Below are positions 1-64,000 of a stretch of 64,000 nucleotides of DNA, piece by piece (position 1 is the first letter of the stretch; each line of letters begins with the position of its first letter). Source of the stretch: Scytalidium lignicola. Lineage: Eukaryota > Ascomycota > Leotiomycetes. Location of the stretch: assembly GCA_002812745.2 (NCBI GenBank), contig NCSJ02000096.1, forward strand, positions 62,001 to 126,000, in the 5' to 3' direction. Both the position numbers and the translations under genes were made by a program. The notes beneath the pieces are model-generated. The model ran no database searches. It saw only the letters and a list, made by a program, of their open reading frames with translations, and was not told the DNA's origin.

Positions 1-172
1 TTCTTCGCCCACCTACTCCTTAAGTCAGGGAGTCTAGTACCAGACAACCCTATGAACTAGACTTAAACATCACTGTGCTCTTGAATCTGGTGAAGGAGTC
101 TAGGTGGCTGAATCCATGTTTCCCAAGCGTCTTCATACCACAGACAAAATGCTTTGACGACCCCAAAGCCAG

Positions 173-358
173 TCAAAAGTCATCGCCGTGAACGAGCGAT
201 CGCCGAACACCGCTCTTCCTCTCCATTGTCCACTCATAGTGGTGGACAAATGGAATACTGAGTGCCATTAAAAAGTAGACCGTTGCGAAATTGACGATCT
301 GCTCGTCTTCTGCAGGGCTGGAAGGATCCTGACTCTTGTTTGAACGGAAAACGTTCAT
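173..358 (-). pseudogene. possible relic of a fungal PD-(D/E)XK-like hypothetical protein
   Basis: A 61-codon reading frame holds a stretch (DEQIVN...EWTMERKS) that resembles the 'D/E-EQ-VN-x-ALxxxL ... W-T/S-L/M-xR' block I recall from large fungal families of nuclease-like hypothetical proteins. It stops after about 60 residues. The sequence upstream on the same strand (to 537) is hydrophobic and AT-rich and does not extend the similarity. I see no clear splice signals linking it to more coding sequence. It may be a decayed gene piece or chance; the family assignment is from memory of the motif only. Confidence 0.22.
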
Positions 359-1504
359 GTATCACAAAAGAGGTCAAAATGATCAGACACCTCCAAATTT
401 TTTATAAACAAATAAATAAAAATTGTTCCCAGGAATAAATAATTATCGGGGCGGGGGAATATATGAGTGAATAGAATGACAAATACTAATGTCAGTGACA
501 AGCACGTCAATACATTAGATTCACTTTCCCAGCCCACCTCTTAGAACAACAATTTGACCTGACCGTTCTGCCACAACGACGCTATTTGTTTTGTGCGAGG
601 AAGTTGCTTATTTGGGGTTATATAGGAAGGTAGTGGTTGGAAGGGGGAACGCTAAACATGCCATTATCATGAAACAAGCCCAGAAGATGGTTGTCGTTGC
701 GTATCAACGCTGCAAGCAGGTCGTGCAGCCCCAGTGGAGGGGCATGATAGTCCAGCGAAGGATCTTTCCGAAGTTTCCAATGTATATAGTTATTTCAAGG
801 AAAATAGGGGTAAACTTAAAGGGTTAATCCGTGGGTAACACGAATTATGTCCTCATTTACCTCTGTTCTACAACAATCTTTTACATGAAGATGTGACTTG
901 CTGTGATACTCATATCTCAACTAAGCCCTCGATCATTAAATCTAAACTTAAAAATTAAAGATCGAGCTTTTGAGGTCTTTCAAGCTGAAAGAAGTATAGT
1001 CACGTGGTCATACGGAGAGCACGCACATTTGTCCGACTCTTAGATAGGAGCCTTAAAATAAAAGATCGTATTACATTAAGAGAAATATCAAACCAGCATG
1101 ACTATATAAGCAATAAGATAGCATCGAAAGCAAACTACGTGGTACTTAAAAAGTGTTTCTCCCAAATGGTTGGGAAGACGATGATTTAGCAGATGGAGGG
1201 TAAAGAAAGGAGTTTGTAGGCAGAGATCCTCAGAGCTGAACAGAAGCAAAAGAAAATTTTACCCCGTCATCCCTCGTCATCAAGTGATGGAGAAAAAGTT
1301 GCTGAAAAAGAAAAGAATTGTAGGGACAAATATCTCCATCAATTTCGTTAACACAATTCCCTGTAGTAATCACATGATATATGGATGTAGAAGGAAATTT
1401 TGCAAGGATGGCAACTTTAAGCGACGACGATAAACCTCGACTCGAGAAAAATAATCTTTATCGAGGCGAGGCAGTATCTACCAAACAATATACCATTCTC
1501 AATC
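359..1504. other. AT-rich spacer upstream of DBP9
   Basis: No coding exon with convincing family similarity or splice signals was seen. Short ORFs here are low-quality. The last 100 bases before the DBP9 start are the likely promoter and 5' leader. Confidence 0.5.
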
Positions 1505-3441
1505 ATGAAGCGCAAATTGGATTCTAATGATATTCCTGCTCCTGTGGACGGATTAGACTCATCTAGCAGTCGGAAGAAAGATATAGCCTTCTCTGACTTG
1601 GGTTTAAATCCGCTGCTACTTCAAGCTATAACAAAGCAGAATTTCAAGAACCCGACTCTAGTGCAAATTGAGGCCATTCCTCTTGCATTAGCAGGTCGCG
1701 ACTTGCTTGTTAGAGCTAAGACTGGATCTGGAAAGACAGCAGCATACTTGCTACCTATTTTACATTCAATTTTAAAATCAAAACAGGTTTGGAAAGGACC
1801 TTGTCCACCTAACATTTGCAGCCAGCTAACCCTCTGCAGAATTCCTCGACACAACATGTATCCTCACTCATTTTAGTTCCGACAAGAGAATTGGCTCAGC
1901 AGGTTTTTGAAGCCGTGGAATCATTTTCTTCGTTCTGCACAAAAGACATCCGCGGTAAATACAGCTTTTCTCGAAGACCTCTTTGCACGTACTCAATCGC
2001 TAATATGTGCTCCAGCTGTGAATCTCACTGAAAAGGTCTCCCAAGATGTGCAGAGATCCATTCTTTCGGATGTACCCGATATAATCGTTGCTACTCCTGC
2101 TCGAGCCGCTTTGAACCTTAATACCGAAGCTCTCTCATTTGACAACCTTACACACCTTGTCATTGACGAAGCAGACTTGGTTCTATCATATGGTTACGAT
2201 GACGACCTAAAAAATATATCAAAATCTCTGCCAAAGAATTGCCAGAACTTTCTCGTATCGGCAACACTTACAGAAGAGGTAGACACTTTGAAAGGTTTGT
2301 TCTGCCGGGATCCAGTGATATTGCAACTCGAGGAGCCCGAGGAGAATGGTGAAGGTGTGACTCAATACGTTGTCAATTGTGCAGAAGACGAGAAGTTCCT
2401 TCTCATATACGTCATATTCAAGCTCCGGTTGATCAAGGGAAAGTGTATAGTCTTTGTCGCCGATATCGACAGATGTTATCGATTAAAACTATACCTGGAG
2501 CAGTTTGGCATAAGAAGTTGCATCCTAAACTCAGAGCTACCTGTCAATTCGAGGATCCACGTTGTCGAAGAATTTAACAAAAATGTCTACGATATTATAA
2601 TTGCTTCTGATGAACATGAGGTCCTCGGAGACGAGGAAGATTCAAAGCCCGAACCAGTAACAGAAGGTTCGTCAGAAGTCGGGGCTAGTAAAGGAGGCGA
2701 GACGGGGACAGATTCTCGACAGTCATCGAAGAAGAAGCAAAAAAGAGCNAAAAAAAGACAAGGAATATGGTGTTGCGCGTGGAATTGATTTTAAAGACGT
2801 TGCGTGCGTGCTGAACTTCGATCTACCTACATCCTCAAAATCATACAGCCACAGGATAGGCAGAACAGCACGAGCAGGGAAGACAGGGATGGCAATATCA
2901 TTTGTTATTCCATCGCACGAATATAAGAAACACAAGCCGACAAGCATTGAATCTGCGGAACATGACGAAAAAGTCCTTTCGAAGATAAAGCGACAACAAG
3001 CGAAAGCTGGCAAGGAAATAAAACCTTACAACTTCGATATGAAACAAATCGATGCTTTCAGATATAGAATGGGCGACGCACTACGCGCAGTTACGAAGAT
3101 TGGGATCCGCGAAGCGAGAAGTAGGGAGGTGAGGGAGGAGTTGATTAGGAGTGAGAAGCTGAAGCGCCATTTTGAAGAAAATCCTGACGATTTAAAACAC
3201 TTGCGTCACGATGGTGAATTACGACCTGCGAGGGTACAGTCGCACCTGAAGCATGTCCCTGATTATCTATTACCGAAGGACGGTAAAAAGGGTATTACGA
3301 ACGGCGATGTGGGATTTGTGAGCTTGAGAAAAACAACAGATAATAGGATAAGGAAGGCCAGGATGGCGAAAAAGGGGNAAAAAATTTGGTAGACGTAGAG
3401 CGGATCCATTGAAGACATTTAAAGCTGTGGCCTCGAAATAG
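1505..3441 (+). CDS. DBP9: ATP-dependent RNA helicase Dbp9 (DEAD box)
   Basis: Nucleolar DEAD-box helicase of 60S ribosome assembly. Exons are 1505-1786, 1840-1954 and 2016-3441. The 53- and 61-nt introns have GT/AG ends and a GCTAAC or GCTAAT branch site. About 606 aa, normal for Dbp9. Motif I AKTGSGKT is near residues 71-78, followed by PTRELA, VIDEAD and SATLT. The C-terminal core carries [10 protein letters not shown]. The basic tail ends in TFKAVASK. A charged, low-complexity insert sits before the VARGIDF motif, as is usual for the family. The frame breaks twice, exactly at single N bases at 2749 and 3378; leaving out each N restores the conserved reading (AKKDKEYG and KKGKKFG). I treat these as consensus errors, not mutations. 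Confidence 0.93.
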
Positions 3442-3862
3442 ATTAGATATGATTAGGAATAATGAACTATGTATTCTTCACATGCCTAAACAGACAAGAT
3501 ATATCTCGTCGGTCATTACGAACAATTCAATAGAAGTGTTCTAACCATTTGGATATTCTCTATTTTCTCCGTAATTATCATCAGTTTGTCATATTTATGT
3601 ACTTCGATGTACCTATTTTGCTACATTCAGTCCTTAGATATATCCCGAAGTATATCTAAGCTCCTGGATTTCAAATATGGACTTTTGTTCAAACTCAATC
3701 TAGTCCAGATCCGCATTTTGCTTTGGCGTCAGAATAATATATTACAAGTCCCAGGGAGTAAGTTTCTATCGGCCAATATGAATCCCCGCGAACGTAACCC
3801 GAGGTTGTAGGTGCTGATATTGAGAACAGCAGTTTCCTTGTAGTAATTCTACTAGATACAAC
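3442..3862. other. convergent 3' spacer DBP9 / FUN14
   Basis: AT-rich sequence between two converging genes, holding their 3' untranslated regions. A 74-codon ORF here has no recognisable features. Confidence 0.5.
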
Positions 3863-4450
3863 CTATCTTTGCTCCGATACTATGTCTGGAAATCGCACAA
3901 ATGCTGCCAAGGCGAAAGTAGTACCAAATGATACCTTGAAGGCTGGGTTGTCTTCAAGCGCAGAGCGTAAATTAATACTTGAAAAGTAACGCTGAAGCCT
4001 TTGATATGGTATGATGTTGATACCTTGACTCGATGCCCACTACTTTGTTATTAGTTTATCGGCCGGTTTACATACAAGGAATGACACACGAACCTGGACG
4101 CCAACGAGAAGTATTCCTAGCAATAAAGTCAGGGGTCTTGAGAAGAAACTGACAGCAAGGCCAGCACAAAGTCCTGCTATTATAAGCCGCAATTCATGTC
4201 CAGTTTATTTAATTGATGTAACAATACCTAAAATTGAACCAGTACTTAGCTGTCGTATCGTCCTTTGATCTAAATTGCTTTGAAAGGTGGGGTTTCTTGA
4301 GCCAATTTGATTTACATCGTTGGAAAGATTATGTCCGGAATCTAATCGTACAGGACGTTGCTGGGCCAAATGGAAAGACGTAAAAGACAAGCCAAGACAG
4401 ACACCAAGGGCTTGAGGCCGTAACAGTGGCCGTAAAACAAGAGATGCCAT
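3863..4450 (-). CDS. FUN14-domain mitochondrial membrane protein
   Basis: Small three-exon gene: 4450-4228, 4176-4094 and 4039-3863 (introns 51 and 54 nt), giving 160 aa. The N-terminus (MASLVLRPLLRPQALG) is basic and amphipathic, like a mitochondrial presequence. It is followed by a glycine-rich hydrophobic segment (GSILGAGLCAGLAVSFF), a second hydrophobic run (LTLLLGILLVGVQ), then GINIIPYQRLQRYF and a last hydrophobic segment ending FALAAFVRF. This order matches fungal FUN14-family proteins, which sit in the mitochondrial outer membrane; mammalian FUNDC1 is a mitophagy receptor. No LC3/Atg8-interacting motif was obvious, so a mitophagy role is not implied. The head-to-head neighbour is SNZ, 627 bp away. 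Confidence 0.82.
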
Positions 4451-5077
4451 TGTAAGGGCGCGTCGTGGCAGGTGTTCCCTGGTGATGATGATAGGGACAG
4501 AGCAGTATTTGATTTTAGACGAGTCTTCCGAGTCAATTGGCTATTATTCTTTCGTATAAGTGAGGTCGTAGTGCAGAGTTCAATTGTGACTGTGGACTTA
4601 ATTTTGTGAGTGACGTCAGATGATAGGTTGGATTCCAACCGATATAGGCGATTCAATAGGTCGGCCGCACGAACCGGTCAGCTAGGCCAAACTGTAAAAT
4701 GGCCAATGGCCAAGATTCGTCGTTCTGCCGGATTACAAGTCATGTGATGTCCACGGAACTCGACCGGAGGTGAAACGGAGACGGAATGGCGAAAACGGAG
4801 CAAGTGCGCTAAGATAACAACGCTGTGGGTTAGGAACAACCAATAGATAGGCAGCTGCCCCTCCTCTAATTAGTACGATTTTTTTTTTGATTCCAAAACC
4901 CGTGAAAGGTATGGTACCTTACATAAGACATTTCTCTTCTGCTTTCCTCCATTCTTTCAATTTAAAAGGCCTAAAATCCCTCTGATCTGTTTTATATTTT
5001 TGAACATCCTCCTCAATTATTTTCGAGAGAGATCATCCTTCATCACTTATCCCTACCATTCTTCCGTTCACAGAATA
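4451..5077. promoter_or_regulatory. divergent promoter region FUN14 / SNZ
   Basis: A shared upstream region between genes transcribed away from each other. It contains a poly-T tract near 4880 and a pyrimidine-rich leader just before the SNZ start, both typical of fungal promoters. No specific factor site is claimed. Confidence 0.45.
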
Positions 5078-6146
5078 ATGACTAACGACTCAGCGATCAC
5101 GGTGATACCTAACCTTCCTCCATCCAACGGAGAGCAAACCGCACAAAATGGAAATGGCAATGTGGACTTTACAGTGAAAGCTGGTCTTGCACGCATGCTG
5201 AAGGGAGGTGTGATTATGGACGTTGTAAATGCTGAGCAAGTTCGTTAAAAGCCAAGCCATCCTTTTGAGACCTCATGACTCATACTTGCCAAAAGGCAAG
5301 AATTGCAGAAGAAGCAGGAGCAGTCGCCGTCATGGCGCTTGAGCGAGTACCCGCTGATATCCGAGCGGAAGGAGGTGTGGCACGAATGTCGGACCCCAAA
5401 ATGATCAAGGAGATCATGGCCAGTGTGACGATTCCGGTTATGGCAAAGGCACGGATTGGCCATTTTGTCGAGTGCCAGGTACGTTAACCTTCAATTCCAA
5501 TTCATACCTAGGCATTCCTAACAATAGCCGACAGATCCTTCAGGCCATTGGCGTTGACTATATAGATGAGTCAGAGGTCCTCACTCCTGCTGATCATGCT
5601 CATCATGTTGAGAAACATGCCTTCAAAGTCCCTTTCGTCTGTGGTTGCCGGAACCTGGGTGAGGCCCTTCGCCGTATCAGCGAAGGTGCAGCAATGATCC
5701 GGACAAAAGGCGAGGCAGGAACAGGTGATGTAGTCGAAGCTGTGCGCCATATGCGGACGGTCAACGCGGAAATTGCTCATGCTTCGCGCATGTCCGACAC
5801 CGAATTGCGAGTGCTGGCAAAGGATATCCAAGCACCATTCGAATTACTGAAAGAGACGGCTAAACTTGGCAGACTGCCAGTGGTCAATTTTGCTGCTGGC
5901 GGGATTGCAACGCCCGCTGATGCTGCCCTTATGATGCAGCTGGGCTGTGATGGCGTGTTCGTCGGCTCTGGAATCTTCAAATCTGGAGATGCTGCAAAGA
6001 GAGCGAAAGCAATCGTCCAAGCGGTGACCCATTACAACGATCCAAAGATCTTAGCTGAGGTTAGCGAGGATCTTGGAGAGGCCATGGTAGGCATAAACAC
6101 TGGTGCGATGGAACCTAAGGAAAAGATGCAAGGCAGAGGATGGTAA
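5078..6146 (+). CDS. SNZ1: pyridoxal 5'-phosphate synthase, PdxS/Snz subunit
   Basis: Makes pyridoxal phosphate from ribose 5-phosphate, glyceraldehyde 3-phosphate and ammonia in the DXP-independent pathway. Exons are 5078-5239, 5296-5478 and 5535-6146 (two 56-nt introns), giving 318 aa against about 295-310 in the family. Highly conserved blocks are all present: [60 protein letters not shown] and [19 protein letters not shown]. The two lysines that bind sugar intermediates are retained: Lys in MAKARIG near residue 105 and Lys in RTKGEAG near 173. The glutaminase partner (Sno/PdxT) is not in this window. The start is the first ATG that gives the family N-terminus after a short Asn/Gly-rich leader. 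Confidence 0.96.
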
Positions 6147-7029
6147 TCTATATCTTCGTGAATTCAATCTTTCAAAATGAATTGCCGACTTTTAAATGAT
6201 ACTCTTATAACGAGATGAGTAGTTGAACGTATTGTAAGAGTGATTGAGCATAGTCAGCGAACTTTAACTTAACCTCTAAGAATTTACTGCGATAAAAATG
6301 GATAAAGTTGTTAGTAATATTTGGGGCTTTGAACGCAGTTGATTTTGAAGGGATTCTCTTCCAAAATTATAGAATATGCTAGTGCGATAGAGTCAAAAGA
6401 GTAGAGAGATGATGTGGGATAAGTAGGAGTACGGGTTTGTACTACGTAGTACAAGCCTTGCGGGGGATTGTTCTGAACAGGCACGACAGGGCCCGCACAT
6501 CGGCTATCATAGCTCGCTACCGCTGTTATCAGTCTATCTTCTAAGAATGAGAAGCCAATTTCCAAGAAGACATATTCTAATTTCAATTAGTGAAAAATGC
6601 AAAAAGGAGCAGCATACACTGTTCCCAGTTGGGTCTCATGTTCGCGGTTAATACGAGTGAGACGCTGTACCACTAAGCCAAACGGGCGATGAGTTGGAAG
6701 CTGGCTACTTATCTTACAAGATATGACGAGCTTCTAACACCAGCTTTAGTGGGATGAGAGTTAATAGCTAGGTTAAGATTTTCAAATTAGGGTTTCGCAA
6801 CTGAATGCCTGACTAATAAACTGCCGGGCTTTGAAGGCGGTGTAGCAATTTTTTTTTAGCACTACGGGGGGCAGAAGTGCATAAAGTTCTCAAATCGTTG
6901 ATTTCTCTTTTTCACTTCCTTGGTGAAGGTAACTTCAACCCGCCGACACTGTGTTGCATCTTCGGCTTAGTAGTACTTAGTTAATTCTTACATTCAACAG
7001 AATAACTCAATACTTTTTTATTTGTCACG
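6147..7029. other. SNZ-IMPDH spacer (IMPDH promoter)
   Basis: An 880-bp AT-rich spacer between two co-oriented genes. It holds the SNZ 3' end, the tRNA-like fragment annotated separately, and presumably the IMPDH promoter with pyrimidine-rich tracts at 6905-6920 and 7005-7025. Confidence 0.45.
6600..6687 (-). pseudogene. tRNA-Thr(CGT)-like 5' half, probably a broken tRNA gene
   Basis: Reading the minus strand from 6687, there is an acceptor-like GCCCGTT, a good A-box/D-arm (TGGCTTAGTGGTACAGC), and a 5-bp anticodon stem TCTCA...TGAGA. The stem loop starts CTCGTA (anticodon CGT, 6655-6653) and contains about 12 extra bases, as if a tRNA intron sat after position 37. After TGAGA no T-arm (GGTTCGANNCC) and no matching acceptor AACGGGC can be found. 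A TTTTT tract follows. The 3' half is therefore missing or scrambled, and I call it a tRNA relic rather than a working gene. Confidence 0.42.
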
Positions 7030-8945
7030 ATGCCTCACACAAACGGCGTAACCGCTTCGGCGTCCTTTTTTGGTGGTAACAGCCAAATCCAGGACCCGGC
7101 TACAGCGCTTGATGTACTCAAGGAATACAAGTATGCAGACGGACTTGATGTCCATAGTCTACTTGATTCTCGGGCCAATGGTGGATTGACCTACAATGAC
7201 TTTCTGGTTTTGCCTGGTTACATTGGGTTTGCAGCTTCAGAAGTCAATCTCGAGGCTCCAGTCACCAAGCGTATTACGCTGAAGACCCCATTTGTATCTT
7301 CTCCTATGGATACAGTGACAGAACATGAAATGGCTATTCATATAGCTCTTCAAGGAGGTTTAGGAGTGATTCACCACAACTGTTCTGCTGATGAGCAGGC
7401 GGAGATGGTACGAAAAGTTAAGCGCTACGAGAACGGCTTTATCTTGGATCCAGTCGTCTTGAACCGCAACACTACAGTTGGGGAGGTGAAAGCTCTCAAG
7501 GAGAAATGGGGATTTGGTGGATTCCCAGTGACTGGTTAGTATTTTTATCTTTATCTTTTATCTTTGGTGTTTTGATGGTGTTGCGCAACTCTTATGATTA
7601 AATAAAAAACTCAATAACTTTCGTTCATCCGTATTGACTGCAAGGTCGTGGGGATAAAAGTCTATGCTCTTAATGAAATAGTTTTACCAAAAACATATTG
7701 GAATAGTTAGTCTCATGCAAGTTTCAAATTTGCTAACTCGTTCCCAATTAGTCGATGGTAAACTCGGCACGAAGTTGGTGGGCATCGTCACGAACCGTGA
7801 CATCCAATTCGAAGATGACCTTAGCCTCCCTGTATCTGCCGTCATGGTAACTGATCTTGTTACCGCCGCTGCTGGAACTACACTGGTGGAAGCAAATGCC
7901 ATCCTCGCAAAATCGAAGAAGGGCAAGCTTCCTATAGTCGATAATGAAGGAAACTTGGTCTCCATGATCTCTCGATCTGATCTCACCAAGAATCTGCACT
8001 TCCCACTCGCTTCCAAACTTCCCGATTCTAAGCAGCTGATCTGCGCTGCTGCCATCGGTACCCGACCAGAGGATAAGATCCGTCTTCAGAAATTAGTTGA
8101 TGCTGGTCTTGATATCGTAGTTTTAGACAGCAGCCAGGGTAACAGCATGTACCAGATTGAGATGATCAAGTATGTTAAGGAGAAATATCCACTACTTGAC
8201 GTCATTGGTGGTAATGTTGTCACCCGCGAGCAAGCTGCTTCTCTCATTGCAGCCGGTGTAGATGGCTTGCGAATTGGTATGGGAAGTGGAAGTGCTTGTA
8301 TCACACAGGAAGTCATGGCTGTAGGCAGACCTCAAGCAGCAGCTGTTTACGCCGTCAGCTCCTTTGCAGCTAAGTTCGGCGTGCCCTGTATGGCTGATGG
8401 AGGAATTCAGAATGTGGGTCACATTGTCAAAGGACTTGCTCTAGGTGCAACTACTATTATGATGGGCGGTCTTCTTGCAGGCACTACTGAATCGCCAGGT
8501 ACATCCTTCGTTAGCAGGGAGGGTAAGCTTGTCAAGGCATACCGAGGAATGGGCAGTATCGACGCAATGCAAGACAAGAAAGCCGGTGCGGGTGCGAAAG
8601 ACAGCCAGAAGAGTAATGCTGGAACAGCAAGATACTTCTCTGAAGGAGATAGTGTGCTTGTAGCACAAGGTGTCTCTGGTGCTGTTGCTCACAGAGGGTA
8701 AGTTTATGTCTGCTCTAAGAATAGTATTCATCACATGCTAATACCATCTTAGTTCTGTCACCAAATTCGTTCCATATCTCGCAGCTGGGTTGAAACACTC
8801 TTTGCAAGATTGCGGACAGAAGAGCCTCGTAGACCTGCACAAATCCGTAACAAATGGCACCACTAGATTCGAGCTCCGTACCGCGAGTGCTCAATTAGAA
8901 GGTGGAGTCAACATGGAAAGTTATGAAAAGAAACTATATGCGTAG
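7030..8945 (+). CDS. IMD2: inosine-5'-monophosphate dehydrogenase
   Basis: Oxidises IMP to XMP with NAD+, the rate-limiting step to GMP and the target of mycophenolic acid. Exons are 7030-7534, 7752-8697 and 8753-8945, giving 547 aa (family about 520-550). The N-terminal TIM-barrel strands ([15 protein letters not shown]) are followed by an inserted CBS pair around residues 120-240. The catalytic loop [13 protein letters not shown] carries the nucleophilic Cys near residue 351. ADGGIQ, the GMMGG-type loop (MMGGLLAGT) and the flap YRGMGS follow. Intron 1 is long for this locus (217 nt), with repeated pyrimidine tracts and a GCTAAC branch site. The symbol follows yeast usage; filamentous fungi normally have one copy. 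Confidence 0.96.
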
Positions 8946-9368
8946 AGTATGAGGATATGATTCAAAAATGGGGTTTTAGAGAACTAAAGATAGGGTTGGT
9001 TATTCTTGTTCATAGGGGGGCGTTCAAGGGAGTTCTTTAGAGTTATCAGTGCAGGTTTGCAGACTTGAGAACAATCTTTCTCGAGACCTTGCCTAATGCA
9101 AGTTATTCGTGCTCATCCAATGGTTCAATGCTGTAAAAAATGAGTGGGACTTCTGTGTAGCTGATTATCCTAATTTTAAGAATGCTTAGCAACGAATGCT
9201 CCACTAGCTTACTAGTAATTACTGTACAATTGACTCCCCTCGAAGCTCGTGCTCAATCGGGTAAAAGTACTACCGGACCTCGGCGGCGGGGTATTAGGTA
9301 TGTATATTGTACTGTAGCTGCCGTTGCTGTCGAGAAATAATCTTGCTAGCTTTTAACAAAATCTCATC
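8946..9368. other. IMPDH-riboflavin synthase spacer
   Basis: IMPDH 3' region and probable promoter of the riboflavin synthase gene. No further coding or RNA feature seen. Confidence 0.45.
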
Positions 9369-10118
9369 ATGTTTACCGGAATTGTAGAGATTATCGGAAG
9401 TAAGATATTCTAGACCTAAAACTTCTCTTCACACGACTAACATCTGAAAGCTGTCTCCGAGCTCGATTCTCATGATGAGACTGGAGGTACATCACTAACT
9501 ATTACCAATGCTGCCGAGATTTTAACAGACTGTCACCTCGGTGACAGCATCAGTGTAAATGGCACCTGCTTGACCGTAACGGAATTCGACAAGTCGTCGT
9601 TCAAAGTTGGCGTGGCTCCTGAGACTCTGCGCCGAACCAACCTAGGTTCTCTGAAGCAAGGCAGCAAAGTCAATCTCGAGCGTGCGGTCTCAGCATCCAC
9701 GCGGATGGGTGGGCATTTCGTTCAGGGTCACGTCGACACAATTGCCACGATTCTGAAGATTGAGCCTGATGGCAATGCCTTTACGTTTCGATTACAGCCT
9801 AGGGATCGAGGCGTGCTAAGATATGTTGTGGAGAAAGGGTATATCACGCTGGATGGGGCAAGCTTGACGATTACGAAAGTTAATGATGTTGAGGGGTGGT
9901 GGGAGGTTATGCTGATATCATATACACAAGAGAGGGTTGTAATGGCGAGCAAGAAGCCAGGAGACGATGTCAACGTCGAGACGGATCAGATTGGAAAGTA
10001 CGTGGAGAAAGCAGTTCAAGGCTATTTCAATAGTTCTGGAGCTGGTAGTGATATCGCCATTCTACAAAAAATGGTAGATAGGCTTGTGGATGAAAGGTTG
10101 AAAAAGGAGAACAAGTAG
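9369..10118 (+). CDS. RIB5: riboflavin synthase alpha chain
   Basis: Dismutates two 6,7-dimethyl-8-ribityllumazine molecules to riboflavin. Exons are 9369-9399 and 9451-10118, separated by a 51-nt intron, giving 232 aa. The canonical MFTGIVE start is encoded by the 31-nt first exon. Two lumazine-binding barrels follow. Repeat 1 holds ISVNGTCLTV and the MGGHFVQGHVD motif. Repeat 2 holds YITLDGASLTI. The C-terminal helix (IGKYVEKAVQGYF) mediates trimerisation in the family. FAD synthase, a later step in flavin use, lies about 12 kb away but is not co-regulated in any way that can be seen here. Confidence 0.95.
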
Positions 10119-10786
10119 TATCTGCATTTAAAAACTTTATCTGGGGTTATGTGACATTGCTCTTCCAACGTCTTGTGTAATATTACACCTTACAATCTCT
10201 GGGAACCTCCCCCCCTTTAACGCTGCTTGCGTATATTTCCGTCAATTATACCATTAACAATACTGGGGTCATAATTAGATCATGCCTGTAGCTGCACAGT
10301 ACCTAGATGATAAATTGTCTAATGTATACGGACGTAAGAAGACGTAAAATAGGGTGAAAAAAATAGTAATCGTTCTACTAGAGGCTACCTACGTAACCGG
10401 AGGGTCGAATTCTATAAATAAAGAGCTGTAAAACAGCGCCATATGACAAATACCGTAGACTAGTAACTAATTGCAAGAGATTTTGCGTTGCGATTTTTTG
10501 AGGTGCAGAGTTGGATCGCTTCCACAAACCAGACATGCAACAAAACTTTTGCAAGGAGGAAAATAACCAACCCTATAGGCTGCTTTTTATTCAACTATTG
10601 GCTTCACTAATAGGATAAAATATATTGCTGACTTGATATCTTAATCTTAGGTTCTTAGCTTATAGTGACTTATGACACATAAAATCTAATTCTAGAATAT
10701 CAAGTCCCAGGAGATAGTAACAGTAGTACTAGCCTTAGAAGATGTAAAAAAGCTTATTTGAGCAAGTTGAAGAATATATTTGATTT
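10119..10786. other. convergent spacer RIB5 / BFR2
   Basis: A 668-bp AT-rich spacer between gene 3' ends. It includes a poly-C run near 10209 and short homopolymers. No gene seen. Confidence 0.5.
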
Positions 10787-12552
10787 CTAGGATCTGAATA
10801 GCATCAAACCTTCTTCTTCCAATGGTAGACCATCATTTCCTTCTGAGGTCTCCTCCTCCTCACCGAGAGACATCTTTTGCCCCAATAGCGTTCCAAAAAA
10901 CCTATCAATTGCATCCTGCTCCCAAGTACCTCTACTTTCCGGGGCCATGAAGTTTTGTAATTTCTCATGAACAGTGTACCGCATTTTCCTTCCCTTACTG
11001 GCTTTAGTGTCAACAACCTTCTTGGTCTTCGCCTCCTTAACAGCAGCCCATTGCATAGGTCTTCCGCTATTGGTGACCGAGAGCGAACTAGCAGAATCAA
11101 CCATTCTTTGATCAATAAGCTCTTTCAACAGTAGTTGATAGAAGTCCGCATCATCGTAAATCGCGGCGTCCTCGGCAACTTTAAGTTTAGCCTGAACCGG
11201 AGCGCATGATCGTGGCATCCTAGTCTTTTTGACTAGATGTTCTGGATTCGCCAATTGCTCTTGGAGCACAGCGGTAATAGATTGTTGGAAGGCAGCAGTA
11301 GGGTTAAGTCTGCGAGACAGAGGTAAAGCTGTAGTCCCCTTAGCTTTGGCAGACCACTTTTCTAGAGTACTCTGCCGGAAATCAAGGCTTGCTACCTCCG
11401 AATCCTGCATATTCTCCCAGACCTTCGTGATAGCAGTAGATGTATCAATCGTGAACTTGCGCTTTTGGCCGGCTTTAGAAGTGCCACTTAACTTAGAGAG
11501 CTCGGAACGGATACTATTTAAATTATTCCACAACTTTATGGCTGCCTCCTCTGCAGCTCGATATTGATCCTTTACCCCGTCTGTAATATCATTGTCTTCT
11601 GTGGCAGCCATAGAATTCGTGGCAACGAGAGCCTTTTGGAGTCGAATTCGAACATTTAAGAGAGAATCGAAGGATTTTCGTTGTTGGTTTACAGCTTTAC
11701 CCTTTTCCGCATCTGCCTTAGCAGCTTGAGATATCGTAGCAACAACTGTCTTTTGTTCCTCGCTCATTATTTTTCGTAGTTCGGCACGTCTAATCTTCTC
11801 ATCTTCTTTGGCCGAGCCAGAAGAACCGTCGTCATCATCATCATCATCTTCCTCGTCCCCATCCTCTTCATCTTCATCATCATCTGAATCCCCGCTATCA
11901 GACGTGTCGGGATGTTGTTCATCATCCAGGAGATCTTCATTTGATTCATTTGATTCATCTGCAGAATCACCATCCATTTTATAGCCAATCTCATTCCCCT
12001 CATCGCCGTTCACTTCCTTATCACTATCCGACATAAAATCCGCCGCGGTAGGTCTCTTCTTAATCCCATTCTCCACTTTAGGCTTCCCACTTCCCGGTAA
12101 CACAGGGTTTTTGGAGCTTTCTAGGCCATTAATACTAGAAACAACATTCTTATCATTAATGACCAGACTAGCACCCTTATCCTCATCTTCAGAGCTCCTT
12201 TCATCGTCGTCATTGAACAATGCCTCACGACTAATTTTTGATCCAGCATACTGAGGACCTAGAGCAATCTCTGTTCGTTTTCGCAATTGGCTTTTTCTAT
12301 GATTATGTTAGAATTACAGATCGCGAAAGGGTAAAAACTCATTACCCGACTTCAATATAGTGCTCAGTCCCAGCTAAATCATCCTCACTCTCTTCAGAAG
12401 CAGAATCATCATTCCGAGCACGTGGAAGTTCCTCTGGATCAGCATCTACAAGCAATTAGAATTTATTGAAATCTCACAGATCATAACAAACCTTTAGCTA
12501 TCGGCTCATCCAATTCAACAATTTCCCTTGCGAGTCTACTTGGACGGCTCAT
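10787..12552 (-). CDS. BFR2: Bfr2/AATF family ribosome biogenesis protein
   Basis: SSU processome factor (human AATF/Che-1). Exons are 12552-12492, 12445-12346 and 12296-10787 (introns 46 and 49 nt), giving 556 aa. The start MSRPSRLAREI is reached only through the two small exons. An acidic region with long Asp/Glu runs occupies roughly residues 60-190. It is followed by the AATF leucine-zipper-like domain, with R-x4-KMRYTVHEKLQNFMAP and a conserved C-terminal TRAUB segment (DADFYQLLLKELID). The acidic tract is low complexity but the frame is continuous. Its role fits the other ribosome-assembly genes in this window. Confidence 0.9.
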
Positions 12553-12800
12553 TGTATGTACACTTTATCGATTTGTGATAGGCGCAGGCTCTTCGCTCCG
12601 GGCAAGGTCAATTTCGTGAATATTTTCTGCCCAAAATTCCATTGTCTCCGCTAGCGCCCGCGTCACATGCTCTTTACCCGATATAGGATTCCCCGCCTAC
12701 TTCTCCAGCCACCCTCACCTTAGATAGAGAGTGTAGGGAAATTATCAATAGCTACANCCCCCCAGCATCTACCACGACGTACCATGACTTGCATTTCTTC
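12553..12800. promoter_or_regulatory. divergent promoter BFR2 / aspartyl aminopeptidase
   Basis: A short spacer between divergent genes, with an N beside a C-run at 12757. The region from 12801 to 12914 is open in frame with the aminopeptidase and could be coding if the upstream ATG is used. Confidence 0.4.
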
Positions 12801-12914
12801 ATGTTTTCAACATCACTCACATTCTCGTATATCATTCGTGCAGAATCATCGTACAGAACCTTTCGATCTTACACCACTATCGTCAGAACCCCGATATCCT
12901 CAATATACGACAAG

Positions 12915-14514
12915 ATGACACCAAATAGCCCCAACGCTACCCGCGCCTTTAAGGTGAAGGCACACGACTTCCTTGATTTTGTGAATGCCTCCCCAACTCG
13001 TACGCAAACAATATAGAATTTAGCGATTTTTAAACTTTGCTAACTAGCTATAAGCTTATCATGCAGTTCAGTCAGCTATTAAACGCCTCACCGCGGCCGG
13101 GTTCCAAGAAATCAAAGAACGAGATAGCTGGTCCTCTTCCTTGCGCCCTGGAGGCAAGTACTACCTTACACGAAATGGCTCGTCAATTGTAGCTTTTGCC
13201 ATCGGCCAGAAGTGGAAATCTGGTAACCCAATTGCTATGGTCGGAGCGCACACGGATTCTCCATGTCTGCGGATCAAGCCTGTTAGCAAGAAATCTGGCG
13301 CTGGATTTTTACAGGTTGGTGTGGAGACTTATGGCGGTGGCATATGGCATACTTGGTTTGATCGAGACCTAAGTATTGCGGGTAGAGCCATGGTCAAGGA
13401 TCAAAACGGAGACTTCGCTCAGAGACTTGTGAAGGTCGATAGACCAATACTTCGTATCCCAACGTTGGCCATTCACCTAGATCGCTCTACCAATTTTGAT
13501 CCTAACAAGGAGAATGAACTATTTCCGATTGCTGGAATGGTTGCAGCCGAACTTAATCGAACTGGAGCTAAAGAAGGCGACGAGAAGCAGAAAGACTCGA
13601 GTGGCCCATTTAAACCGCTTTCAGAGCTCACCGAGCGTCACCATCCCTACATCGTGGAACTTATTGCAGCACATGCAGAAGTTGCGCCTGAAGACGTTAT
13701 TGATTTTGAAATGATTCTATACGATACTCAAAAATCCTGCCTCGGTGGCCTCAATGAGGAACTGATCTTCTCCGCAAGATTAGATAACCTGAACATGACA
13801 TACTGCAGTATAGAGGGTCTGATTGAGTCCTTGAAATCAGAAACCGCCTTGATTAATGACAACTGCATTCGCCTAGTAACATGCTTCGACCACGAAGAAA
13901 TAGGTAGCACATCCGCTCATGGTGCAGCATCAAATCTCTTACCTGCCGTTCTCCGCCGCCTTTCCGTCCTGCCAGCCCACCATGACTCGAATTCCTCTGA
14001 TCAATCATATGAAAAGATTCCGCGGGAAGTTGATCTTGACATTGCAACAGCCTATGAGCAAACACTTTCCACTTCTTTCCTCATCTCTGCCGATATGGCG
14101 CACAGCGTTAACCCGAATTACGCTCACAAATATGAAAGTGATCATCGTCCTGAAATGAATAAAGGCCCAGTCATAAAAGTCAATGCTAATCAACGCTACG
14201 CGACGAATAGCCCTGGTATTGTTCTGTTACAAGAAGTTGCGCGCCGAGCAAAACCCTCTCAAGATTCCAAGACACCATTAGGTGTACCACTGCAGTTGTT
14301 CGTTGTTAGGAATGATTCCTCTTGTGGAAGTACTATTGGACCGATGCTCGCAGCTGCACTGGGTACCCGCACTCTAGATTTAGGCAATCCGCAGCTAAGT
14401 ATGCACAGTATTCGAGAGACTGGAGGAGCGTATGATGTTGAGCATGCAATAAGGCTATTCGACAGCTTCTTTGAGCATTACTCTGAATTAGAGAGAAGGA
14501 TTCTGGTCGATTAA
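12915..14514 (+). CDS. APE4: aspartyl aminopeptidase (M18 family)
   Basis: Zinc metallopeptidase that removes N-terminal acidic residues; the yeast enzyme reaches the vacuole by the Cvt pathway. Exons are 12915-12999 and 13055-14514, giving 514 aa. The 55-nt intron falls so that the join yields SPTPYHAVQSAI, the conserved N-terminal helix. Metal-binding and catalytic blocks are clear: GAHTDSPCLRIKP, ARLDNLNM, CFDHEEIGS, ISADMAHSVNPNY and the C-terminal RETGGAYDVEHAIRLF. An in-frame ATG at 12801 would add 38 residues rich in Ser, Arg and aromatics, a possible targeting peptide. I chose 12915 because family proteins start close to this point. Confidence 0.92.
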
Positions 14515-14707
14515 TAGGACTAGACTTAAGAATGATAAACCACATCAATAATGACAGATTGCCATTCAAAAAGAAAAGAACATTGTTTCTCGAAGCTCCG
14601 TGATTAACCGAAATTGTAGGCCCAATAGACATAAAGTGTATCGCAGGTAACAATCATGTTCTGCCTTGCCATGTTTCTGTTGGCTAGCTTTCCATCTTAA
14701 AATATAA

Positions 14708-15087
14708 ATATATGTTCTAGGCTATACGCCAACTCCGGCCGTTGGCCAACTGCCTAGGCCATACGCCAACCAGACGTATATTTACCACTTTTACCCAACA
14801 TTATGTTTATAAAGGTCTTAATATTATGATTCTATCGAATTCTAGATGTCAAGAGCTTCAAAATGATACCAAAATATCGTAGATTATAAATGTATTTAGG
14901 GTTTAATTGAATGTCGCTAGCCTGTAACTACTGCTGTATCTAGATTTATATATATAATTTTACATCATTCTAAAGCTAATGATCCGTAGAATCATTTAGA
15001 ATTATAACATTATAAATAAAATGTTAATAAAATGCTTNAAAAAGTGGTAAATATACGTCTGGTTGGCGTATGGCCTAGAACATATAT
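14708..15087. mobile_element. MITE-like element with terminal inverted repeats
   Basis: A 380-bp AT-rich element without coding capacity, lying between the 3' ends of two genes. A perfect 39-nt inverted repeat links 14754-14792 to 15040-15078 (arms read ctaggccatacgccaac...). The outermost part, ATATATGTTCTAGG, is also inverted at 14708-14721 and 15074-15087. On the left, the terminal motif is present twice: 14717-14735 with one mismatch, then again from 14754, separated by a short GC-rich spacer with the palindrome GTTGGCCAAC. Flanking TA-rich sequence fits insertion at TA (Tc1/mariner-type), but a target-site duplication cannot be proven. An N sits in the A-run at 15038. Confidence 0.72.
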
Positions 15088-15343
15088 AATGGGGCTTGAA
15101 CAAAAGTAAAAATCAGATTTAACCTTTTTAGTTCTATTCCTTCTAACTATGTTAAGCTTTCAAGATATCAAATACCGACTTTAACTCTCCGTTCTTATCT
15201 ATATAAGGAGAAACGACTTTTTAAACTCCACAAGACCGCTGTAATCTAGCGCAGACAGAAGATGTGTCTTGACCTTCTGCCAAAACTTGTCTCGGAGCTT
15301 TAACTGTTCAACTCAAATTCCATTGGATATAACTGTCACCCTT

Positions 15344-16716
15344 TTATAAATATCCCATTATAACGGCAGCCTCTGCATTGAGAAGACTAGAACCGGCAGC
15401 TCCAAGTATGGCTAAAATAGGTTAGAGGTGATAGCAAAGAAGCAAGGCAGAGTACTTACTGTTATGGCTTAACACGACAAATTTAATATCAAATATACCA
15501 CTCTCATCTTCTCTAATTCTTCCAACACTAACTGTATAACCCCTTTGGATATCCCTATCTAGTCTAGGCTGTGGCCTGTCTGCCTCGTCCATAACCATTA
15601 TCGGAGGGTTGGGTGCTGAAGGACATCCTAAGATTTGAGCTTCACTCACGTATTCTCTTAATGTCTTCTTGATTTGCTCTACAGATGGAATATTCCTGTT
15701 CTTGAATTTTAATGAAACGCAAGCCATGTGACCATCTAACACTGCGACTCTGTTACAAGCTGCCGATATTTTCAGCTCCGATTGGTTTTCGAATCCGGTC
15801 ACCTCGGCGTTGACACTGCCAAGAATTTTCTGGGTTTCTATTTGCAGCTTCTCTTCTTCCCCGGAAATAAATGGCACGACATTGTCGAGAATATCCATGC
15901 TGCTGACACCAGGATATCCGGCACCAGAGATGGCTTGCATTGTAACTAGACTGACCTGATCAATTGGTCCGTATGCTTTTTGCAGAGCGTAAAAAGGAAT
16001 AACTACTCCAATTGTAGCACAGTTGGCATTGGTTACTATGAATCCTCTCTGTAACCCCAATTCCTTTTTCTGATGTGGGATGATATTAAGGTGAGCGAGG
16101 TTAACTGTGGGAACGACCAGAGGAACCACAGGATTTTGACGGTGGTTCTTTGCGTTCGAGAAAATAGGTAAACCATTGGTTATAAATTCCATCTCTTGAA
16201 ATCATTAGAATTAATTCCAGGACCACATTATGAACGGCAGGTTTGATATAAGCAAGCAGCTCTATATGCTCCTTGTCCGACCTCGACTCAACATGTCTTG
16301 GCCAGTGTAGTGTTCATTGAAAGGATTCCGGTGGATAAACATACCAATCTCTCCTGCCACATCGGCATCTAGTCCTGAAAATACGACATCGCAGTCTTTG
16401 AACTCGCTCGCCTTACATTCCTTAACAATCATCTCCGCAATATTTTCCCCCATGGGGCTTGACTGCTTCCATTTTACGGCATCCTTATAAGCCTTTCCCG
16501 CAGACTTAGAAGAGGCGCCAATTGCGTGGATGGTAAAGTGAGGATGTTGATTAAGAAGAAGAATAAAACGTTGTCCAACTGATCCAGTAGCCCCTAGGAC
16601 ACCTACAAAAATAGTTAAAACTTTGCTTCTGAATAGAAAAATGGAACGATTGGAGCAATGATGTTAGATACTTACCACANTTTTCTCGCGGGAAATTGTG
16701 TAGTATGAGTAGCCAT
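15344..16716 (-). CDS. HOM2: aspartate-semialdehyde dehydrogenase
   Basis: Reduces aspartyl phosphate to aspartate semialdehyde in threonine and methionine synthesis. Exons are 16716-16676, 16602-16345, 16194-15460 and 15411-15344, giving 366 aa. Introns are 73, 150 and 48 nt. The NADP-binding [13 protein letters not shown] spans intron 1. The active-site cysteine is in [10 protein letters not shown]. Conserved [20 protein letters not shown] and VGRIRED follow, with the last exon coding [14 protein letters not shown]. An N at 16680 in exon 1 breaks the frame; omitting it yields RKCGVLG and an overall length divisible by three. Divergent from DBP4 with only 243 bp between start codons. Confidence 0.94.
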
Positions 16717-16792
16717 TGGATAGCGTAGTATAAAGTTTTACTCTAAGCTTTAAATCCTCAAGAAGATGGATGATTTAAATAATCCAAGAAAG

Positions 16793-16917
16793 TTTTGGAT
16801 CCGATCGCGGGGAGTAAGAGTCATTGCCCCTCTAGGCCGGGATCTGAGGTAGGCCCGGGATCTGGGGGACCGCCTGCGGCCGCTAGTGTGGGTCCCCTGT
16901 ATCTTCGGGATCCAAAA
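16793..16917. repeat. 125-bp GC-rich fold-back block in the HOM2/DBP4 promoter
   Basis: The ends are a 10-nt inverted repeat, TTTTGGATCC (16793-16802) and GGATCCAAAA (16908-16917). Inside, GGGGACC (16865-16871) pairs with GGTCCCC (16891-16897). Two near-direct copies of a GGCC(C)GGGATCTG motif occur at 16837-16863. The block is strongly GC-rich while both sides are AT-rich. It contains BamHI, SmaI and NotI recognition sites, so a linker or vector remnant must be considered as well as a small natural fold-back element. Confidence 0.6.
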
Positions 16918-16959
16918 TTTACATCTGAATCTACAATCTTCTCTTATCAAGCCAATTCC

Positions 16960-19424
16960 ATGATGGGTGCTTCAATTCCCGGCAAGCGGTCCAATGCTAT
17001 AGCACGACACAAGCCTGATGCGCGATCACTTAAGAGGAAACGTAATGAGGAGGATCATGAGAAGATACAGCAAGCTGTGGACGAACTTGTTAGTGAAATG
17101 CTTCACGTGTGGTCCGAATTGAGAGACCAAAGGCTTAACTTTTATTACAGGACCTGAAAGCGGATTATAAAAATTTCTCCGACCTACCACTATCGCAAAC
17201 TACAGCTTCTGGCTTGGAAGCATCGCATTTCAAAGTACTCACCGATATCCAATCGAAAGCACTACCTCTTGCGCTGAAAGGCCGCGACATCCTTGGAGCG
17301 GCGAAAACTGGGAGTGGTAAAACATTAGCATTCCTGATTCCTGTACTGGAGAAGCTCTTTCGGCAAAGATGGACAGAATTAGATGGCCTAGGTGCCCTCA
17401 TCATCTCCCCAACTCGGGAACTGGCGATCCAGATATTTGAAGTCCTGAGGAAAATCGGCCGATATCACACATTTTCGGCAGGCCTAGTTATAGGCGGCAG
17501 GAGTCTTCCAGAAGAGCGAGAACGCCTTGGAAAAATGAACATACTTGTTTGCACTCCTGGAAGAATGTTACAGCATATGGACCAAACTGCGGCATTCGAT
17601 GTGGACAACCTTCAAATACTAGTTCTAGACGAGGCTGACCGTATTATGGATATGGGATTTCAGAGTTCAGTGGATGCAATAATTGAGCACCTACCTAAGG
17701 AACGACAAACACTTCTTTTCAGCGCGACGCAGACAAAGAGAGTATCTGACCTCGCTAGACTTAGTCTACGAGATCCTGAGTACGTTGCTGTACATGAGCA
17801 AGCCTCGGCAGCAACCCCCTCGAGTCTTCAACAGCATTATATCATTACTCCACTCCCAGAGAAGCTCAATACTTTATTCAGCTTCATTAGAGCAAATCTA
17901 AAGTCTAAAATTATGGTTTTTGTATCATCAGGAAAACAGGTTCGCTTTATCTACGAGAGCTTTCGCCATTTGCAACCTGGTATACCGCTTCTTCATTTGC
18001 ATGGTAGGCAAAAGCAAACCGCAAGACTGGACATTACTTCTAAGTTTTCATCCTCCAAAAGTTCGTGTATGTTTGCAACGGATGTTGTTGCCCGGGGCCT
18101 TGATTTTCCCGCCGTAGACTGGGTTATTCAACTAGATTGTCCAGAGGATGCAGATACATATATACACAGAGTCGGCCGTACTGCTCGATACGGGAGATCT
18201 GGTAGAGCAGTCCTTTTTCTAGATCCTAGTGAAGAGGAGGGAATGCTCAAACGTCTAGAGCATAAGAAAGTGCCAATTCAGAAAATTAATGTTCGGCAAA
18301 ACAAAAAGCAAAGCATTCAAAACCAACTACAAAATATGTGCTTTCAAGATCCAGAACTCAAGTACCTAGGACAGAAAGCCTTCGTTAGTTATACTCGATC
18401 AATATTCGTGCAATCGGATAAGGAGATATTCAAGATTAATGAGGTCGATTTAGAAGGATTCGCCGCTAGTATGGGTCTTCCCGGTGCTCCCAAAATTAAG
18501 TTCCAAAAGGGCGATGATGCCAAGAAGCTTAAGAATGCTTCTAGAGCTGCGATACCTTCGAGTGATGAGGACAGTGATGGAGAGAAGGCTGACAGAAAGA
18601 AAAAGGAAGAAGTTCGAACGAAATATGACCGGATGTTTGAGCGTCGTAATCAAGATGTTCTGTCTGCCCATTATTCGAAACTGATTAAGGACGATGACAT
18701 TGCAGGATCAGACTTTCAAGGAGATGCTGACGAGGACAATGAATTCTTATCAGTCAAGAGAGTCGTACCTGTGTTAAGAGATAATAGCCCGGCTGAACAA
18801 CATGACATCACCGTTTCTGGTCCAGCGGCGAAAATGATACCAGGTATAGCAAAGGAGCCGATCGTCATTGATTCCAAGCGGAAAGAGAAACTCCTAAAGT
18901 CAAAGAAACAGCTTCTCAAATTAAAGGATAAGGGAACAAAATTAGTATTTGATGATGAGGGTATAGCTCATCCTATATATGAGTTGGAAGATGAGGAAGA
19001 CTTCCTCAAACGGGGAGGGGTTGCAGAGCAAAGAGCGAAATTCGTTGAAGAGGAGAGTGCTAGAATTCGTGAGGCAGATCTGGAGGACAAACAGTTAGTA
19101 AAGGAAAAGAAAAGAGAAAAACGCGAGAAGCGGAAAGTCAGGGAAGCTGCCGAGAGAGCAGGAATACAGGAGGGTGTGTCTGTCTCGGAAAAAGCTGGAG
19201 ATGGTGAAGATCCATTGGAATTGCTTGCATCATTACCGATTGCTGGAGAGGATAGCGAAGAAGATCTGGATATGAGATCCGAGAGTAGACCAAGGAAGTG
19301 GTTTGAGGATGATCCTGGGGAAGAGGAGCGGAATATAAAGAGAAGACGTCACGTTATTGAGACTGTCGATGAGCCTGAGACACTTGAAGATCTCGAGGCC
19401 CTCGCAACAGGTCTACTTGATTGA
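16960..19424 (+). CDS. DBP4: ATP-dependent RNA helicase Dbp4 (DEAD box)
   Basis: SSU-processome helicase (yeast Hca4/Dbp4, human DDX10), involved in releasing U14 snoRNA from pre-rRNA. Exons are 16960-17088 and 17151-19424 (62-nt intron), giving 800 aa. The intron joins QQAVDEL to [15 protein letters not shown], the family N-terminal signature. The Q-motif [50 protein letters not shown] and [10 protein letters not shown] form a complete core (about residues 50-420). A long Lys/Glu-rich coiled tail follows. Two tandem ATGs begin the exon; either could be used. The open frame extends further upstream through the GC-rich block, but that part has no family similarity. Confidence 0.95.
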
Positions 19425-19765
19425 AAGCACTAGTATTCAATACGTCGGTATAATGACTTTTACCCTAGAATCTCTATATTCATTTCTATNAAAAAAAAGG
19501 GGGATATTTTTAGGCCGTCATCTACTGTACCTTATTATCTGATGAGATATTAGGAAGTATGGCCAAAGTATGCCAAGGAGCCTAAGCCTGACCTTTGATC
19601 AACTGGCAAGAATTGATGTGTCCCCCAATAATTCGGTTTATATATAGTTTGAAGCATGTTATCTTCAATATAATCGATGTTCAAAGATATTCAAGGAGCA
19701 TTTTATAGCGCATCACATCTGGATACGTTAAGGGTTTTTAAAAACAGATTCGCGCAGCTATGGTT
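19425..19765. other. convergent spacer DBP4 / TAD3
   Basis: 3' untranslated sequence of both genes, with an N preceding an A-run at 19490. Nothing else seen. Confidence 0.5.
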
Positions 19766-21001
19766 TCAAGCGTTGAAATTGGTATCTATTTCTATCCCAG
19801 AATTGTCCACCGTAGGGACCCACTGCCATGCTAAGAGAGTCCAGTTTAGTTCTTTCCTCCAAAATAGCCCATGACCAAGTTCATTATCTGCACAGAGACC
19901 CCCAGTAATAGGCATCCGTCGTTCGAAAACCACTCTCCCGAACCTTGAATGTACAATGGCCATAGAGCACATAACACATGGCTCATGGGTACAGTATATC
20001 TCTAACTCATGGCATAGGTAGCCATCCCTAACTGCTAGAACTTGGTCTGCTTCTAGTGAGCCAACCAAACTATCTCGAAATATTCCATTTCCTTCTGCCG
20101 GTTTAACGTCTGGATTCTGTCCGGAATTTTTAACCCTTAAACCATCGGAGACCATGGCTATGGCCCGAAGTACAGCATGAGCTGTGACATTCCCCGGGCC
20201 ATTGCCGGGCCAATCTATCCATCTAGCATCACCAGCAATGGCTATAGGGCGAGCAGTTCCGTTGACTCTCTCAACAATAACAACGCCCACCTCGTCCCCT
20301 ATTCCCAGTCCCTTTGACTGACGAGCGGCATTGGAAGCTACATGCAACCATTTTTCCGTGTCACCATAGATCTCATCCGCAGCTCTGGAGACAATGCTAG
20401 GATGAGGGCCAAACGGGTTGCTCTTCTTGTATATTGTAGGCCAATATAAAGATGTCCATCGAGTAGCTTGCTCTTGAGAAGTTGGAGCAAGAAGGGGTAC
20501 TTGAATTGAATTGACCCAGGCCGATTCATTTAGTGAAGAGAGAGAATCCAGTAATATTTCCAAAGAGACAAAGTTAACTGCACCAATTACGACGAATAAC
20601 TCTTCAACAGGCTCGTCCTCGCTTGACTGTTTAGTTGTCGCTCTTGCGTCTAATAAGGCACTTTTTACTTTAAGAGGAAGGTCTTTGGGTTTAGCAAATC
20701 TTCGGAGATGCTGGAGGTCCAGACCGCCATCATTTGGAACGGCTTGACGAATGCAACTATGAAGGTATTAGAATCCATTAATATCTCTCCCGAAGAGGTC
20801 GACTCACTCTAAAACCCCACTTGCCTTTTTTGGCGGCACGCTGGTCACATATACGTCTAAAAGTCTGTCACGGGCAGTTGTCTCTAACATAGTCTTTAGG
20901 GGTATGAGACTACCAGACTTGTTTATGCCATTTTCAATAGCTGGTTCACTCGGTTCACTCTCTAGAAGGCATTTCCGGCCTTCTCCATGCTCTTGGGTCA
21001 T
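19766..21001 (-). CDS. TAD3: tRNA-specific adenosine deaminase subunit Tad3
   Basis: Non-catalytic partner of Tad2 in the enzyme that makes inosine at wobble position 34 of tRNAs. Exons are 21001-20808 and 20756-19766 (51-nt intron), giving 394 aa. The C-terminal cytidine-deaminase fold has the zinc site HAVLRA and PCVMCSMA, with FERRMPITGG after it. The Val in place of the catalytic Glu (HAV, not HAE) is the hallmark of Tad3/ADAT3. The N-terminal half is divergent, as is usual. The intron places Asp-Cys at the join and keeps the frame continuous. Confidence 0.9.
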
Positions 21002-22104
21002 TTCATCGTACCGACAGCCTCGCTGTTCAGCCTTACCAGCAGTTTGTGATATTTCGAAGCTTAATATTGTATCCTAGGCTAGATTATGTTAGGTAAAGTT
21101 ATATGATAACAAAAATAGCCTGATTATAGAATATCTCGCATCCTAAGACGACATCTTAGGAGGATTGAGTATTGCCAAAGAGAAAGAGGATTTTATTTGC
21201 GCGGCCTTGGGTGAAAAATGAACGTTTCTGCCTCAATTCACCGCCTACGTCTCCTTGCTTTGATCCAATCACCCCTCCGTTTGTCAGGGACTTGCAAGAC
21301 AATCAACACAAGGCAAAAGGGCTGTTAAGTCACTGGCTGCTGCCTATGATACGCTCATCTATAACATTATTCGGACCTCATTTTGCTGGCTATATATATT
21401 AGAGGCATTTATCTATCTGTGTCTCAGTTGTATCAGCTACAGCATAATGGACAGCTTTCTTCCTATCCCTTGGATCGCTATCATTACGCGATAAATCAGA
21501 ATTAACCAAATGATAGCTTATGAAGTTTGTTGGTCGCTTCATCTATATCTTATTAATAAGTCGCCATAGACCTCTGTACCTGCTATTGTAGGTAGTATAA
21601 GCGTGCTATAGAAGACATGAACTTGTAACAATTTGAGATATACATGCTCTTTCTTGTCCGGATTCTTTCCTAATTTATCTTCTCATGGTTTCATACCACT
21701 ATAGACGAAACTAGTACCTTTTATTAACCATTTTCTCCCTTTACTCCATCCAGATACTTGACGATGGCAGATATGTCGCTCAACAAGCTAGGGAAGCCGC
21801 CCTAAGCATCTCCACTGTTCACAAGGACTGCAACATCAATTGTTGACGATGCTGGACGTCTGATTCGGCGTTCGTACAACATTCAAAATCCCTGATATCT
21901 TAATAGCACAGCGAATCTTGATCGCTGTGTCAGCTATACTCGGTATCTGTACGTAAAGTACGGAAGTGCCGCCATCTCAACTGCGGGGGGTCCGTTCAAG
22001 CGCTCTTGTAGTGCGGTTCCGTAACCGCGGGGCGAAAGTCAAATCCGAGAACCCCGCTACGAATGCCTCGATGAGTAATTAACCCGCCGACGCCTTCTCT
22101 GTAA
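21002..22104. promoter_or_regulatory. divergent spacer TAD3 / FAD synthase
   Basis: A 1.1-kb intergenic region. The part near the FAD synthase start (21960-22075) is GC-rich and highly structured and is listed separately. The remainder is AT-rich with no convincing gene; a 76-codon ORF at 21172-21402 has no recognisable features. Confidence 0.45.
22008..22060 (+). promoter_or_regulatory. candidate structured leader element upstream of FAD synthase
   Basis: Three nested helices can be drawn. GTAG 22008-22011 pairs with CTAC 22057-22060. GCGGTT 22013-22018 pairs with AACCGC 22023-22028 around a CCGT loop. GGGG 22029-22032 pairs with CCCC 22052-22055. Together they form a compact three-way junction 45 nt before the first ATG. 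It could be an RNA element in the 5' leader or a GC-rich promoter box. It does not match the bacterial FMN riboswitch consensus I know. Confidence 0.3.
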
Positions 22105-23127
22105 ATGTTACTGAACAAAGACACATGGACACAGGTAATTGCAAACTACGAGATGCCACTGCGTGCACCCGACGACAACATACCCGTCGTCAACGGGCAG
22201 CGGCATGAAGAAGGAAAGGAAGATGGGGGGGAGAGCATTCTCTCGGTTTGTACCGAGATCGCGAGGCGCATAACCAATTTCCTCGACGAAGATGTCCCGA
22301 CGCCTTTGTTGAAGCAGGTACAACGTCAGACACGCGTTGCATTGGGTGTCATTACCACGGCTTTGGAAAGATATAGGTTAGTCTTCTTAGCCTAAGCCAA
22401 GACAGCGCCCAGCAGAATTCGTTTTCTATATTTTTGGTCTAAGTGTTCTATAACATTCTAACAGTAAGCAGTATAGATGAACTCAGTCTCTCTTATAATG
22501 GCGGAAAAGATTGTCTAGTCCTCCTTATTCTTCTTCTGGCAGCCCTGGCGACTCATCCTGGCCCCCTTCCCAAAGCTCTTCAAACAGTTTACATCGTTTC
22601 TGAGCATCCGTTTGCCGAGGTAGATGAGTTTGTAGAGGAATCAGTGAAGAAATACCGCCTAGATTTGTCACGATACGCCATGCCTATGAAACCAGCATTT
22701 CGAAATTATCTTGCAGATCATAAGCAAGTGAAGGCGATTCTGGTGGGAACGAGGAGAACGGATCCGCATGGACAGATTTTAACACACTTCGATCGGACTG
22801 ATCATGGATGGCCGGACTTCATGAGGGTACACCCCGTTATCGATTGGCACTATGTTGAGATTTGGGCTGTGGGTTTACTCTTTTTCTTACTATCATTAAA
22901 GAGAGTTCATACTAATATGTATGAGACAGTTTATTCGACACTTAAACGTTCCATACTGCTCCTTATATGATCAGGGTTATACATCTCTAGGAGGAACGAC
23001 GGACACGCATCCGAACCCTGCATTAAAAGCAATGGAACTAGGAGATCCGAAAGATGGAAAGACGGGATTTAGACCTGCTTATGAGCTGGTGGAGGATAAA
23101 GCAGAGAGGCTGGGAAGGGATTGGTAA
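22105..23127 (+). CDS. FAD1: FAD synthase (FMN adenylyltransferase)
   Basis: Adenylates FMN to FAD. Exons are 22105-22376, 22472-22868 and 22930-23127 (introns 95 and 61 nt), giving 288 aa (yeast Fad1 306). The PAPS-reductase-like fold shows LSLSYNGGKDCLVLL, the phosphate-binding motif. GTRRTDPHG, WPDFMRVHPVIDWHY and YTSLGGTTDTHPNP follow. Intron 1 joins ERYS to IDELSLS; intron 2 joins EIWA to FIRHLNVP. The second donor (GTGGGT) is unusual. An alternative start at 22153 would shorten the protein by 16 residues. The N-terminal part is poorly conserved, so the true start is uncertain. Confidence 0.92.
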
Positions 23128-23452
23128 TACCTTTTTGGCGTCTTAGATTATAGAANCCTTTTTTTTGTGCATGATACTACCGTGACAAATAGACTTGAGT
23201 TTACTCCGTGGCTTTCTTTTGTAGATTGACTTTGTAGTATTTTAAATAGTTAGCAGTGCCAAGTAATTGCTAGCGTCCTTCAAAAACACATATATTTGAC
23301 TAGAATTCAATCTCCATCAATTTATCGAGTAACTAATTTGAACAGAGTACACGGTTTAGAAGATTCAGTTTAGAGATGTTCAAAATTCATAGTATATTCA
23401 TAATCGATCGCTCCAGTTAATGCTCATATTCTACATGCAATCATACCATCAT
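23128..23452. other. convergent spacer FAD1 / lectin gene
   Basis: 3' regions of both genes, AT-rich, with an N at 23156 next to a T-run. No gene seen. Confidence 0.5.
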
Positions 23453-24843
23453 CTACAAGTACTTCTTGTACGAGCTATTCTTCCTTCTTTTGTACAGCAC
23501 ATAACAGACAACCAACAATAACTGACTTCCTACCACCACGAAAATATACATTCCAATACGCGGAGCGCTACTAGCAACCGCCCCAAGCACGCTATTATGC
23601 TGTGCACTCACCGCGCTCCTTAATCCAGAGATCTGTCGATCAAGAGCATTATGTAGATCATTCTTCGTTTGCTTGACATCACTACTGATAGTCGTTATGC
23701 GAGAATCCATCCCTTGGAGGGAGTCCAGCTTTGAAAGCATACTTTCTAACCCATTTAACCGATCTTTTATGGCTTGCTGAGAGGCCGTTAAATCACGGTT
23801 TATAGCGAGGATGTGTCTCATCATAGCTTGGAGACGGTTATGCAAGTCAGCAAATTGTGCATCAGCATCTTTGATGACAGATGCTTGAACCTCTGGAGGA
23901 TCGCTAAAGGATGGAATGTCGCCTTCAGCTGCATTGTTTACTGGACCATCTTGTGCTTGCTCAGATTGCACTAATTGCTGCTGTTGGGTGAATTGGTTTG
24001 GGTCCTGAATCTCTGGTTCGCGTTCATCGGTGTTTACTATAAACTTGAAAACTTCGAAAGAATCCGGATTATCTGAAGATGCAGCAGACATTCCAAAATA
24101 GTAGCCTACTGGGAGCTTGATTTTGTCAGATTCGAAACAAAGGCGGCCATCGATCTCAACACGGAAAATCTCATTGGTATGTCTTATTGAAAGCTGTGAG
24201 GGACGCCCTAGATTTCGGTAGGCATATTCACAGTGACCAAATGCGAGACTGTCCACACTATGGTGGGACTGATAATCCGTCGAGCCATCATCAAGGAAGC
24301 CTCGAATATAGCCAGCCTACAAACGAAGTAAGTTACAGTGTCATAAGAGTGGGAAATATTAACATACAGATCCAGCATACTGATCAATAACAAGAGCCAA
24401 ACCATCAAACTTCTTTGCAGTGTATATGCTAGCGGTGCTAGCATCCTCACGTCCATTTTTGGTATACCAAATCTGAAAATTGCCCGATCCTCTCTCAGGG
24501 CCAGTCGCCCTGAAATTGACTAACGCTGTCCATTGAGTATGTAGAAGTGGCTTGTCGGTCCATATTGCTCCTCTTTGATTACCTGGCGCTGGAGGAGTGA
24601 GGATTATCTTGTTCGAAAGAATCTCTGGTTGATGAGGATCTCCCACGAGTTGGAAGCCTGGTATCGTCTTGCGATCTCGAGATACACTTTGAAAATGAGT
24701 GTGAAGCTCTCCTGTAGGGTATTATAGCTAACTTACGCTCGACGATTGCCAAAACTTAAATCGGTAGCAACATATGAAGCTCTTGCAACTACAAGTAACC
24801 AAGCCCATGCCAAAATTCTCAAAGACACCTCAAATGGAAGCAT
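23453..24843 (-). CDS. EMP47: L-type lectin, ER-Golgi cargo receptor (Emp47/ERGIC-53-like)
   Basis: Membrane lectin that carries glycoproteins from ER to Golgi. Exons are 24843-24737, 24686-24368 and 24316-23453 (introns 50 and 51 nt), giving 429 aa. A signal peptide (RILAWAWLLVVARA) precedes a legume-lectin-like domain with GFQLVGDPH, NFQIWYTKNGRED, KKFDGLALVID and GYIRGFLDDG. A Gln-rich linker and a predicted coiled coil (about residues 265-375) follow. There is one transmembrane helix (IGMYIFVVVGSQLLLVVCYVLY), then a short basic tail ending KKYL. Lysines at -3 and -4 make a KKXX COPI retrieval signal. Emp46 is an alternative name for close paralogues. Confidence 0.9.
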
Positions 24844-25511
24844 TGTGAAAATGCTGAGGACACCTAGGAGTGTCTCAGCCTTTCAACACTAATGCGCCGG
24901 TGTGGTTTAAATATTTTTGTGTTGTAGACAACCTAGCGGCGGGTAAAAGCTGAAGTTGGAGTTATCAACCCGCACCACCACGGCGGTCTCGATTGAGGAC
25001 ACTTGTACACAAATCCGTCATGCACTTCAGGACCACAACAACAATCACTGTATTTCGAATTCCCCTTCCAAAACTGGCTACCGATGGGCCAAATTCGATT
25101 ATAAATTTATGGTGGACAATATGTCTTATGGCGATCTCTGAAGGTATAAATCCAGAGTCCATTCTGAGAGATGTTTCAAGAGCTGCTCAAGCTACTGTAT
25201 CCTAGGTACGTACCCTTTCTCCGCAACAACGGTAACGGGACCGCAGGGGTACCTGAGGCATTCGACATGTGCCAGGAACAAGAAGCCACTTTCTGCCTTA
25301 CTCGGCGCCAGGCACAAAACTTAAAATGGCTTATATCACGTGATAGCACAGCCACGGAGTTAGCTTCGAATGAGACGGACTGCTGTGGCTGACTCTACTG
25401 GAAATTGTGCTGTCTCCGTGTGTGTGTGTACCTGGAGCTTTGATTCAAGTCCTACGGTCCACACTTCTAGCTCGACATTCTGAGTCAAGGTAACAGTCTG
25501 GATATGTCTCA
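24844..25511. promoter_or_regulatory. divergent spacer lectin gene / ALG8
   Basis: A 668-bp upstream region shared by two secretory-pathway genes. It contains a short TG repeat at 25418-25432. Short ORFs present are not supported by similarity. Confidence 0.45.
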
Positions 25512-27216
25512 ATGGCAGACTCGTCACCCTCGATAGTTCAATGTGCGGTTGTGGCCACTGCATTCAAAGTGCTACTATTTCCCGCATAGTAAGTCGCTCT
25601 TCAATGAAGACCAGAGAGAATGCAAGAGCAGTCAAGACAAAGACGCGAAGACTGATTAGAAGATAGCAAATCCACCGATTTCGAGGTCCATAGGAACTGG
25701 CTTGCAATCACAAATAGTCTCCCAGTCCAGGAATGGTACTACGAGAAGACATCAGAATGGACTCTCGACTACCCGCCTTTCTTCGCGTACTTTGAATGGA
25801 TCCTATCACAGTGTGCGAAACTAGCTGATCCAGGAATGGTGGATGTTCATAATCTGGAATATGATAACTGGCAGACTGTGTATTTTCAGCGCTCAAGTGT
25901 CATAATCACTGAACTCCTCCTTGTCTATGCTGTCCATCTGTAAGACATATCTTAACACGTACTTGGTTATAGAGGTGCAGATGTTAATCACTTTTTAGCT
26001 ATGTCAAGTCCGCCCCGTCTTGGCTCAAGCGGCCTTCTCAAGCTGCCGCATTGTCCATCCTGCTCTCTCCTGGCCTCTTGATAATCGATCACATTCATTT
26101 CCAGTATAATGGCTTTCTTTATAGCATCCTCATTCTCTCCCTGGTCCTTGCACGGTCGAAATCCTATCTGGGCAGCGCGTTCCTCTTTGCTACTCTACTC
26201 TGCTTCAAACACATATACCTATACCTTGCACCAGCATATTTCGTATATTTGCTGCGGGTATACTGTCTAGGATCGAAATCGTTATTCCCAATCAAAATAA
26301 AGTTCTGGAATACGGTGAAGCTTGGCACTGGTGTCATAAGCATATTTACGATAGCATTCGCACCTTTTGCTTACTGGGGTCAAATTCCGCAGTTACTCAG
26401 CCGTCTTTTTCCGTTCTCGAGAGGCCTTTGTCATGCATACTGGGCTCCCAATATCTGGGCAATGTACTCCTTTACGGATAGAATCCTAATCTATGGTAAG
26501 TTGGATCTTAAACGTAGCTAAGAGCTCACCAAGCTGACAGACTTGTAGTGGCTCCAAGACTTGGCCTCTTAGTTAACAAAGAGGCTATTAACAGCGTTAC
26601 TCGTGGCCTTGTAGGCGATACCTCCTTTGCTGTGCTCCCAGAAATCACTCCAAAGGCCACCTTCGCACTCACACTTCTCTTTCAAATCATTCCTTTAATC
26701 AAGCTCTTCTTTGCGGATCATCCGTCATGGGATATGTTTATCGGTGCTGTTACCCTTTGTGGCTATGCATCTTTCCTCTTCGGCTGGCATGTCCATGAGA
26801 AAGCTATTCTTCTCGTTATTATTCCATTCAGCCTAATTGCACTCAAGGATCGTCGTTATCTCGGTGCCTTCCGGCCATTAGCGGTGGCAGGTCACGTCTC
26901 TCTCTTCCCTCTACTATTCACGGCGGCTGAATTTCCTATAAAGATCGTCTACACTATCATCTGGCTGGTCGTATTCCTTCTTGCTTTCGATAGACTGGCT
27001 CCTGCGTCTAACAGACCCAGAATATTCCTCCTTGACAGATTCAGCTTCCTTTATATCGCGGTCAGCATTCCGTTGATTCTCTACTGCTCTCTGTTACATC
27101 AGATAGTGTTTGGCAAGACATTTGAATTCCTGCCTTTGATGTTTACTAGTTCGTATTCGGCAGTTGGGGTTGTAGGTAGCTGGATAGGGTTTTTAGTAGT
27201 GTATTTTACATCATAG
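25512..27216 (+). CDS. ALG8: dolichyl-P-Glc glucosyltransferase Alg8
   Basis: Adds the second glucose to the dolichol-linked N-glycan precursor in the ER membrane. Four exons: 25512-25588, 25667-25939, 25999-26495 and 26549-27216 (introns 78, 59 and 53 nt), giving 504 aa with about ten hydrophobic segments. Family landmarks are the luminal [14 protein letters not shown] and [15 protein letters not shown], then [33 protein letters not shown] and [11 protein letters not shown]. The GLCHAYWAP block separates Alg8 from its paralogue Alg6. The ORF ends 485 bp before the remaining ADE2 coding sequence, and that gap is occupied by ADE2 debris. Confidence 0.94.
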
Positions 27217-27424
27217 GATTGTGCAATGATACCCAGTGTTTGAAAACGCAGATGGAGAATCTCTATATCTAATCTATTGTAGTAGACTGAAGAATAATCT
27301 TCTAAGAGCTTCAACGCCAAGTGTAGCAGCTACTGTAGCTCTAATGTACTAGAGATTACCAAGTATCAGACTGCAATTGTCTATGGAGATTCGTTCATTT
27401 CATCTGCATTTGTTCAAAATATTT

Positions 27425-27701
27425 CTCCCATTCCTAGATCCCTTATTTTAATACCCTTTATACCGGATTCTCCTCTTTATCATCTTTTGCGTATTGCTCT
27501 ACCTTTCTTTGCATTTCACATCAAAGCCCCCAGTTTTCTCACAGCTAATAAGGTTGCATCAGTGCTATTGTTAATTCCTACGACATACAGGTACGCCGCG
27601 GGACATCTGCGCTATATACGCCTATCGTATCGGCAAACCATAATAACCGCAACAGCAGGTGTAGGTTTAGAGGGAAGCGCAGGCCATTTTAGCTTAGAGG
27701 A
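27425..27701 (-). pseudogene. decayed PurE (AIR carboxylase) domain of ADE2
   Basis: Directly after the ADE2 stop codon the minus strand still carries pieces of the C-terminal PurE domain, in several frames. First comes SSK...PAVAVIM (start of PurE, normally followed by GSDSDLP). Then LPIR, a stop, AYIAQMSRGVPV (normally SIVQMPRGVPV), then after a frame change GINNSTDATLLAVR (normally INNSTNAALLAVR), and after another change EMQRKVEQYAKDD, like the family C-terminal helix. Roughly 110 codons between the PurE start and the SIVQM strand are missing. None of the lesions lies at an N or a long homopolymer. Confidence 0.8.
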
Positions 27702-28961
27702 TCAGTTATCCATGAAGTCGATAAGAGGCTGAATAATGAGTTCGGCTTCTGACATGGAAGGCGCAGTGACAGTAATATGACCCATTTTCCGGCCAGGTCT
27801 AGCATCACCTTTGCTATATAAGTGGATGCTCGCGTTTGGCACTGAAAGTGCCCGTTCAGTAAGTTTAAGATGTGAGTCTGGAGTGGAGCCCCCTAGGATA
27901 TTAAGCATAATTGCGGGTTCGCGAAGCTCAAGACTCTTTTGAGGAATTGGAAGGTCGAGAATTGCTCGTAGATGAGCATCAAATTGCGAGATTGAACAAC
28001 CTTCAATGGTGTAGTGTCCTGAGTTATGGATTCGACTTGCCAGTTCGCACAAAAGGAGTGAATCGTCTTCCAGAAGGAACATTTCCACTCCGAAAACTCC
28101 CTTTCCTTCGAACGCTGCTACTGCTTTCCGGGCAAGTTCTTGTGCTTTCTCATTAATCTCATCTGATATGTTCCGGGCCGGTGCATAAACCAACTTGCAG
28201 ATAGAATCCTCCTGGATTGTCTCAACGGTAGGATATGACATAACACCGTCCTTAGTTTTGACGACAATAACAGCCAATTCCTAATCTTCGAATTAGAAAG
28301 TTATATTATCTAAAGCGAGAAAACTGCTAGTCACCTTTTTAAAATGCGCCCATTTCTCGGCGTATAGTGGGCGTCCTTTCAGAGCTTCAAGTGCTTGTGG
28401 TATATCTGCTTTTGTCTTGACACTATAATTTCCTAAATCGCGGGTATAGTCAGATAATTTTACAATAAGAGGTTCAAAGCAGTATCTATTCATACCTCGA
28501 CCATCATAGGCGCCAGTCTTAGATTTTAGCATTAAAGGGTACCCAAGCTCCTCGCCAATTGCAGCCAGCTCCTCCTTACTGCAGCTCTGAAGTTCGCGAT
28601 ACTCAGCTTGTGGAATATTAAATTTTGCAAGGTGCTCCTTTTGTTGAAATTTGTCTTGAATAATCCGTATACTCTTCCAACTTGGTTCCACCTTAACCTC
28701 AGAAGCTACTGCCTCGAGACCATGGGTGTCGACATGTTCGATCTCAGTTGTCAGAACATCACTGACTTTTGCAAGTTTCCGTAAAGATTCCGTGTCTTTA
28801 AAGGACCCAGTAATATGGTTGTGGTGAGCGCTGATCTGCTTAGCTGGGGCATTTTCAGCATCGAGAATATTCATTTGGATATTTAGTCGATTTGCAGCTT
28901 CCATGAGCATTCTCCCCAACTGGCCACCACCGAGCACACCAACTCTCTGAGACGATGCCAT
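27702..28961 (-). CDS. ADE2: ADE2 N-terminal PurK-like half only (truncated)
   Basis: In fungi Ade2 is a fusion of a PurK-like ATP-grasp enzyme (N5-CAIR synthetase) and a C-terminal PurE mutase, about 570 aa. Here exons 28961-28335 and 28280-27702 (54-nt intron) encode only 401 aa. The intact part has GVLGGGQLGRML, the ATP-grasp motifs KSKTGAYDGRGM and GVFGVEMF, CELASRIHNSGH and the C-terminal MGHITVTAPS. The frame then ends at TGA after LIDFMDN, just where the linker to PurE should begin. The remainder survives only as fragments (annotated downstream). The PurK half shows no lesions. It could still make N5-CAIR, but PurE activity must come from elsewhere for purine prototrophy. Confidence 0.88.
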
Positions 28962-29237
28962 TGTAAAGACAGCAGTTGTGAAACTAGATGCAATAGGCTC
29001 AATGGGTTATTTACATCGAGTCAGTAAATCAGGCCTATAATTCTTGACAAGGCTGATGAAGTGGGATTCTTTCTTCGGCAACTTTTTTTTTGGCGGGGAG
29101 ATGCCGATAAGACGCTAATCTTTTGCCATAACTGTAACTAGTGAGCCCGATAACGATAAGATATATTTACGAGGAAAATTTAGCCTCATCATCAAAACCG
29201 ACTACAATCATTCTGCCCCAAGCAATTGCGGTACTCC

Positions 29238-31150
29238 ATGGCCCCTACTGATGGGAAACTGAAGGATCCCAGGGCCTGGGATGCCTTAACTCCTCCACTG
29301 GCAGAATGGATATTAGATGCGATATCAGCTATGGGTTTCGACAAAATGACTCCTGTCCAGGCAGCTACTATACCTCTATTCATAGGGAACAAAGATGTAG
29401 TTGTTGAAGTAAGTGCCAATGAGCTTCATGTGCCAACTTATACACTTACATCTTTCAGGCTGTCACAGGTAGTGGGAAAACGCTATCTTTCTTGTTACCT
29501 GTAGTACAAAAGCTATTGCGACAGCCAATTTTAAAATACAACATCGGCGCTATTATTATTTCTCCAACCCGAGAACTCGCAGTGCAGATAAACTCGGTCC
29601 TGGTTTCGCTCTTAGCTTTTCATGCGCCCTCTGCTGATGCCATGAAAGTTTTGGAGGAAGGGGAGAAGAGGAAGATAGGAGCGACTCCGTCAATCGTTCC
29701 ACAACTATTAATCGGCGGGAAAATATCTCCAGCTGAAGATATTAAAATTTTTCTAAAAAATAGCCCCAATCTTTTAATAGGGACACCCGGCCGTCTTCTT
29801 GAACTCCTATCTTCCCCTCACGTTCAGTGCCCGCAGTCTTCATTCGAGGTCCTTGTGTTAGATGAGGCGGACCGCCTTCTCGATCTTGGTTTCAAAAATG
29901 ATCTGCAATCGATTCTCAGTCGCCTACCAAAACAACGACGAACAGGGTTATTTAGTGCTAGTGTCAGTGAGGCTGTGGGAGAGATTGTCAGAGTTGGGTT
30001 GAGAAATCCGGTGAAGATCGCGGTCAAAGTCAAGGGAGCTGGTGGAGAGGGGAAACGTACTCCTGCCAGTCTACAAATGTCCTACTTGGTGACTCCTCCA
30101 ACCCATAAGCTTCCTGCACTATTTTCACTCCTGTCACAATTGGAACCGACTCCTCAAAAATCCATCGTCTATCTATCAACCTGTGCTGCAGTGGACTATT
30201 TCCAACATCTGCTTACCGTGTTATTACCAAGTCAATTTTCCTTAATACCATTGCATGGCAAGCACCCGCCAGCGAAGAGAGAGAAGAATTACTCAAAATT
30301 TGTCACCGCTGTTTCTCCATCCATCCTCCTTACAACAGACGTTGCAGCACGTGGATTAGACATCCCTGAGGCGGAACTGGTGGTCCAGATTGACCCACCA
30401 TCGGACCCCAAAGTCTTCTTACATAGGAATGGAAGAGTTGGAAGGGGAGGAAGAAAGGGATTGAGTGTAATATTTTTGCAACCAGGAAGAGAAGAGGATT
30501 ATATAACATTCCTAGAGGTCCGAAAGACACCAATAACGTTGCTCCAAAAACCTACTATTACAGTAACTCCTGAAGATGCTCGGCTAGCCACATCAAAGTT
30601 ACGAGCTGAAGTACTCAGCGATCGGGCTCTATATGACAAAGGTCAGCGAGCATTTGTTAGTTGGCTCAAATCATATTCCAAACATGAGGCAAGTTCAATT
30701 TTTCGAGTGGCCGATCTTGATTGGACTGAACTGGGTAACGCATGGGGTTTAGTCCGTCTCCCTAAGATGCCTGAGCTGAAGGCCTGGAAAGGCGATAGAA
30801 CCCTCGGTGTAAAAGTAGATATGTCAGAGTATGCATACAAGGACAAGACCCGAGAAAAGGCTAGAAGAATAGCGATGGAGGAAGCAAAGAACGCGGGGCC
30901 ATATGTACCAAGTGAAGAGGCTTTAAAAAAGAGGAAAGTACGGGAAGCTTGGAGCCATAAACATGAACAGCATGATCTAAAAGAGGAAAGAAGGGAAAAG
31001 AAGAAGAGGAAGAGAGAAGCCGAGAGGTTAGCAAAGATGACCCCAGAAGAGCTAGAAAAGGAGAAGGAAGTGCAGCGTCTAATCGCTGAGGTTAAACGTA
31101 AGAAGCTTGAAGCAGATGGTGAGGAGGAATTTCAAGGGTTTGATGATTAG
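29238..31150 (+). CDS. SPB4: ATP-dependent rRNA helicase Spb4 (DEAD box)
   Basis: Pre-60S helicase that remodels 27S pre-rRNA. Exons are 29238-29408 and 29459-31150 (50-nt intron), giving 620 aa (yeast 606). The N-terminus [16 protein letters not shown] and [12 protein letters not shown] are typical of Spb4. [11 protein letters not shown] spans the intron join. The core continues with [26 protein letters not shown] in place of [14 protein letters not shown] and [10 protein letters not shown]. The C-terminal domain has [23 protein letters not shown] and a Lys/Glu-rich tail. Head-to-head with ADE2 over 276 bp. Confidence 0.95.
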
Positions 31151-31355
31151 GAATGAATACCATAACTAGGTAGCTTGACGGTGATTATCTCGGTGGTTCC
31201 TAACACTATTACCATGTAATACTAGCTGTATGAGCTATCCACTAACTAAGCCTTTGATGTGGCCTATCATATTTTATGCCCATATGTCAATTTCCTTCGA
31301 TATAATCGTATTATATACATAGATAGTCCATTTTTTGTTCCTGCGAAGACAAAGA

Positions 31356-32015
31356 TTATGTAGAATTCTTTTCTACCCTTGATCCACTCGCATTCGATAA
31401 TTTCTCTTGCTCCAGCCTTGCCCAAGGGTTTTCATTGAAACTCGGGTCATAGTACCCAATATACCAGAATTCATTACGCTGCCCTCTTTGACTTGGCCTT
31501 GAACTGCTGGCGATTGAACCCCTGTCACTCATGGATACTCTCACATTGTCCTGACTAGGCGCCAATTTATTAGGTGGTAGCGTAACTGACGCTGACGAAC
31601 TTGGTTCAATATTCGCGAGAATCGCATCAATCTTGTCCTGAATTTCTTTCTGACTGTCTATTGGTGCAGGACGGCTGGTGTCGATATACTGTGGCCCATC
31701 CTCCTCCATATCTTCTCTCACCGGTTCCTCGTCATCGTACCCCAAGTCAATCTCATCAGAATCTGCCTTAGCAGTTTTAGAACTGGCCCCAATCACTCTA
31801 GGCTTCCCTAATGGGATTGTATTTCCACCTGTTCCTTGCTCTTTATTCCCTCCTCTATCTGATCCAGCGAGCTCTTGGCCATCAACGAAAGCATCTATGA
31901 CTGGGTTGAATTTGCGTTTCTTGTTTGGGTTAGACTGTGTTCCAAAGGAAGAAAAGCCCATTGCTGCGGCCATTGCTGATGCTTCTTCATCCTCATCGAT
32001 ATAATTCGGATCCAT
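31356..32015 (-). CDS. conserved fungal hypothetical protein
   Basis: A single-exon 219-aa acidic, disordered protein. It has an N-terminal acidic/Met-rich segment with MGFSSFG, a basic patch KKRKF, a DEIDLGYDDEE patch, and a C-terminal WYIGYYDPSFNENPWARLE. I recall similar short proteins with a terminal 'GYYDPSxNxNPW' motif across filamentous ascomycetes, none with a known function. A weak coiled coil (QKEIQDKIDAILANI) lies in the middle. The start is the ATG at 32015; a longer TTG start is not needed. Confidence 0.7.
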   Translation of the reverse strand: MDPNYIDEDEEASAMAAAMGFSSFGTQSNPNKKRKFNPVIDAFVDGQELAGSDRGGNKEQGTGGNTIPLGKPRVIGASSKTAKADSDEIDLGYDDEEPVREDMEEDGPQYIDTSRPAPIDSQKEIQDKIDAILANIEPSSSASVTLPPNKLAPSQDNVRVSMSDRGSIASSSRPSQRGQRNEFWYIGYYDPSFNENPWARLEQEKLSNASGSRVEKNST

Positions 32016-32432
32016 TTTTTGCAAGATGAATAGTGGGATGATAAGTGAGAGCGTGGATGAGATGAGAGTTGGAAATGAAAAAGCGAGACAAGGCGGATTT
32101 TCAGCCTTATAGTGTGCTAGATTCCAAGGCTATATTTTTAGACTAAACTAATTTAAAGTTATCATACACAGTATCTAAAAACGAATAACATATATAGGGG
32201 CGAGACTTCCGTCGTGAAGTGATATTCACTAAATATTCAGCTCTAAGACCTGGGAAGTGTCCATCTGAAACGCATCATAAAACGGAGGTTTCGAGCTCTT
32301 TTTTGATTTCTTACTGACCTTCAACACGCCATTTTACCAATCTTAATATTTAAAGTCTAACTATCTGATTTCGATATCATTTAATGAAATATAATATACT
32401 AAAAACAAAGTTTTCTAAGTTTGACATTTGAC

Positions 32433-33089
32433 ATGTCTCATCCAGCTGTCGCGTCAGACAACGGACAACCTTCCAACAGCTCACTAGCAAATGTTACAAA
32501 CCAGCCCATTGCCCTTCGATCACCTCAGAAATACAGCGGTAAATCATCATCCTCAGAGAAGTTTACCAGTCCGCCTCTCGAATGGCTCCAAGGCACCTGG
32601 GTTGTGACGCACTCCACACTGCCAATGTGGCGCAAAGCAAAGAACGTCCGCATAACTTATAAGATCATCCCCCCGTCTGATCCATCCAAGCCTGTATTAC
32701 TAGACGATGAAGTGTGCTCTGAACCTACTCAAAAAACCTTGATGCCTCAACCAAAGTCGATAAAGGGAATCGACACTCCTGCTGGAGATGGCGCCTGGAA
32801 TTGGCGTGGTAAAGGGCTATTGATGGTAGCTAGTAGCCATTGGGAGGTTTTGGGCTGGGGAGAAAGAGATGCTGTGACTTCAGACGGTGAGAAAGTGAAG
32901 GAGAGGTGGGTTGTGACGTGGTTTGCACCGTCGCTGTTTACTCCTGCAGGGGTGGATTTGTATAGCAGTAGAGAGACAGGTATGACGGAGGACACGTATA
33001 AAGATATAATGACAACGTTGAAAAGTATCGGGATACCGGAGTTGGTATATCTAATCACGAAAGAGATGAGGGAAGTGAAAATTGGTTGA
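32433..33089 (+). CDS. lipocalin-like fungal hypothetical protein
   Basis: A single-exon 218-aa protein. After a disordered Ser-rich N-terminus comes LEWLQGTWVVTHSTLPMWRK, the short Gly-x-Trp signature that begins lipocalin-type barrels. Alternating beta strands follow (NVRITYKI, GKGLLMVASSHWEVLGWG, RWVVTWFAPSLFTPAGVDLYS) and end in a helix (KDIMTTLKSIGI). No signal peptide. The ligand is unknown. The family is known to me as an uncharacterised fungal lipocalin-like group; the fold assignment is from pattern only. Confidence 0.65.
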   Translation: MSHPAVASDNGQPSNSSLANVTNQPIALRSPQKYSGKSSSSEKFTSPPLEWLQGTWVVTHSTLPMWRKAKNVRITYKIIPPSDPSKPVLLDDEVCSEPTQKTLMPQPKSIKGIDTPAGDGAWNWRGKGLLMVASSHWEVLGWGERDAVTSDGEKVKERWVVTWFAPSLFTPAGVDLYSSRETGMTEDTYKDIMTTLKSIGIPELVYLITKEMREVKIG

Positions 33090-33185
33090 ATTATGGATCG
33101 GGAACGGGATTGGTCTAATTTCAGGTCAAATGGGAGGATACCTTATGTGTTGTAATGGAAGGCGTTTATTATATGATAGCTAATA

Positions 33186-34280
33186 TTAGTCTGCATGGCG
33201 ATGCCTATGTCTATGCCTATGCCTGTCCCTATCCTGGGAAGAATCTCTATGCCTACTACNTTCGGGTTTGTGAGATCTTCGATGCTCATCTTTGTGTCTC
33301 CTACTCCTGTCCTTTGAGTGACTCTGATCCCTATGGCGAGATCTAGTCCTGTCAGAACCATCCAGTTTGAACTCCTCAAGACTACCCTCATCGCTATCAC
33401 TATTATCCTTGCGTCGCCTTTTATGCTTCTTTCTTTGCCTTTCAGCCCGAATAAGTTCCTGCATCTCTCTTTCCTTCTCTTCGCGATATCGTTTCCTCTC
33501 TTTCTCAACTTCTCTTACCTTAGCTGCCCCCTGACGCATGGCGGCTAGAGGATCATTAGTTACAATTCTTGCAGCTTCTCTCTCCTTTCGCCTAGGATCT
33601 TCATTTCCCCATACGTCTTTGCTGGGAGGCTCCGCACTGATAGCTTCCGCCTCAGAAGTTACCTTCGAGTACCAGGGATTATCCAACCCTTGTTTAAACC
33701 CGGCAGCATTTGAGAATCGCATAGTATATTGGTCTTCATACTCCTTCTTCTTCTTCGCCAACTCTTTCTCCGCCTCGGCGTTCTTCTCAACCGGTGGTTT
33801 GGAGTGGTCTGTTGGGAAGAGATCGATATGCCCAGAGTGATCGACCAAAGGGGCATCACTTGTAGTTTTCCGTAGTGTCAGTTGCTTGTCTGTATCCACC
33901 GCCTGTAAGTTCTCATTTGCTATCCTCATCTCAAAGTCTGTATCACTCTCTCCTGCACGCTTCCTCTTCTTGCGTTCACGACCTAGCTCAAAATGACGGC
34001 TGGGCTTTGCATGGTCATCTTCTCTTTTGTCGCTGGTAGAAGGCAGTGGTGTCAATTCTTCGCCTTTCAATATTTGCATCCGCCTCTCCGCATCAATTTC
34101 CTGCATCAACTGCTCTTCAGCTTCCTCCTTTGCTTTTGCGGCGGCCTCATCGCGCCTGACGCGCTCGATGTTGGTTTGGTTGTAAACATTCCAAGATTTT
34201 TTCCCTAACAAATGGCTACACTAATGTTAGCAACAGCTGAACTCCAATGTGATAAAATAAATGAGATCTTACAGTGGCAT
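33186..34280 (-). CDS. CIR_N-domain protein, LENG1/splicing-factor-like
   Basis: The protein start MPLHLLGKKSWNVYN is split after only eight coding bases. Exon 1 is 34280-34273, then a 57-nt intron (GTAAGA...GCTAAC...TAG), then exon 2 34215-33186, giving 345 aa. KKSWNVYN...RVRRDEAAAKAKEEAEEQ is the CIR N-terminal domain seen in CBF1-interacting corepressor, LENG1 and Cwc25-type proteins. The rest is charged and helical, with an Arg/Glu-rich C-terminus and a terminal Arg-His repeat. A nuclear, splicing-associated role is inferred from this composition. An N at 33260 lies in codon NGT. Here the N must be kept to hold the Arg/His-rich frame, unlike other Ns in the window. Confidence 0.82.
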
Positions 34281-35187
34281 TTTTAGAACGGTCGTTTGGG
34301 TTGAGCAAAAGTCGCACACCAGGCGGCGCTGTAGCACTCTAATCGGGCGTTATCGCAATCGGCCAGTCTGCGATAGAGACAACCAGGCTGAGGACAGCCT
34401 AGCTACAACAAGTCTGATTATTTTGGCATAATAGCATTGAATGTTCTTTGGAAGAGTACACATGAAATGGTATAAAATGTAAGTTATTAAAAAATAGTTA
34501 TTGAACTTCAACATTACTTGGAGCAGCAACAAACTGAACTAATTAAATTGATATCCAACTGTCTTGCAAGGCTGCAAGGCTACCACAAGGTGAGCCCGTA
34601 CAGGGGATTAACAATAGTGCATATAAATGCAACCAAGCTATGAGCTATTACCCTTTGGAAGAACTTAATGTGAGCTAAACATTTCAAATAAATATTAATT
34701 AATTCTATATTCTCCATTATTAGGTTCTAGGCTTTTACTCTGTTATCCCGACGAAACCCGGAATTACGGTCTGGATTGCTGTGCAACATCAGTGAAGAAC
34801 CTTTCAAGGGTGTTTCTCACCGCAACAAACCCGTGTCAAGAGGTAATTGGGGCATTCCTCTTCGGTCAAGACCTTATAGTTACTTGTCTCTGAGACCTGC
34901 AAGGAACCCGGAACCAGGAAATGAAAATGCAACATGATGCATTCTATTGGGAAGCTAAGGTTTGAACTGACTAGGTTAATTCAATGTGCTTCGAATAGGA
35001 GAGCATGAGTATGATGTAAGGTGGTTTGAAAAGTATAAATTGTGGTATACGAAGCTAGGCGCACAGCACTTGTTTGCTCTAGCTATATGCAAATGAGTCC
35101 AGTTCTACTGGCTGTCATTAATTCCGAACAATCCACGCCCATTTTCCATCCTTTGCCGTATCCAAGCCCAAATAGTTAGTCGTACAA
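34281..35187. other. spacer between CIR_N gene and TFIIIA gene
   Basis: 907 bp, AT-rich in the first half and of moderate GC later. Nothing convincing was found. It holds the promoter of the CIR_N gene and the 3' end of the TFIIIA gene. Confidence 0.45.
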
Positions 35188-36908
35188 TCATAACCTAAGA
35201 GATTCCGGATCAGGATACTGTTCCATTCTCTCCATCTCTTGTAGTTCAGGATCAATTAGCCCCCGCATCTCAATTTCATCATATACCCATTGGTCCTCAG
35301 ATTGCTGAATGAGTTGACCATCATCGGCCCCAATCCAAAATTGCCCTGAATTTTGGAGCTCCCAATCAAGGTCAAGACCTTCCTGGTCTTGTAATCTGTC
35401 TAAAGAAGTGTCTTGATTTTCGATCATCTCAGGAATATCAGTTGCTACGGTCGGTGCATCGATCATAGGAGTAGCTATTTGATGTTTAGTCCGTAGATGA
35501 ACGTGTAAATCGTAAGCTCGAATAAACATGTTCGGGCAGTCAGGAACCGCACATCGAAGAGTCCTCCTCTCGTCGCAGACGTATGCATCACCTAATAATT
35601 CATCTACCACTGAAATTATCGGTTTTTTGTTCTTCCTCTGCTTTGACTGCTCCGATCTATCGTCCTGAGCTTTTCGTTTCCTACTTGTACTTGCAACACT
35701 AGGAAGCCCAAGATGTGCCGTCCGAACATGGTCCGCAAGATTAGCTCTCGTGATAAAATCCTTGCCGCAGCCTTCTTTTGTATCCCAAGTGGCTAACTCC
35801 TCTATGCTAGTTAAACTAAAGGTTCCACATATGAATCGTTCACCTTCATGAACAGTACGTATATGGACCTCTAAATTAGAACTCTTGGAAAACGTCTTAT
35901 TGCACCCATCATATGTGCATTTCACACTCTTCTTCGCCTCTAGCTTCGTTACCGGATGTGTTATCTCAGTATGCTTCGACAACTCCTTCCGACTAGAGCA
36001 TCTGAACAAACAGAATAAACAGCTGAAGTGGGACTTCCGGATATGCGAATCTAATTGAGATTTCGTAGCAAAGCCGGGTTTTGTAGGTAATTCGGCAGAA
36101 TTTTGCTCCGTTGCGCATTGCTCACACCAGAATTGTAATGTCCCATGGGCCTGCGTCTCATGCTTTCGTAAACCTGTTGGGCCGTCAAAACCAGCCTTGC
36201 AAGGTTCAGAAGTTACGGGATCAACGAAGGTGCAAGGGAATGGTGCGAGCTGAAGATGATCAGAACGGATATGCCGTTGTAGCGTCTGATGCTTGCGAAA
36301 GGCTTGGTTGCAGGGCGGGTATGCTGTGCATCTGAATCGATTATGACCTTCGTGAGCTTCTCGATGCCGCCTTAATCTTGTTGCTGTAAGGAAAGCCTTT
36401 CCACAACCCTCCCAGTCACATTGATACGCTCGCTCGTGCGTGTGAGAGCCTTTGATATGTTGCTTCAGATGTTTCTCCTCCAGGTAGGATTTTCCACATC
36501 CAGGCTCGTTGCAGATGAAAGGTCGCTCGTTTGTGTGTGACCGGAGGTGTGAAGCTAGTCGTGCTGGCCTATTGAACATTTTTGTACATCCTTCCCACGT
36601 GCACTTGATGGTTTTCATTTCAGATGGGAATTTTCGAGGCCCAGGAGAGAAAGGTGTGGCTGGCATGTATGATTGGCCCTCGTCAGTCTGGGAGAACATA
36701 TCTTCATTGTGTTGTAAGTCCGCCTCTTCAGCATTATCTTCCAAATCTGATCCACAGTCTGCAGACAATATCAGAACCGCTCAAATATAGGTACCGAAGA
36801 TCTGTATTTGCACTCACTGGGCGATAGAGGAGCATTTTCAATGCGCCTGCGCTTTGCAGGGCCTTCTAGACCGGTCCCAAGGTGTAGAACCTTCTGTGAT
36901 GCAGCCAT
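35188..36908 (-). CDS. PZF1: transcription factor IIIA (C2H2 zinc finger)
   Basis: Binds the internal control region of 5S rRNA genes and 5S rRNA itself. Exons are 36908-36818 and 36758-35188 (59-nt intron), giving 553 aa. Consecutive C2H2 fingers begin at CTWEGCTKMFNRPARLASHLRSH and continue through CNEPGCGKSY, CDWEGCGKAF, CTAYPPCNQAF, CTFVDPV..., CEQC, CLFCLF, CTYDGCNKTF and CGKDF. A detached finger CAVPDCPNMF lies past a basic linker with KRKAQ and KQRKNKK patches. This nine-plus-one finger layout is characteristic of fungal TFIIIA. The acidic C-terminus has no fingers. Confidence 0.88.
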
Positions 36909-37682
36909 TGCTGCAATTGAGGCGAGGCTACCGTGTGCTGGGCAGGCTGGGAGGTAGCATTTACTTTAAAGCTTGGAATTAAATCTCGCGAATTTTTCGA
37001 CTTGAAGCTCGTGTGCCTGCCTTCACCGCCTTTGTGTTACATAACTTTATGCACTGATACACAGCTCTCACACACTTTAGCTCCATTTGGGATAATCACA
37101 TGACGCGAGGCTTAGACTGCTCACGTCAGGCACTTCAGAAACAGGGCTGTCGGCGTCACAGACGTTGGCCTGGTAACTTACGAGCAAGTACCGGTATACC
37201 AAAGTCATTTGCTCAACACCCTCACTACTGGATTGAATTGTCATAATCGATACTTGTTATAACTTAAACTTTCTGAGATGATACGGATGATATAGATGAT
37301 ATAGATGATATAGCTGATTTGGAGAGCGACTTGTAATCCGGAGAAGGCAGCGAGGCACGAGGCGGAATTCGCGTTTCGCCTTATCACTTATCTCGACCCA
37401 TTTTTCAGCGACACCCGGGGTCAGCTGAGCCAGTCGATAGTGCCCCAAACAGGACTAGCCTCAACACATGCCTTGCCTCACGCCGCCTACCGTAGAGCTT
37501 CCCCATATGAATGCTTCTGTCCCATCCTCTCTTCCTTCCATCTCACACCTCTCATCTCAAACCCGAAGACAGCCTCCATCTGTCTTCGTCCTCACCAAGC
37601 TTCTTTCCTCGTTTCTTTTATCTTTCATCTATCATTAGTCCGGGGCAGCCAGCTTTCCGCCTGCCTCTCATTTCTAGCCATC
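36909..37682. promoter_or_regulatory. divergent spacer TFIIIA / subtilisin, with a short satellite
   Basis: 774 bp between divergent genes. A 9-bp tandem repeat (GATGATATA, about four copies with variants) lies at 37278-37315. The last 200 bp before the protease start are a CT-rich leader, a common feature of strongly expressed fungal genes. Confidence 0.5.
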
Positions 37683-39485
37683 ATGCGAGGGCTTATCGCT
37701 GCATCATTGCTGCCGCTGCTGGCGTCATCGGCACCAACCTTCAGCACTGAAACCATCCATGATGGATCAGCTCCCGTCTTGTCTGCATCAAACGCAGAGA
37801 CTGTTCCCGACTCGTATATTGTAGTCTTCAAGGATCACGTCGATGAGGCCGCCGCTGCTCATCACCAAAACTGGGTGCAAGACATCCACTTGGAGAGTGA
37901 GAATGTGCGAACTGAGCTCCGAAAGCGGTCGCAGTTCCCTATCACCAACGATGTTTTTGAGGGCCTCAAGCATACCTACAATATCGCTGGTAACTTCTTA
38001 GGTTACTCTGGCCACTTCGATGACTCAGTCATCGAGAAGGTCCGGAATCACCCAGATGTAAGTTGATTAACCCCCCTTACAATTTCAATCCATCCTATCC
38101 TTAGAGCCAATTTTATCTCTTCTACCATATTCTTGAATGGGATAAGATGTACTCGATTGCTCTTACCGGGTTACTTTGGCTCGATGAGTGTAGCCTCCGT
38201 TACCGGGGAATGAACACGTGACGGTCTTTTATCGACTTGCCTCATCATCTAATTGACAAATCATAGCTAACTCGTCATCGGATAGGTTGATTATATAGAG
38301 CGTGACTCAGTTGTCCACACCTTGGACTCTGGGGAGACCGAGAAGAACGCTCCTTGGGGTCTCGCTCGTATCTCTCACCGAGAGAGTCTTAGCTTCGCCA
38401 ACTTCAACAAGTACCTATACGCTGCTGATGCAGGTGAGGGTGTTGATGTCTACGTTATTGACACTGGTACCAACACTGAGCACGTCGACTTTGAGGGTCG
38501 CGCCCACTGGGGTAAGACTATCCCAGTCAACGACGTTGATGAAGATGGAAACGGACATGGAACACATTGCTCTGGTACCGTCGCTGGCAAGAAGTATGGT
38601 GTTGCCAAGAAGGCCAACGTTTACGCTGTCAAGGTCCTCAAGTCCAACGGCTCTGGAACAATGGCCGATGTTGTCAAGGGTGTTGAGTGGGCAGCAACTT
38701 CTCACATTGAGAAGGCCAAGAAGGGAAAGAAAGGTTTCAAGGGCTCCGCTGCCAACATGTCTCTTGGTGGCGGCAAGTCGCCTGCTTTGGACCGTGCTGT
38801 AAATGGCGCTGTTACTGCCGGAATCCATTTCGCCGTTGCCGCTGGTAATGATAATGCCGATTCCTGCAACTACTCCCCAGCTGCCGCCGAGCTCGCAGTT
38901 ACTGTTGGTGCTAGCGCCATTGATGACTCACGTGCTTACTTCTCCAATTACGGAAAGTGCAACGACATCTTCGCTCCAGGATTGAACATCCAATCTACCT
39001 GGATTGGCAGCAAGTACGCCATCAACACCATCTCTGGAACTTCGATGGCATCTCCTCACATTGCTGGTCTCTTGGCTTACTACCTCTCCCTTCAGCCTGC
39101 CCAGGACTCTGAGTTCGCCGTTGAGGAGCTCACCCCAAAGAAGCTGAAGGCTAACCTCATTAGCATTGCTACTAAGGGTGCTTTGTCTGATGTCCCTGCT
39201 GACACTGAAAACCTGCTCGCCTGGAACGGTGGTGGATCGTCAAACTACTCTTCCATCATCAAAGCCGGCGGTTTTACCGTGAAGAAGACCGCTGAGTCAT
39301 CTGAGAAGATGCCTACTTCTATTGAGGAGTTAGAGGCTGCAATTGAGAATGATTTGAACATCATTTCTGGAGAAATCGTCAAGGGCACAGAAACCATGGC
39401 TTCCAAGGCCGAGAAGGTTTCAAAGAAGATTGAGAAGCTTGTCGATGAGGAGCTGAGCCACTTCTTCAATGAAGTCACCGCTTAG
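37683..39485 (+). CDS. vacuolar subtilisin-like serine protease (proteinase B type)
   Basis: Secretory-pathway protease of family S8. Exons are 37683-38057 and 38286-39485, separated by a 228-nt intron, the longest in the window; 524 aa. It has a signal peptide (MRGLIAASLLPLLASSAP), then an I9 propeptide with SYIVVFKDHVD and ending near ERDSVVHTL. The catalytic triad is Asp184 (VIDTGTN), His216 (GHGTHCSG) and Ser378 (SGTSMASPH). ANMSLGGGKSPALD and VAAGNDNADSCNYSPA supply the substrate groove and oxyanion Asn. A C-terminal helical extension (from about residue 430) matches cerevisin/PEP2 proteases that work in the vacuole. Codon usage is notably GC/C-ending, as expected for high expression. 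Confidence 0.94.
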
Positions 39486-39863
39486 AGGCGTACTATTGGA
39501 TTTGGTTTGCAGGTTAAGCATGGCCACTGATCGGAGCTAGGAAGGTTTACTATCTGTTATCTGGTTTTTGAATATTGATTTTACTGGGTGTCTTGTATCT
39601 TCATGGATTTTCATTACTGTAACTGGATAGACCATTATATCATTATAACAAATTGGAAATCAATGTGACATAATGTGTATTAAGATATAATCCAAGGCCC
39701 AAAGTAGCCTTTTTGTCAACGTGCTTAATAGATATGTGTGATCCGTGTGGAATGCTACACACAAAGACTGGTGACATTTAGCTTATCAACACAACTCATA
39801 GTAGATCTTAGGCACTTAATCAAATCATCATTCATTATAGTTATCTTCATCTATATATACTTT
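39486..39863. other. convergent spacer protease / VPS36
   Basis: 3' untranslated regions of both genes; AT-rich, nothing else seen. Confidence 0.5.
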
Positions 39864-41867
39864 TCAAATACCTACTTTAACTGGTGTGTATGGGTTATTA
39901 ATATCAATCCAATTCTCCCAATACTTCCGCCCTTCTATAGATTCCTCCCTGCACAAGGCGCCTTTCTCTTCCGCCAGCTCCAACTCCTCTTCAGCAACAC
40001 CAATACTCCACCCAAACTGTTCTGCTGCATCTTGAGCCGTGACTCCTCGTCCAAAGAGCTGCCAATCCCATAGAACATCCTTCTCGGGTGGGATATAGTG
40101 CAGCTCTTCCAGCCACTGAAGTAATGCCTTGATGGTCTTCTCGTCAGTCCGATCGCTTCCTTGGACAACCAGAACACCACTCTTGAACTGCCTTAATCGT
40201 ACGGGGAGTTTAAGCTTCTCCCACATTCTCGCAGCCTTTTCGAAGTCTAATGGGCTAACTAATTCCACGCCGCCTCGGGCACGATTGAAGGTGGCCCAGA
40301 GATCCACAAGCGTAATGATACCACCGGATTTGCGAAGGACGCCTCTAGCATCGTCGGTAAGGAATTCGGCGAGATTTCGAGACAACTCGGAGATATATAG
40401 AGACTCGGAGTTGCCTCCACTACCTAGCATATCTTTAGTTGTCACAAGGCCAAGGGCGTCTGCAGACTGTGCTATTAAAGTATTGGAATCCGATGACCCG
40501 GTGCCACTGTTAGTAACGAATGATTCTGCTAGAGCAACTATTTCCTTCGCTGAAGCCATCAGTGCTTCAAGATCTTCAAAAGCGTTCCCAATTACCAGCT
40601 CATTGTTCTTTCTAACTTCTAGCCGTCTTTGCTCAAGACCTGCAATCCCGACAGTCCTTGCTCGCTCACCGGATGGAGTCGATGAACCTCCGTTTTCAGG
40701 GCCTGATAACCTGTTTGGTTTAGGGACAGGTGGAGCACCCTGTAATAGCCATTTCCGTTGGGTCATTGAGCCCTTTAGTCGCTCGTAGAAGATCTTCTCC
40801 CCTCCAGCGCGGAATGATAGCTTAATACTTTCGGTATTTTCCACGCCAGGCGCCGGTAGATGATTCAGTAACGGACCAGGAGATTCTGATCTTAGAGCTG
40901 ATCCATTAAGGCTAGATGGAATATCTTGAGACAGCAATGGTGCTCCACAAAGCTCACATGAAAGCAGTGATGGGTAATTCAAGAAGGTACATCTGGGACA
41001 TTGAAATGATGCTTCGGTGCTTGGGTCAGACGATGTATCCTGGTAGAGACTGCCATTCTCATTTTGCGGCTCTACAAATATGTCAGATCGTGGTCGATGA
41101 CTCACTGTTCGCACTCGAACTGGAACGGGACTGTTTAAAGATGAAGACGATGGGGCAGCTCTGCTAGCTGCATTCGATATAGCTGCTTTCAAAACATGGG
41201 TTAATGGGGGTTTGATTCCACAAGCTAAGCATGGCGGTAGTGGAGTGTGTGCATTTGCTGTGGCCGGATCGAAGTTGGATGGAACTGGATTCGAGAAAGT
41301 GCAAATTGGACATATCCAGGTAGCGGTGCTCACAGGCGCAGGTTCGGGGCTAGGTAAGTTAAATGGGCTTTCAGAGCGTGGTACCGGTGAAACAGTTGCG
41401 CTTCTTGATGGGCTGATACGGGCAGAGACACTCCTGACCTGAGCTGACGACCTTTTCGACGGCTTTGGCACGAGAGTGATCTTGGCAGATGATTTTAAGA
41501 AGCCGGCCTATAGAAGAAGTTAGAACAGCAAGATCATATGATTATTAAAATATGAACAAATATACATAAAATTCATAACGATCAACGTCCTTCAGATCGA
41601 TCGCAAGGGAATTCTTTCTGGGATCGGCATTGTCGACGTAGCAGATCCGATGTGAGGTCAGGTAGACCTGGCCGTTCTGATGATCTGGAATCTTATATTT
41701 GCTACTCGTATATACATAAGCCTTTCTGTCTACTATATCCCTGATAAAAGAGGACATGACACATACCCTTCATAGAGGCCAACATTATCCTGGACGAAAA
41801 GCAGCACCTCATCTGGCAGGTAAGACGGTCTGAGCGCTGTAGTGAGATCGATAAGCTTTAGGAACAT
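39864..41867 (-). CDS. VPS36: ESCRT-II subunit Vps36
   Basis: Ubiquitin- and phosphoinositide-binding subunit of ESCRT-II in multivesicular-body sorting. Exons are 41867-41767, 41701-41566 and 41507-39864 (introns 65 and 58 nt), giving 626 aa. The split GLUE domain starts LRPSYLPDEVLLFVQDNVGLYEG and continues KYKIPDHQNGQVYLTSHR. Two NZF-type zinc fingers are inserted in it: WICPICTFSNP...CLACG and FQCPRCTFLNY...CELCG. The second GLUE part (SIKLSFRAGGEKIFYERL) follows. The C-terminal EAP45 winged helices end with CREESIEGRKYWENWI. Two zinc fingers match the yeast layout. Confidence 0.93.
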
Positions 41868-44800
41868 CTGGATGAGTGAGAGAGCGTTATATAATGCTCT
41901 TCTATTGATGATCTTTTTAGACTGCCCCTTAAAAGCTTCATTGCAGTGTTAAAATACCGTTGGGTTGAGTTGTGCGAGGATAAGGTACCTCGGTACCTGG
42001 GCTCTATTGATGATGTATGCTTTATCGATTATTTATGCAAGGGTCGTTAATATGCAGATAATATCTGCCAAGACACTAGATATGCATGGCTCACGTGACT
42101 CTACAGTTGCTCCATCGAAATCTACTTGATACGTTAATCCATCTTCTACATTCCAGAGGAGAGGCTATTAATTTCAAAAGAAGAAGATTCATGTGCCATA
42201 ATCTTAGAGATTGGAAACTTTCAATGCTAGATTTGCTGGGCGATTCGCCGATTCCTCGATGTTTTGTGTGCCCTGTAACTACAGCGACCATTAGGGTGAT
42301 AATGCCCTGTAAATCCCTGTAGTTATAGCTCATTTCAGGCACTATAGCCACTGAAATTCAAGCCTGTTCTGCTAATTATTGACAGTAACACCACTATTTC
42401 GTGTAGCTGCCTACCGCAATCTCGTACATTCGCACAACTTAAATAAACCCGATAGGCTGTAGAATATCTTTCGTAGATGGGTTATTTTACATGTGCATGG
42501 GAAACTAAAACAAGATTGGCATTTGTTGCATAAGCCATACATAATTGATGTGCCGCTATGGATACTATATCTAATTCATATACTCATATATCTAGGAATC
42601 CTCGTCAATGGATGTTGGAATAGTTGCTACGGTTTAATAACTGTACTTGCGAGGAAGAGAGACGAGGAAAAGAGAGAGATAGTACTGTAGTCTTGATAAT
42701 ACTAAAATTTCCTGAAGTAGAGAATGCCAGTATTTATGACAGAGCCAATTGACATATTAAAATTGGGATCGAGCCAATAAACTGCAGCTTTCTGTCTAAT
42801 ATAACTCCTTCTCTAGTTAACTTGGTATAGCAGCGGCCATAAACACCGTGAGAATATTGGAGAGTTGGACTTACCTCAAGAATAAATATACCATTTCCAT
42901 CTACGCTGCCTAGATGTAGGGAAGGAGTCAATGTCGCCGATCGAGAATTGATGTTTAAAGAGCCACTGTTACTGTTAGTAACTGCCCTTAGGTTCGTAGT
43001 TCCTTCCTCGATAAGTTGTTTCTCAAGAAGTAGCTTCCCCTGATGATAAACTGTAAAGAAAAGGGCTTCGACCCCGTCCTCTAACCTTTCCTTCAAATTA
43101 TCTTTCACAGCTACCTGATTATCAGCCTAGTGTATACCTCTGGTCTCTATTAACATAGAACCCGATATACCAGCCACAGTAATTTCATCCTAAGGACCTC
43201 AGCCAGTCAATTTGCAATTCGGTACCCTGTTAGAGGCGTCCAGCAATCATTTGTTGGCTTTCATCATTGGTCTAGTGCATTTGTTGCGACTTGAAGGCAA
43301 TTGATCTAACTTGTAACGACTAAAGCAAGTGATCTAACTTGTTACGAACTGAGGGCTTGCCAGTTGCTGCCCAATGAGGAGGAAACCTAGCTGGTGATGC
43401 TAAGCCTTTAGCTAACTTTGGATGACTTTGGATTTTCTTCATCTAATATTCAAACGCGTCTCAAAGACCTCAACAACTAGAGCTACTTCCTAGTGTCCTG
43501 TTAGGGACATCTAGCATCCGCTCTTTAGTTTTTATCATTGGTCAGACAACAAGTGACATATATAGTTCTGCACCAGCCAACTACGGCCATTCCTTTGACT
43601 TTAATTATGGTTAGGAAGGCAAGTGACTAAAGCTGATTGATCGGAGGCCTGATGAATAGTATGATACTTCTTACTAATGTTTTATTCTCGCATTTTCTTG
43701 GATAAAATGCGATACAATGGCCTCTGCCTCGATGATCTCTTTGTATTAAAATGGTGTAAGATAACGTTCCGTGGAATGCACGAACAATGGTAGGAAGTCG
43801 GGTTTAAATCAAATATGAATCTAACAAAGATGTTTGAACAGAATATTGATTAGAAAGCAAACTAGGTTGAAATCTTCCTGATAGCGTCTCTCCATGCAGT
43901 TGGTGTATGACGTAGAATGTATAATATTCGAACTCGCATCAAGAAGACGATATATTCATTGAAGTCTTTAAATTTTGTAGAACAGGATTCCATTCAACAT
44001 TCGCTCGAAGGAGTTCCTAACCGGTTTATCTTAATTTGCCCACTTGGGCTTAACCGTAGTCGCACTAGAAGCAACAAAAGACTTTTGTCATATGCTTAGA
44101 ATTCATCTCTCTGTCATAGGAGATTATTTCAAGTAGTGATCTTGAATAACAAGGTCAATAACATGCTGAAAAGAATATGAGGCTTATATCTTATAGAGTG
44201 ATAAATATAGATGTTCACGCACCTGAGCACTTGTATATCTGCGTTTGCTGGTAGAATGTCGAATCTATAAATAATCTCAAAACAAATATTCCATGACGTT
44301 CAAATGATTAAAAACTGAAACTGTGACTCACTCAAATTGCCACAGCCAACAAGGTACAGCAAAACTAACTGTAATAAGGAAAAAAGAGATAAGGTAAAAT
44401 CAGGATAAGAGTACTTAGATAAGTACGCGGTTTATTTAATTAACCAAGGTAGGATATAGAAGTATTTAGTCACCCCCATTCTTTAGGTTGTTAAGAACTC
44501 TGGCTCATTGAACTAATACTTAGGTAGTGAGAAACTAGAGTGAAAAAGCAGCAGCTTTCATTTGCCAAAAACCATACGGAGCAGGTTAGATGGGTGAATC
44601 TTCACAGCTTTTGAGAGAAAATACTGTACTAACTGCTAGTACTAATTGCTTTTGAAATGGGTTTGCTGTAACTTGGAGGGGATCTCGCATGTTATGAAGA
44701 TGATATTAGAGACCTGGATAAACTGTGTAAATATCCAACCGCTATAGCGTGAAGTAAGTAAGAGAGAAAATGCGCCCATAACTCTATAGAGACCTTTGAA

Positions 44801-45309
44801 ATAAAGGTTTTAAACAAATAGCTATAATGTACGACTTATGAAAAATCACTACACCTATGTACGATTGACCCGTTGAATCCAACGGTCAGAACACTACTAT
44901 CTCGAGTTTTACTGCAAACTTGCACACAATTTCTGATATATTTGAGAACATTACCCCTGTACTCGTACATCCGTTGTGGCTGTAGGAAGAGGTCACTTTG
45001 TCACATGAATATGTTGTCCGTTTTTAGTTGGTGATCTACAGGCCTGAGGCATTAATATTTATCACGTAGCTTCAACCTCCTCGACTCAACCTTCAAACTA
45101 TAATTAATTACGCTCTTATCCGTATATCACTTTACAAATATAGAAGTGTGGCTTTTCTCTAAGCTTTTCAAAATTAGTTTTAGTCTTTAGGTCTTTAATT
45201 CTCCAACTATTCAGAACTTGGACTCCATTTCACACAGTAGGTCGTGAGCAATCCAACAGCTGCTTGTGGTAGGGTATTAGTTAGTATAAAGATATTTCGA
45301 GTTGCTCAT
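41868..45309. other. gene-poor AT-rich region with degenerate repeats
   Basis: 3.4 kb between the starts of two ESCRT genes, apart from the relic exon listed separately. Two degenerate direct copies of a CTGTTAG...TCATCATTGGTC block occur near 43226-43276 and 43498-43552. Related AAGGCAA-TGA-CTAA motifs sit near 43301, 43326 and 43618. The look is of old, mutated repetitive DNA. No tRNA gene or intact ORF seen. Confidence 0.45.
42875..43110 (-). pseudogene. orphan exon of an unidentified conserved gene
   Basis: A 236-nt open stretch bounded by a good acceptor (AGGTAG before 43110) and a good donor (GAG|GTAAGT after 42875). It encodes VKDNLKERLEDGVEALFF, then HQGKLLLEKQLIEEGTTNLRA, SRSATLTPSLHLG and DGNGIFILE. 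The composition is that of a folded protein, not of spacer DNA. No start, partner exons or continuation could be found on either side; upstream frames are closed within 10 codons. I do not recognise the family. It is either a gene relic or one exon of a gene I cannot assemble. Confidence 0.4.
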
Positions 45310-46172
45310 ATGGACGCTCCACCTCCATTACCGCCATCTTATCCACCTTACCAAGGTAATATTCCGAACAGCTCATTCTTCAAATCAGGCACCCCTCCTG
45401 CCCCACCGCCAAAGCCAAACAGTCAAGAAGCTAGTCGCCGTGGTACGCCTGCGGGTGGTACTCCTTTTCCACCGTCCTCGGTGGCTGCGACAGAGGCATA
45501 TAATACAGAAAGGAACAATGCCCAAGATTTTGCGGCACAACAAGTGAATCCTTCTGTGGCCACCCCAATAGAAATTGTTCAAGATCCTGGTGAGAACTGG
45601 CTGCCAGAGATCTTAAAAGATGTTTCGTTCGTAATTCCTCCCATGTGAGAGTGGAATTGATGCTAACTTGTAGCAGGAAGCAAGATCTTGCGGACATCTT
45701 GGCTAAGCCTGAGGTATTAGCTGCGCTGGCTCATGCTACCAAGACTGCACCTCGTTCAGTTGCATTGTCCCAAGAACCGCTGAAAGCTTCTCTAGCAGAG
45801 AATATATCTCTTGCATCTCATCTCAAAGAGGTGGAGTCACGGCTCGATCACTTGCGCTCTTCAACTCAAGCCCAACTTTTATCAACCCATGCGCTCGAGC
45901 GACAATGGAAACAGAAGCAGACCGATATGGACCATGCTTTGGCACCATTCTCACCATCATCACTGTATCAGAGGCTCAACCAGGGTGTTCAAGAGCAAGA
46001 GATGGTTTGCCGCGCTCTTGAAGAGAGCTTCCTGGAAGGTGATGGTGGGGTTGCAACGGAGCGAGAGGTGACCGAATGGGTCCGAAGATACAGAGAAGCC
46101 AAGAAGCTTCATTATTCCCGCCGGGAACGAAAAGAGCGGTGGGACGAAGGCCGTGTCGGGGGTTGGAGGTAG
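45310..46172 (+). CDS. VPS37: ESCRT-I subunit Vps37 (Mod(r) domain)
   Basis: Exons are 45310-45626 and 45674-46172, separated by a 47-nt intron with a TGCTAAC branch site; 271 aa. A Pro-rich N-terminus (PPPLPPSYPPYQG) precedes the coiled-coil Mod(r) domain. Its features are LADILAKPEVLAALAH, LAENISLASHLKEVESRLDHL and the C-terminal CRALEESFLEGDGGVATEREVTEWVRRYREAKKLHYSRRE, the conserved end of Vps37. ESCRT-I acts just before ESCRT-II, whose Vps36 gene lies 3.4 kb away in the opposite direction. Whether this pairing is conserved is unknown to me. Confidence 0.9.
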
Positions 46173-47445
46173 TAAGTGTGTATTTCTAATGCAGGCTCCG
46201 ATTGCTATAAAACAGCTATGCCGACGGAATATGAAAGCGTTAGACACAATGGAATTCCGGGATGGATGTGCACAGAATTGGAGAGTCCATTTTATAGTGC
46301 CACTTGGAAGACAGGCTGTTTCATCCTCTACAGTTGGTAGGACATGGAGTGGCAAGCCTTTATATGTTTTTTACTAGCTGTGACACCGGGACTATTTACG
46401 ATCTGCCCGAATCTTCAAGTTTATAGGAAGTCGACAAGATCAGATCGCTACACTTGGTAAAAAGAATGTCTTCGCCATAACGGTCTTATAGTTTTACGGG
46501 AGAAGTTGTAGGGATCTTTGAAATTTTAGAGCTGTACAGGAAGCTGGACTATCAGGTTAGTTCCAGACAAGCTGTTAGATTGAGATACCAAAGGACATAG
46601 AATGGAAGGTAGTTATTCAAAGCGTGCGTGGCTTGACGAACGCAAGGTACGCGAGACATTGCGATAGCCTTGCTCCTTTCTTGACGTTGGGATTGCCCAC
46701 CTCATTGGAGATTTAACTATCTTTGTTTTCGAATCGTACAATCCATGATCACGACAATACAAAATTCCCGCAATACTAGGATATTGACGATGATAGACAA
46801 TAATGACGGCTTAGAGTGATGCTAGCTTATTCCTGCTGCTACCTTGCGATCTGGCACAATGGAGAGAGAAAATGCTCTCTGCGACACGTTGTGGTCTCTT
46901 TCGCTGGAAACACCACACACACATTTTCCCTCTCCTCCACAAGCGCCGAGAATCTTGACCAGATGACCAATATCAAGAGGAAATTAATTACTTGATGAAT
47001 TTCCGCGTGATTGGTCCAAGTGTGGTCTTATCACGTAACTAGCAGTCACCTCTCTAAAACCTACGTTTAGGGGAAACCAGCGTGCAAAGCACGGTTTTCT
47101 CGACCCCTAAGAGCAACCAGACGCGACGTTCACAAGATAGGCGATTCCACTTACATAACGCACCTGCTCTATAAGTTAGATGCTCCGCTATGGCACCCGC
47201 TCTCTTTTCTTTTCTTGTTTTTATTCTCATCCTGCTTCTCTTCATTTCCTGGATTACTTAAAGTCACGGGAATTTTTCTCAGTTTGCTACGCATACTGTA
47301 GGTTGGCTTCGGCGATACAATTCACTATCCGGATCTGCCCCGCAATCAGATTAGATTCTGCAAATACAGTAGCTACAGTACCCCGCCAACAGCCTCCAAG
47401 AAAACTGTGTAGCTCAAGCAACACCTTGTACCATACAGAATCAAC
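46173..47445. promoter_or_regulatory. upstream region of the arginase gene
   Basis: 1.27 kb without a recognisable gene. It should contain the arginase promoter. The last 250 bases include pyrimidine-rich leader sequence. Confidence 0.45.
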
Positions 47446-48647
47446 ATGACAACCGCATCCATGATCCAACCAAAGTTTCTCACAAAAGGCAAAGAGCTTG
47501 GTGTTGTCGCTGTTGGATTTTCCGGCGGCCAGGTATATTTCCTCCTCTTGCTAACTCAATTCATTTTTTCGGGGATTATTTAGATTCCTCATATTCTACT
47601 TCTTTGATATTTCATCGATTACAGCTAACACATTCAAATTACAGTGCAAACCAGGAGTTGATGCCGCTCCTTCAGCCCTCATCTCCTCAGGTCTCCTGAC
47701 GCAGCTCCGTGAAGAGCTGTTGTACGAGATCCACCATGACAACACCGTCCACTCATACAAAGAGCTGCTACCAGCCTCAGATCCGCCTCACCGCAACATG
47801 AAGAACCCTCTCGCCGTCTCAGCAGTGACTAAAGCACTTTCGGAGCAGGTTTACTCTCACGCGCGCGAAGGCCGCTTGGTGCTGACTTTGGGAGGTGACC
47901 ACTCAATTGCCATTGGCACCATTTCAGGCACGGCGCGCGCAATTCGCGAGCGATTGGGCCGGGAGATGGCTGTCATTTGGGTAGATGCGCACGCCGATAT
48001 CAACACACCTGAGACGAGTGACAGCGGTAATATCCATGGAATGCCGGTGGCGTTCCTGACAGGCCTGGCGCGTGAGGAGCGCGAGGATATTTTTGGATGG
48101 ATTAAGGATGAGGGTCGAATTAGTGTGAAGAAGCTTGTGTATATTGGTTTGAGGGACGTGGATCCTGGAGAGAAGAAGATTCTGAGGGAGAATGGCATTA
48201 GGGCGTTTAGTATGCATGATATTGATCGGTGAGTTCATTTTTATCTTCCTCGATATTCTCATTTGAGTTTGTAAATGCAGTAGAAAGATGGGGATCATGA
48301 AAGTTGGCAAGTTATGCTAACACTACAACAGACACGGAATTGGAAGAGTCATGGACATGGCCCTCGGCCATATTGGCAACGACACACCCATTCATCTTTC
48401 CTTCGACGTTGATGCTCTGGACCCAATGTGGGCACCCAGCACCGGCACCCCCGTCCGAGGAGGCTTGACGTTGAGAGAAGGCGATTACATCGCCGAGTGC
48501 GTGCACGAAACCGGGTCTTTAGTCGCCATGGATCTTGTCGAGGTCAATCCTACGCTCGAGCCGGGAGTGAATGACATTGGGGCTCACGAGACCGTACGTG
48601 CGGGCTGTTCACTAGTGAGATGTGCCCTAGGAGAGAGTTTGTTGTAA
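47446..48647 (+). CDS. CAR1: arginase
   Basis: Hydrolyses arginine to ornithine and urea. Exons are 47446-47532, 47645-48228 and 48332-48647, giving 328 aa. Introns are 112 and 103 nt. All binuclear manganese motifs are present: GGDHSIAIG, DAHADINTPETSDSGNIHGMP and SFDVDALDPMWAPSTGTPVRGG. Substrate-binding MDLVEVNP and the C-terminal CALGESLL follow. Intron 1 separates the N-terminal GFSGGQ from CKPGVDAAP, intron 2 separates DIDR from HGIGRVMD. Fungal arginase is normally induced by arginine; no regulator site is claimed here. Confidence 0.96.
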
Positions 48648-50173
48648 TGTATACTGGCTAGCGTCGAGGGGTGACAGGGGCACAAGGAGAACAGGATTCC
48701 TTTTTCTAGGGTTTCTTATCGGATCCAGGAGTATTGGTAGGGATGGCATTTTCTAAGATCACGAGGGAAACCAGCGTTTCCTTTTGCGATCAGGCATAGC
48801 ATAGGATAGGGGGGGGGCAATAGAACGGGTAGCATGATTTAAGCTTTAGGCGTAATAATATATGCCTCTTCCTCTGAATTTCCCTCTTTCCCATAGAACG
48901 GAAGGCCAAACTAAAGACCAAGCTTTGAAGTCTAGACTTCAAGAATAACGGTTAACACACACCTTTACCGAAACTAAGTTTATGTTCTACCCAAAGGAAC
49001 GTCATACTGGAATCCGGCAGCTAATTCCACTTTCAAAACTTGGAACTAGTTTCTTTTATATTGNAAAAAAAANGGCATCAGTAATTAGACAGCCCTATTC
49101 ACCCCTCCTTTTATCAATATTTCCAAGTTTTCCTAAGAAAGACAAAAAACAATACAATACTACTGCTTTTATTGTTTTTCATCCCGTTTCATGATTATTT
49201 TTCGTTAGATCAACTCAGTTGGCTGGCTGGCCTAAACCTACCTACACCCATCTTTTTGTCTATCATATCTGCTGTAAGCTTGTTTGATGTCGTCGACACA
49301 GAATGATGGGGTACCAGTGAATATAATTTACTATCTGGGCTTGAGAAAGTCCTTATTACTTATTCCTTTTTTCTAGTTTTTTTGCATAGCAAGGGAGGTC
49401 AGACATCATAATCTAATAGGCGCTAACCTACATCCATAAGTTCAGTTCCAGTTCATCTGTAATCCCCTTAGAAGGAACAAAAAGAACCTTTTCCCTATCT
49501 CGATGCTAAAAATAGAATACCGTTGAATGTGTTCCTTAAGAGATTTACTGTACTGTACAAAGTGGATTGAAAGAAGACACATATTGCACAGGGGAAAAAG
49601 AAGGTTACTCTTTTAAAAAATCAGATGAAAATTCTAGATGAAAATTCTATTTCTTCCATCTCATCTCAAAAACCATATACAGGCCACTGAAACAAGATTC
49701 CTTCCCCACACCACAGCAACAAATCATTCCCAATGGATCCATTTGTTTTGCTCTCTATTCCACCTTGGTATCAAACTTTCCTCCAGAGATTCGTTAAAAT
49801 GAGCGTGATATTGTCCATCTATGACAACAAAAATAAAACCACAAAAAAAGAGGAGACGGAAAACACCTCCCTCCAATGTAAAACTCCGAAAACATATGTA
49901 CAAAGTCACCGAGGAAATTCCCGTCCCCCTTTCACATNAAAAAAAAGACTCCATTTTAAACACCGCCTCCCCAAATTGTCCGAGCGACTGAGCAGTTGTG
50001 AAAGAGAAAGATCTGCTGCTGAGAGAGCCGAGATGATTCAGTAAAATCTGCCACATGGCCGGTTGCAGAAAAGTATATACAACGAAAGTGTGCCTTAAAA
50101 AAAGGGATTGGCTAGTTGGTAAAGCAATGAATGCTCTGTCCAAAAATTAACGAGAAAGCCAGTTCTCGTCAAA
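48648..50173. other. convergent spacer arginase / Ser-rich hypothetical gene
   Basis: 1.5 kb of AT-rich sequence with three Ns next to A-runs (49064, 49073, 49938) and homopolymers. It probably holds long 3' untranslated regions. Short ORFs have no similarity that I recognise. Confidence 0.5.
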
Positions 50174-51148
50174 CTAGATCCACATTGTGGCTATGGATGG
50201 CTGCTTGGTGTCATAGAATGTGCTCACGAACAAGCCATGAATCTCCTTCATGTAATCCTCGGCGCAGAATTTGAACAGACCGCGGGAGATCATCTCTTGT
50301 TCCTCTTGATCGATGACTTGCATCTTGTCTTTCACGCCAAACTCCTCTGCGATCTCCGAGACCTTTGCAAGCTCATTGCCGAATGGGTGAGGCTCATTCT
50401 TTTGCATCCAGGATTGAACGTGAACGTTAGACTGCATTTGGGGTCGTACGGGAGACTGCACTTTAAGTTGCTCTAGGGGTTGCTGCTCGGCGATGGTATC
50501 CACGTTGCTGCTAAACATCAACAGGGATGAACGAGTGGAGATGCTGTTCTTCTGCGATGACATGCGTGATATGGAGAGCTTCCTGGACACAATCTCGTGC
50601 GACTTCTTGGTGTGGGAGAGAGCACGTTGCGGGACGGCGGGAGCAGATGGGTCACTTGAGATGCTCGAAGAAGTGCTTTGTCTGGTAGATGCACTGCGGT
50701 GGGTGGATGTGGAGGTGGATGTGGTTGCAGTGCTGTGGCTCGTGGATGCGCTGTGTCGGACGGAGGAGCTGTGCTTGACGGATGCGCTGTGCTTTGGCAA
50801 AGATGTGCTCTGTCTGTCTACGGCGGCGGAGAAATACCCTGAGAGGTGGTTTGGTTCGACCGTGGTTGGGGAGGACTCGATAGAAGAAGTATCTGGCGAG
50901 GTTGGAGGGGTGGATGCCGTGGTTGCTGACTCTGAGTCAGAACTAGCTGAGGCGTTGCTTGGGTATATATCTGGAGCATTGTATGACAGCATGTTTGTTG
51001 TTGAAATTAGCTCCACGGGCGCCGAGATCTTACTCCTGAGATTGCCGACGCTGAAGGAGTGCTTTGGTGCCGGACCGCGCTGTGGTGAAGCCGAGATCTC
51101 GGACTTCTTCACGCCGCGCCTGGTGGTGAATGCACGAGCAAGCGACAT
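50174..51148 (-). CDS. Ser/Thr-rich conserved fungal hypothetical protein
   Basis: A single-exon 324-aa protein. The N-terminus MSLARAFTTRRGVKKSEIS and the block SKISAPVELISTTNMLSYNAPDIYP look conserved in ascomycetes (recall, not searched). The middle (about 75-190) is a Ser/Thr/His-rich low-complexity stretch built of short H-S-A-S repeats. The C-terminus is folded: KMQVIDQEEQEMISRGLFKFCAEDYMKEIHGLF. No membrane helix or catalytic motif. The 4.2-kb upstream spacer is unusually long, as often seen for regulatory genes with long leaders. Function unknown. Confidence 0.75.
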   Translation of the reverse strand: MSLARAFTTRRGVKKSEISASPQRGPAPKHSFSVGNLRSKISAPVELISTTNMLSYNAPDIYPSNASASSDSESATTASTPPTSPDTSSIESSPTTVEPNHLSGYFSAAVDRQSTSLPKHSASVKHSSSVRHSASTSHSTATTSTSTSTHRSASTRQSTSSSISSDPSAPAVPQRALSHTKKSHEIVSRKLSISRMSSQKNSISTRSSLLMFSSNVDTIAEQQPLEQLKVQSPVRPQMQSNVHVQSWMQKNEPHPFGNELAKVSEIAEEFGVKDKMQVIDQEEQEMISRGLFKFCAEDYMKEIHGLFVSTFYDTKQPSIATMWI

Positions 51149-54100
51149 CTTTTCAAATTGAAGTCAAAAAAATAAAATATAATCTGGCTTCAGTGAATAA
51201 GTGCACAAAGTGGAATTTTATCACGATTTGGGCCTGTCGCGGGGTATTTGCGACCTCGAATTCCGATGTGGTGGTGTTCGAGTATCGGTTGGTGAACCAC
51301 GAGCGGATAATTGGGGGTATTCTTGCGGGTGAAGTCTTTCGGATGAATTGAGAAAAAGAAGGGCGGATGATCAACAATCCGGAGAAAATATGAAACAAAA
51401 ATCTTCTTCTCGAGAGGATGGAGTCGAAACCAGACAGATGCTTCAGCTGATGGTTTTTTTAATTTCTAGTTCGATCGATCGCGACACTGGATGGATGATC
51501 GAGTTCGAGAGAAGGGACGTTAGAAAGAAAATAAGATTTGTTTTTTGCCGACGAGTTTTGGGCGATTCGTGAACTTGTTGGACAAGTTATATGTTTCGTT
51601 ATTTACAGAAACTCGAATTCAGTCAAAGTAATCCTGCAGTGAGTGAATAAAAAAAAATCGAGATTCGCAAGGACGCAGTCCTCGAATAGTTTGATGGATG
51701 GGCACAGAGCTGGGTGCAAAAAGGAGTGCAGCGATCGCGATTGCGGATCGATTGTTCTCGGCTTCAGGGTCTCTCTCGAAGGGTCCTCGCGTTCAGTGAA
51801 GAGGGAGGAGGAAGGACCAGGTCTGGAATTGCGCGTTTCGAGAGAGCGATTGCCGGACCAGGGGATAAGGAGCGTGATGTCGGTCGAACAGCCAGGTTCT
51901 GCGATGAAAATCCAGATGAGGAGGGAAGGAATGAAGACGACTTGTCTGTCGTGAAGAGTCGTGGAATGACCGCCGATGGAGAAGAGGGAAGGGAAGGAAA
52001 GGGGGAAGGGGAAGGGGAAGGGGAAGAAGAAGAATAGGACTAGGAAGATCGGTTGATAAGAAGAGCGTGGAAAAAGGTGTGAACAGTGCGTGGTTTGGTT
52101 GCTGCGCTGGATCCACCCAAAAGGGGTCTCTTTCCCTCTTTCCCTTTGCCAAACGCCCGTTCGTTTGCTGCCAACCGACGAACTTGAGCTTGACAAGTCA
52201 CGCTGGCCAATGAGCGGGCGCGACACGACACGGCAAGTCAAAGCGACGGTTCCGCGAAAAATTCTGCTGCAGGGATTTTCGGACGGATGCTGGATGCTGG
52301 TTGTTGGTGTGTGTCTCGGGTGGCAAGGAGGAAGGGGAGAGAACGAACGGGTTCCTGAATTGAAGATTCCAGCGTGCGTGGGTGCACCAGCGCACCGAAA
52401 AATATGTACAGTATTAAACAGAAATAGAGCACAAGTTGCGGTTGGCATATTATTATAAGAATCATAGAACCATACTACTACTGTACAGTACTACTATCTC
52501 TAATGCATGCGGACAATTAATAACTTCCTGTGGACTGCAGCAAAAGTCGGTCCTTCGATGGGCAGCATGACTTTCTCCACGCTCCGGGCTGGTTCTGGCG
52601 TTCTGCTTCTGGCCCTCGGCCCTGCATGCCCTTGCACAATAAGGCACACACCACCCACATCCGACTAGGGCAGCTAGGGCAACTGGGGCAACTAAGTGCA
52701 ACTAAGGCCAAAGGGTCCTGCATCCGACATCCCCATTGGCTGGAACTAGCCCCGGTGGTTGAAAGTGTTGAAACAGGCACTTGTCAAACGTAGAGGTGTG
52801 GCACTTTGATTGGAACGTTACTCCTCTTTTTTTCTGTCTTCCACTTCCGCTAACTGGCCTCGATGTTTCGCACCAAGACACCCACCACCGCTCAAATGGG
52901 CTGTCGAGGCTGTTTTTGGCTGTTTGGCGGTTTGGCGGCTTTTGGTTTGGTTTCTTCTGTCGCAAGGCATCGTCAGCATGCTGAAGTGAGGCTATTTCCT
53001 GTGTTTCTTCACAGGCGCCTAATGAGAGTCCGACTTCATCACCGTTTTTGTTTCTTGTTTCTTGTTTCTTCGTGGCTTGGCTTTGGTTTTCTTTTTACTG
53101 TAGATCCGCCACGAGGCGGGCGGTTTCAACTCTCTCCTCATAGCTAGACCAGTCCCGGTACTTGGTCCAGACGAAACAAAATGGCTGACGGCAATGGCAC
53201 GACTGGTCATGATTTAATCAACCCCTTCAAGCCAGAAAGCGCGCGCATAGCTGATCTCTCTCTCTCTCTCTCTCTTTGTGTGTGTGGCGATAATGTCTAT
53301 TCTTGACAGTGCATTCATGATGTGACTTCTCTGTGCCATCATTACTTTGACGATACAGGACACGCTTCCTTCTCACTTATCATGTTTTAAGGTTGTGAAG
53401 ATGCAACATTGCTCTGTCTGCCTGTCATGCATATCAGGTCACATCAATATCCACATCCACCATCCACATCCATCCTCGGCTTGTCCGGCCTTTTCTGATC
53501 CCCCCCGCACCTCATCATCAGCTCTCTCTTATCCTCACTTATCGCAGACGGTCCCTTTGTCGCGCGGGGTATTCAGAAAGAAGTTGAGGACACGCTTGCC
53601 TCACTTGCATTTCCCTCTCTCTATCTCTATTTCTCTCTCTCTGTCTATGTGTGTGTGTGTCCCACGCTCTATTGTTTGCTGACCTTCCTTAAGAGCTTGT
53701 ACTGTATCTACTATGCATAATCTGAAATAGGCATGAACGGCTTCTCTACCGGTACTACCAAATATGAGCACTGGTGAACTAACTTCTTTGATGCCATCTC
53801 TAGATTAGAGCAGCCACCTTAATAATCCAACACTCTCACGTAACTTTACCCAAAGCCTGATCCGGCCTTGCAAGGGATTGTCCTTCACCCTAATTCTTCA
53901 ATCACCTTTGCACCACAGCATAAAAGCAACACATGCACAGGCGGCTCTCCCTCTCCGTCTCCTTCACCACTCCATCGCCTTCTCGGCCTCCATGATTTCG
54001 TAACTACGACATCCCTCCTCCCACCTGCCATTATCTCTAGATATACCCCTACAGCTTCGCTATGAGCAAACCTGCCCTCCTACTACGACAACCACCTTGG

Positions 54101-55384
54101 TCATGCCTACTCTTGAGCCAATCAAGCCACTTCTCCTCCACGCTCAGCTTTGGTTAGGAAAGAAATGGCTTCAAATATCAAGGACCGAGCGTATCCAAAG
54201 GTCGAATTATTAAAGTCCTCTGTGAGCCGAGGCTTTTAAACTACATCAAACAAACATACATCTACACCCGTGCCGAAGGTTTACGCAACGGACCATATTA
54301 ACGGAGGCCTACATACAATTGAAAATTGCTGCGATTATTGATTTGGCAGTTTTGCGGGGATGGCTATCCGGAGTATTGGAAGTATTCTAAAAGCTCACTT
54401 TGGAGACTTGTTAATATGTCTGATTGGGTACCTTGAGTTGAAGCATGCGGTGATGAGATAACGGGCACGATTGGTCAGTAACTTAGTACTTGTGGATGGA
54501 TGATTACGACATGCAAATCGGCATCCATCGTGCTTGGTTGAACTTCATTGGAACCCTGTATACAAACTTCTATCCTCTTTTGGACAGTCGGCTCACGCTC
54601 CTTTTGAATTGGCATTGATTTAGTCTAACTAAGGGGTAACGATTGAGGAAGGCTAACTTGCTCAAGTACTGTACAAAGAGCTAGAACTTAACCCACGTCG
54701 ACTCTCTCCCACAAAGTTAGCTCTTTGATCCAATCTCTAACTGATAGAGTGTAGCAAAGAATCAATAACATTTTGTCTTGATCTCTGCATATACCGCGGC
54801 TGTGAAATATGGCCTAGGAGGAGAAGCACCTTTTCAGTGTTACTGTCTAGCGCCTAGTCTGCGCCCCTATCTCTTCCGGACTTCAGGTCCTAACAGTTTC
54901 CTATCGCACCAACACAATCGGTACCATCCATTTGCAAAATTGCTTTAAAGGGAAAGAGTTGAAGGCCCTCCAGATGAGCCAGAGGAGAGCGGGAAGGGCT
55001 TCGTGGCTTGCTTAACCAATCGGGAGAAACTCTCACCTCTCCAATATAGTCCAGGAGATCCCATAACAGTCTCTGGTTACCACCAACTGTGAAGCATAGC
55101 CACGCCTAGCGAACAATCGCTATGATCATGCTAACCACTCGACTAGCTATAGTCTATCTCATGATCTCTTGGCTGTGCCACGAAGAGGGCAGTTGAGAGG
55201 AGGGAGGAAGGTGAGAGGGCGAGGAGACCAGGGGGTGAAGAAAAGAAAGATTAAAGGTCGAAAAGGTAAATGAGTAAGAGGAGCGGCTTTACACAATGGT
55301 TCGGGCGGCAAGGGAGCGCCGTGCTCGAGGGAGAGCGTTCCGCATAATTCACAGGCCCCAATCTGCATCTTTCTTTTCACCCCT
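51149..55384. promoter_or_regulatory. 4.2-kb non-coding region with microsatellites
   Basis: No exon with recognisable similarity was found on either strand. The part nearest the Ser/Thr-rich gene (51150-52500) has GC-richer, purine/pyrimidine-biased DNA, including a GGGGAA tract at 51995-52030. (TC)n followed by (TG)n lies at 53252-53285 and again, interrupted, at 53614-53662. The composition suggests a long promoter and 5' leader. A long minus ORF at 51603-52448 has Pro/Phe/Ser runs from the microsatellite and is not credible as a gene. Confidence 0.5.
53252..53285. repeat. compound (TC)n-(TG)n microsatellite
   Basis: About 12 TC dinucleotides run into a TG run, with the same combination 330 bp further on at 53614-53662. 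Slippage-prone and likely polymorphic between strains. Confidence 0.8.
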
Positions 55385-57131
55385 CTAATCCTCCTCCATT
55401 GACTCCCAACCATCCTTCCCATTTCCATCGGAATCTCCACCCTCACCCTCACCATCCTCTTCATCTTCCGAGTCACTATCATCTTCTTCCACTCCAACCA
55501 ACTTCTCCTTGACTTCACCCTCAACCGGCGCCACCCGATTCGCAAATGCACTACGCACGGCTGCATTCGTTGAAGTATCCCAGATTTTACACGTCCCATT
55601 ACTGCCTCCCACTGCCAACCTGAACCCAACCTCCTGGTCCGGTGCAAACACGGTGGAAAAGACCTTACCAACGTCCAGGTCCCGCGAGACAACCATCGTC
55701 GGGCCTGACGCTTGTAGATTCCACAGCTTGACCTGCTTATCCGTAGAACCCGTGGCCATGAACCCCGGGATCACGGGATTGATATCAAACGATGATATTG
55801 ACTCGTCGTGGGCCTGTAGAATCCATACCGGCTTGCTGCTCGCCGGGTTGGCAGGTGCCATACGGACGTCGTGATAGTGGATGATTCCCCTCTCTGTTGA
55901 GATATAGAAGAAGTTGGGATCGTGAGGATCCCACCGCACGTTCTCAACATCGCTTTCTACACCCCATCGCGGCACCTTAGCATCGGGAGCTCTCATATCT
56001 GCCGCTACGACTGTGCGATCGTAACTCCCGCTGAGTAATACTGTAGATTCCTTAGGATGCCATGCTAAAGAGCAGACTTTATCCGTGTGATGCGTATACG
56101 ATTTTGCACACTTCGTAGTGTTCAGATCCCAGAGCTTCACCGTCCTGTCTGCAGATGACGATGCCAGGAGATTCCGATGTTGTCGATTGGCAGCCAGCGA
56201 TAAGACTGCATCGACATGGTAATCATCATTAGCCTTCTTCGACTTCTTGCGTTTCTTATGTTTCTTTTTCTTGTCGCCATCCTCTGGGTTGCCTGAGCTA
56301 CCTTCGCCTCCCTGACCTAGAATGGCATTGGGATACATGCAGTCGATGGTATCTAGATCCCAGATCTCAATATCTGGATCAAATGTTCCTACGGCGATAA
56401 AATTGGCTCTTGAATCCTTGTCGACATTTGCCTTCCCTATCGGTAAATCTAACCACTCCACACACAATGGTATCGCTGGTAACATAATATCGTGGTGCAC
56501 ATAGAGATTGTCTGCCTCATCCTCGTAGACGTAGACTTCTAGATGTGCTACTTCATCCTCGACCTTCGCTGCTAGCACGAGGTTATCTGTAGCTAAGATC
56601 TGAAGCTCTTCTCTATCCTCATCATCCTCCTCGTTCTCCTTCATCGTGATGTATGGATCTTCCTCATTCGAAGCATGGTATGCGAGCGATTTTACGTTTC
56701 CAAACATGCCCATTTCCTCTCCATTTAAATCGTCGCCATCATCATCATAATGTTCAAGATCGTATTCCTTAAGATCATCATCTTCATCCCTATCCAAAAG
56801 AGACAGATTAGTCAAACATGAAAATTTTGCAAGAGTATGTAGGTTAGGCAAAAACTTACGCTTTAGATTTCACTCTTGTAGCTCCTGCTTCTTCCTCCTC
56901 CTCATCATCTTCCTCGTTCTTTTTCGCGCCGTCATCCTCATCCATAGCTTCGTCGTCGCCCTCAGCTGCCTCGCCCTTACGAGCACCATCTAAATCTTCA
57001 TTTGCATCATTAAGCTGTAGCCTCGCAAGCTCCGCAATGCGCTGGAACTCCTCCTCGTCGAACTGGTACCTTGTCGGAAAGGGCGCCGCAAAGCCACGCG
57101 GCACCCATGCTGTGGCCGTTATCATTGACAT
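55385..57131 (-). CDS. PWP1: Pwp1 WD40 ribosome biogenesis protein
   Basis: Nucleolar WD-repeat protein needed for 60S assembly and early chromatin-linked rRNA events. Exons are 57131-56860 and 56789-55385 (70-nt intron), giving 558 aa. The N-terminus MSMITATAWVPRGFAAPFPTRY is diagnostic. An acidic region (about 50-115) precedes WD repeats with FIAVGTFDPDIEIWDLD, NLLASSSADRTVKLWDL, VLLSGSYDRTVVAADMR, FMATGSTDKQVKLWNL and LAVGGSNGTCKIWDT. A Lys-rich insert (KKKKHKKRKKSKK) lies between repeats and can act as a nucleolar signal. The C-terminus is acidic. Confidence 0.94.
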
Positions 57132-57566
57132 GGCGGGCAATATATATTTATTGCGCTCTTAACCCTTTCTTTTTAAATGAGAACCGAATTGGTCCCTTTT
57201 TTTGTATTCTCCCCCAATTTTCTTTTGGAAGGCGGGATGCAGGATATGTTTTCGCAACTTTTTTTTTTTAATCGAGCTGTGGGGTTCTGGATTATTTTGC
57301 TTGGTTGGAGGGGGACCCTGGTCGTTTCGTTCGCGCTTCCGCAACCTGGGAGAAAAAAAAAAGTTGGAGCTCGCGCCGAACTGAATTGTCAGATAACTTA
57401 TCGCATTGTATTGCTGCCAAACGATTGCGATGAACTTTTACTTAAATTTTCTTCCTACATTTCTAAATTAATTAGAAGATGTCAATCTATCATTAGGCCT
57501 AATATTCTATTCATAACTATAAAATAGAGGTTTAAAAAGTCGGTTAATGTTCGAAAAACTACAACC
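57132..57566. promoter_or_regulatory. divergent promoter PWP1 / DHR2
   Basis: 435 bp between two ribosome-biogenesis genes transcribed apart, with T-runs at 57257 and an A-run at 57353. Shared regulation is plausible but not shown. Confidence 0.45.
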
Positions 57567-60291
57567 ATGCCGGAAAAGGTGCACAAAAAGTTCGGCGGCG
57601 ACGAGGAAGTAGTAGGAAAGATTGCAACAAAGACGACTGGTTTGCATACATCAGATGCTAGGAAAACCAATAGTCCACGCCCTCATGACATGCGCGCCGG
57701 TTTATCGAGCTCGACCAGCGTAAAACGAGCCAGAGATGGCACGACGAAGACGAATTCCGCAAACGGCGACAGCTCGAAAACAAATCTCCTACACAGCAAC
57801 AGTCAATTAAAGAGCAGCAGTCCTCAATTGAAACAAAGCCAGGCCAGAAAATGGGATCCATCCGCACCTAAAGAGCGTAAGGTTGGGGTAGCCCAGCAAC
57901 ATCAAGGCACACGATCTCTGCCATATAACCCCGAGAAAGCAGGAACTCAAGCTCCCCCCAAACAAGGCCTGCAAAAAATCGCGACAGATCTACTGAAACT
58001 ACGCAAAGCATTACCCATATGGGCCAAACAGGCGGATATTCGGTGGAGTCTACGGAACCATGATGTTCTGCTCTTAGTCGGTGAAACTGGTTCGGGAAAG
58101 AGTACGCAGGTTCCGCAGTTTCTGTATACCGAGCCGTGGTGTAAGAAGCAGAAGGTAAAGGTTAAGAATGCAGAGGGACAGGAGCAGGAGATATCTGTTG
58201 GAGGCGTTATTGCCGTGACGGAACCTCGTCGAGTGGCTGCCACGACGCTGGCTCGCCGTGTTGCGGCCGAGATGGGTTCNTTTTTTACCAGGTACCAAAG
58301 GCGAGAAGATGGCTGGAACAGTGGGTTACTCTGTGCGCTTTGATTCAAATATTCCAATTGGCACCAAGATCAAGTTTGTCACGGAAGGAACGCTGTTACA
58401 TGAAATGCTTCATGACCCTTACCTCCGACAGTACAGTGCTGTCGTGGTGGATGAAATCCACGAGAGAAGTGTTGACGTTGATCTCATTGCTGGATTTTTA
58501 AGACAAATTGTCCATAGCGACAACAAAGCTCGCGGAGGGATCCCATTGAAGGTGATTATAATGAGTGCTACTCTTGACCTTGGTGGCTTAGAAGCTTTCT
58601 TTTCAAAGCCAGAGGCTTTGCCAAGCTACAAGCCGGGCAATAATAGCAAAGGGAAATTTGCAGCTCATCTTTTGGATGAAGCAAATGGTGATGCAAAAGC
58701 CTCTGAGAGTACGAGTACTTCTGATAATCCGTCTCGACCCTCTTCACCCGATTCATTTTCTTCGTGGAGCGGATTTAGTTCATCAGAGAGTGAAAACAAA
58801 GAAGAAAATAAGGTTGCAAAATCCTTACCGAATGGAGATTCTACGTCAAAAAAGAATCCCATACCAGAAACTGTGGAGAGCGGCGTTGATGTTCAGTACA
58901 TCAAAGGTCGACAACATAAGGTGGACTTGTTCTACACTGATGGCCCCGTACCAGATTTCTTGGATTCAATGTTCAATACGATAATGAAGATAAACATTAC
59001 TGAGCCATTACCAGGAGATATTCTTGCTTTCCTGCCTGGTCAAGAACACATTGAACTCCTGCAAGCACGACTCGAAGATGCTGCTATAAATCTTGTTAAG
59101 ACCGTTCCTAGAATCAAAGTGTTACCTTTATATGGGGCTCTGCCTGCTGCGGCCCAACAAGCATCCTTTGAAAAAGTCAAGGAAAAATTCACCCGGAAGA
59201 TTGTACTCGCTACAAATATCGCTGAAACTTCAGTTACAGTCTCGGGTGTACGACATGTCGTCGACTGTGGAAAGGCTAAAGTTAAGCAATATCGTCCTCG
59301 TCTTGGAATGGAGTCTCTGCTCGCAAAGCCCATATCCAGAGTATCTGCGATCCAGCGGAAAGGTCGTGCCGGTCGAGAAGCCCCTGGGAAATGCTACAGA
59401 CTATACACAGAGGAAGATTACCTCAAACTGGACATGGATGAAACCCCGGAGATTCTGCGCAGTGATGTAGTGGAGGCAGTATTGAAGATGAAAGCTCGAG
59501 GGGTGGATGATGTTCTCTCCTTTCCGTTGATGGATTCACCGGATGTCGTCGCTATGGAAAAAGCACTCTTACAACTTTATGTAATGGGTGCTTTAGATTC
59601 TAATGGAAAGTTGAGTGAAATGGGAAGGAAAATAGCCGCCTACCCACTTCCTGCGGCATATGGTAGAGTGCTTATCGCAGCTGCTGAACCGGAGGCGGAT
59701 TGCCTTGTTGAAGCAATCGATGTCATCTCCTGTCTAACAGCAGACAGTGAGATTTTCATGCAGGGAAAGAACGATGATGAGAGAGAAGATGTTGAAGAAT
59801 ATCGAAAGGAACTCATTCGACGAGAAGGAGATATACTAACCTATCTTAACACAATGCAACGCTACGCTGCGGAGAACACTGACCGTGGCGAATGGTGCCG
59901 CAAACGCCTAATATCCACTCGAGCTATGAAAATGGCGATGGATATCAGGAAACAGCTTCGCAAAGTCTGCCATGAGCAAAAGCTACTACCCGATCTTCCT
60001 CCTGCTGACCCGCAACCATTCGATCCGATTTCTCCTGAACGTGCCGAATCTCTCCTCCTAGCATTTCTCAAGGCATTTGCTACCAGGACAGCAATACTTG
60101 CTCCAGATGGTAGCTACCATACAATTCAAGGCAAGCATGCAATCTCAATTCATCCAAGCAGTGTACTATTTAATCAGAAAAAAGAGGCGATCATGTTTTT
60201 GGAGAATGTGTTTACTGCTAAGAATTTCGCGAAGAAAGTCAGTGCAGTACAAGCAAATTGGATTCTAGACGTGCTTGAAGGTCAACCGTAA
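57567..60291 (+). CDS. DHR2: DEAH-box RNA helicase Dhr2
   Basis: Nucleolar helicase of rRNA processing. A single coding exon of about 907 aa once the N at 58280 is omitted. With that N the frame breaks after AAEMG; without it the reading is GSFLPGTKGEKMAGTVGYSVRF. A disordered basic N-terminus (about 130 aa) precedes the helicase core. The core has LPIWAKQADI, GETGSGKSTQVPQF, TEPRRVAA, VVDEIHERSVD, MSATLDL, TNIAETSVT and QRKGRAGREAPG. A Ser-rich insert (about 370-440) interrupts the first RecA lobe's end. The winged-helix, ratchet and OB domains follow. Ecm16/Dhr1 is the closest alternative, but that family is much longer. Confidence 0.9.
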
Positions 60292-61003
60292 CTAGAATCC
60301 TGGGGATATGAAATCTAATTATGATTATTATGGTGTTTAATGTTTACGGCCTAGGAAAAGTTAAACTTGACTGATTAGATGGAGGTTATACCCGGAGCTG
60401 AGTACGTTTAGATGATAGGTCTATTATTAAAATAGGTGACAGTTATAGGTGCCGTTAGAATCTCCACAATAGCTATCTACATTTAACATAAAAGACTAGT
60501 GAAATATAATTAAGCTAGCTTGTCCTCAGTCTAGACAGGTTTCGATTCTATATGGCCAACTTAAGTTCTAGTTTGATAACGAGAATTTCTTTATCTACGT
60601 TATCAATTGATACATTCACACTGTGACGTCACTTCGATACTTTGGTGTTGCAAAGTGATCTATAAGTGCAATCTAAACTTCATAATAGTCTTGGAAAATA
60701 TTGTATTTTATCTTGGATTTATCCTTTACTAGGATCTAGTGGCTCTACTCTGCACAATGTGAATTAATTTCCCCTTTAAATATGCTCTCTAAGAATCTAG
60801 TGGTGATACAAGGCTGAAATCTCTTATCGCAAGGCTGAAATTATATATTTTTGAGCTTACGCCGGATCAACGTATTGCCGAAAGGCTAAAATTCTCAAAA
60901 AGTTACAGCGATAGCAAATGCGAATATTTTGCGAGTTCTTATAATTTTGTGCATTTAATTGGCCTGCAACACAGTTTTCGTGTAAGACAGCAACATAATT
61001 GTG
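60292..61003. promoter_or_regulatory. DHR2-MAK5 spacer
   Basis: 712 bp of AT-rich DNA: DHR2 3' region, then the MAK5 promoter. A short GCTGAAAT repeat is visible at 60812-60841. No gene seen. Confidence 0.5.
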
Positions 61004-63363
61004 ATGGTCTCCGAAAAGAAAAAGCGGGTGCTAACTGCCCCGCATGCAAGCCAGCAATCTAAAAAACGGCAAAAGATTGAAGGGCAGAAGAAGCCTGTAC
61101 AGAAGAGAGCTGTGCCGTTGGACGAGTTGCCATGGAACGAAGCTAAGCTTCCTGACATGTTTGATGATGCCGAAGGGTTCTTTGGTCTGGAGGAGGTAGA
61201 TGGTGTAGAAATTGTGAAGGAGGGAGGCGCTGTGAAATTTGTATGTACTCCGTTTCATTTTTACCTTGATGGTATTATATGGAGCAATTGCTTATAGATC
61301 TTGTACAGCTCTCTGTAGTAGAGCGGACTAGTGGCCATGAGTCGGATGAGTTTGAAGGCTTTAACGACGAAGATTTGGTGCCTTCGAACGCGGAGGAAGT
61401 GAAGGACGAAGTGGTTGAAAGAATTAAACCTGTTAAAGAGCGGAAGGCAAAGAAAGAGAAATTAAAATCGGAGAAGAAAGAGAAGAAAAAGAAGAGCGAA
61501 CTGAAAACTAGTACTAAGACGCAACAATCTGAGCCAAACGGATCAGCCAATATCTTTGATGCCCTAGAACAGGAAGCCGCAGAAGATGAAGCAGATAACT
61601 CAGCTTGGGTAGAGCTGGGACTATCGCCAAATACTCTCTCAGCACTGGCAAAATTAGGTTTCTTGAAACCGACTCCCATCCAATCAGCAGCTATACCGGA
61701 AATATTACTTGGCCATGACGTTGTGGGCAAGGCATCTACAGGTTCAGGGAAAACGCTAGCGTTCAGTATACCAATTGTTGACAGCTGGCTTGCATCGTAT
61801 TCAGAATTGGATGATGACGAACTGAAGAAGCCTCGGTCACCTACTGCCTTACTCCTTTCGCCTACAAGAGAACTAGCTCATCAATTGACGGATCACATCA
61901 AGAAGTTATGCGCCGGATTACCCAATGCTCCACATATTGTTGCTGTTACTGGTGGGCTGTCTGTGCAAAAACAACAGCGTCAGTTGGCTAAGGCTGACAT
62001 CATCATTGCAACACCGGGTCGATTATGGGAGGTTATGAATGGAAGCACCGATTTACAGAAATCTCTAAAGCAGATTAGCTTCTTAGTTATTGATGAGGCT
62101 GATCGGTTGCTGACAGAGGGCCATTTCAAGGAGACAGAGGATATTCTAACTGCTCTAGACCGACAAGATGGAATTGCTGAAGAAGAGGAAGAGGAAGATG
62201 AAGAGGTAAAGCTCTCTCCCCGCCAGACTCTAGTATTCTCAGCTACGTTCCACAAGGGACTCCAGCAAAAACTAGCTGGGAAGGGTAAGCAGGGGTTGAC
62301 AGATGAAAATGAATCATTGGAGTATCTCTTAAAGAAGTTAAACTTCCGTGAGGATAAACCTAAATTCGTTGATGTCAATCCAATATCACAAATGGCGGAG
62401 GGTTTGAAGGAAGCTGTGATAGAGTGCGCTGGTACTGAAAAGGTATTTTCCTTGCATTAGAGTTCTTACTTCGTAGCTAATACTAGTCAGGACCTATACC
62501 TCTATTCTGTGCTTTTACATCATCCAAACCAGCGAACGCTCATATTCACCAACTCAATCCATTCGGTCCGACGGCTTGCTCCCATGCTACAAAATCTTGA
62601 CCTCAAGGCTTATTCTTTACATTCTCAGATGGCACAGAAAGCCCGCATGAGATCTATTGAGCGTTTTTCTTCCCCATCATCGAAGGGATCAATCCTTGTT
62701 GCTACGGATGTTGCAGCTAGAGGCCTCGACATCAGTGATATCCAGCTAGTAATTCATTACCATCTACCGCGATCAGCAGATATGTACGTCCATCGGTCGG
62801 GCCGCACTGCTCGAGCCTCTGCTTCTGGGACCAGCATTCTTCTCTGTGCTCCAGAGGAAGTAGTCGGCGTCCGACGCCTTGTTGCTAAAGTCCATGCTCA
62901 GAACGCTATTGCTGGTGGTGGCAGCCGGTCTCGATATTACATGCGGTCTCTAGATATAGACCGTCGGGTCGTGGCTCGTCTTAAGCCTCGTATGACGTTA
63001 GCGAAGAAGATCGCCGATAGTACATTAGCAAAGGAAAAGAAGGGCCATGACGATGAGTGGGTGAGGAATGCAGCAGAGGAATTAGGGGTTGACTATGATA
63101 GTGAGGAATTTGAGGCTGCTGGGGGAGGGAAAAAGGGGCGGGGTTCAGGGAGGAGATTAAAGGAAAAGGAGTCTAGGGGTTTATCAAAGGCAGAAGTCGG
63201 TGCGCTGAAGGCAGAGTTGAAGAGCTTGTTGGCTCAACGGGTTAATGCTGGCGTCAGCGAAAGATATTTAACTTCGGGCACGCTTGATGTAAACGAGCTG
63301 TTGAAGGGTATACAAGGTACTTTCCTTGGGAAAGTCGATGGCGTCGACATGAATGATATTTAA
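61004..63363 (+). CDS. MAK5: ATP-dependent RNA helicase Mak5 (DEAD box)
   Basis: Pre-60S DEAD-box helicase (human DDX24), first found as needed for killer dsRNA maintenance in yeast. Exons are 61004-61240, 61309-62442 and 62491-63363 (introns 68 and 48 nt), giving 747 aa. The N-terminal part is basic and acidic by turns. The Q-motif [62 protein letters not shown] and HRSGRTARAS are present. A Glu-rich insert between DEAD and SAT is typical of Mak5. Of several AGs upstream of exon 2, only the one before 61309 keeps the phase. The GTG just upstream is not used. Confidence 0.94.
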
Positions 63364-63655
63364 AATGGCATTAGCGGAACCAGAAAATCCTAGCCAAGTT
63401 ATTATGAATGAATAAATAATTCAAACAAGGGTTGTCTCGGGATTATATTTGCGTGGTTATAGCATTTCCCGTGAATATAAGCTGTGAAGTAATAATATGT
63501 TGATATTATTAGCCTAGACGGGTTGAAGTTGTGGGTAGCCTTGCGAAGCCTAGGTGCACGGACCAGAAAGGCTGAAATGCTCAACCTCAAATTTTCTGAA
63601 ATTCGGTCTTGCCCCGCGCAGCTCTTCCATACAAAGTCTCCCATATAAAGTCACA

Positions 63656-64000
63656 ATGGCGACTGTTCTACCACCGCCGAACAAGAGGCAGCGAACAGAA
63701 GCTTCAGAACGCGCAAGAACACAGCACACCGTAACTGAGTTGCCCGCCGATGCAGGATCTATCCGAATCCAGTTCTACGATGAGGTTACAGGATTGCCCA
63801 TGGGCGATGCCCCAGTTCTGGTTCCACTGGCTGAAGCTACACCAAAAAATTTGAATCTCCTTTTGAATGCTCTCCTGGGCAATGTAAGATACCCAAGTTG
63901 TATTCTAAAGGCATACAGCTTCTAATATCTTGCATATAGGATAATTCCGAATATGTTCCATATAGATTCACACATTTGGATTCTAACCTTAAGAGTCTAA
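63656..64000 (+). CDS. RSA4: Rsa4/NLE1 ribosome assembly WD40 protein, 5' part
   Basis: The gene runs off the window end. Exon 1 is 63656-63883 and exon 2 starts at 63940 (56-nt intron). MATVLPPPNKRQRTE and SIRIQFYDEVTGLPMGDAPVLVP, then LNLLLNALLGN|DNSEYVPYRF, form the NLE domain. In yeast this ubiquitin-like domain of Rsa4 contacts the AAA+ remodeller Rea1 during pre-60S maturation. The WD40 propeller would lie outside the window. Confidence 0.88.

Follow-up and report, generated by a model that had tools for sequence, protein, structure and literature searches.

Three described systems lie closest to this locus: the bifunctional Ade2 of fungi, in which PurK and PurE are fused, the free-standing PurK of bacteria, and xenologous gene displacement, a general phenomenon in fungi. 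In bacteria, N5-CAIR must diffuse between separate PurK and PurE enzymes. The native ADE2 gene described here (copy A) shares features with each of these systems. Its PurK half is 90% identical to that of the Ade2 of Xylogone sp. PMI_703 (P0002, 569 aa), which is its closest full-length relative among the matches listed, and the remains of its PurE half can be aligned with this protein to the last residue. In contrast to the fungal enzyme, the PurE of copy A is dead, with most of the conserved core deleted, and the frame ends in the linker. Copy A has the same three domains as bacterial free-standing PurK and almost the same length; chains of stand-alone PurK with 355-389 residues, which we take to be bacterial, match it. 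Unlike these enzymes, copy A does not descend from a bacterial purK but is derived from a fungal fusion gene, and it is most closely related to Ade2 proteins of fungi. The combination of a complete copy of foreign type (copy B) and a decaying native copy resembles xenologous gene displacement, whereas here the native copy has decayed only as far as the boundary between its domains, with its remaining half apparently kept. What is probably new is this pairing of a native fusion gene, of which a live-looking half is left, with a whole gene of probably horizontal origin; no report of such an ADE2 case was found in the open-licence papers searched.

The window, i.e. the whole stretch of DNA that was analysed, comprises 64,000 nucleotides (C660:62001-126000) of an assembly with 664 contigs and a total length of 46.85 Mb (G000), which is deposited under the name of the Leotiomycete mould Scytalidium lignicola DSM 105466. 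All absences reported here apply to this assembly version, which is slightly below the published size. The published genome of Scytalidium lignicola DSM 105466 amounts to 47.7 Mb in 826 contigs, with a BUSCO score of 97.6% (PMC6256649). According to a later revision, the ITS of DSM 105466 differs by 10.1% from that of the S. lignicola type strain (PMC12541464), which makes the species name doubtful; the organism may be another species.

Copy A and the remains of its PurE half

Copy A is encoded on the minus strand. Exon 1 (28496..28961) begins with the start ATG at 28961 and is followed by intron 1 (28433..28495, 63 nt, GT...AG), exon 2 (28335..28432), intron 2 (28281..28334, 54 nt, GT...AG), and exon 3 (27702..28280), with the splicing read from the sequence. 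Exon 3 ends in a premature TGA (27704-27702), located in the PurK-PurE linker; a TGA directly after PurK was what the original prediction had described. The spliced product consists of 380 amino acids and is 100% identical over 380 aa to the public record B7463_g5740 (P0001). It matches the preATP-grasp (PF22660), ATP-grasp (PF02222), and PurK_C (PF17769) families, all above cut-off. Copy A is a complete PurK open frame that closes after an entire PurK_C domain, with no PurE (AIRC) domain in frame with PurK. The PurK half is intact, as predicted, given that the two introns, which had gone unmentioned, are removed. Residues 3-379 align gap-free with 3k5i, the isolated and solved PurK domain of a close homologue, presumably from Aspergillus clavatus. 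The 3k5i chain ends four residues past this match, and the stop of copy A falls almost at the crystallography cut.

Copy A is flanked by two genes on the plus strand. The convergent neighbour is an ALG8/ALG6-type glucosyltransferase (26051..27216), composed of two long frames with a probable intron between them; these match positions 126-270 and 273-481 of the Pfam family Alg6_Alg8, and the second frame occurs once in the assembly. The divergent neighbour is an SPB4-like rRNA helicase (29226..31150, where 29226 is the start suggested by the frame list), whose frame at 29492-31150 matches DEAD, Helicase_C, CTE_SPB4, and CTT_SPB4.

Past the TGA, a frame-tolerant alignment reveals PurE debris in several frames, which starts in the linker and extends as far as the former C-terminus and its stop codon (27395..27701, minus strand). 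Together, gene and debris occupy 27395-28961. When aligned with the PurE half of Xylogone, the segment 27425-27701 (277 nt) reaches a score of 165.5, far beyond chance, compared to a mean of 26.8 and a maximum of 35 in 40 mononucleotide shuffles. This bears out the central claim of the original prediction, the loss of PurE beside an intact PurK. The pieces keep the PurE order to the C-terminal end, where WEKYFEQMQMK is followed by a TGA at 27397-27395; the debris reaches this old stop and does not end at 27425, as had been stated. When the assembly was searched with the Xylogone PurE, the debris was recovered at C660:89398-89523 (window 27398-27523) with an E-value of 4.8e-6 and four internal stops. 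The family search gave no AIRC match on C660.

The debris carries two deletions. The first spans Xylogone residues 403-474 and takes out the motifs GSDSD (403), SAHRTP (432), and GGAAHLPGM (460), while the second removes ~13 codons, corresponding to Xylogone residues about 481-493. They sum to about 85 codons, fewer than the loss of about 110 that had been proposed. The alignment marks seven frame changes. Two coincide with the junctions of the deletions, and the others, about five, are small, with sizes that vary with the alignment. More lesions are seen in this Ion Torrent draft sequence than the at least two stops and two frame changes noted at the outset, as the tally now includes the TGA, two deletions, and about five small frame changes. 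Neither deletion junction lies at an N, in line with the statement that the lesions sit away from ambiguous bases. Because most of the conserved core has been deleted, no frameshifting could rescue PurE. Within the alignable debris, 50/66 residues are the same as in Xylogone and 20/23 strongly conserved columns are kept. Given this moderate divergence, PurE may have been lost not long ago, and the numbers that favour subsequent selection on PurK are consequently modest.

A second, complete ADE2 gene

The original prediction expected the loss of PurE to block purine synthesis, and listed a separate PurE gene elsewhere among the ways in which the fungus might cope, to be sought with a profile search of the whole assembly. 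AIR carboxylase family matches above cut-off occur at a single gene, on contig C144. This gene is a whole ADE2 and not a separate PurE, although the latter comes nearest among the options proposed. Copy B is located at about C144:77240-79140 on the minus strand and comprises both PurK and PurE domains, as seen from Pfam matches of its public model (P0121) and from the exons read. In view of this second gene with both domains, the expected block is not supported. Being complete, copy B can cover the missing PurE step, with no apparent need for outside purines, and purine auxotrophy was rejected as the default reading.

Copy B has two introns at positions other than those in copy A, and the two copies are 44% identical over PurK (172/394 positions). 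The PurE part of copy B contains a single N that shifts the reading frame of the deposited sequence and has no long homopolymer next to it; P0121 (572 aa) skips around this base. We take this N to be an assembly ambiguity, because 10 of the 12 single Ns in the window (2749, 3378, 12757, 15038, 16680, 19490, 23156, 33260, 49064, 49073, 49938, and 58280) adjoin a run of at least four equal bases, and because the N at 58280 likewise breaks a helicase, splitting it into the overlapping frames 57567-58343 and 58258-60291. Copy B breaks 5/145 conserved PurK columns (Biscogniauxia 6/145, Monosporascus 3/144) and 2/71 conserved PurE columns (Biscogniauxia 1/84, Monosporascus 2/84). A reciprocal loss, with copy B losing PurK and copy A losing PurE, is not indicated, as these counts are comparable to those of its relatives. 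Copy B is among the more divergent rows, at zero-based places 99 (PurK) and 85 (PurE) of 109, and its end branch measures 0.16 compared to 0.056 and 0.076 in its two nearest relatives, about twice as fast. For the later purine pathway, the assembly contains a long ADE16/17-type frame and an ADE1-type exon above cut-off (L019, C222:244003-244209), where the family match covers 70/233 positions. A broken ADE1 was considered on account of this short match; the reading frames suggest instead a probably intron-rich gene with many short exons.

The best relatives of copy B are found in Monosporascus (81%), Biscogniauxia (79%), Trichoderma (71-75%), and Fusarium (67-73%), and no Xylogone or Amorphotheca row appears among the best 120 of 7981 hits. 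The cluster of P0121 has one member. Of the 240 listed ADE2 proteins, 59 were placed in a quick tree. It contains two deep types; copy A stands beside Xylogone, whereas copy B belongs to the Sordariomycete type. In a 35-row tree, copy B joins Monosporascus and Biscogniauxia at 100/99. AU tests reject a position of copy B outside all other 31 B-type rows (p 0.0016), outside the set of 24 non-basal Sordariomycete rows (p 7e-25), and outside the group of eight rows from Trichoderma, Fusarium, and Xylariales (p 0.0022). We place weight on these three, since another AU test (p 6.65e-5) holds out nested lichen rows as well as copy B.

Copy B is flanked by an RRM gene (L003 1815-2746) and PEX5 (L003 7034-9114), both on the strand opposite copy B. 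In Sclerophora and Bipolaris, which belong to two other classes and account for 2 of the 120 listed PEX5 rows, one gene model runs a homologous RRM protein into PEX5. The RRM gene and PEX5 thus appear to be ancestral neighbours, and copy B looks inserted between them. PEX5 occurs once in the assembly, and its best named relatives among the 120 rows listed are Leotiomycetes (Cudoniella, Phialocephala, Venustampulla), which marks C144 as a native contig; a contaminant contig as the source of copy B was rejected on these grounds. As a whole, copy B is probably a horizontal gain with Sordariomycete affinity, a transfer whose direction we infer.

A mobile element carrying copy B finds no support in the repeat search, which returned no repeats of at least 16 bases in the copy B interval, or in the flank DNA, which is unique in the assembly except for one 100-base match. 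This match (L003:6485-6584, upstream of copy B) recurs 64 kb away at C144:143091-143190 with 93% identity over 100 bases, and few frames of at least 120 aa surround that site (2 in 9.9 kb). The B type is also carried by the lichen fungi Caloplaca, Xanthocarpia, and Xanthoria, in a patchy distribution. ADE2 proteins of the Caloplaca/Xanthoria group (P0190, P0211, P0214, P0215) are nested among Sordariomycete-type rows and are candidates for transfer or old paralogy. The ADE2 proteins of Biscogniauxia (P0123) and Camillea (P0165), which we take to be close relatives within the Xylariales, fall on different B-type branches. The history of ADE2 in Sordariomycetes looks tangled.

Probable retention of the PurK half and competing explanations

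The PurK frame of copy A contains no lesion in 1143 nt, and both of its introns are readable. About eight lesions were counted, none in PurK and all in the third of the coding sequence that belongs to PurE; the chance of finding all lesions in this third is 4.4e-4 for seven and 1.6e-5 for ten. At the protein level, copy A breaks 0/165 PurK columns that are conserved at 95% or more in 119 other type-A proteins, level with 47 other rows. Its PurK differs from that of Xylogone at 39 positions, of which 10 are derived in copy A, 13 are derived in Xylogone, and 16 are unpolarised. Of 11 outgroup rows, six are nearer to the PurK of copy A than to that of Xylogone, three are equally distant from both, and for two the PurK of copy A is farther by one residue. 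The debris, counted over alignable residues only, differs from Xylogone at 16/66 residues compared to about 8 (12%) expected, with a binomial tail of 0.005. This expectation comes from a rough slope through the origin of PurE-tail against PurK divergence, used because the prediction became negative, and thus meaningless, once an intercept was fitted. Applied to PurK, the excess seen in the debris (about 12% of residues) corresponds to about 46 changes, and at most 26 are present. Most simply, these data may be read as continued selection on the PurK half after PurE was lost, with the protein-level rate and the lesion tests in agreement. Judged from its sequence, the PurK half of the native gene does not look like an evident relic, and copy A has most likely been retained in the role of a free-standing N5-CAIR synthetase, its activity being predicted. 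The original prediction had named a second complete ADE2, which would make copy A a paralogous relic, as the case that would refute it. Such a copy is present, but copy A is not simply a relic, since by sequence it is the copy shared with Xylogone (90%), copy B is the foreign-looking gene, and PurK shows no sign of relaxed constraint.

We consider it probable that the native ADE2 is part-way through displacement by the horizontally gained, complete copy B, with its PurE half decayed and its PurK half kept. The complete gene would have arrived presumably before PurE was lost from the native gene. Copy B would then have supplied PurE, leaving the PurE half of the native gene free to decay. The PurK half, cut off by the TGA in the linker, would have been retained as a free-standing N5-CAIR synthetase that converts AIR, ATP, and bicarbonate into N5-CAIR, which may diffuse to the PurE domain of copy B. 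As copy B should also make its own N5-CAIR, the retention of the solo PurK is most likely, and most simply, explained by added capacity at the ATP-using step. We tentatively extend this to a possible un-fusing of Ade2 by evolution, in which the native solo PurK feeds N5-CAIR to the PurE of the foreign Ade2 in a working division of labour. A strict division is not indicated, given that the PurK of copy B is without clear decay. If true, this would be a natural example of a fungal two-enzyme fusion that is breaking up while the remains of its lost half can still be read, and of horizontal gene displacement caught at the level of single domains in a core pathway. This makes the need for a PurK-PurE fusion in fungi testable. 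For annotation, the case would be a warning that a PurK entry standing by itself and labelled 'partial' may be genuine, and that auxotrophy does not have to follow from the absence of a domain.

The displacement could also be complete, copy A being a plain pseudogene whose PurK looks intact because the loss is recent. With both domains present in copy B, the PurK of copy A is dispensable, and the debris, at 50/66 identical residues, has diverged only moderately. Against this somewhat doubtful reading stand the lesion-free frame with its readable introns and the number of PurK changes, 10 polarised (26 at most) and 13 in Xylogone, where a debris-like excess would require about 46. It is fairly unlikely that A and B are instead ancient ADE2 paralogs, with B lost in other Leotiomycetes. 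The great age of the two types (44% identity), their patchy occurrence, including in the three lichen genera, and the separation of Biscogniauxia from Camillea fit such a history; the nesting of copy B with Monosporascus and Biscogniauxia (AU p 0.0016 and 0.0022) and its position between apparent ancestral neighbours speak against it. Old paralogy would alter the origin of copy B and not the rescue of PurE.

Two further explanations deny either the lesions or their rescue. The real gene might be a whole ADE2 that the draft renders wrongly at the debris, as the data are Ion Torrent, with ~5 million reads, each 140-260 bases long, covering 47.7 Mb (PMC6256649), several of the small lesions are single-base, and the 12 single Ns of the window point to doubtful base calls. 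We regard this as very unlikely, since about 85 deleted codons, a nonsense codon that was not created by an indel, and residue changes are not base-calling errors, the deletion junctions are free of Ns, and unflagged frame breaks are uncommon nearby, with none in the 590 codons of PEX5 or the 552 of the SPB4-like helicase. Scarcely credible, in our view, is a fungus devoid of PurE activity and dependent on outside purines. The strain was isolated and grown as a pure culture on malt medium (PMC6256649), and the ambiguous base changes the frame of copy B as written; however, the B type includes FGSG_10669 (P0149), which a review lists as FgAde2 of Fusarium graminearum (PMC10879430), and the ADE16/17-type frame and the ADE1-type exon are present.

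The window contains a further long frame at 7715-8701 (328 aa), 20 kb from ADE2. By its motifs it resembles what we take to be IMP dehydrogenase, another purine enzyme.
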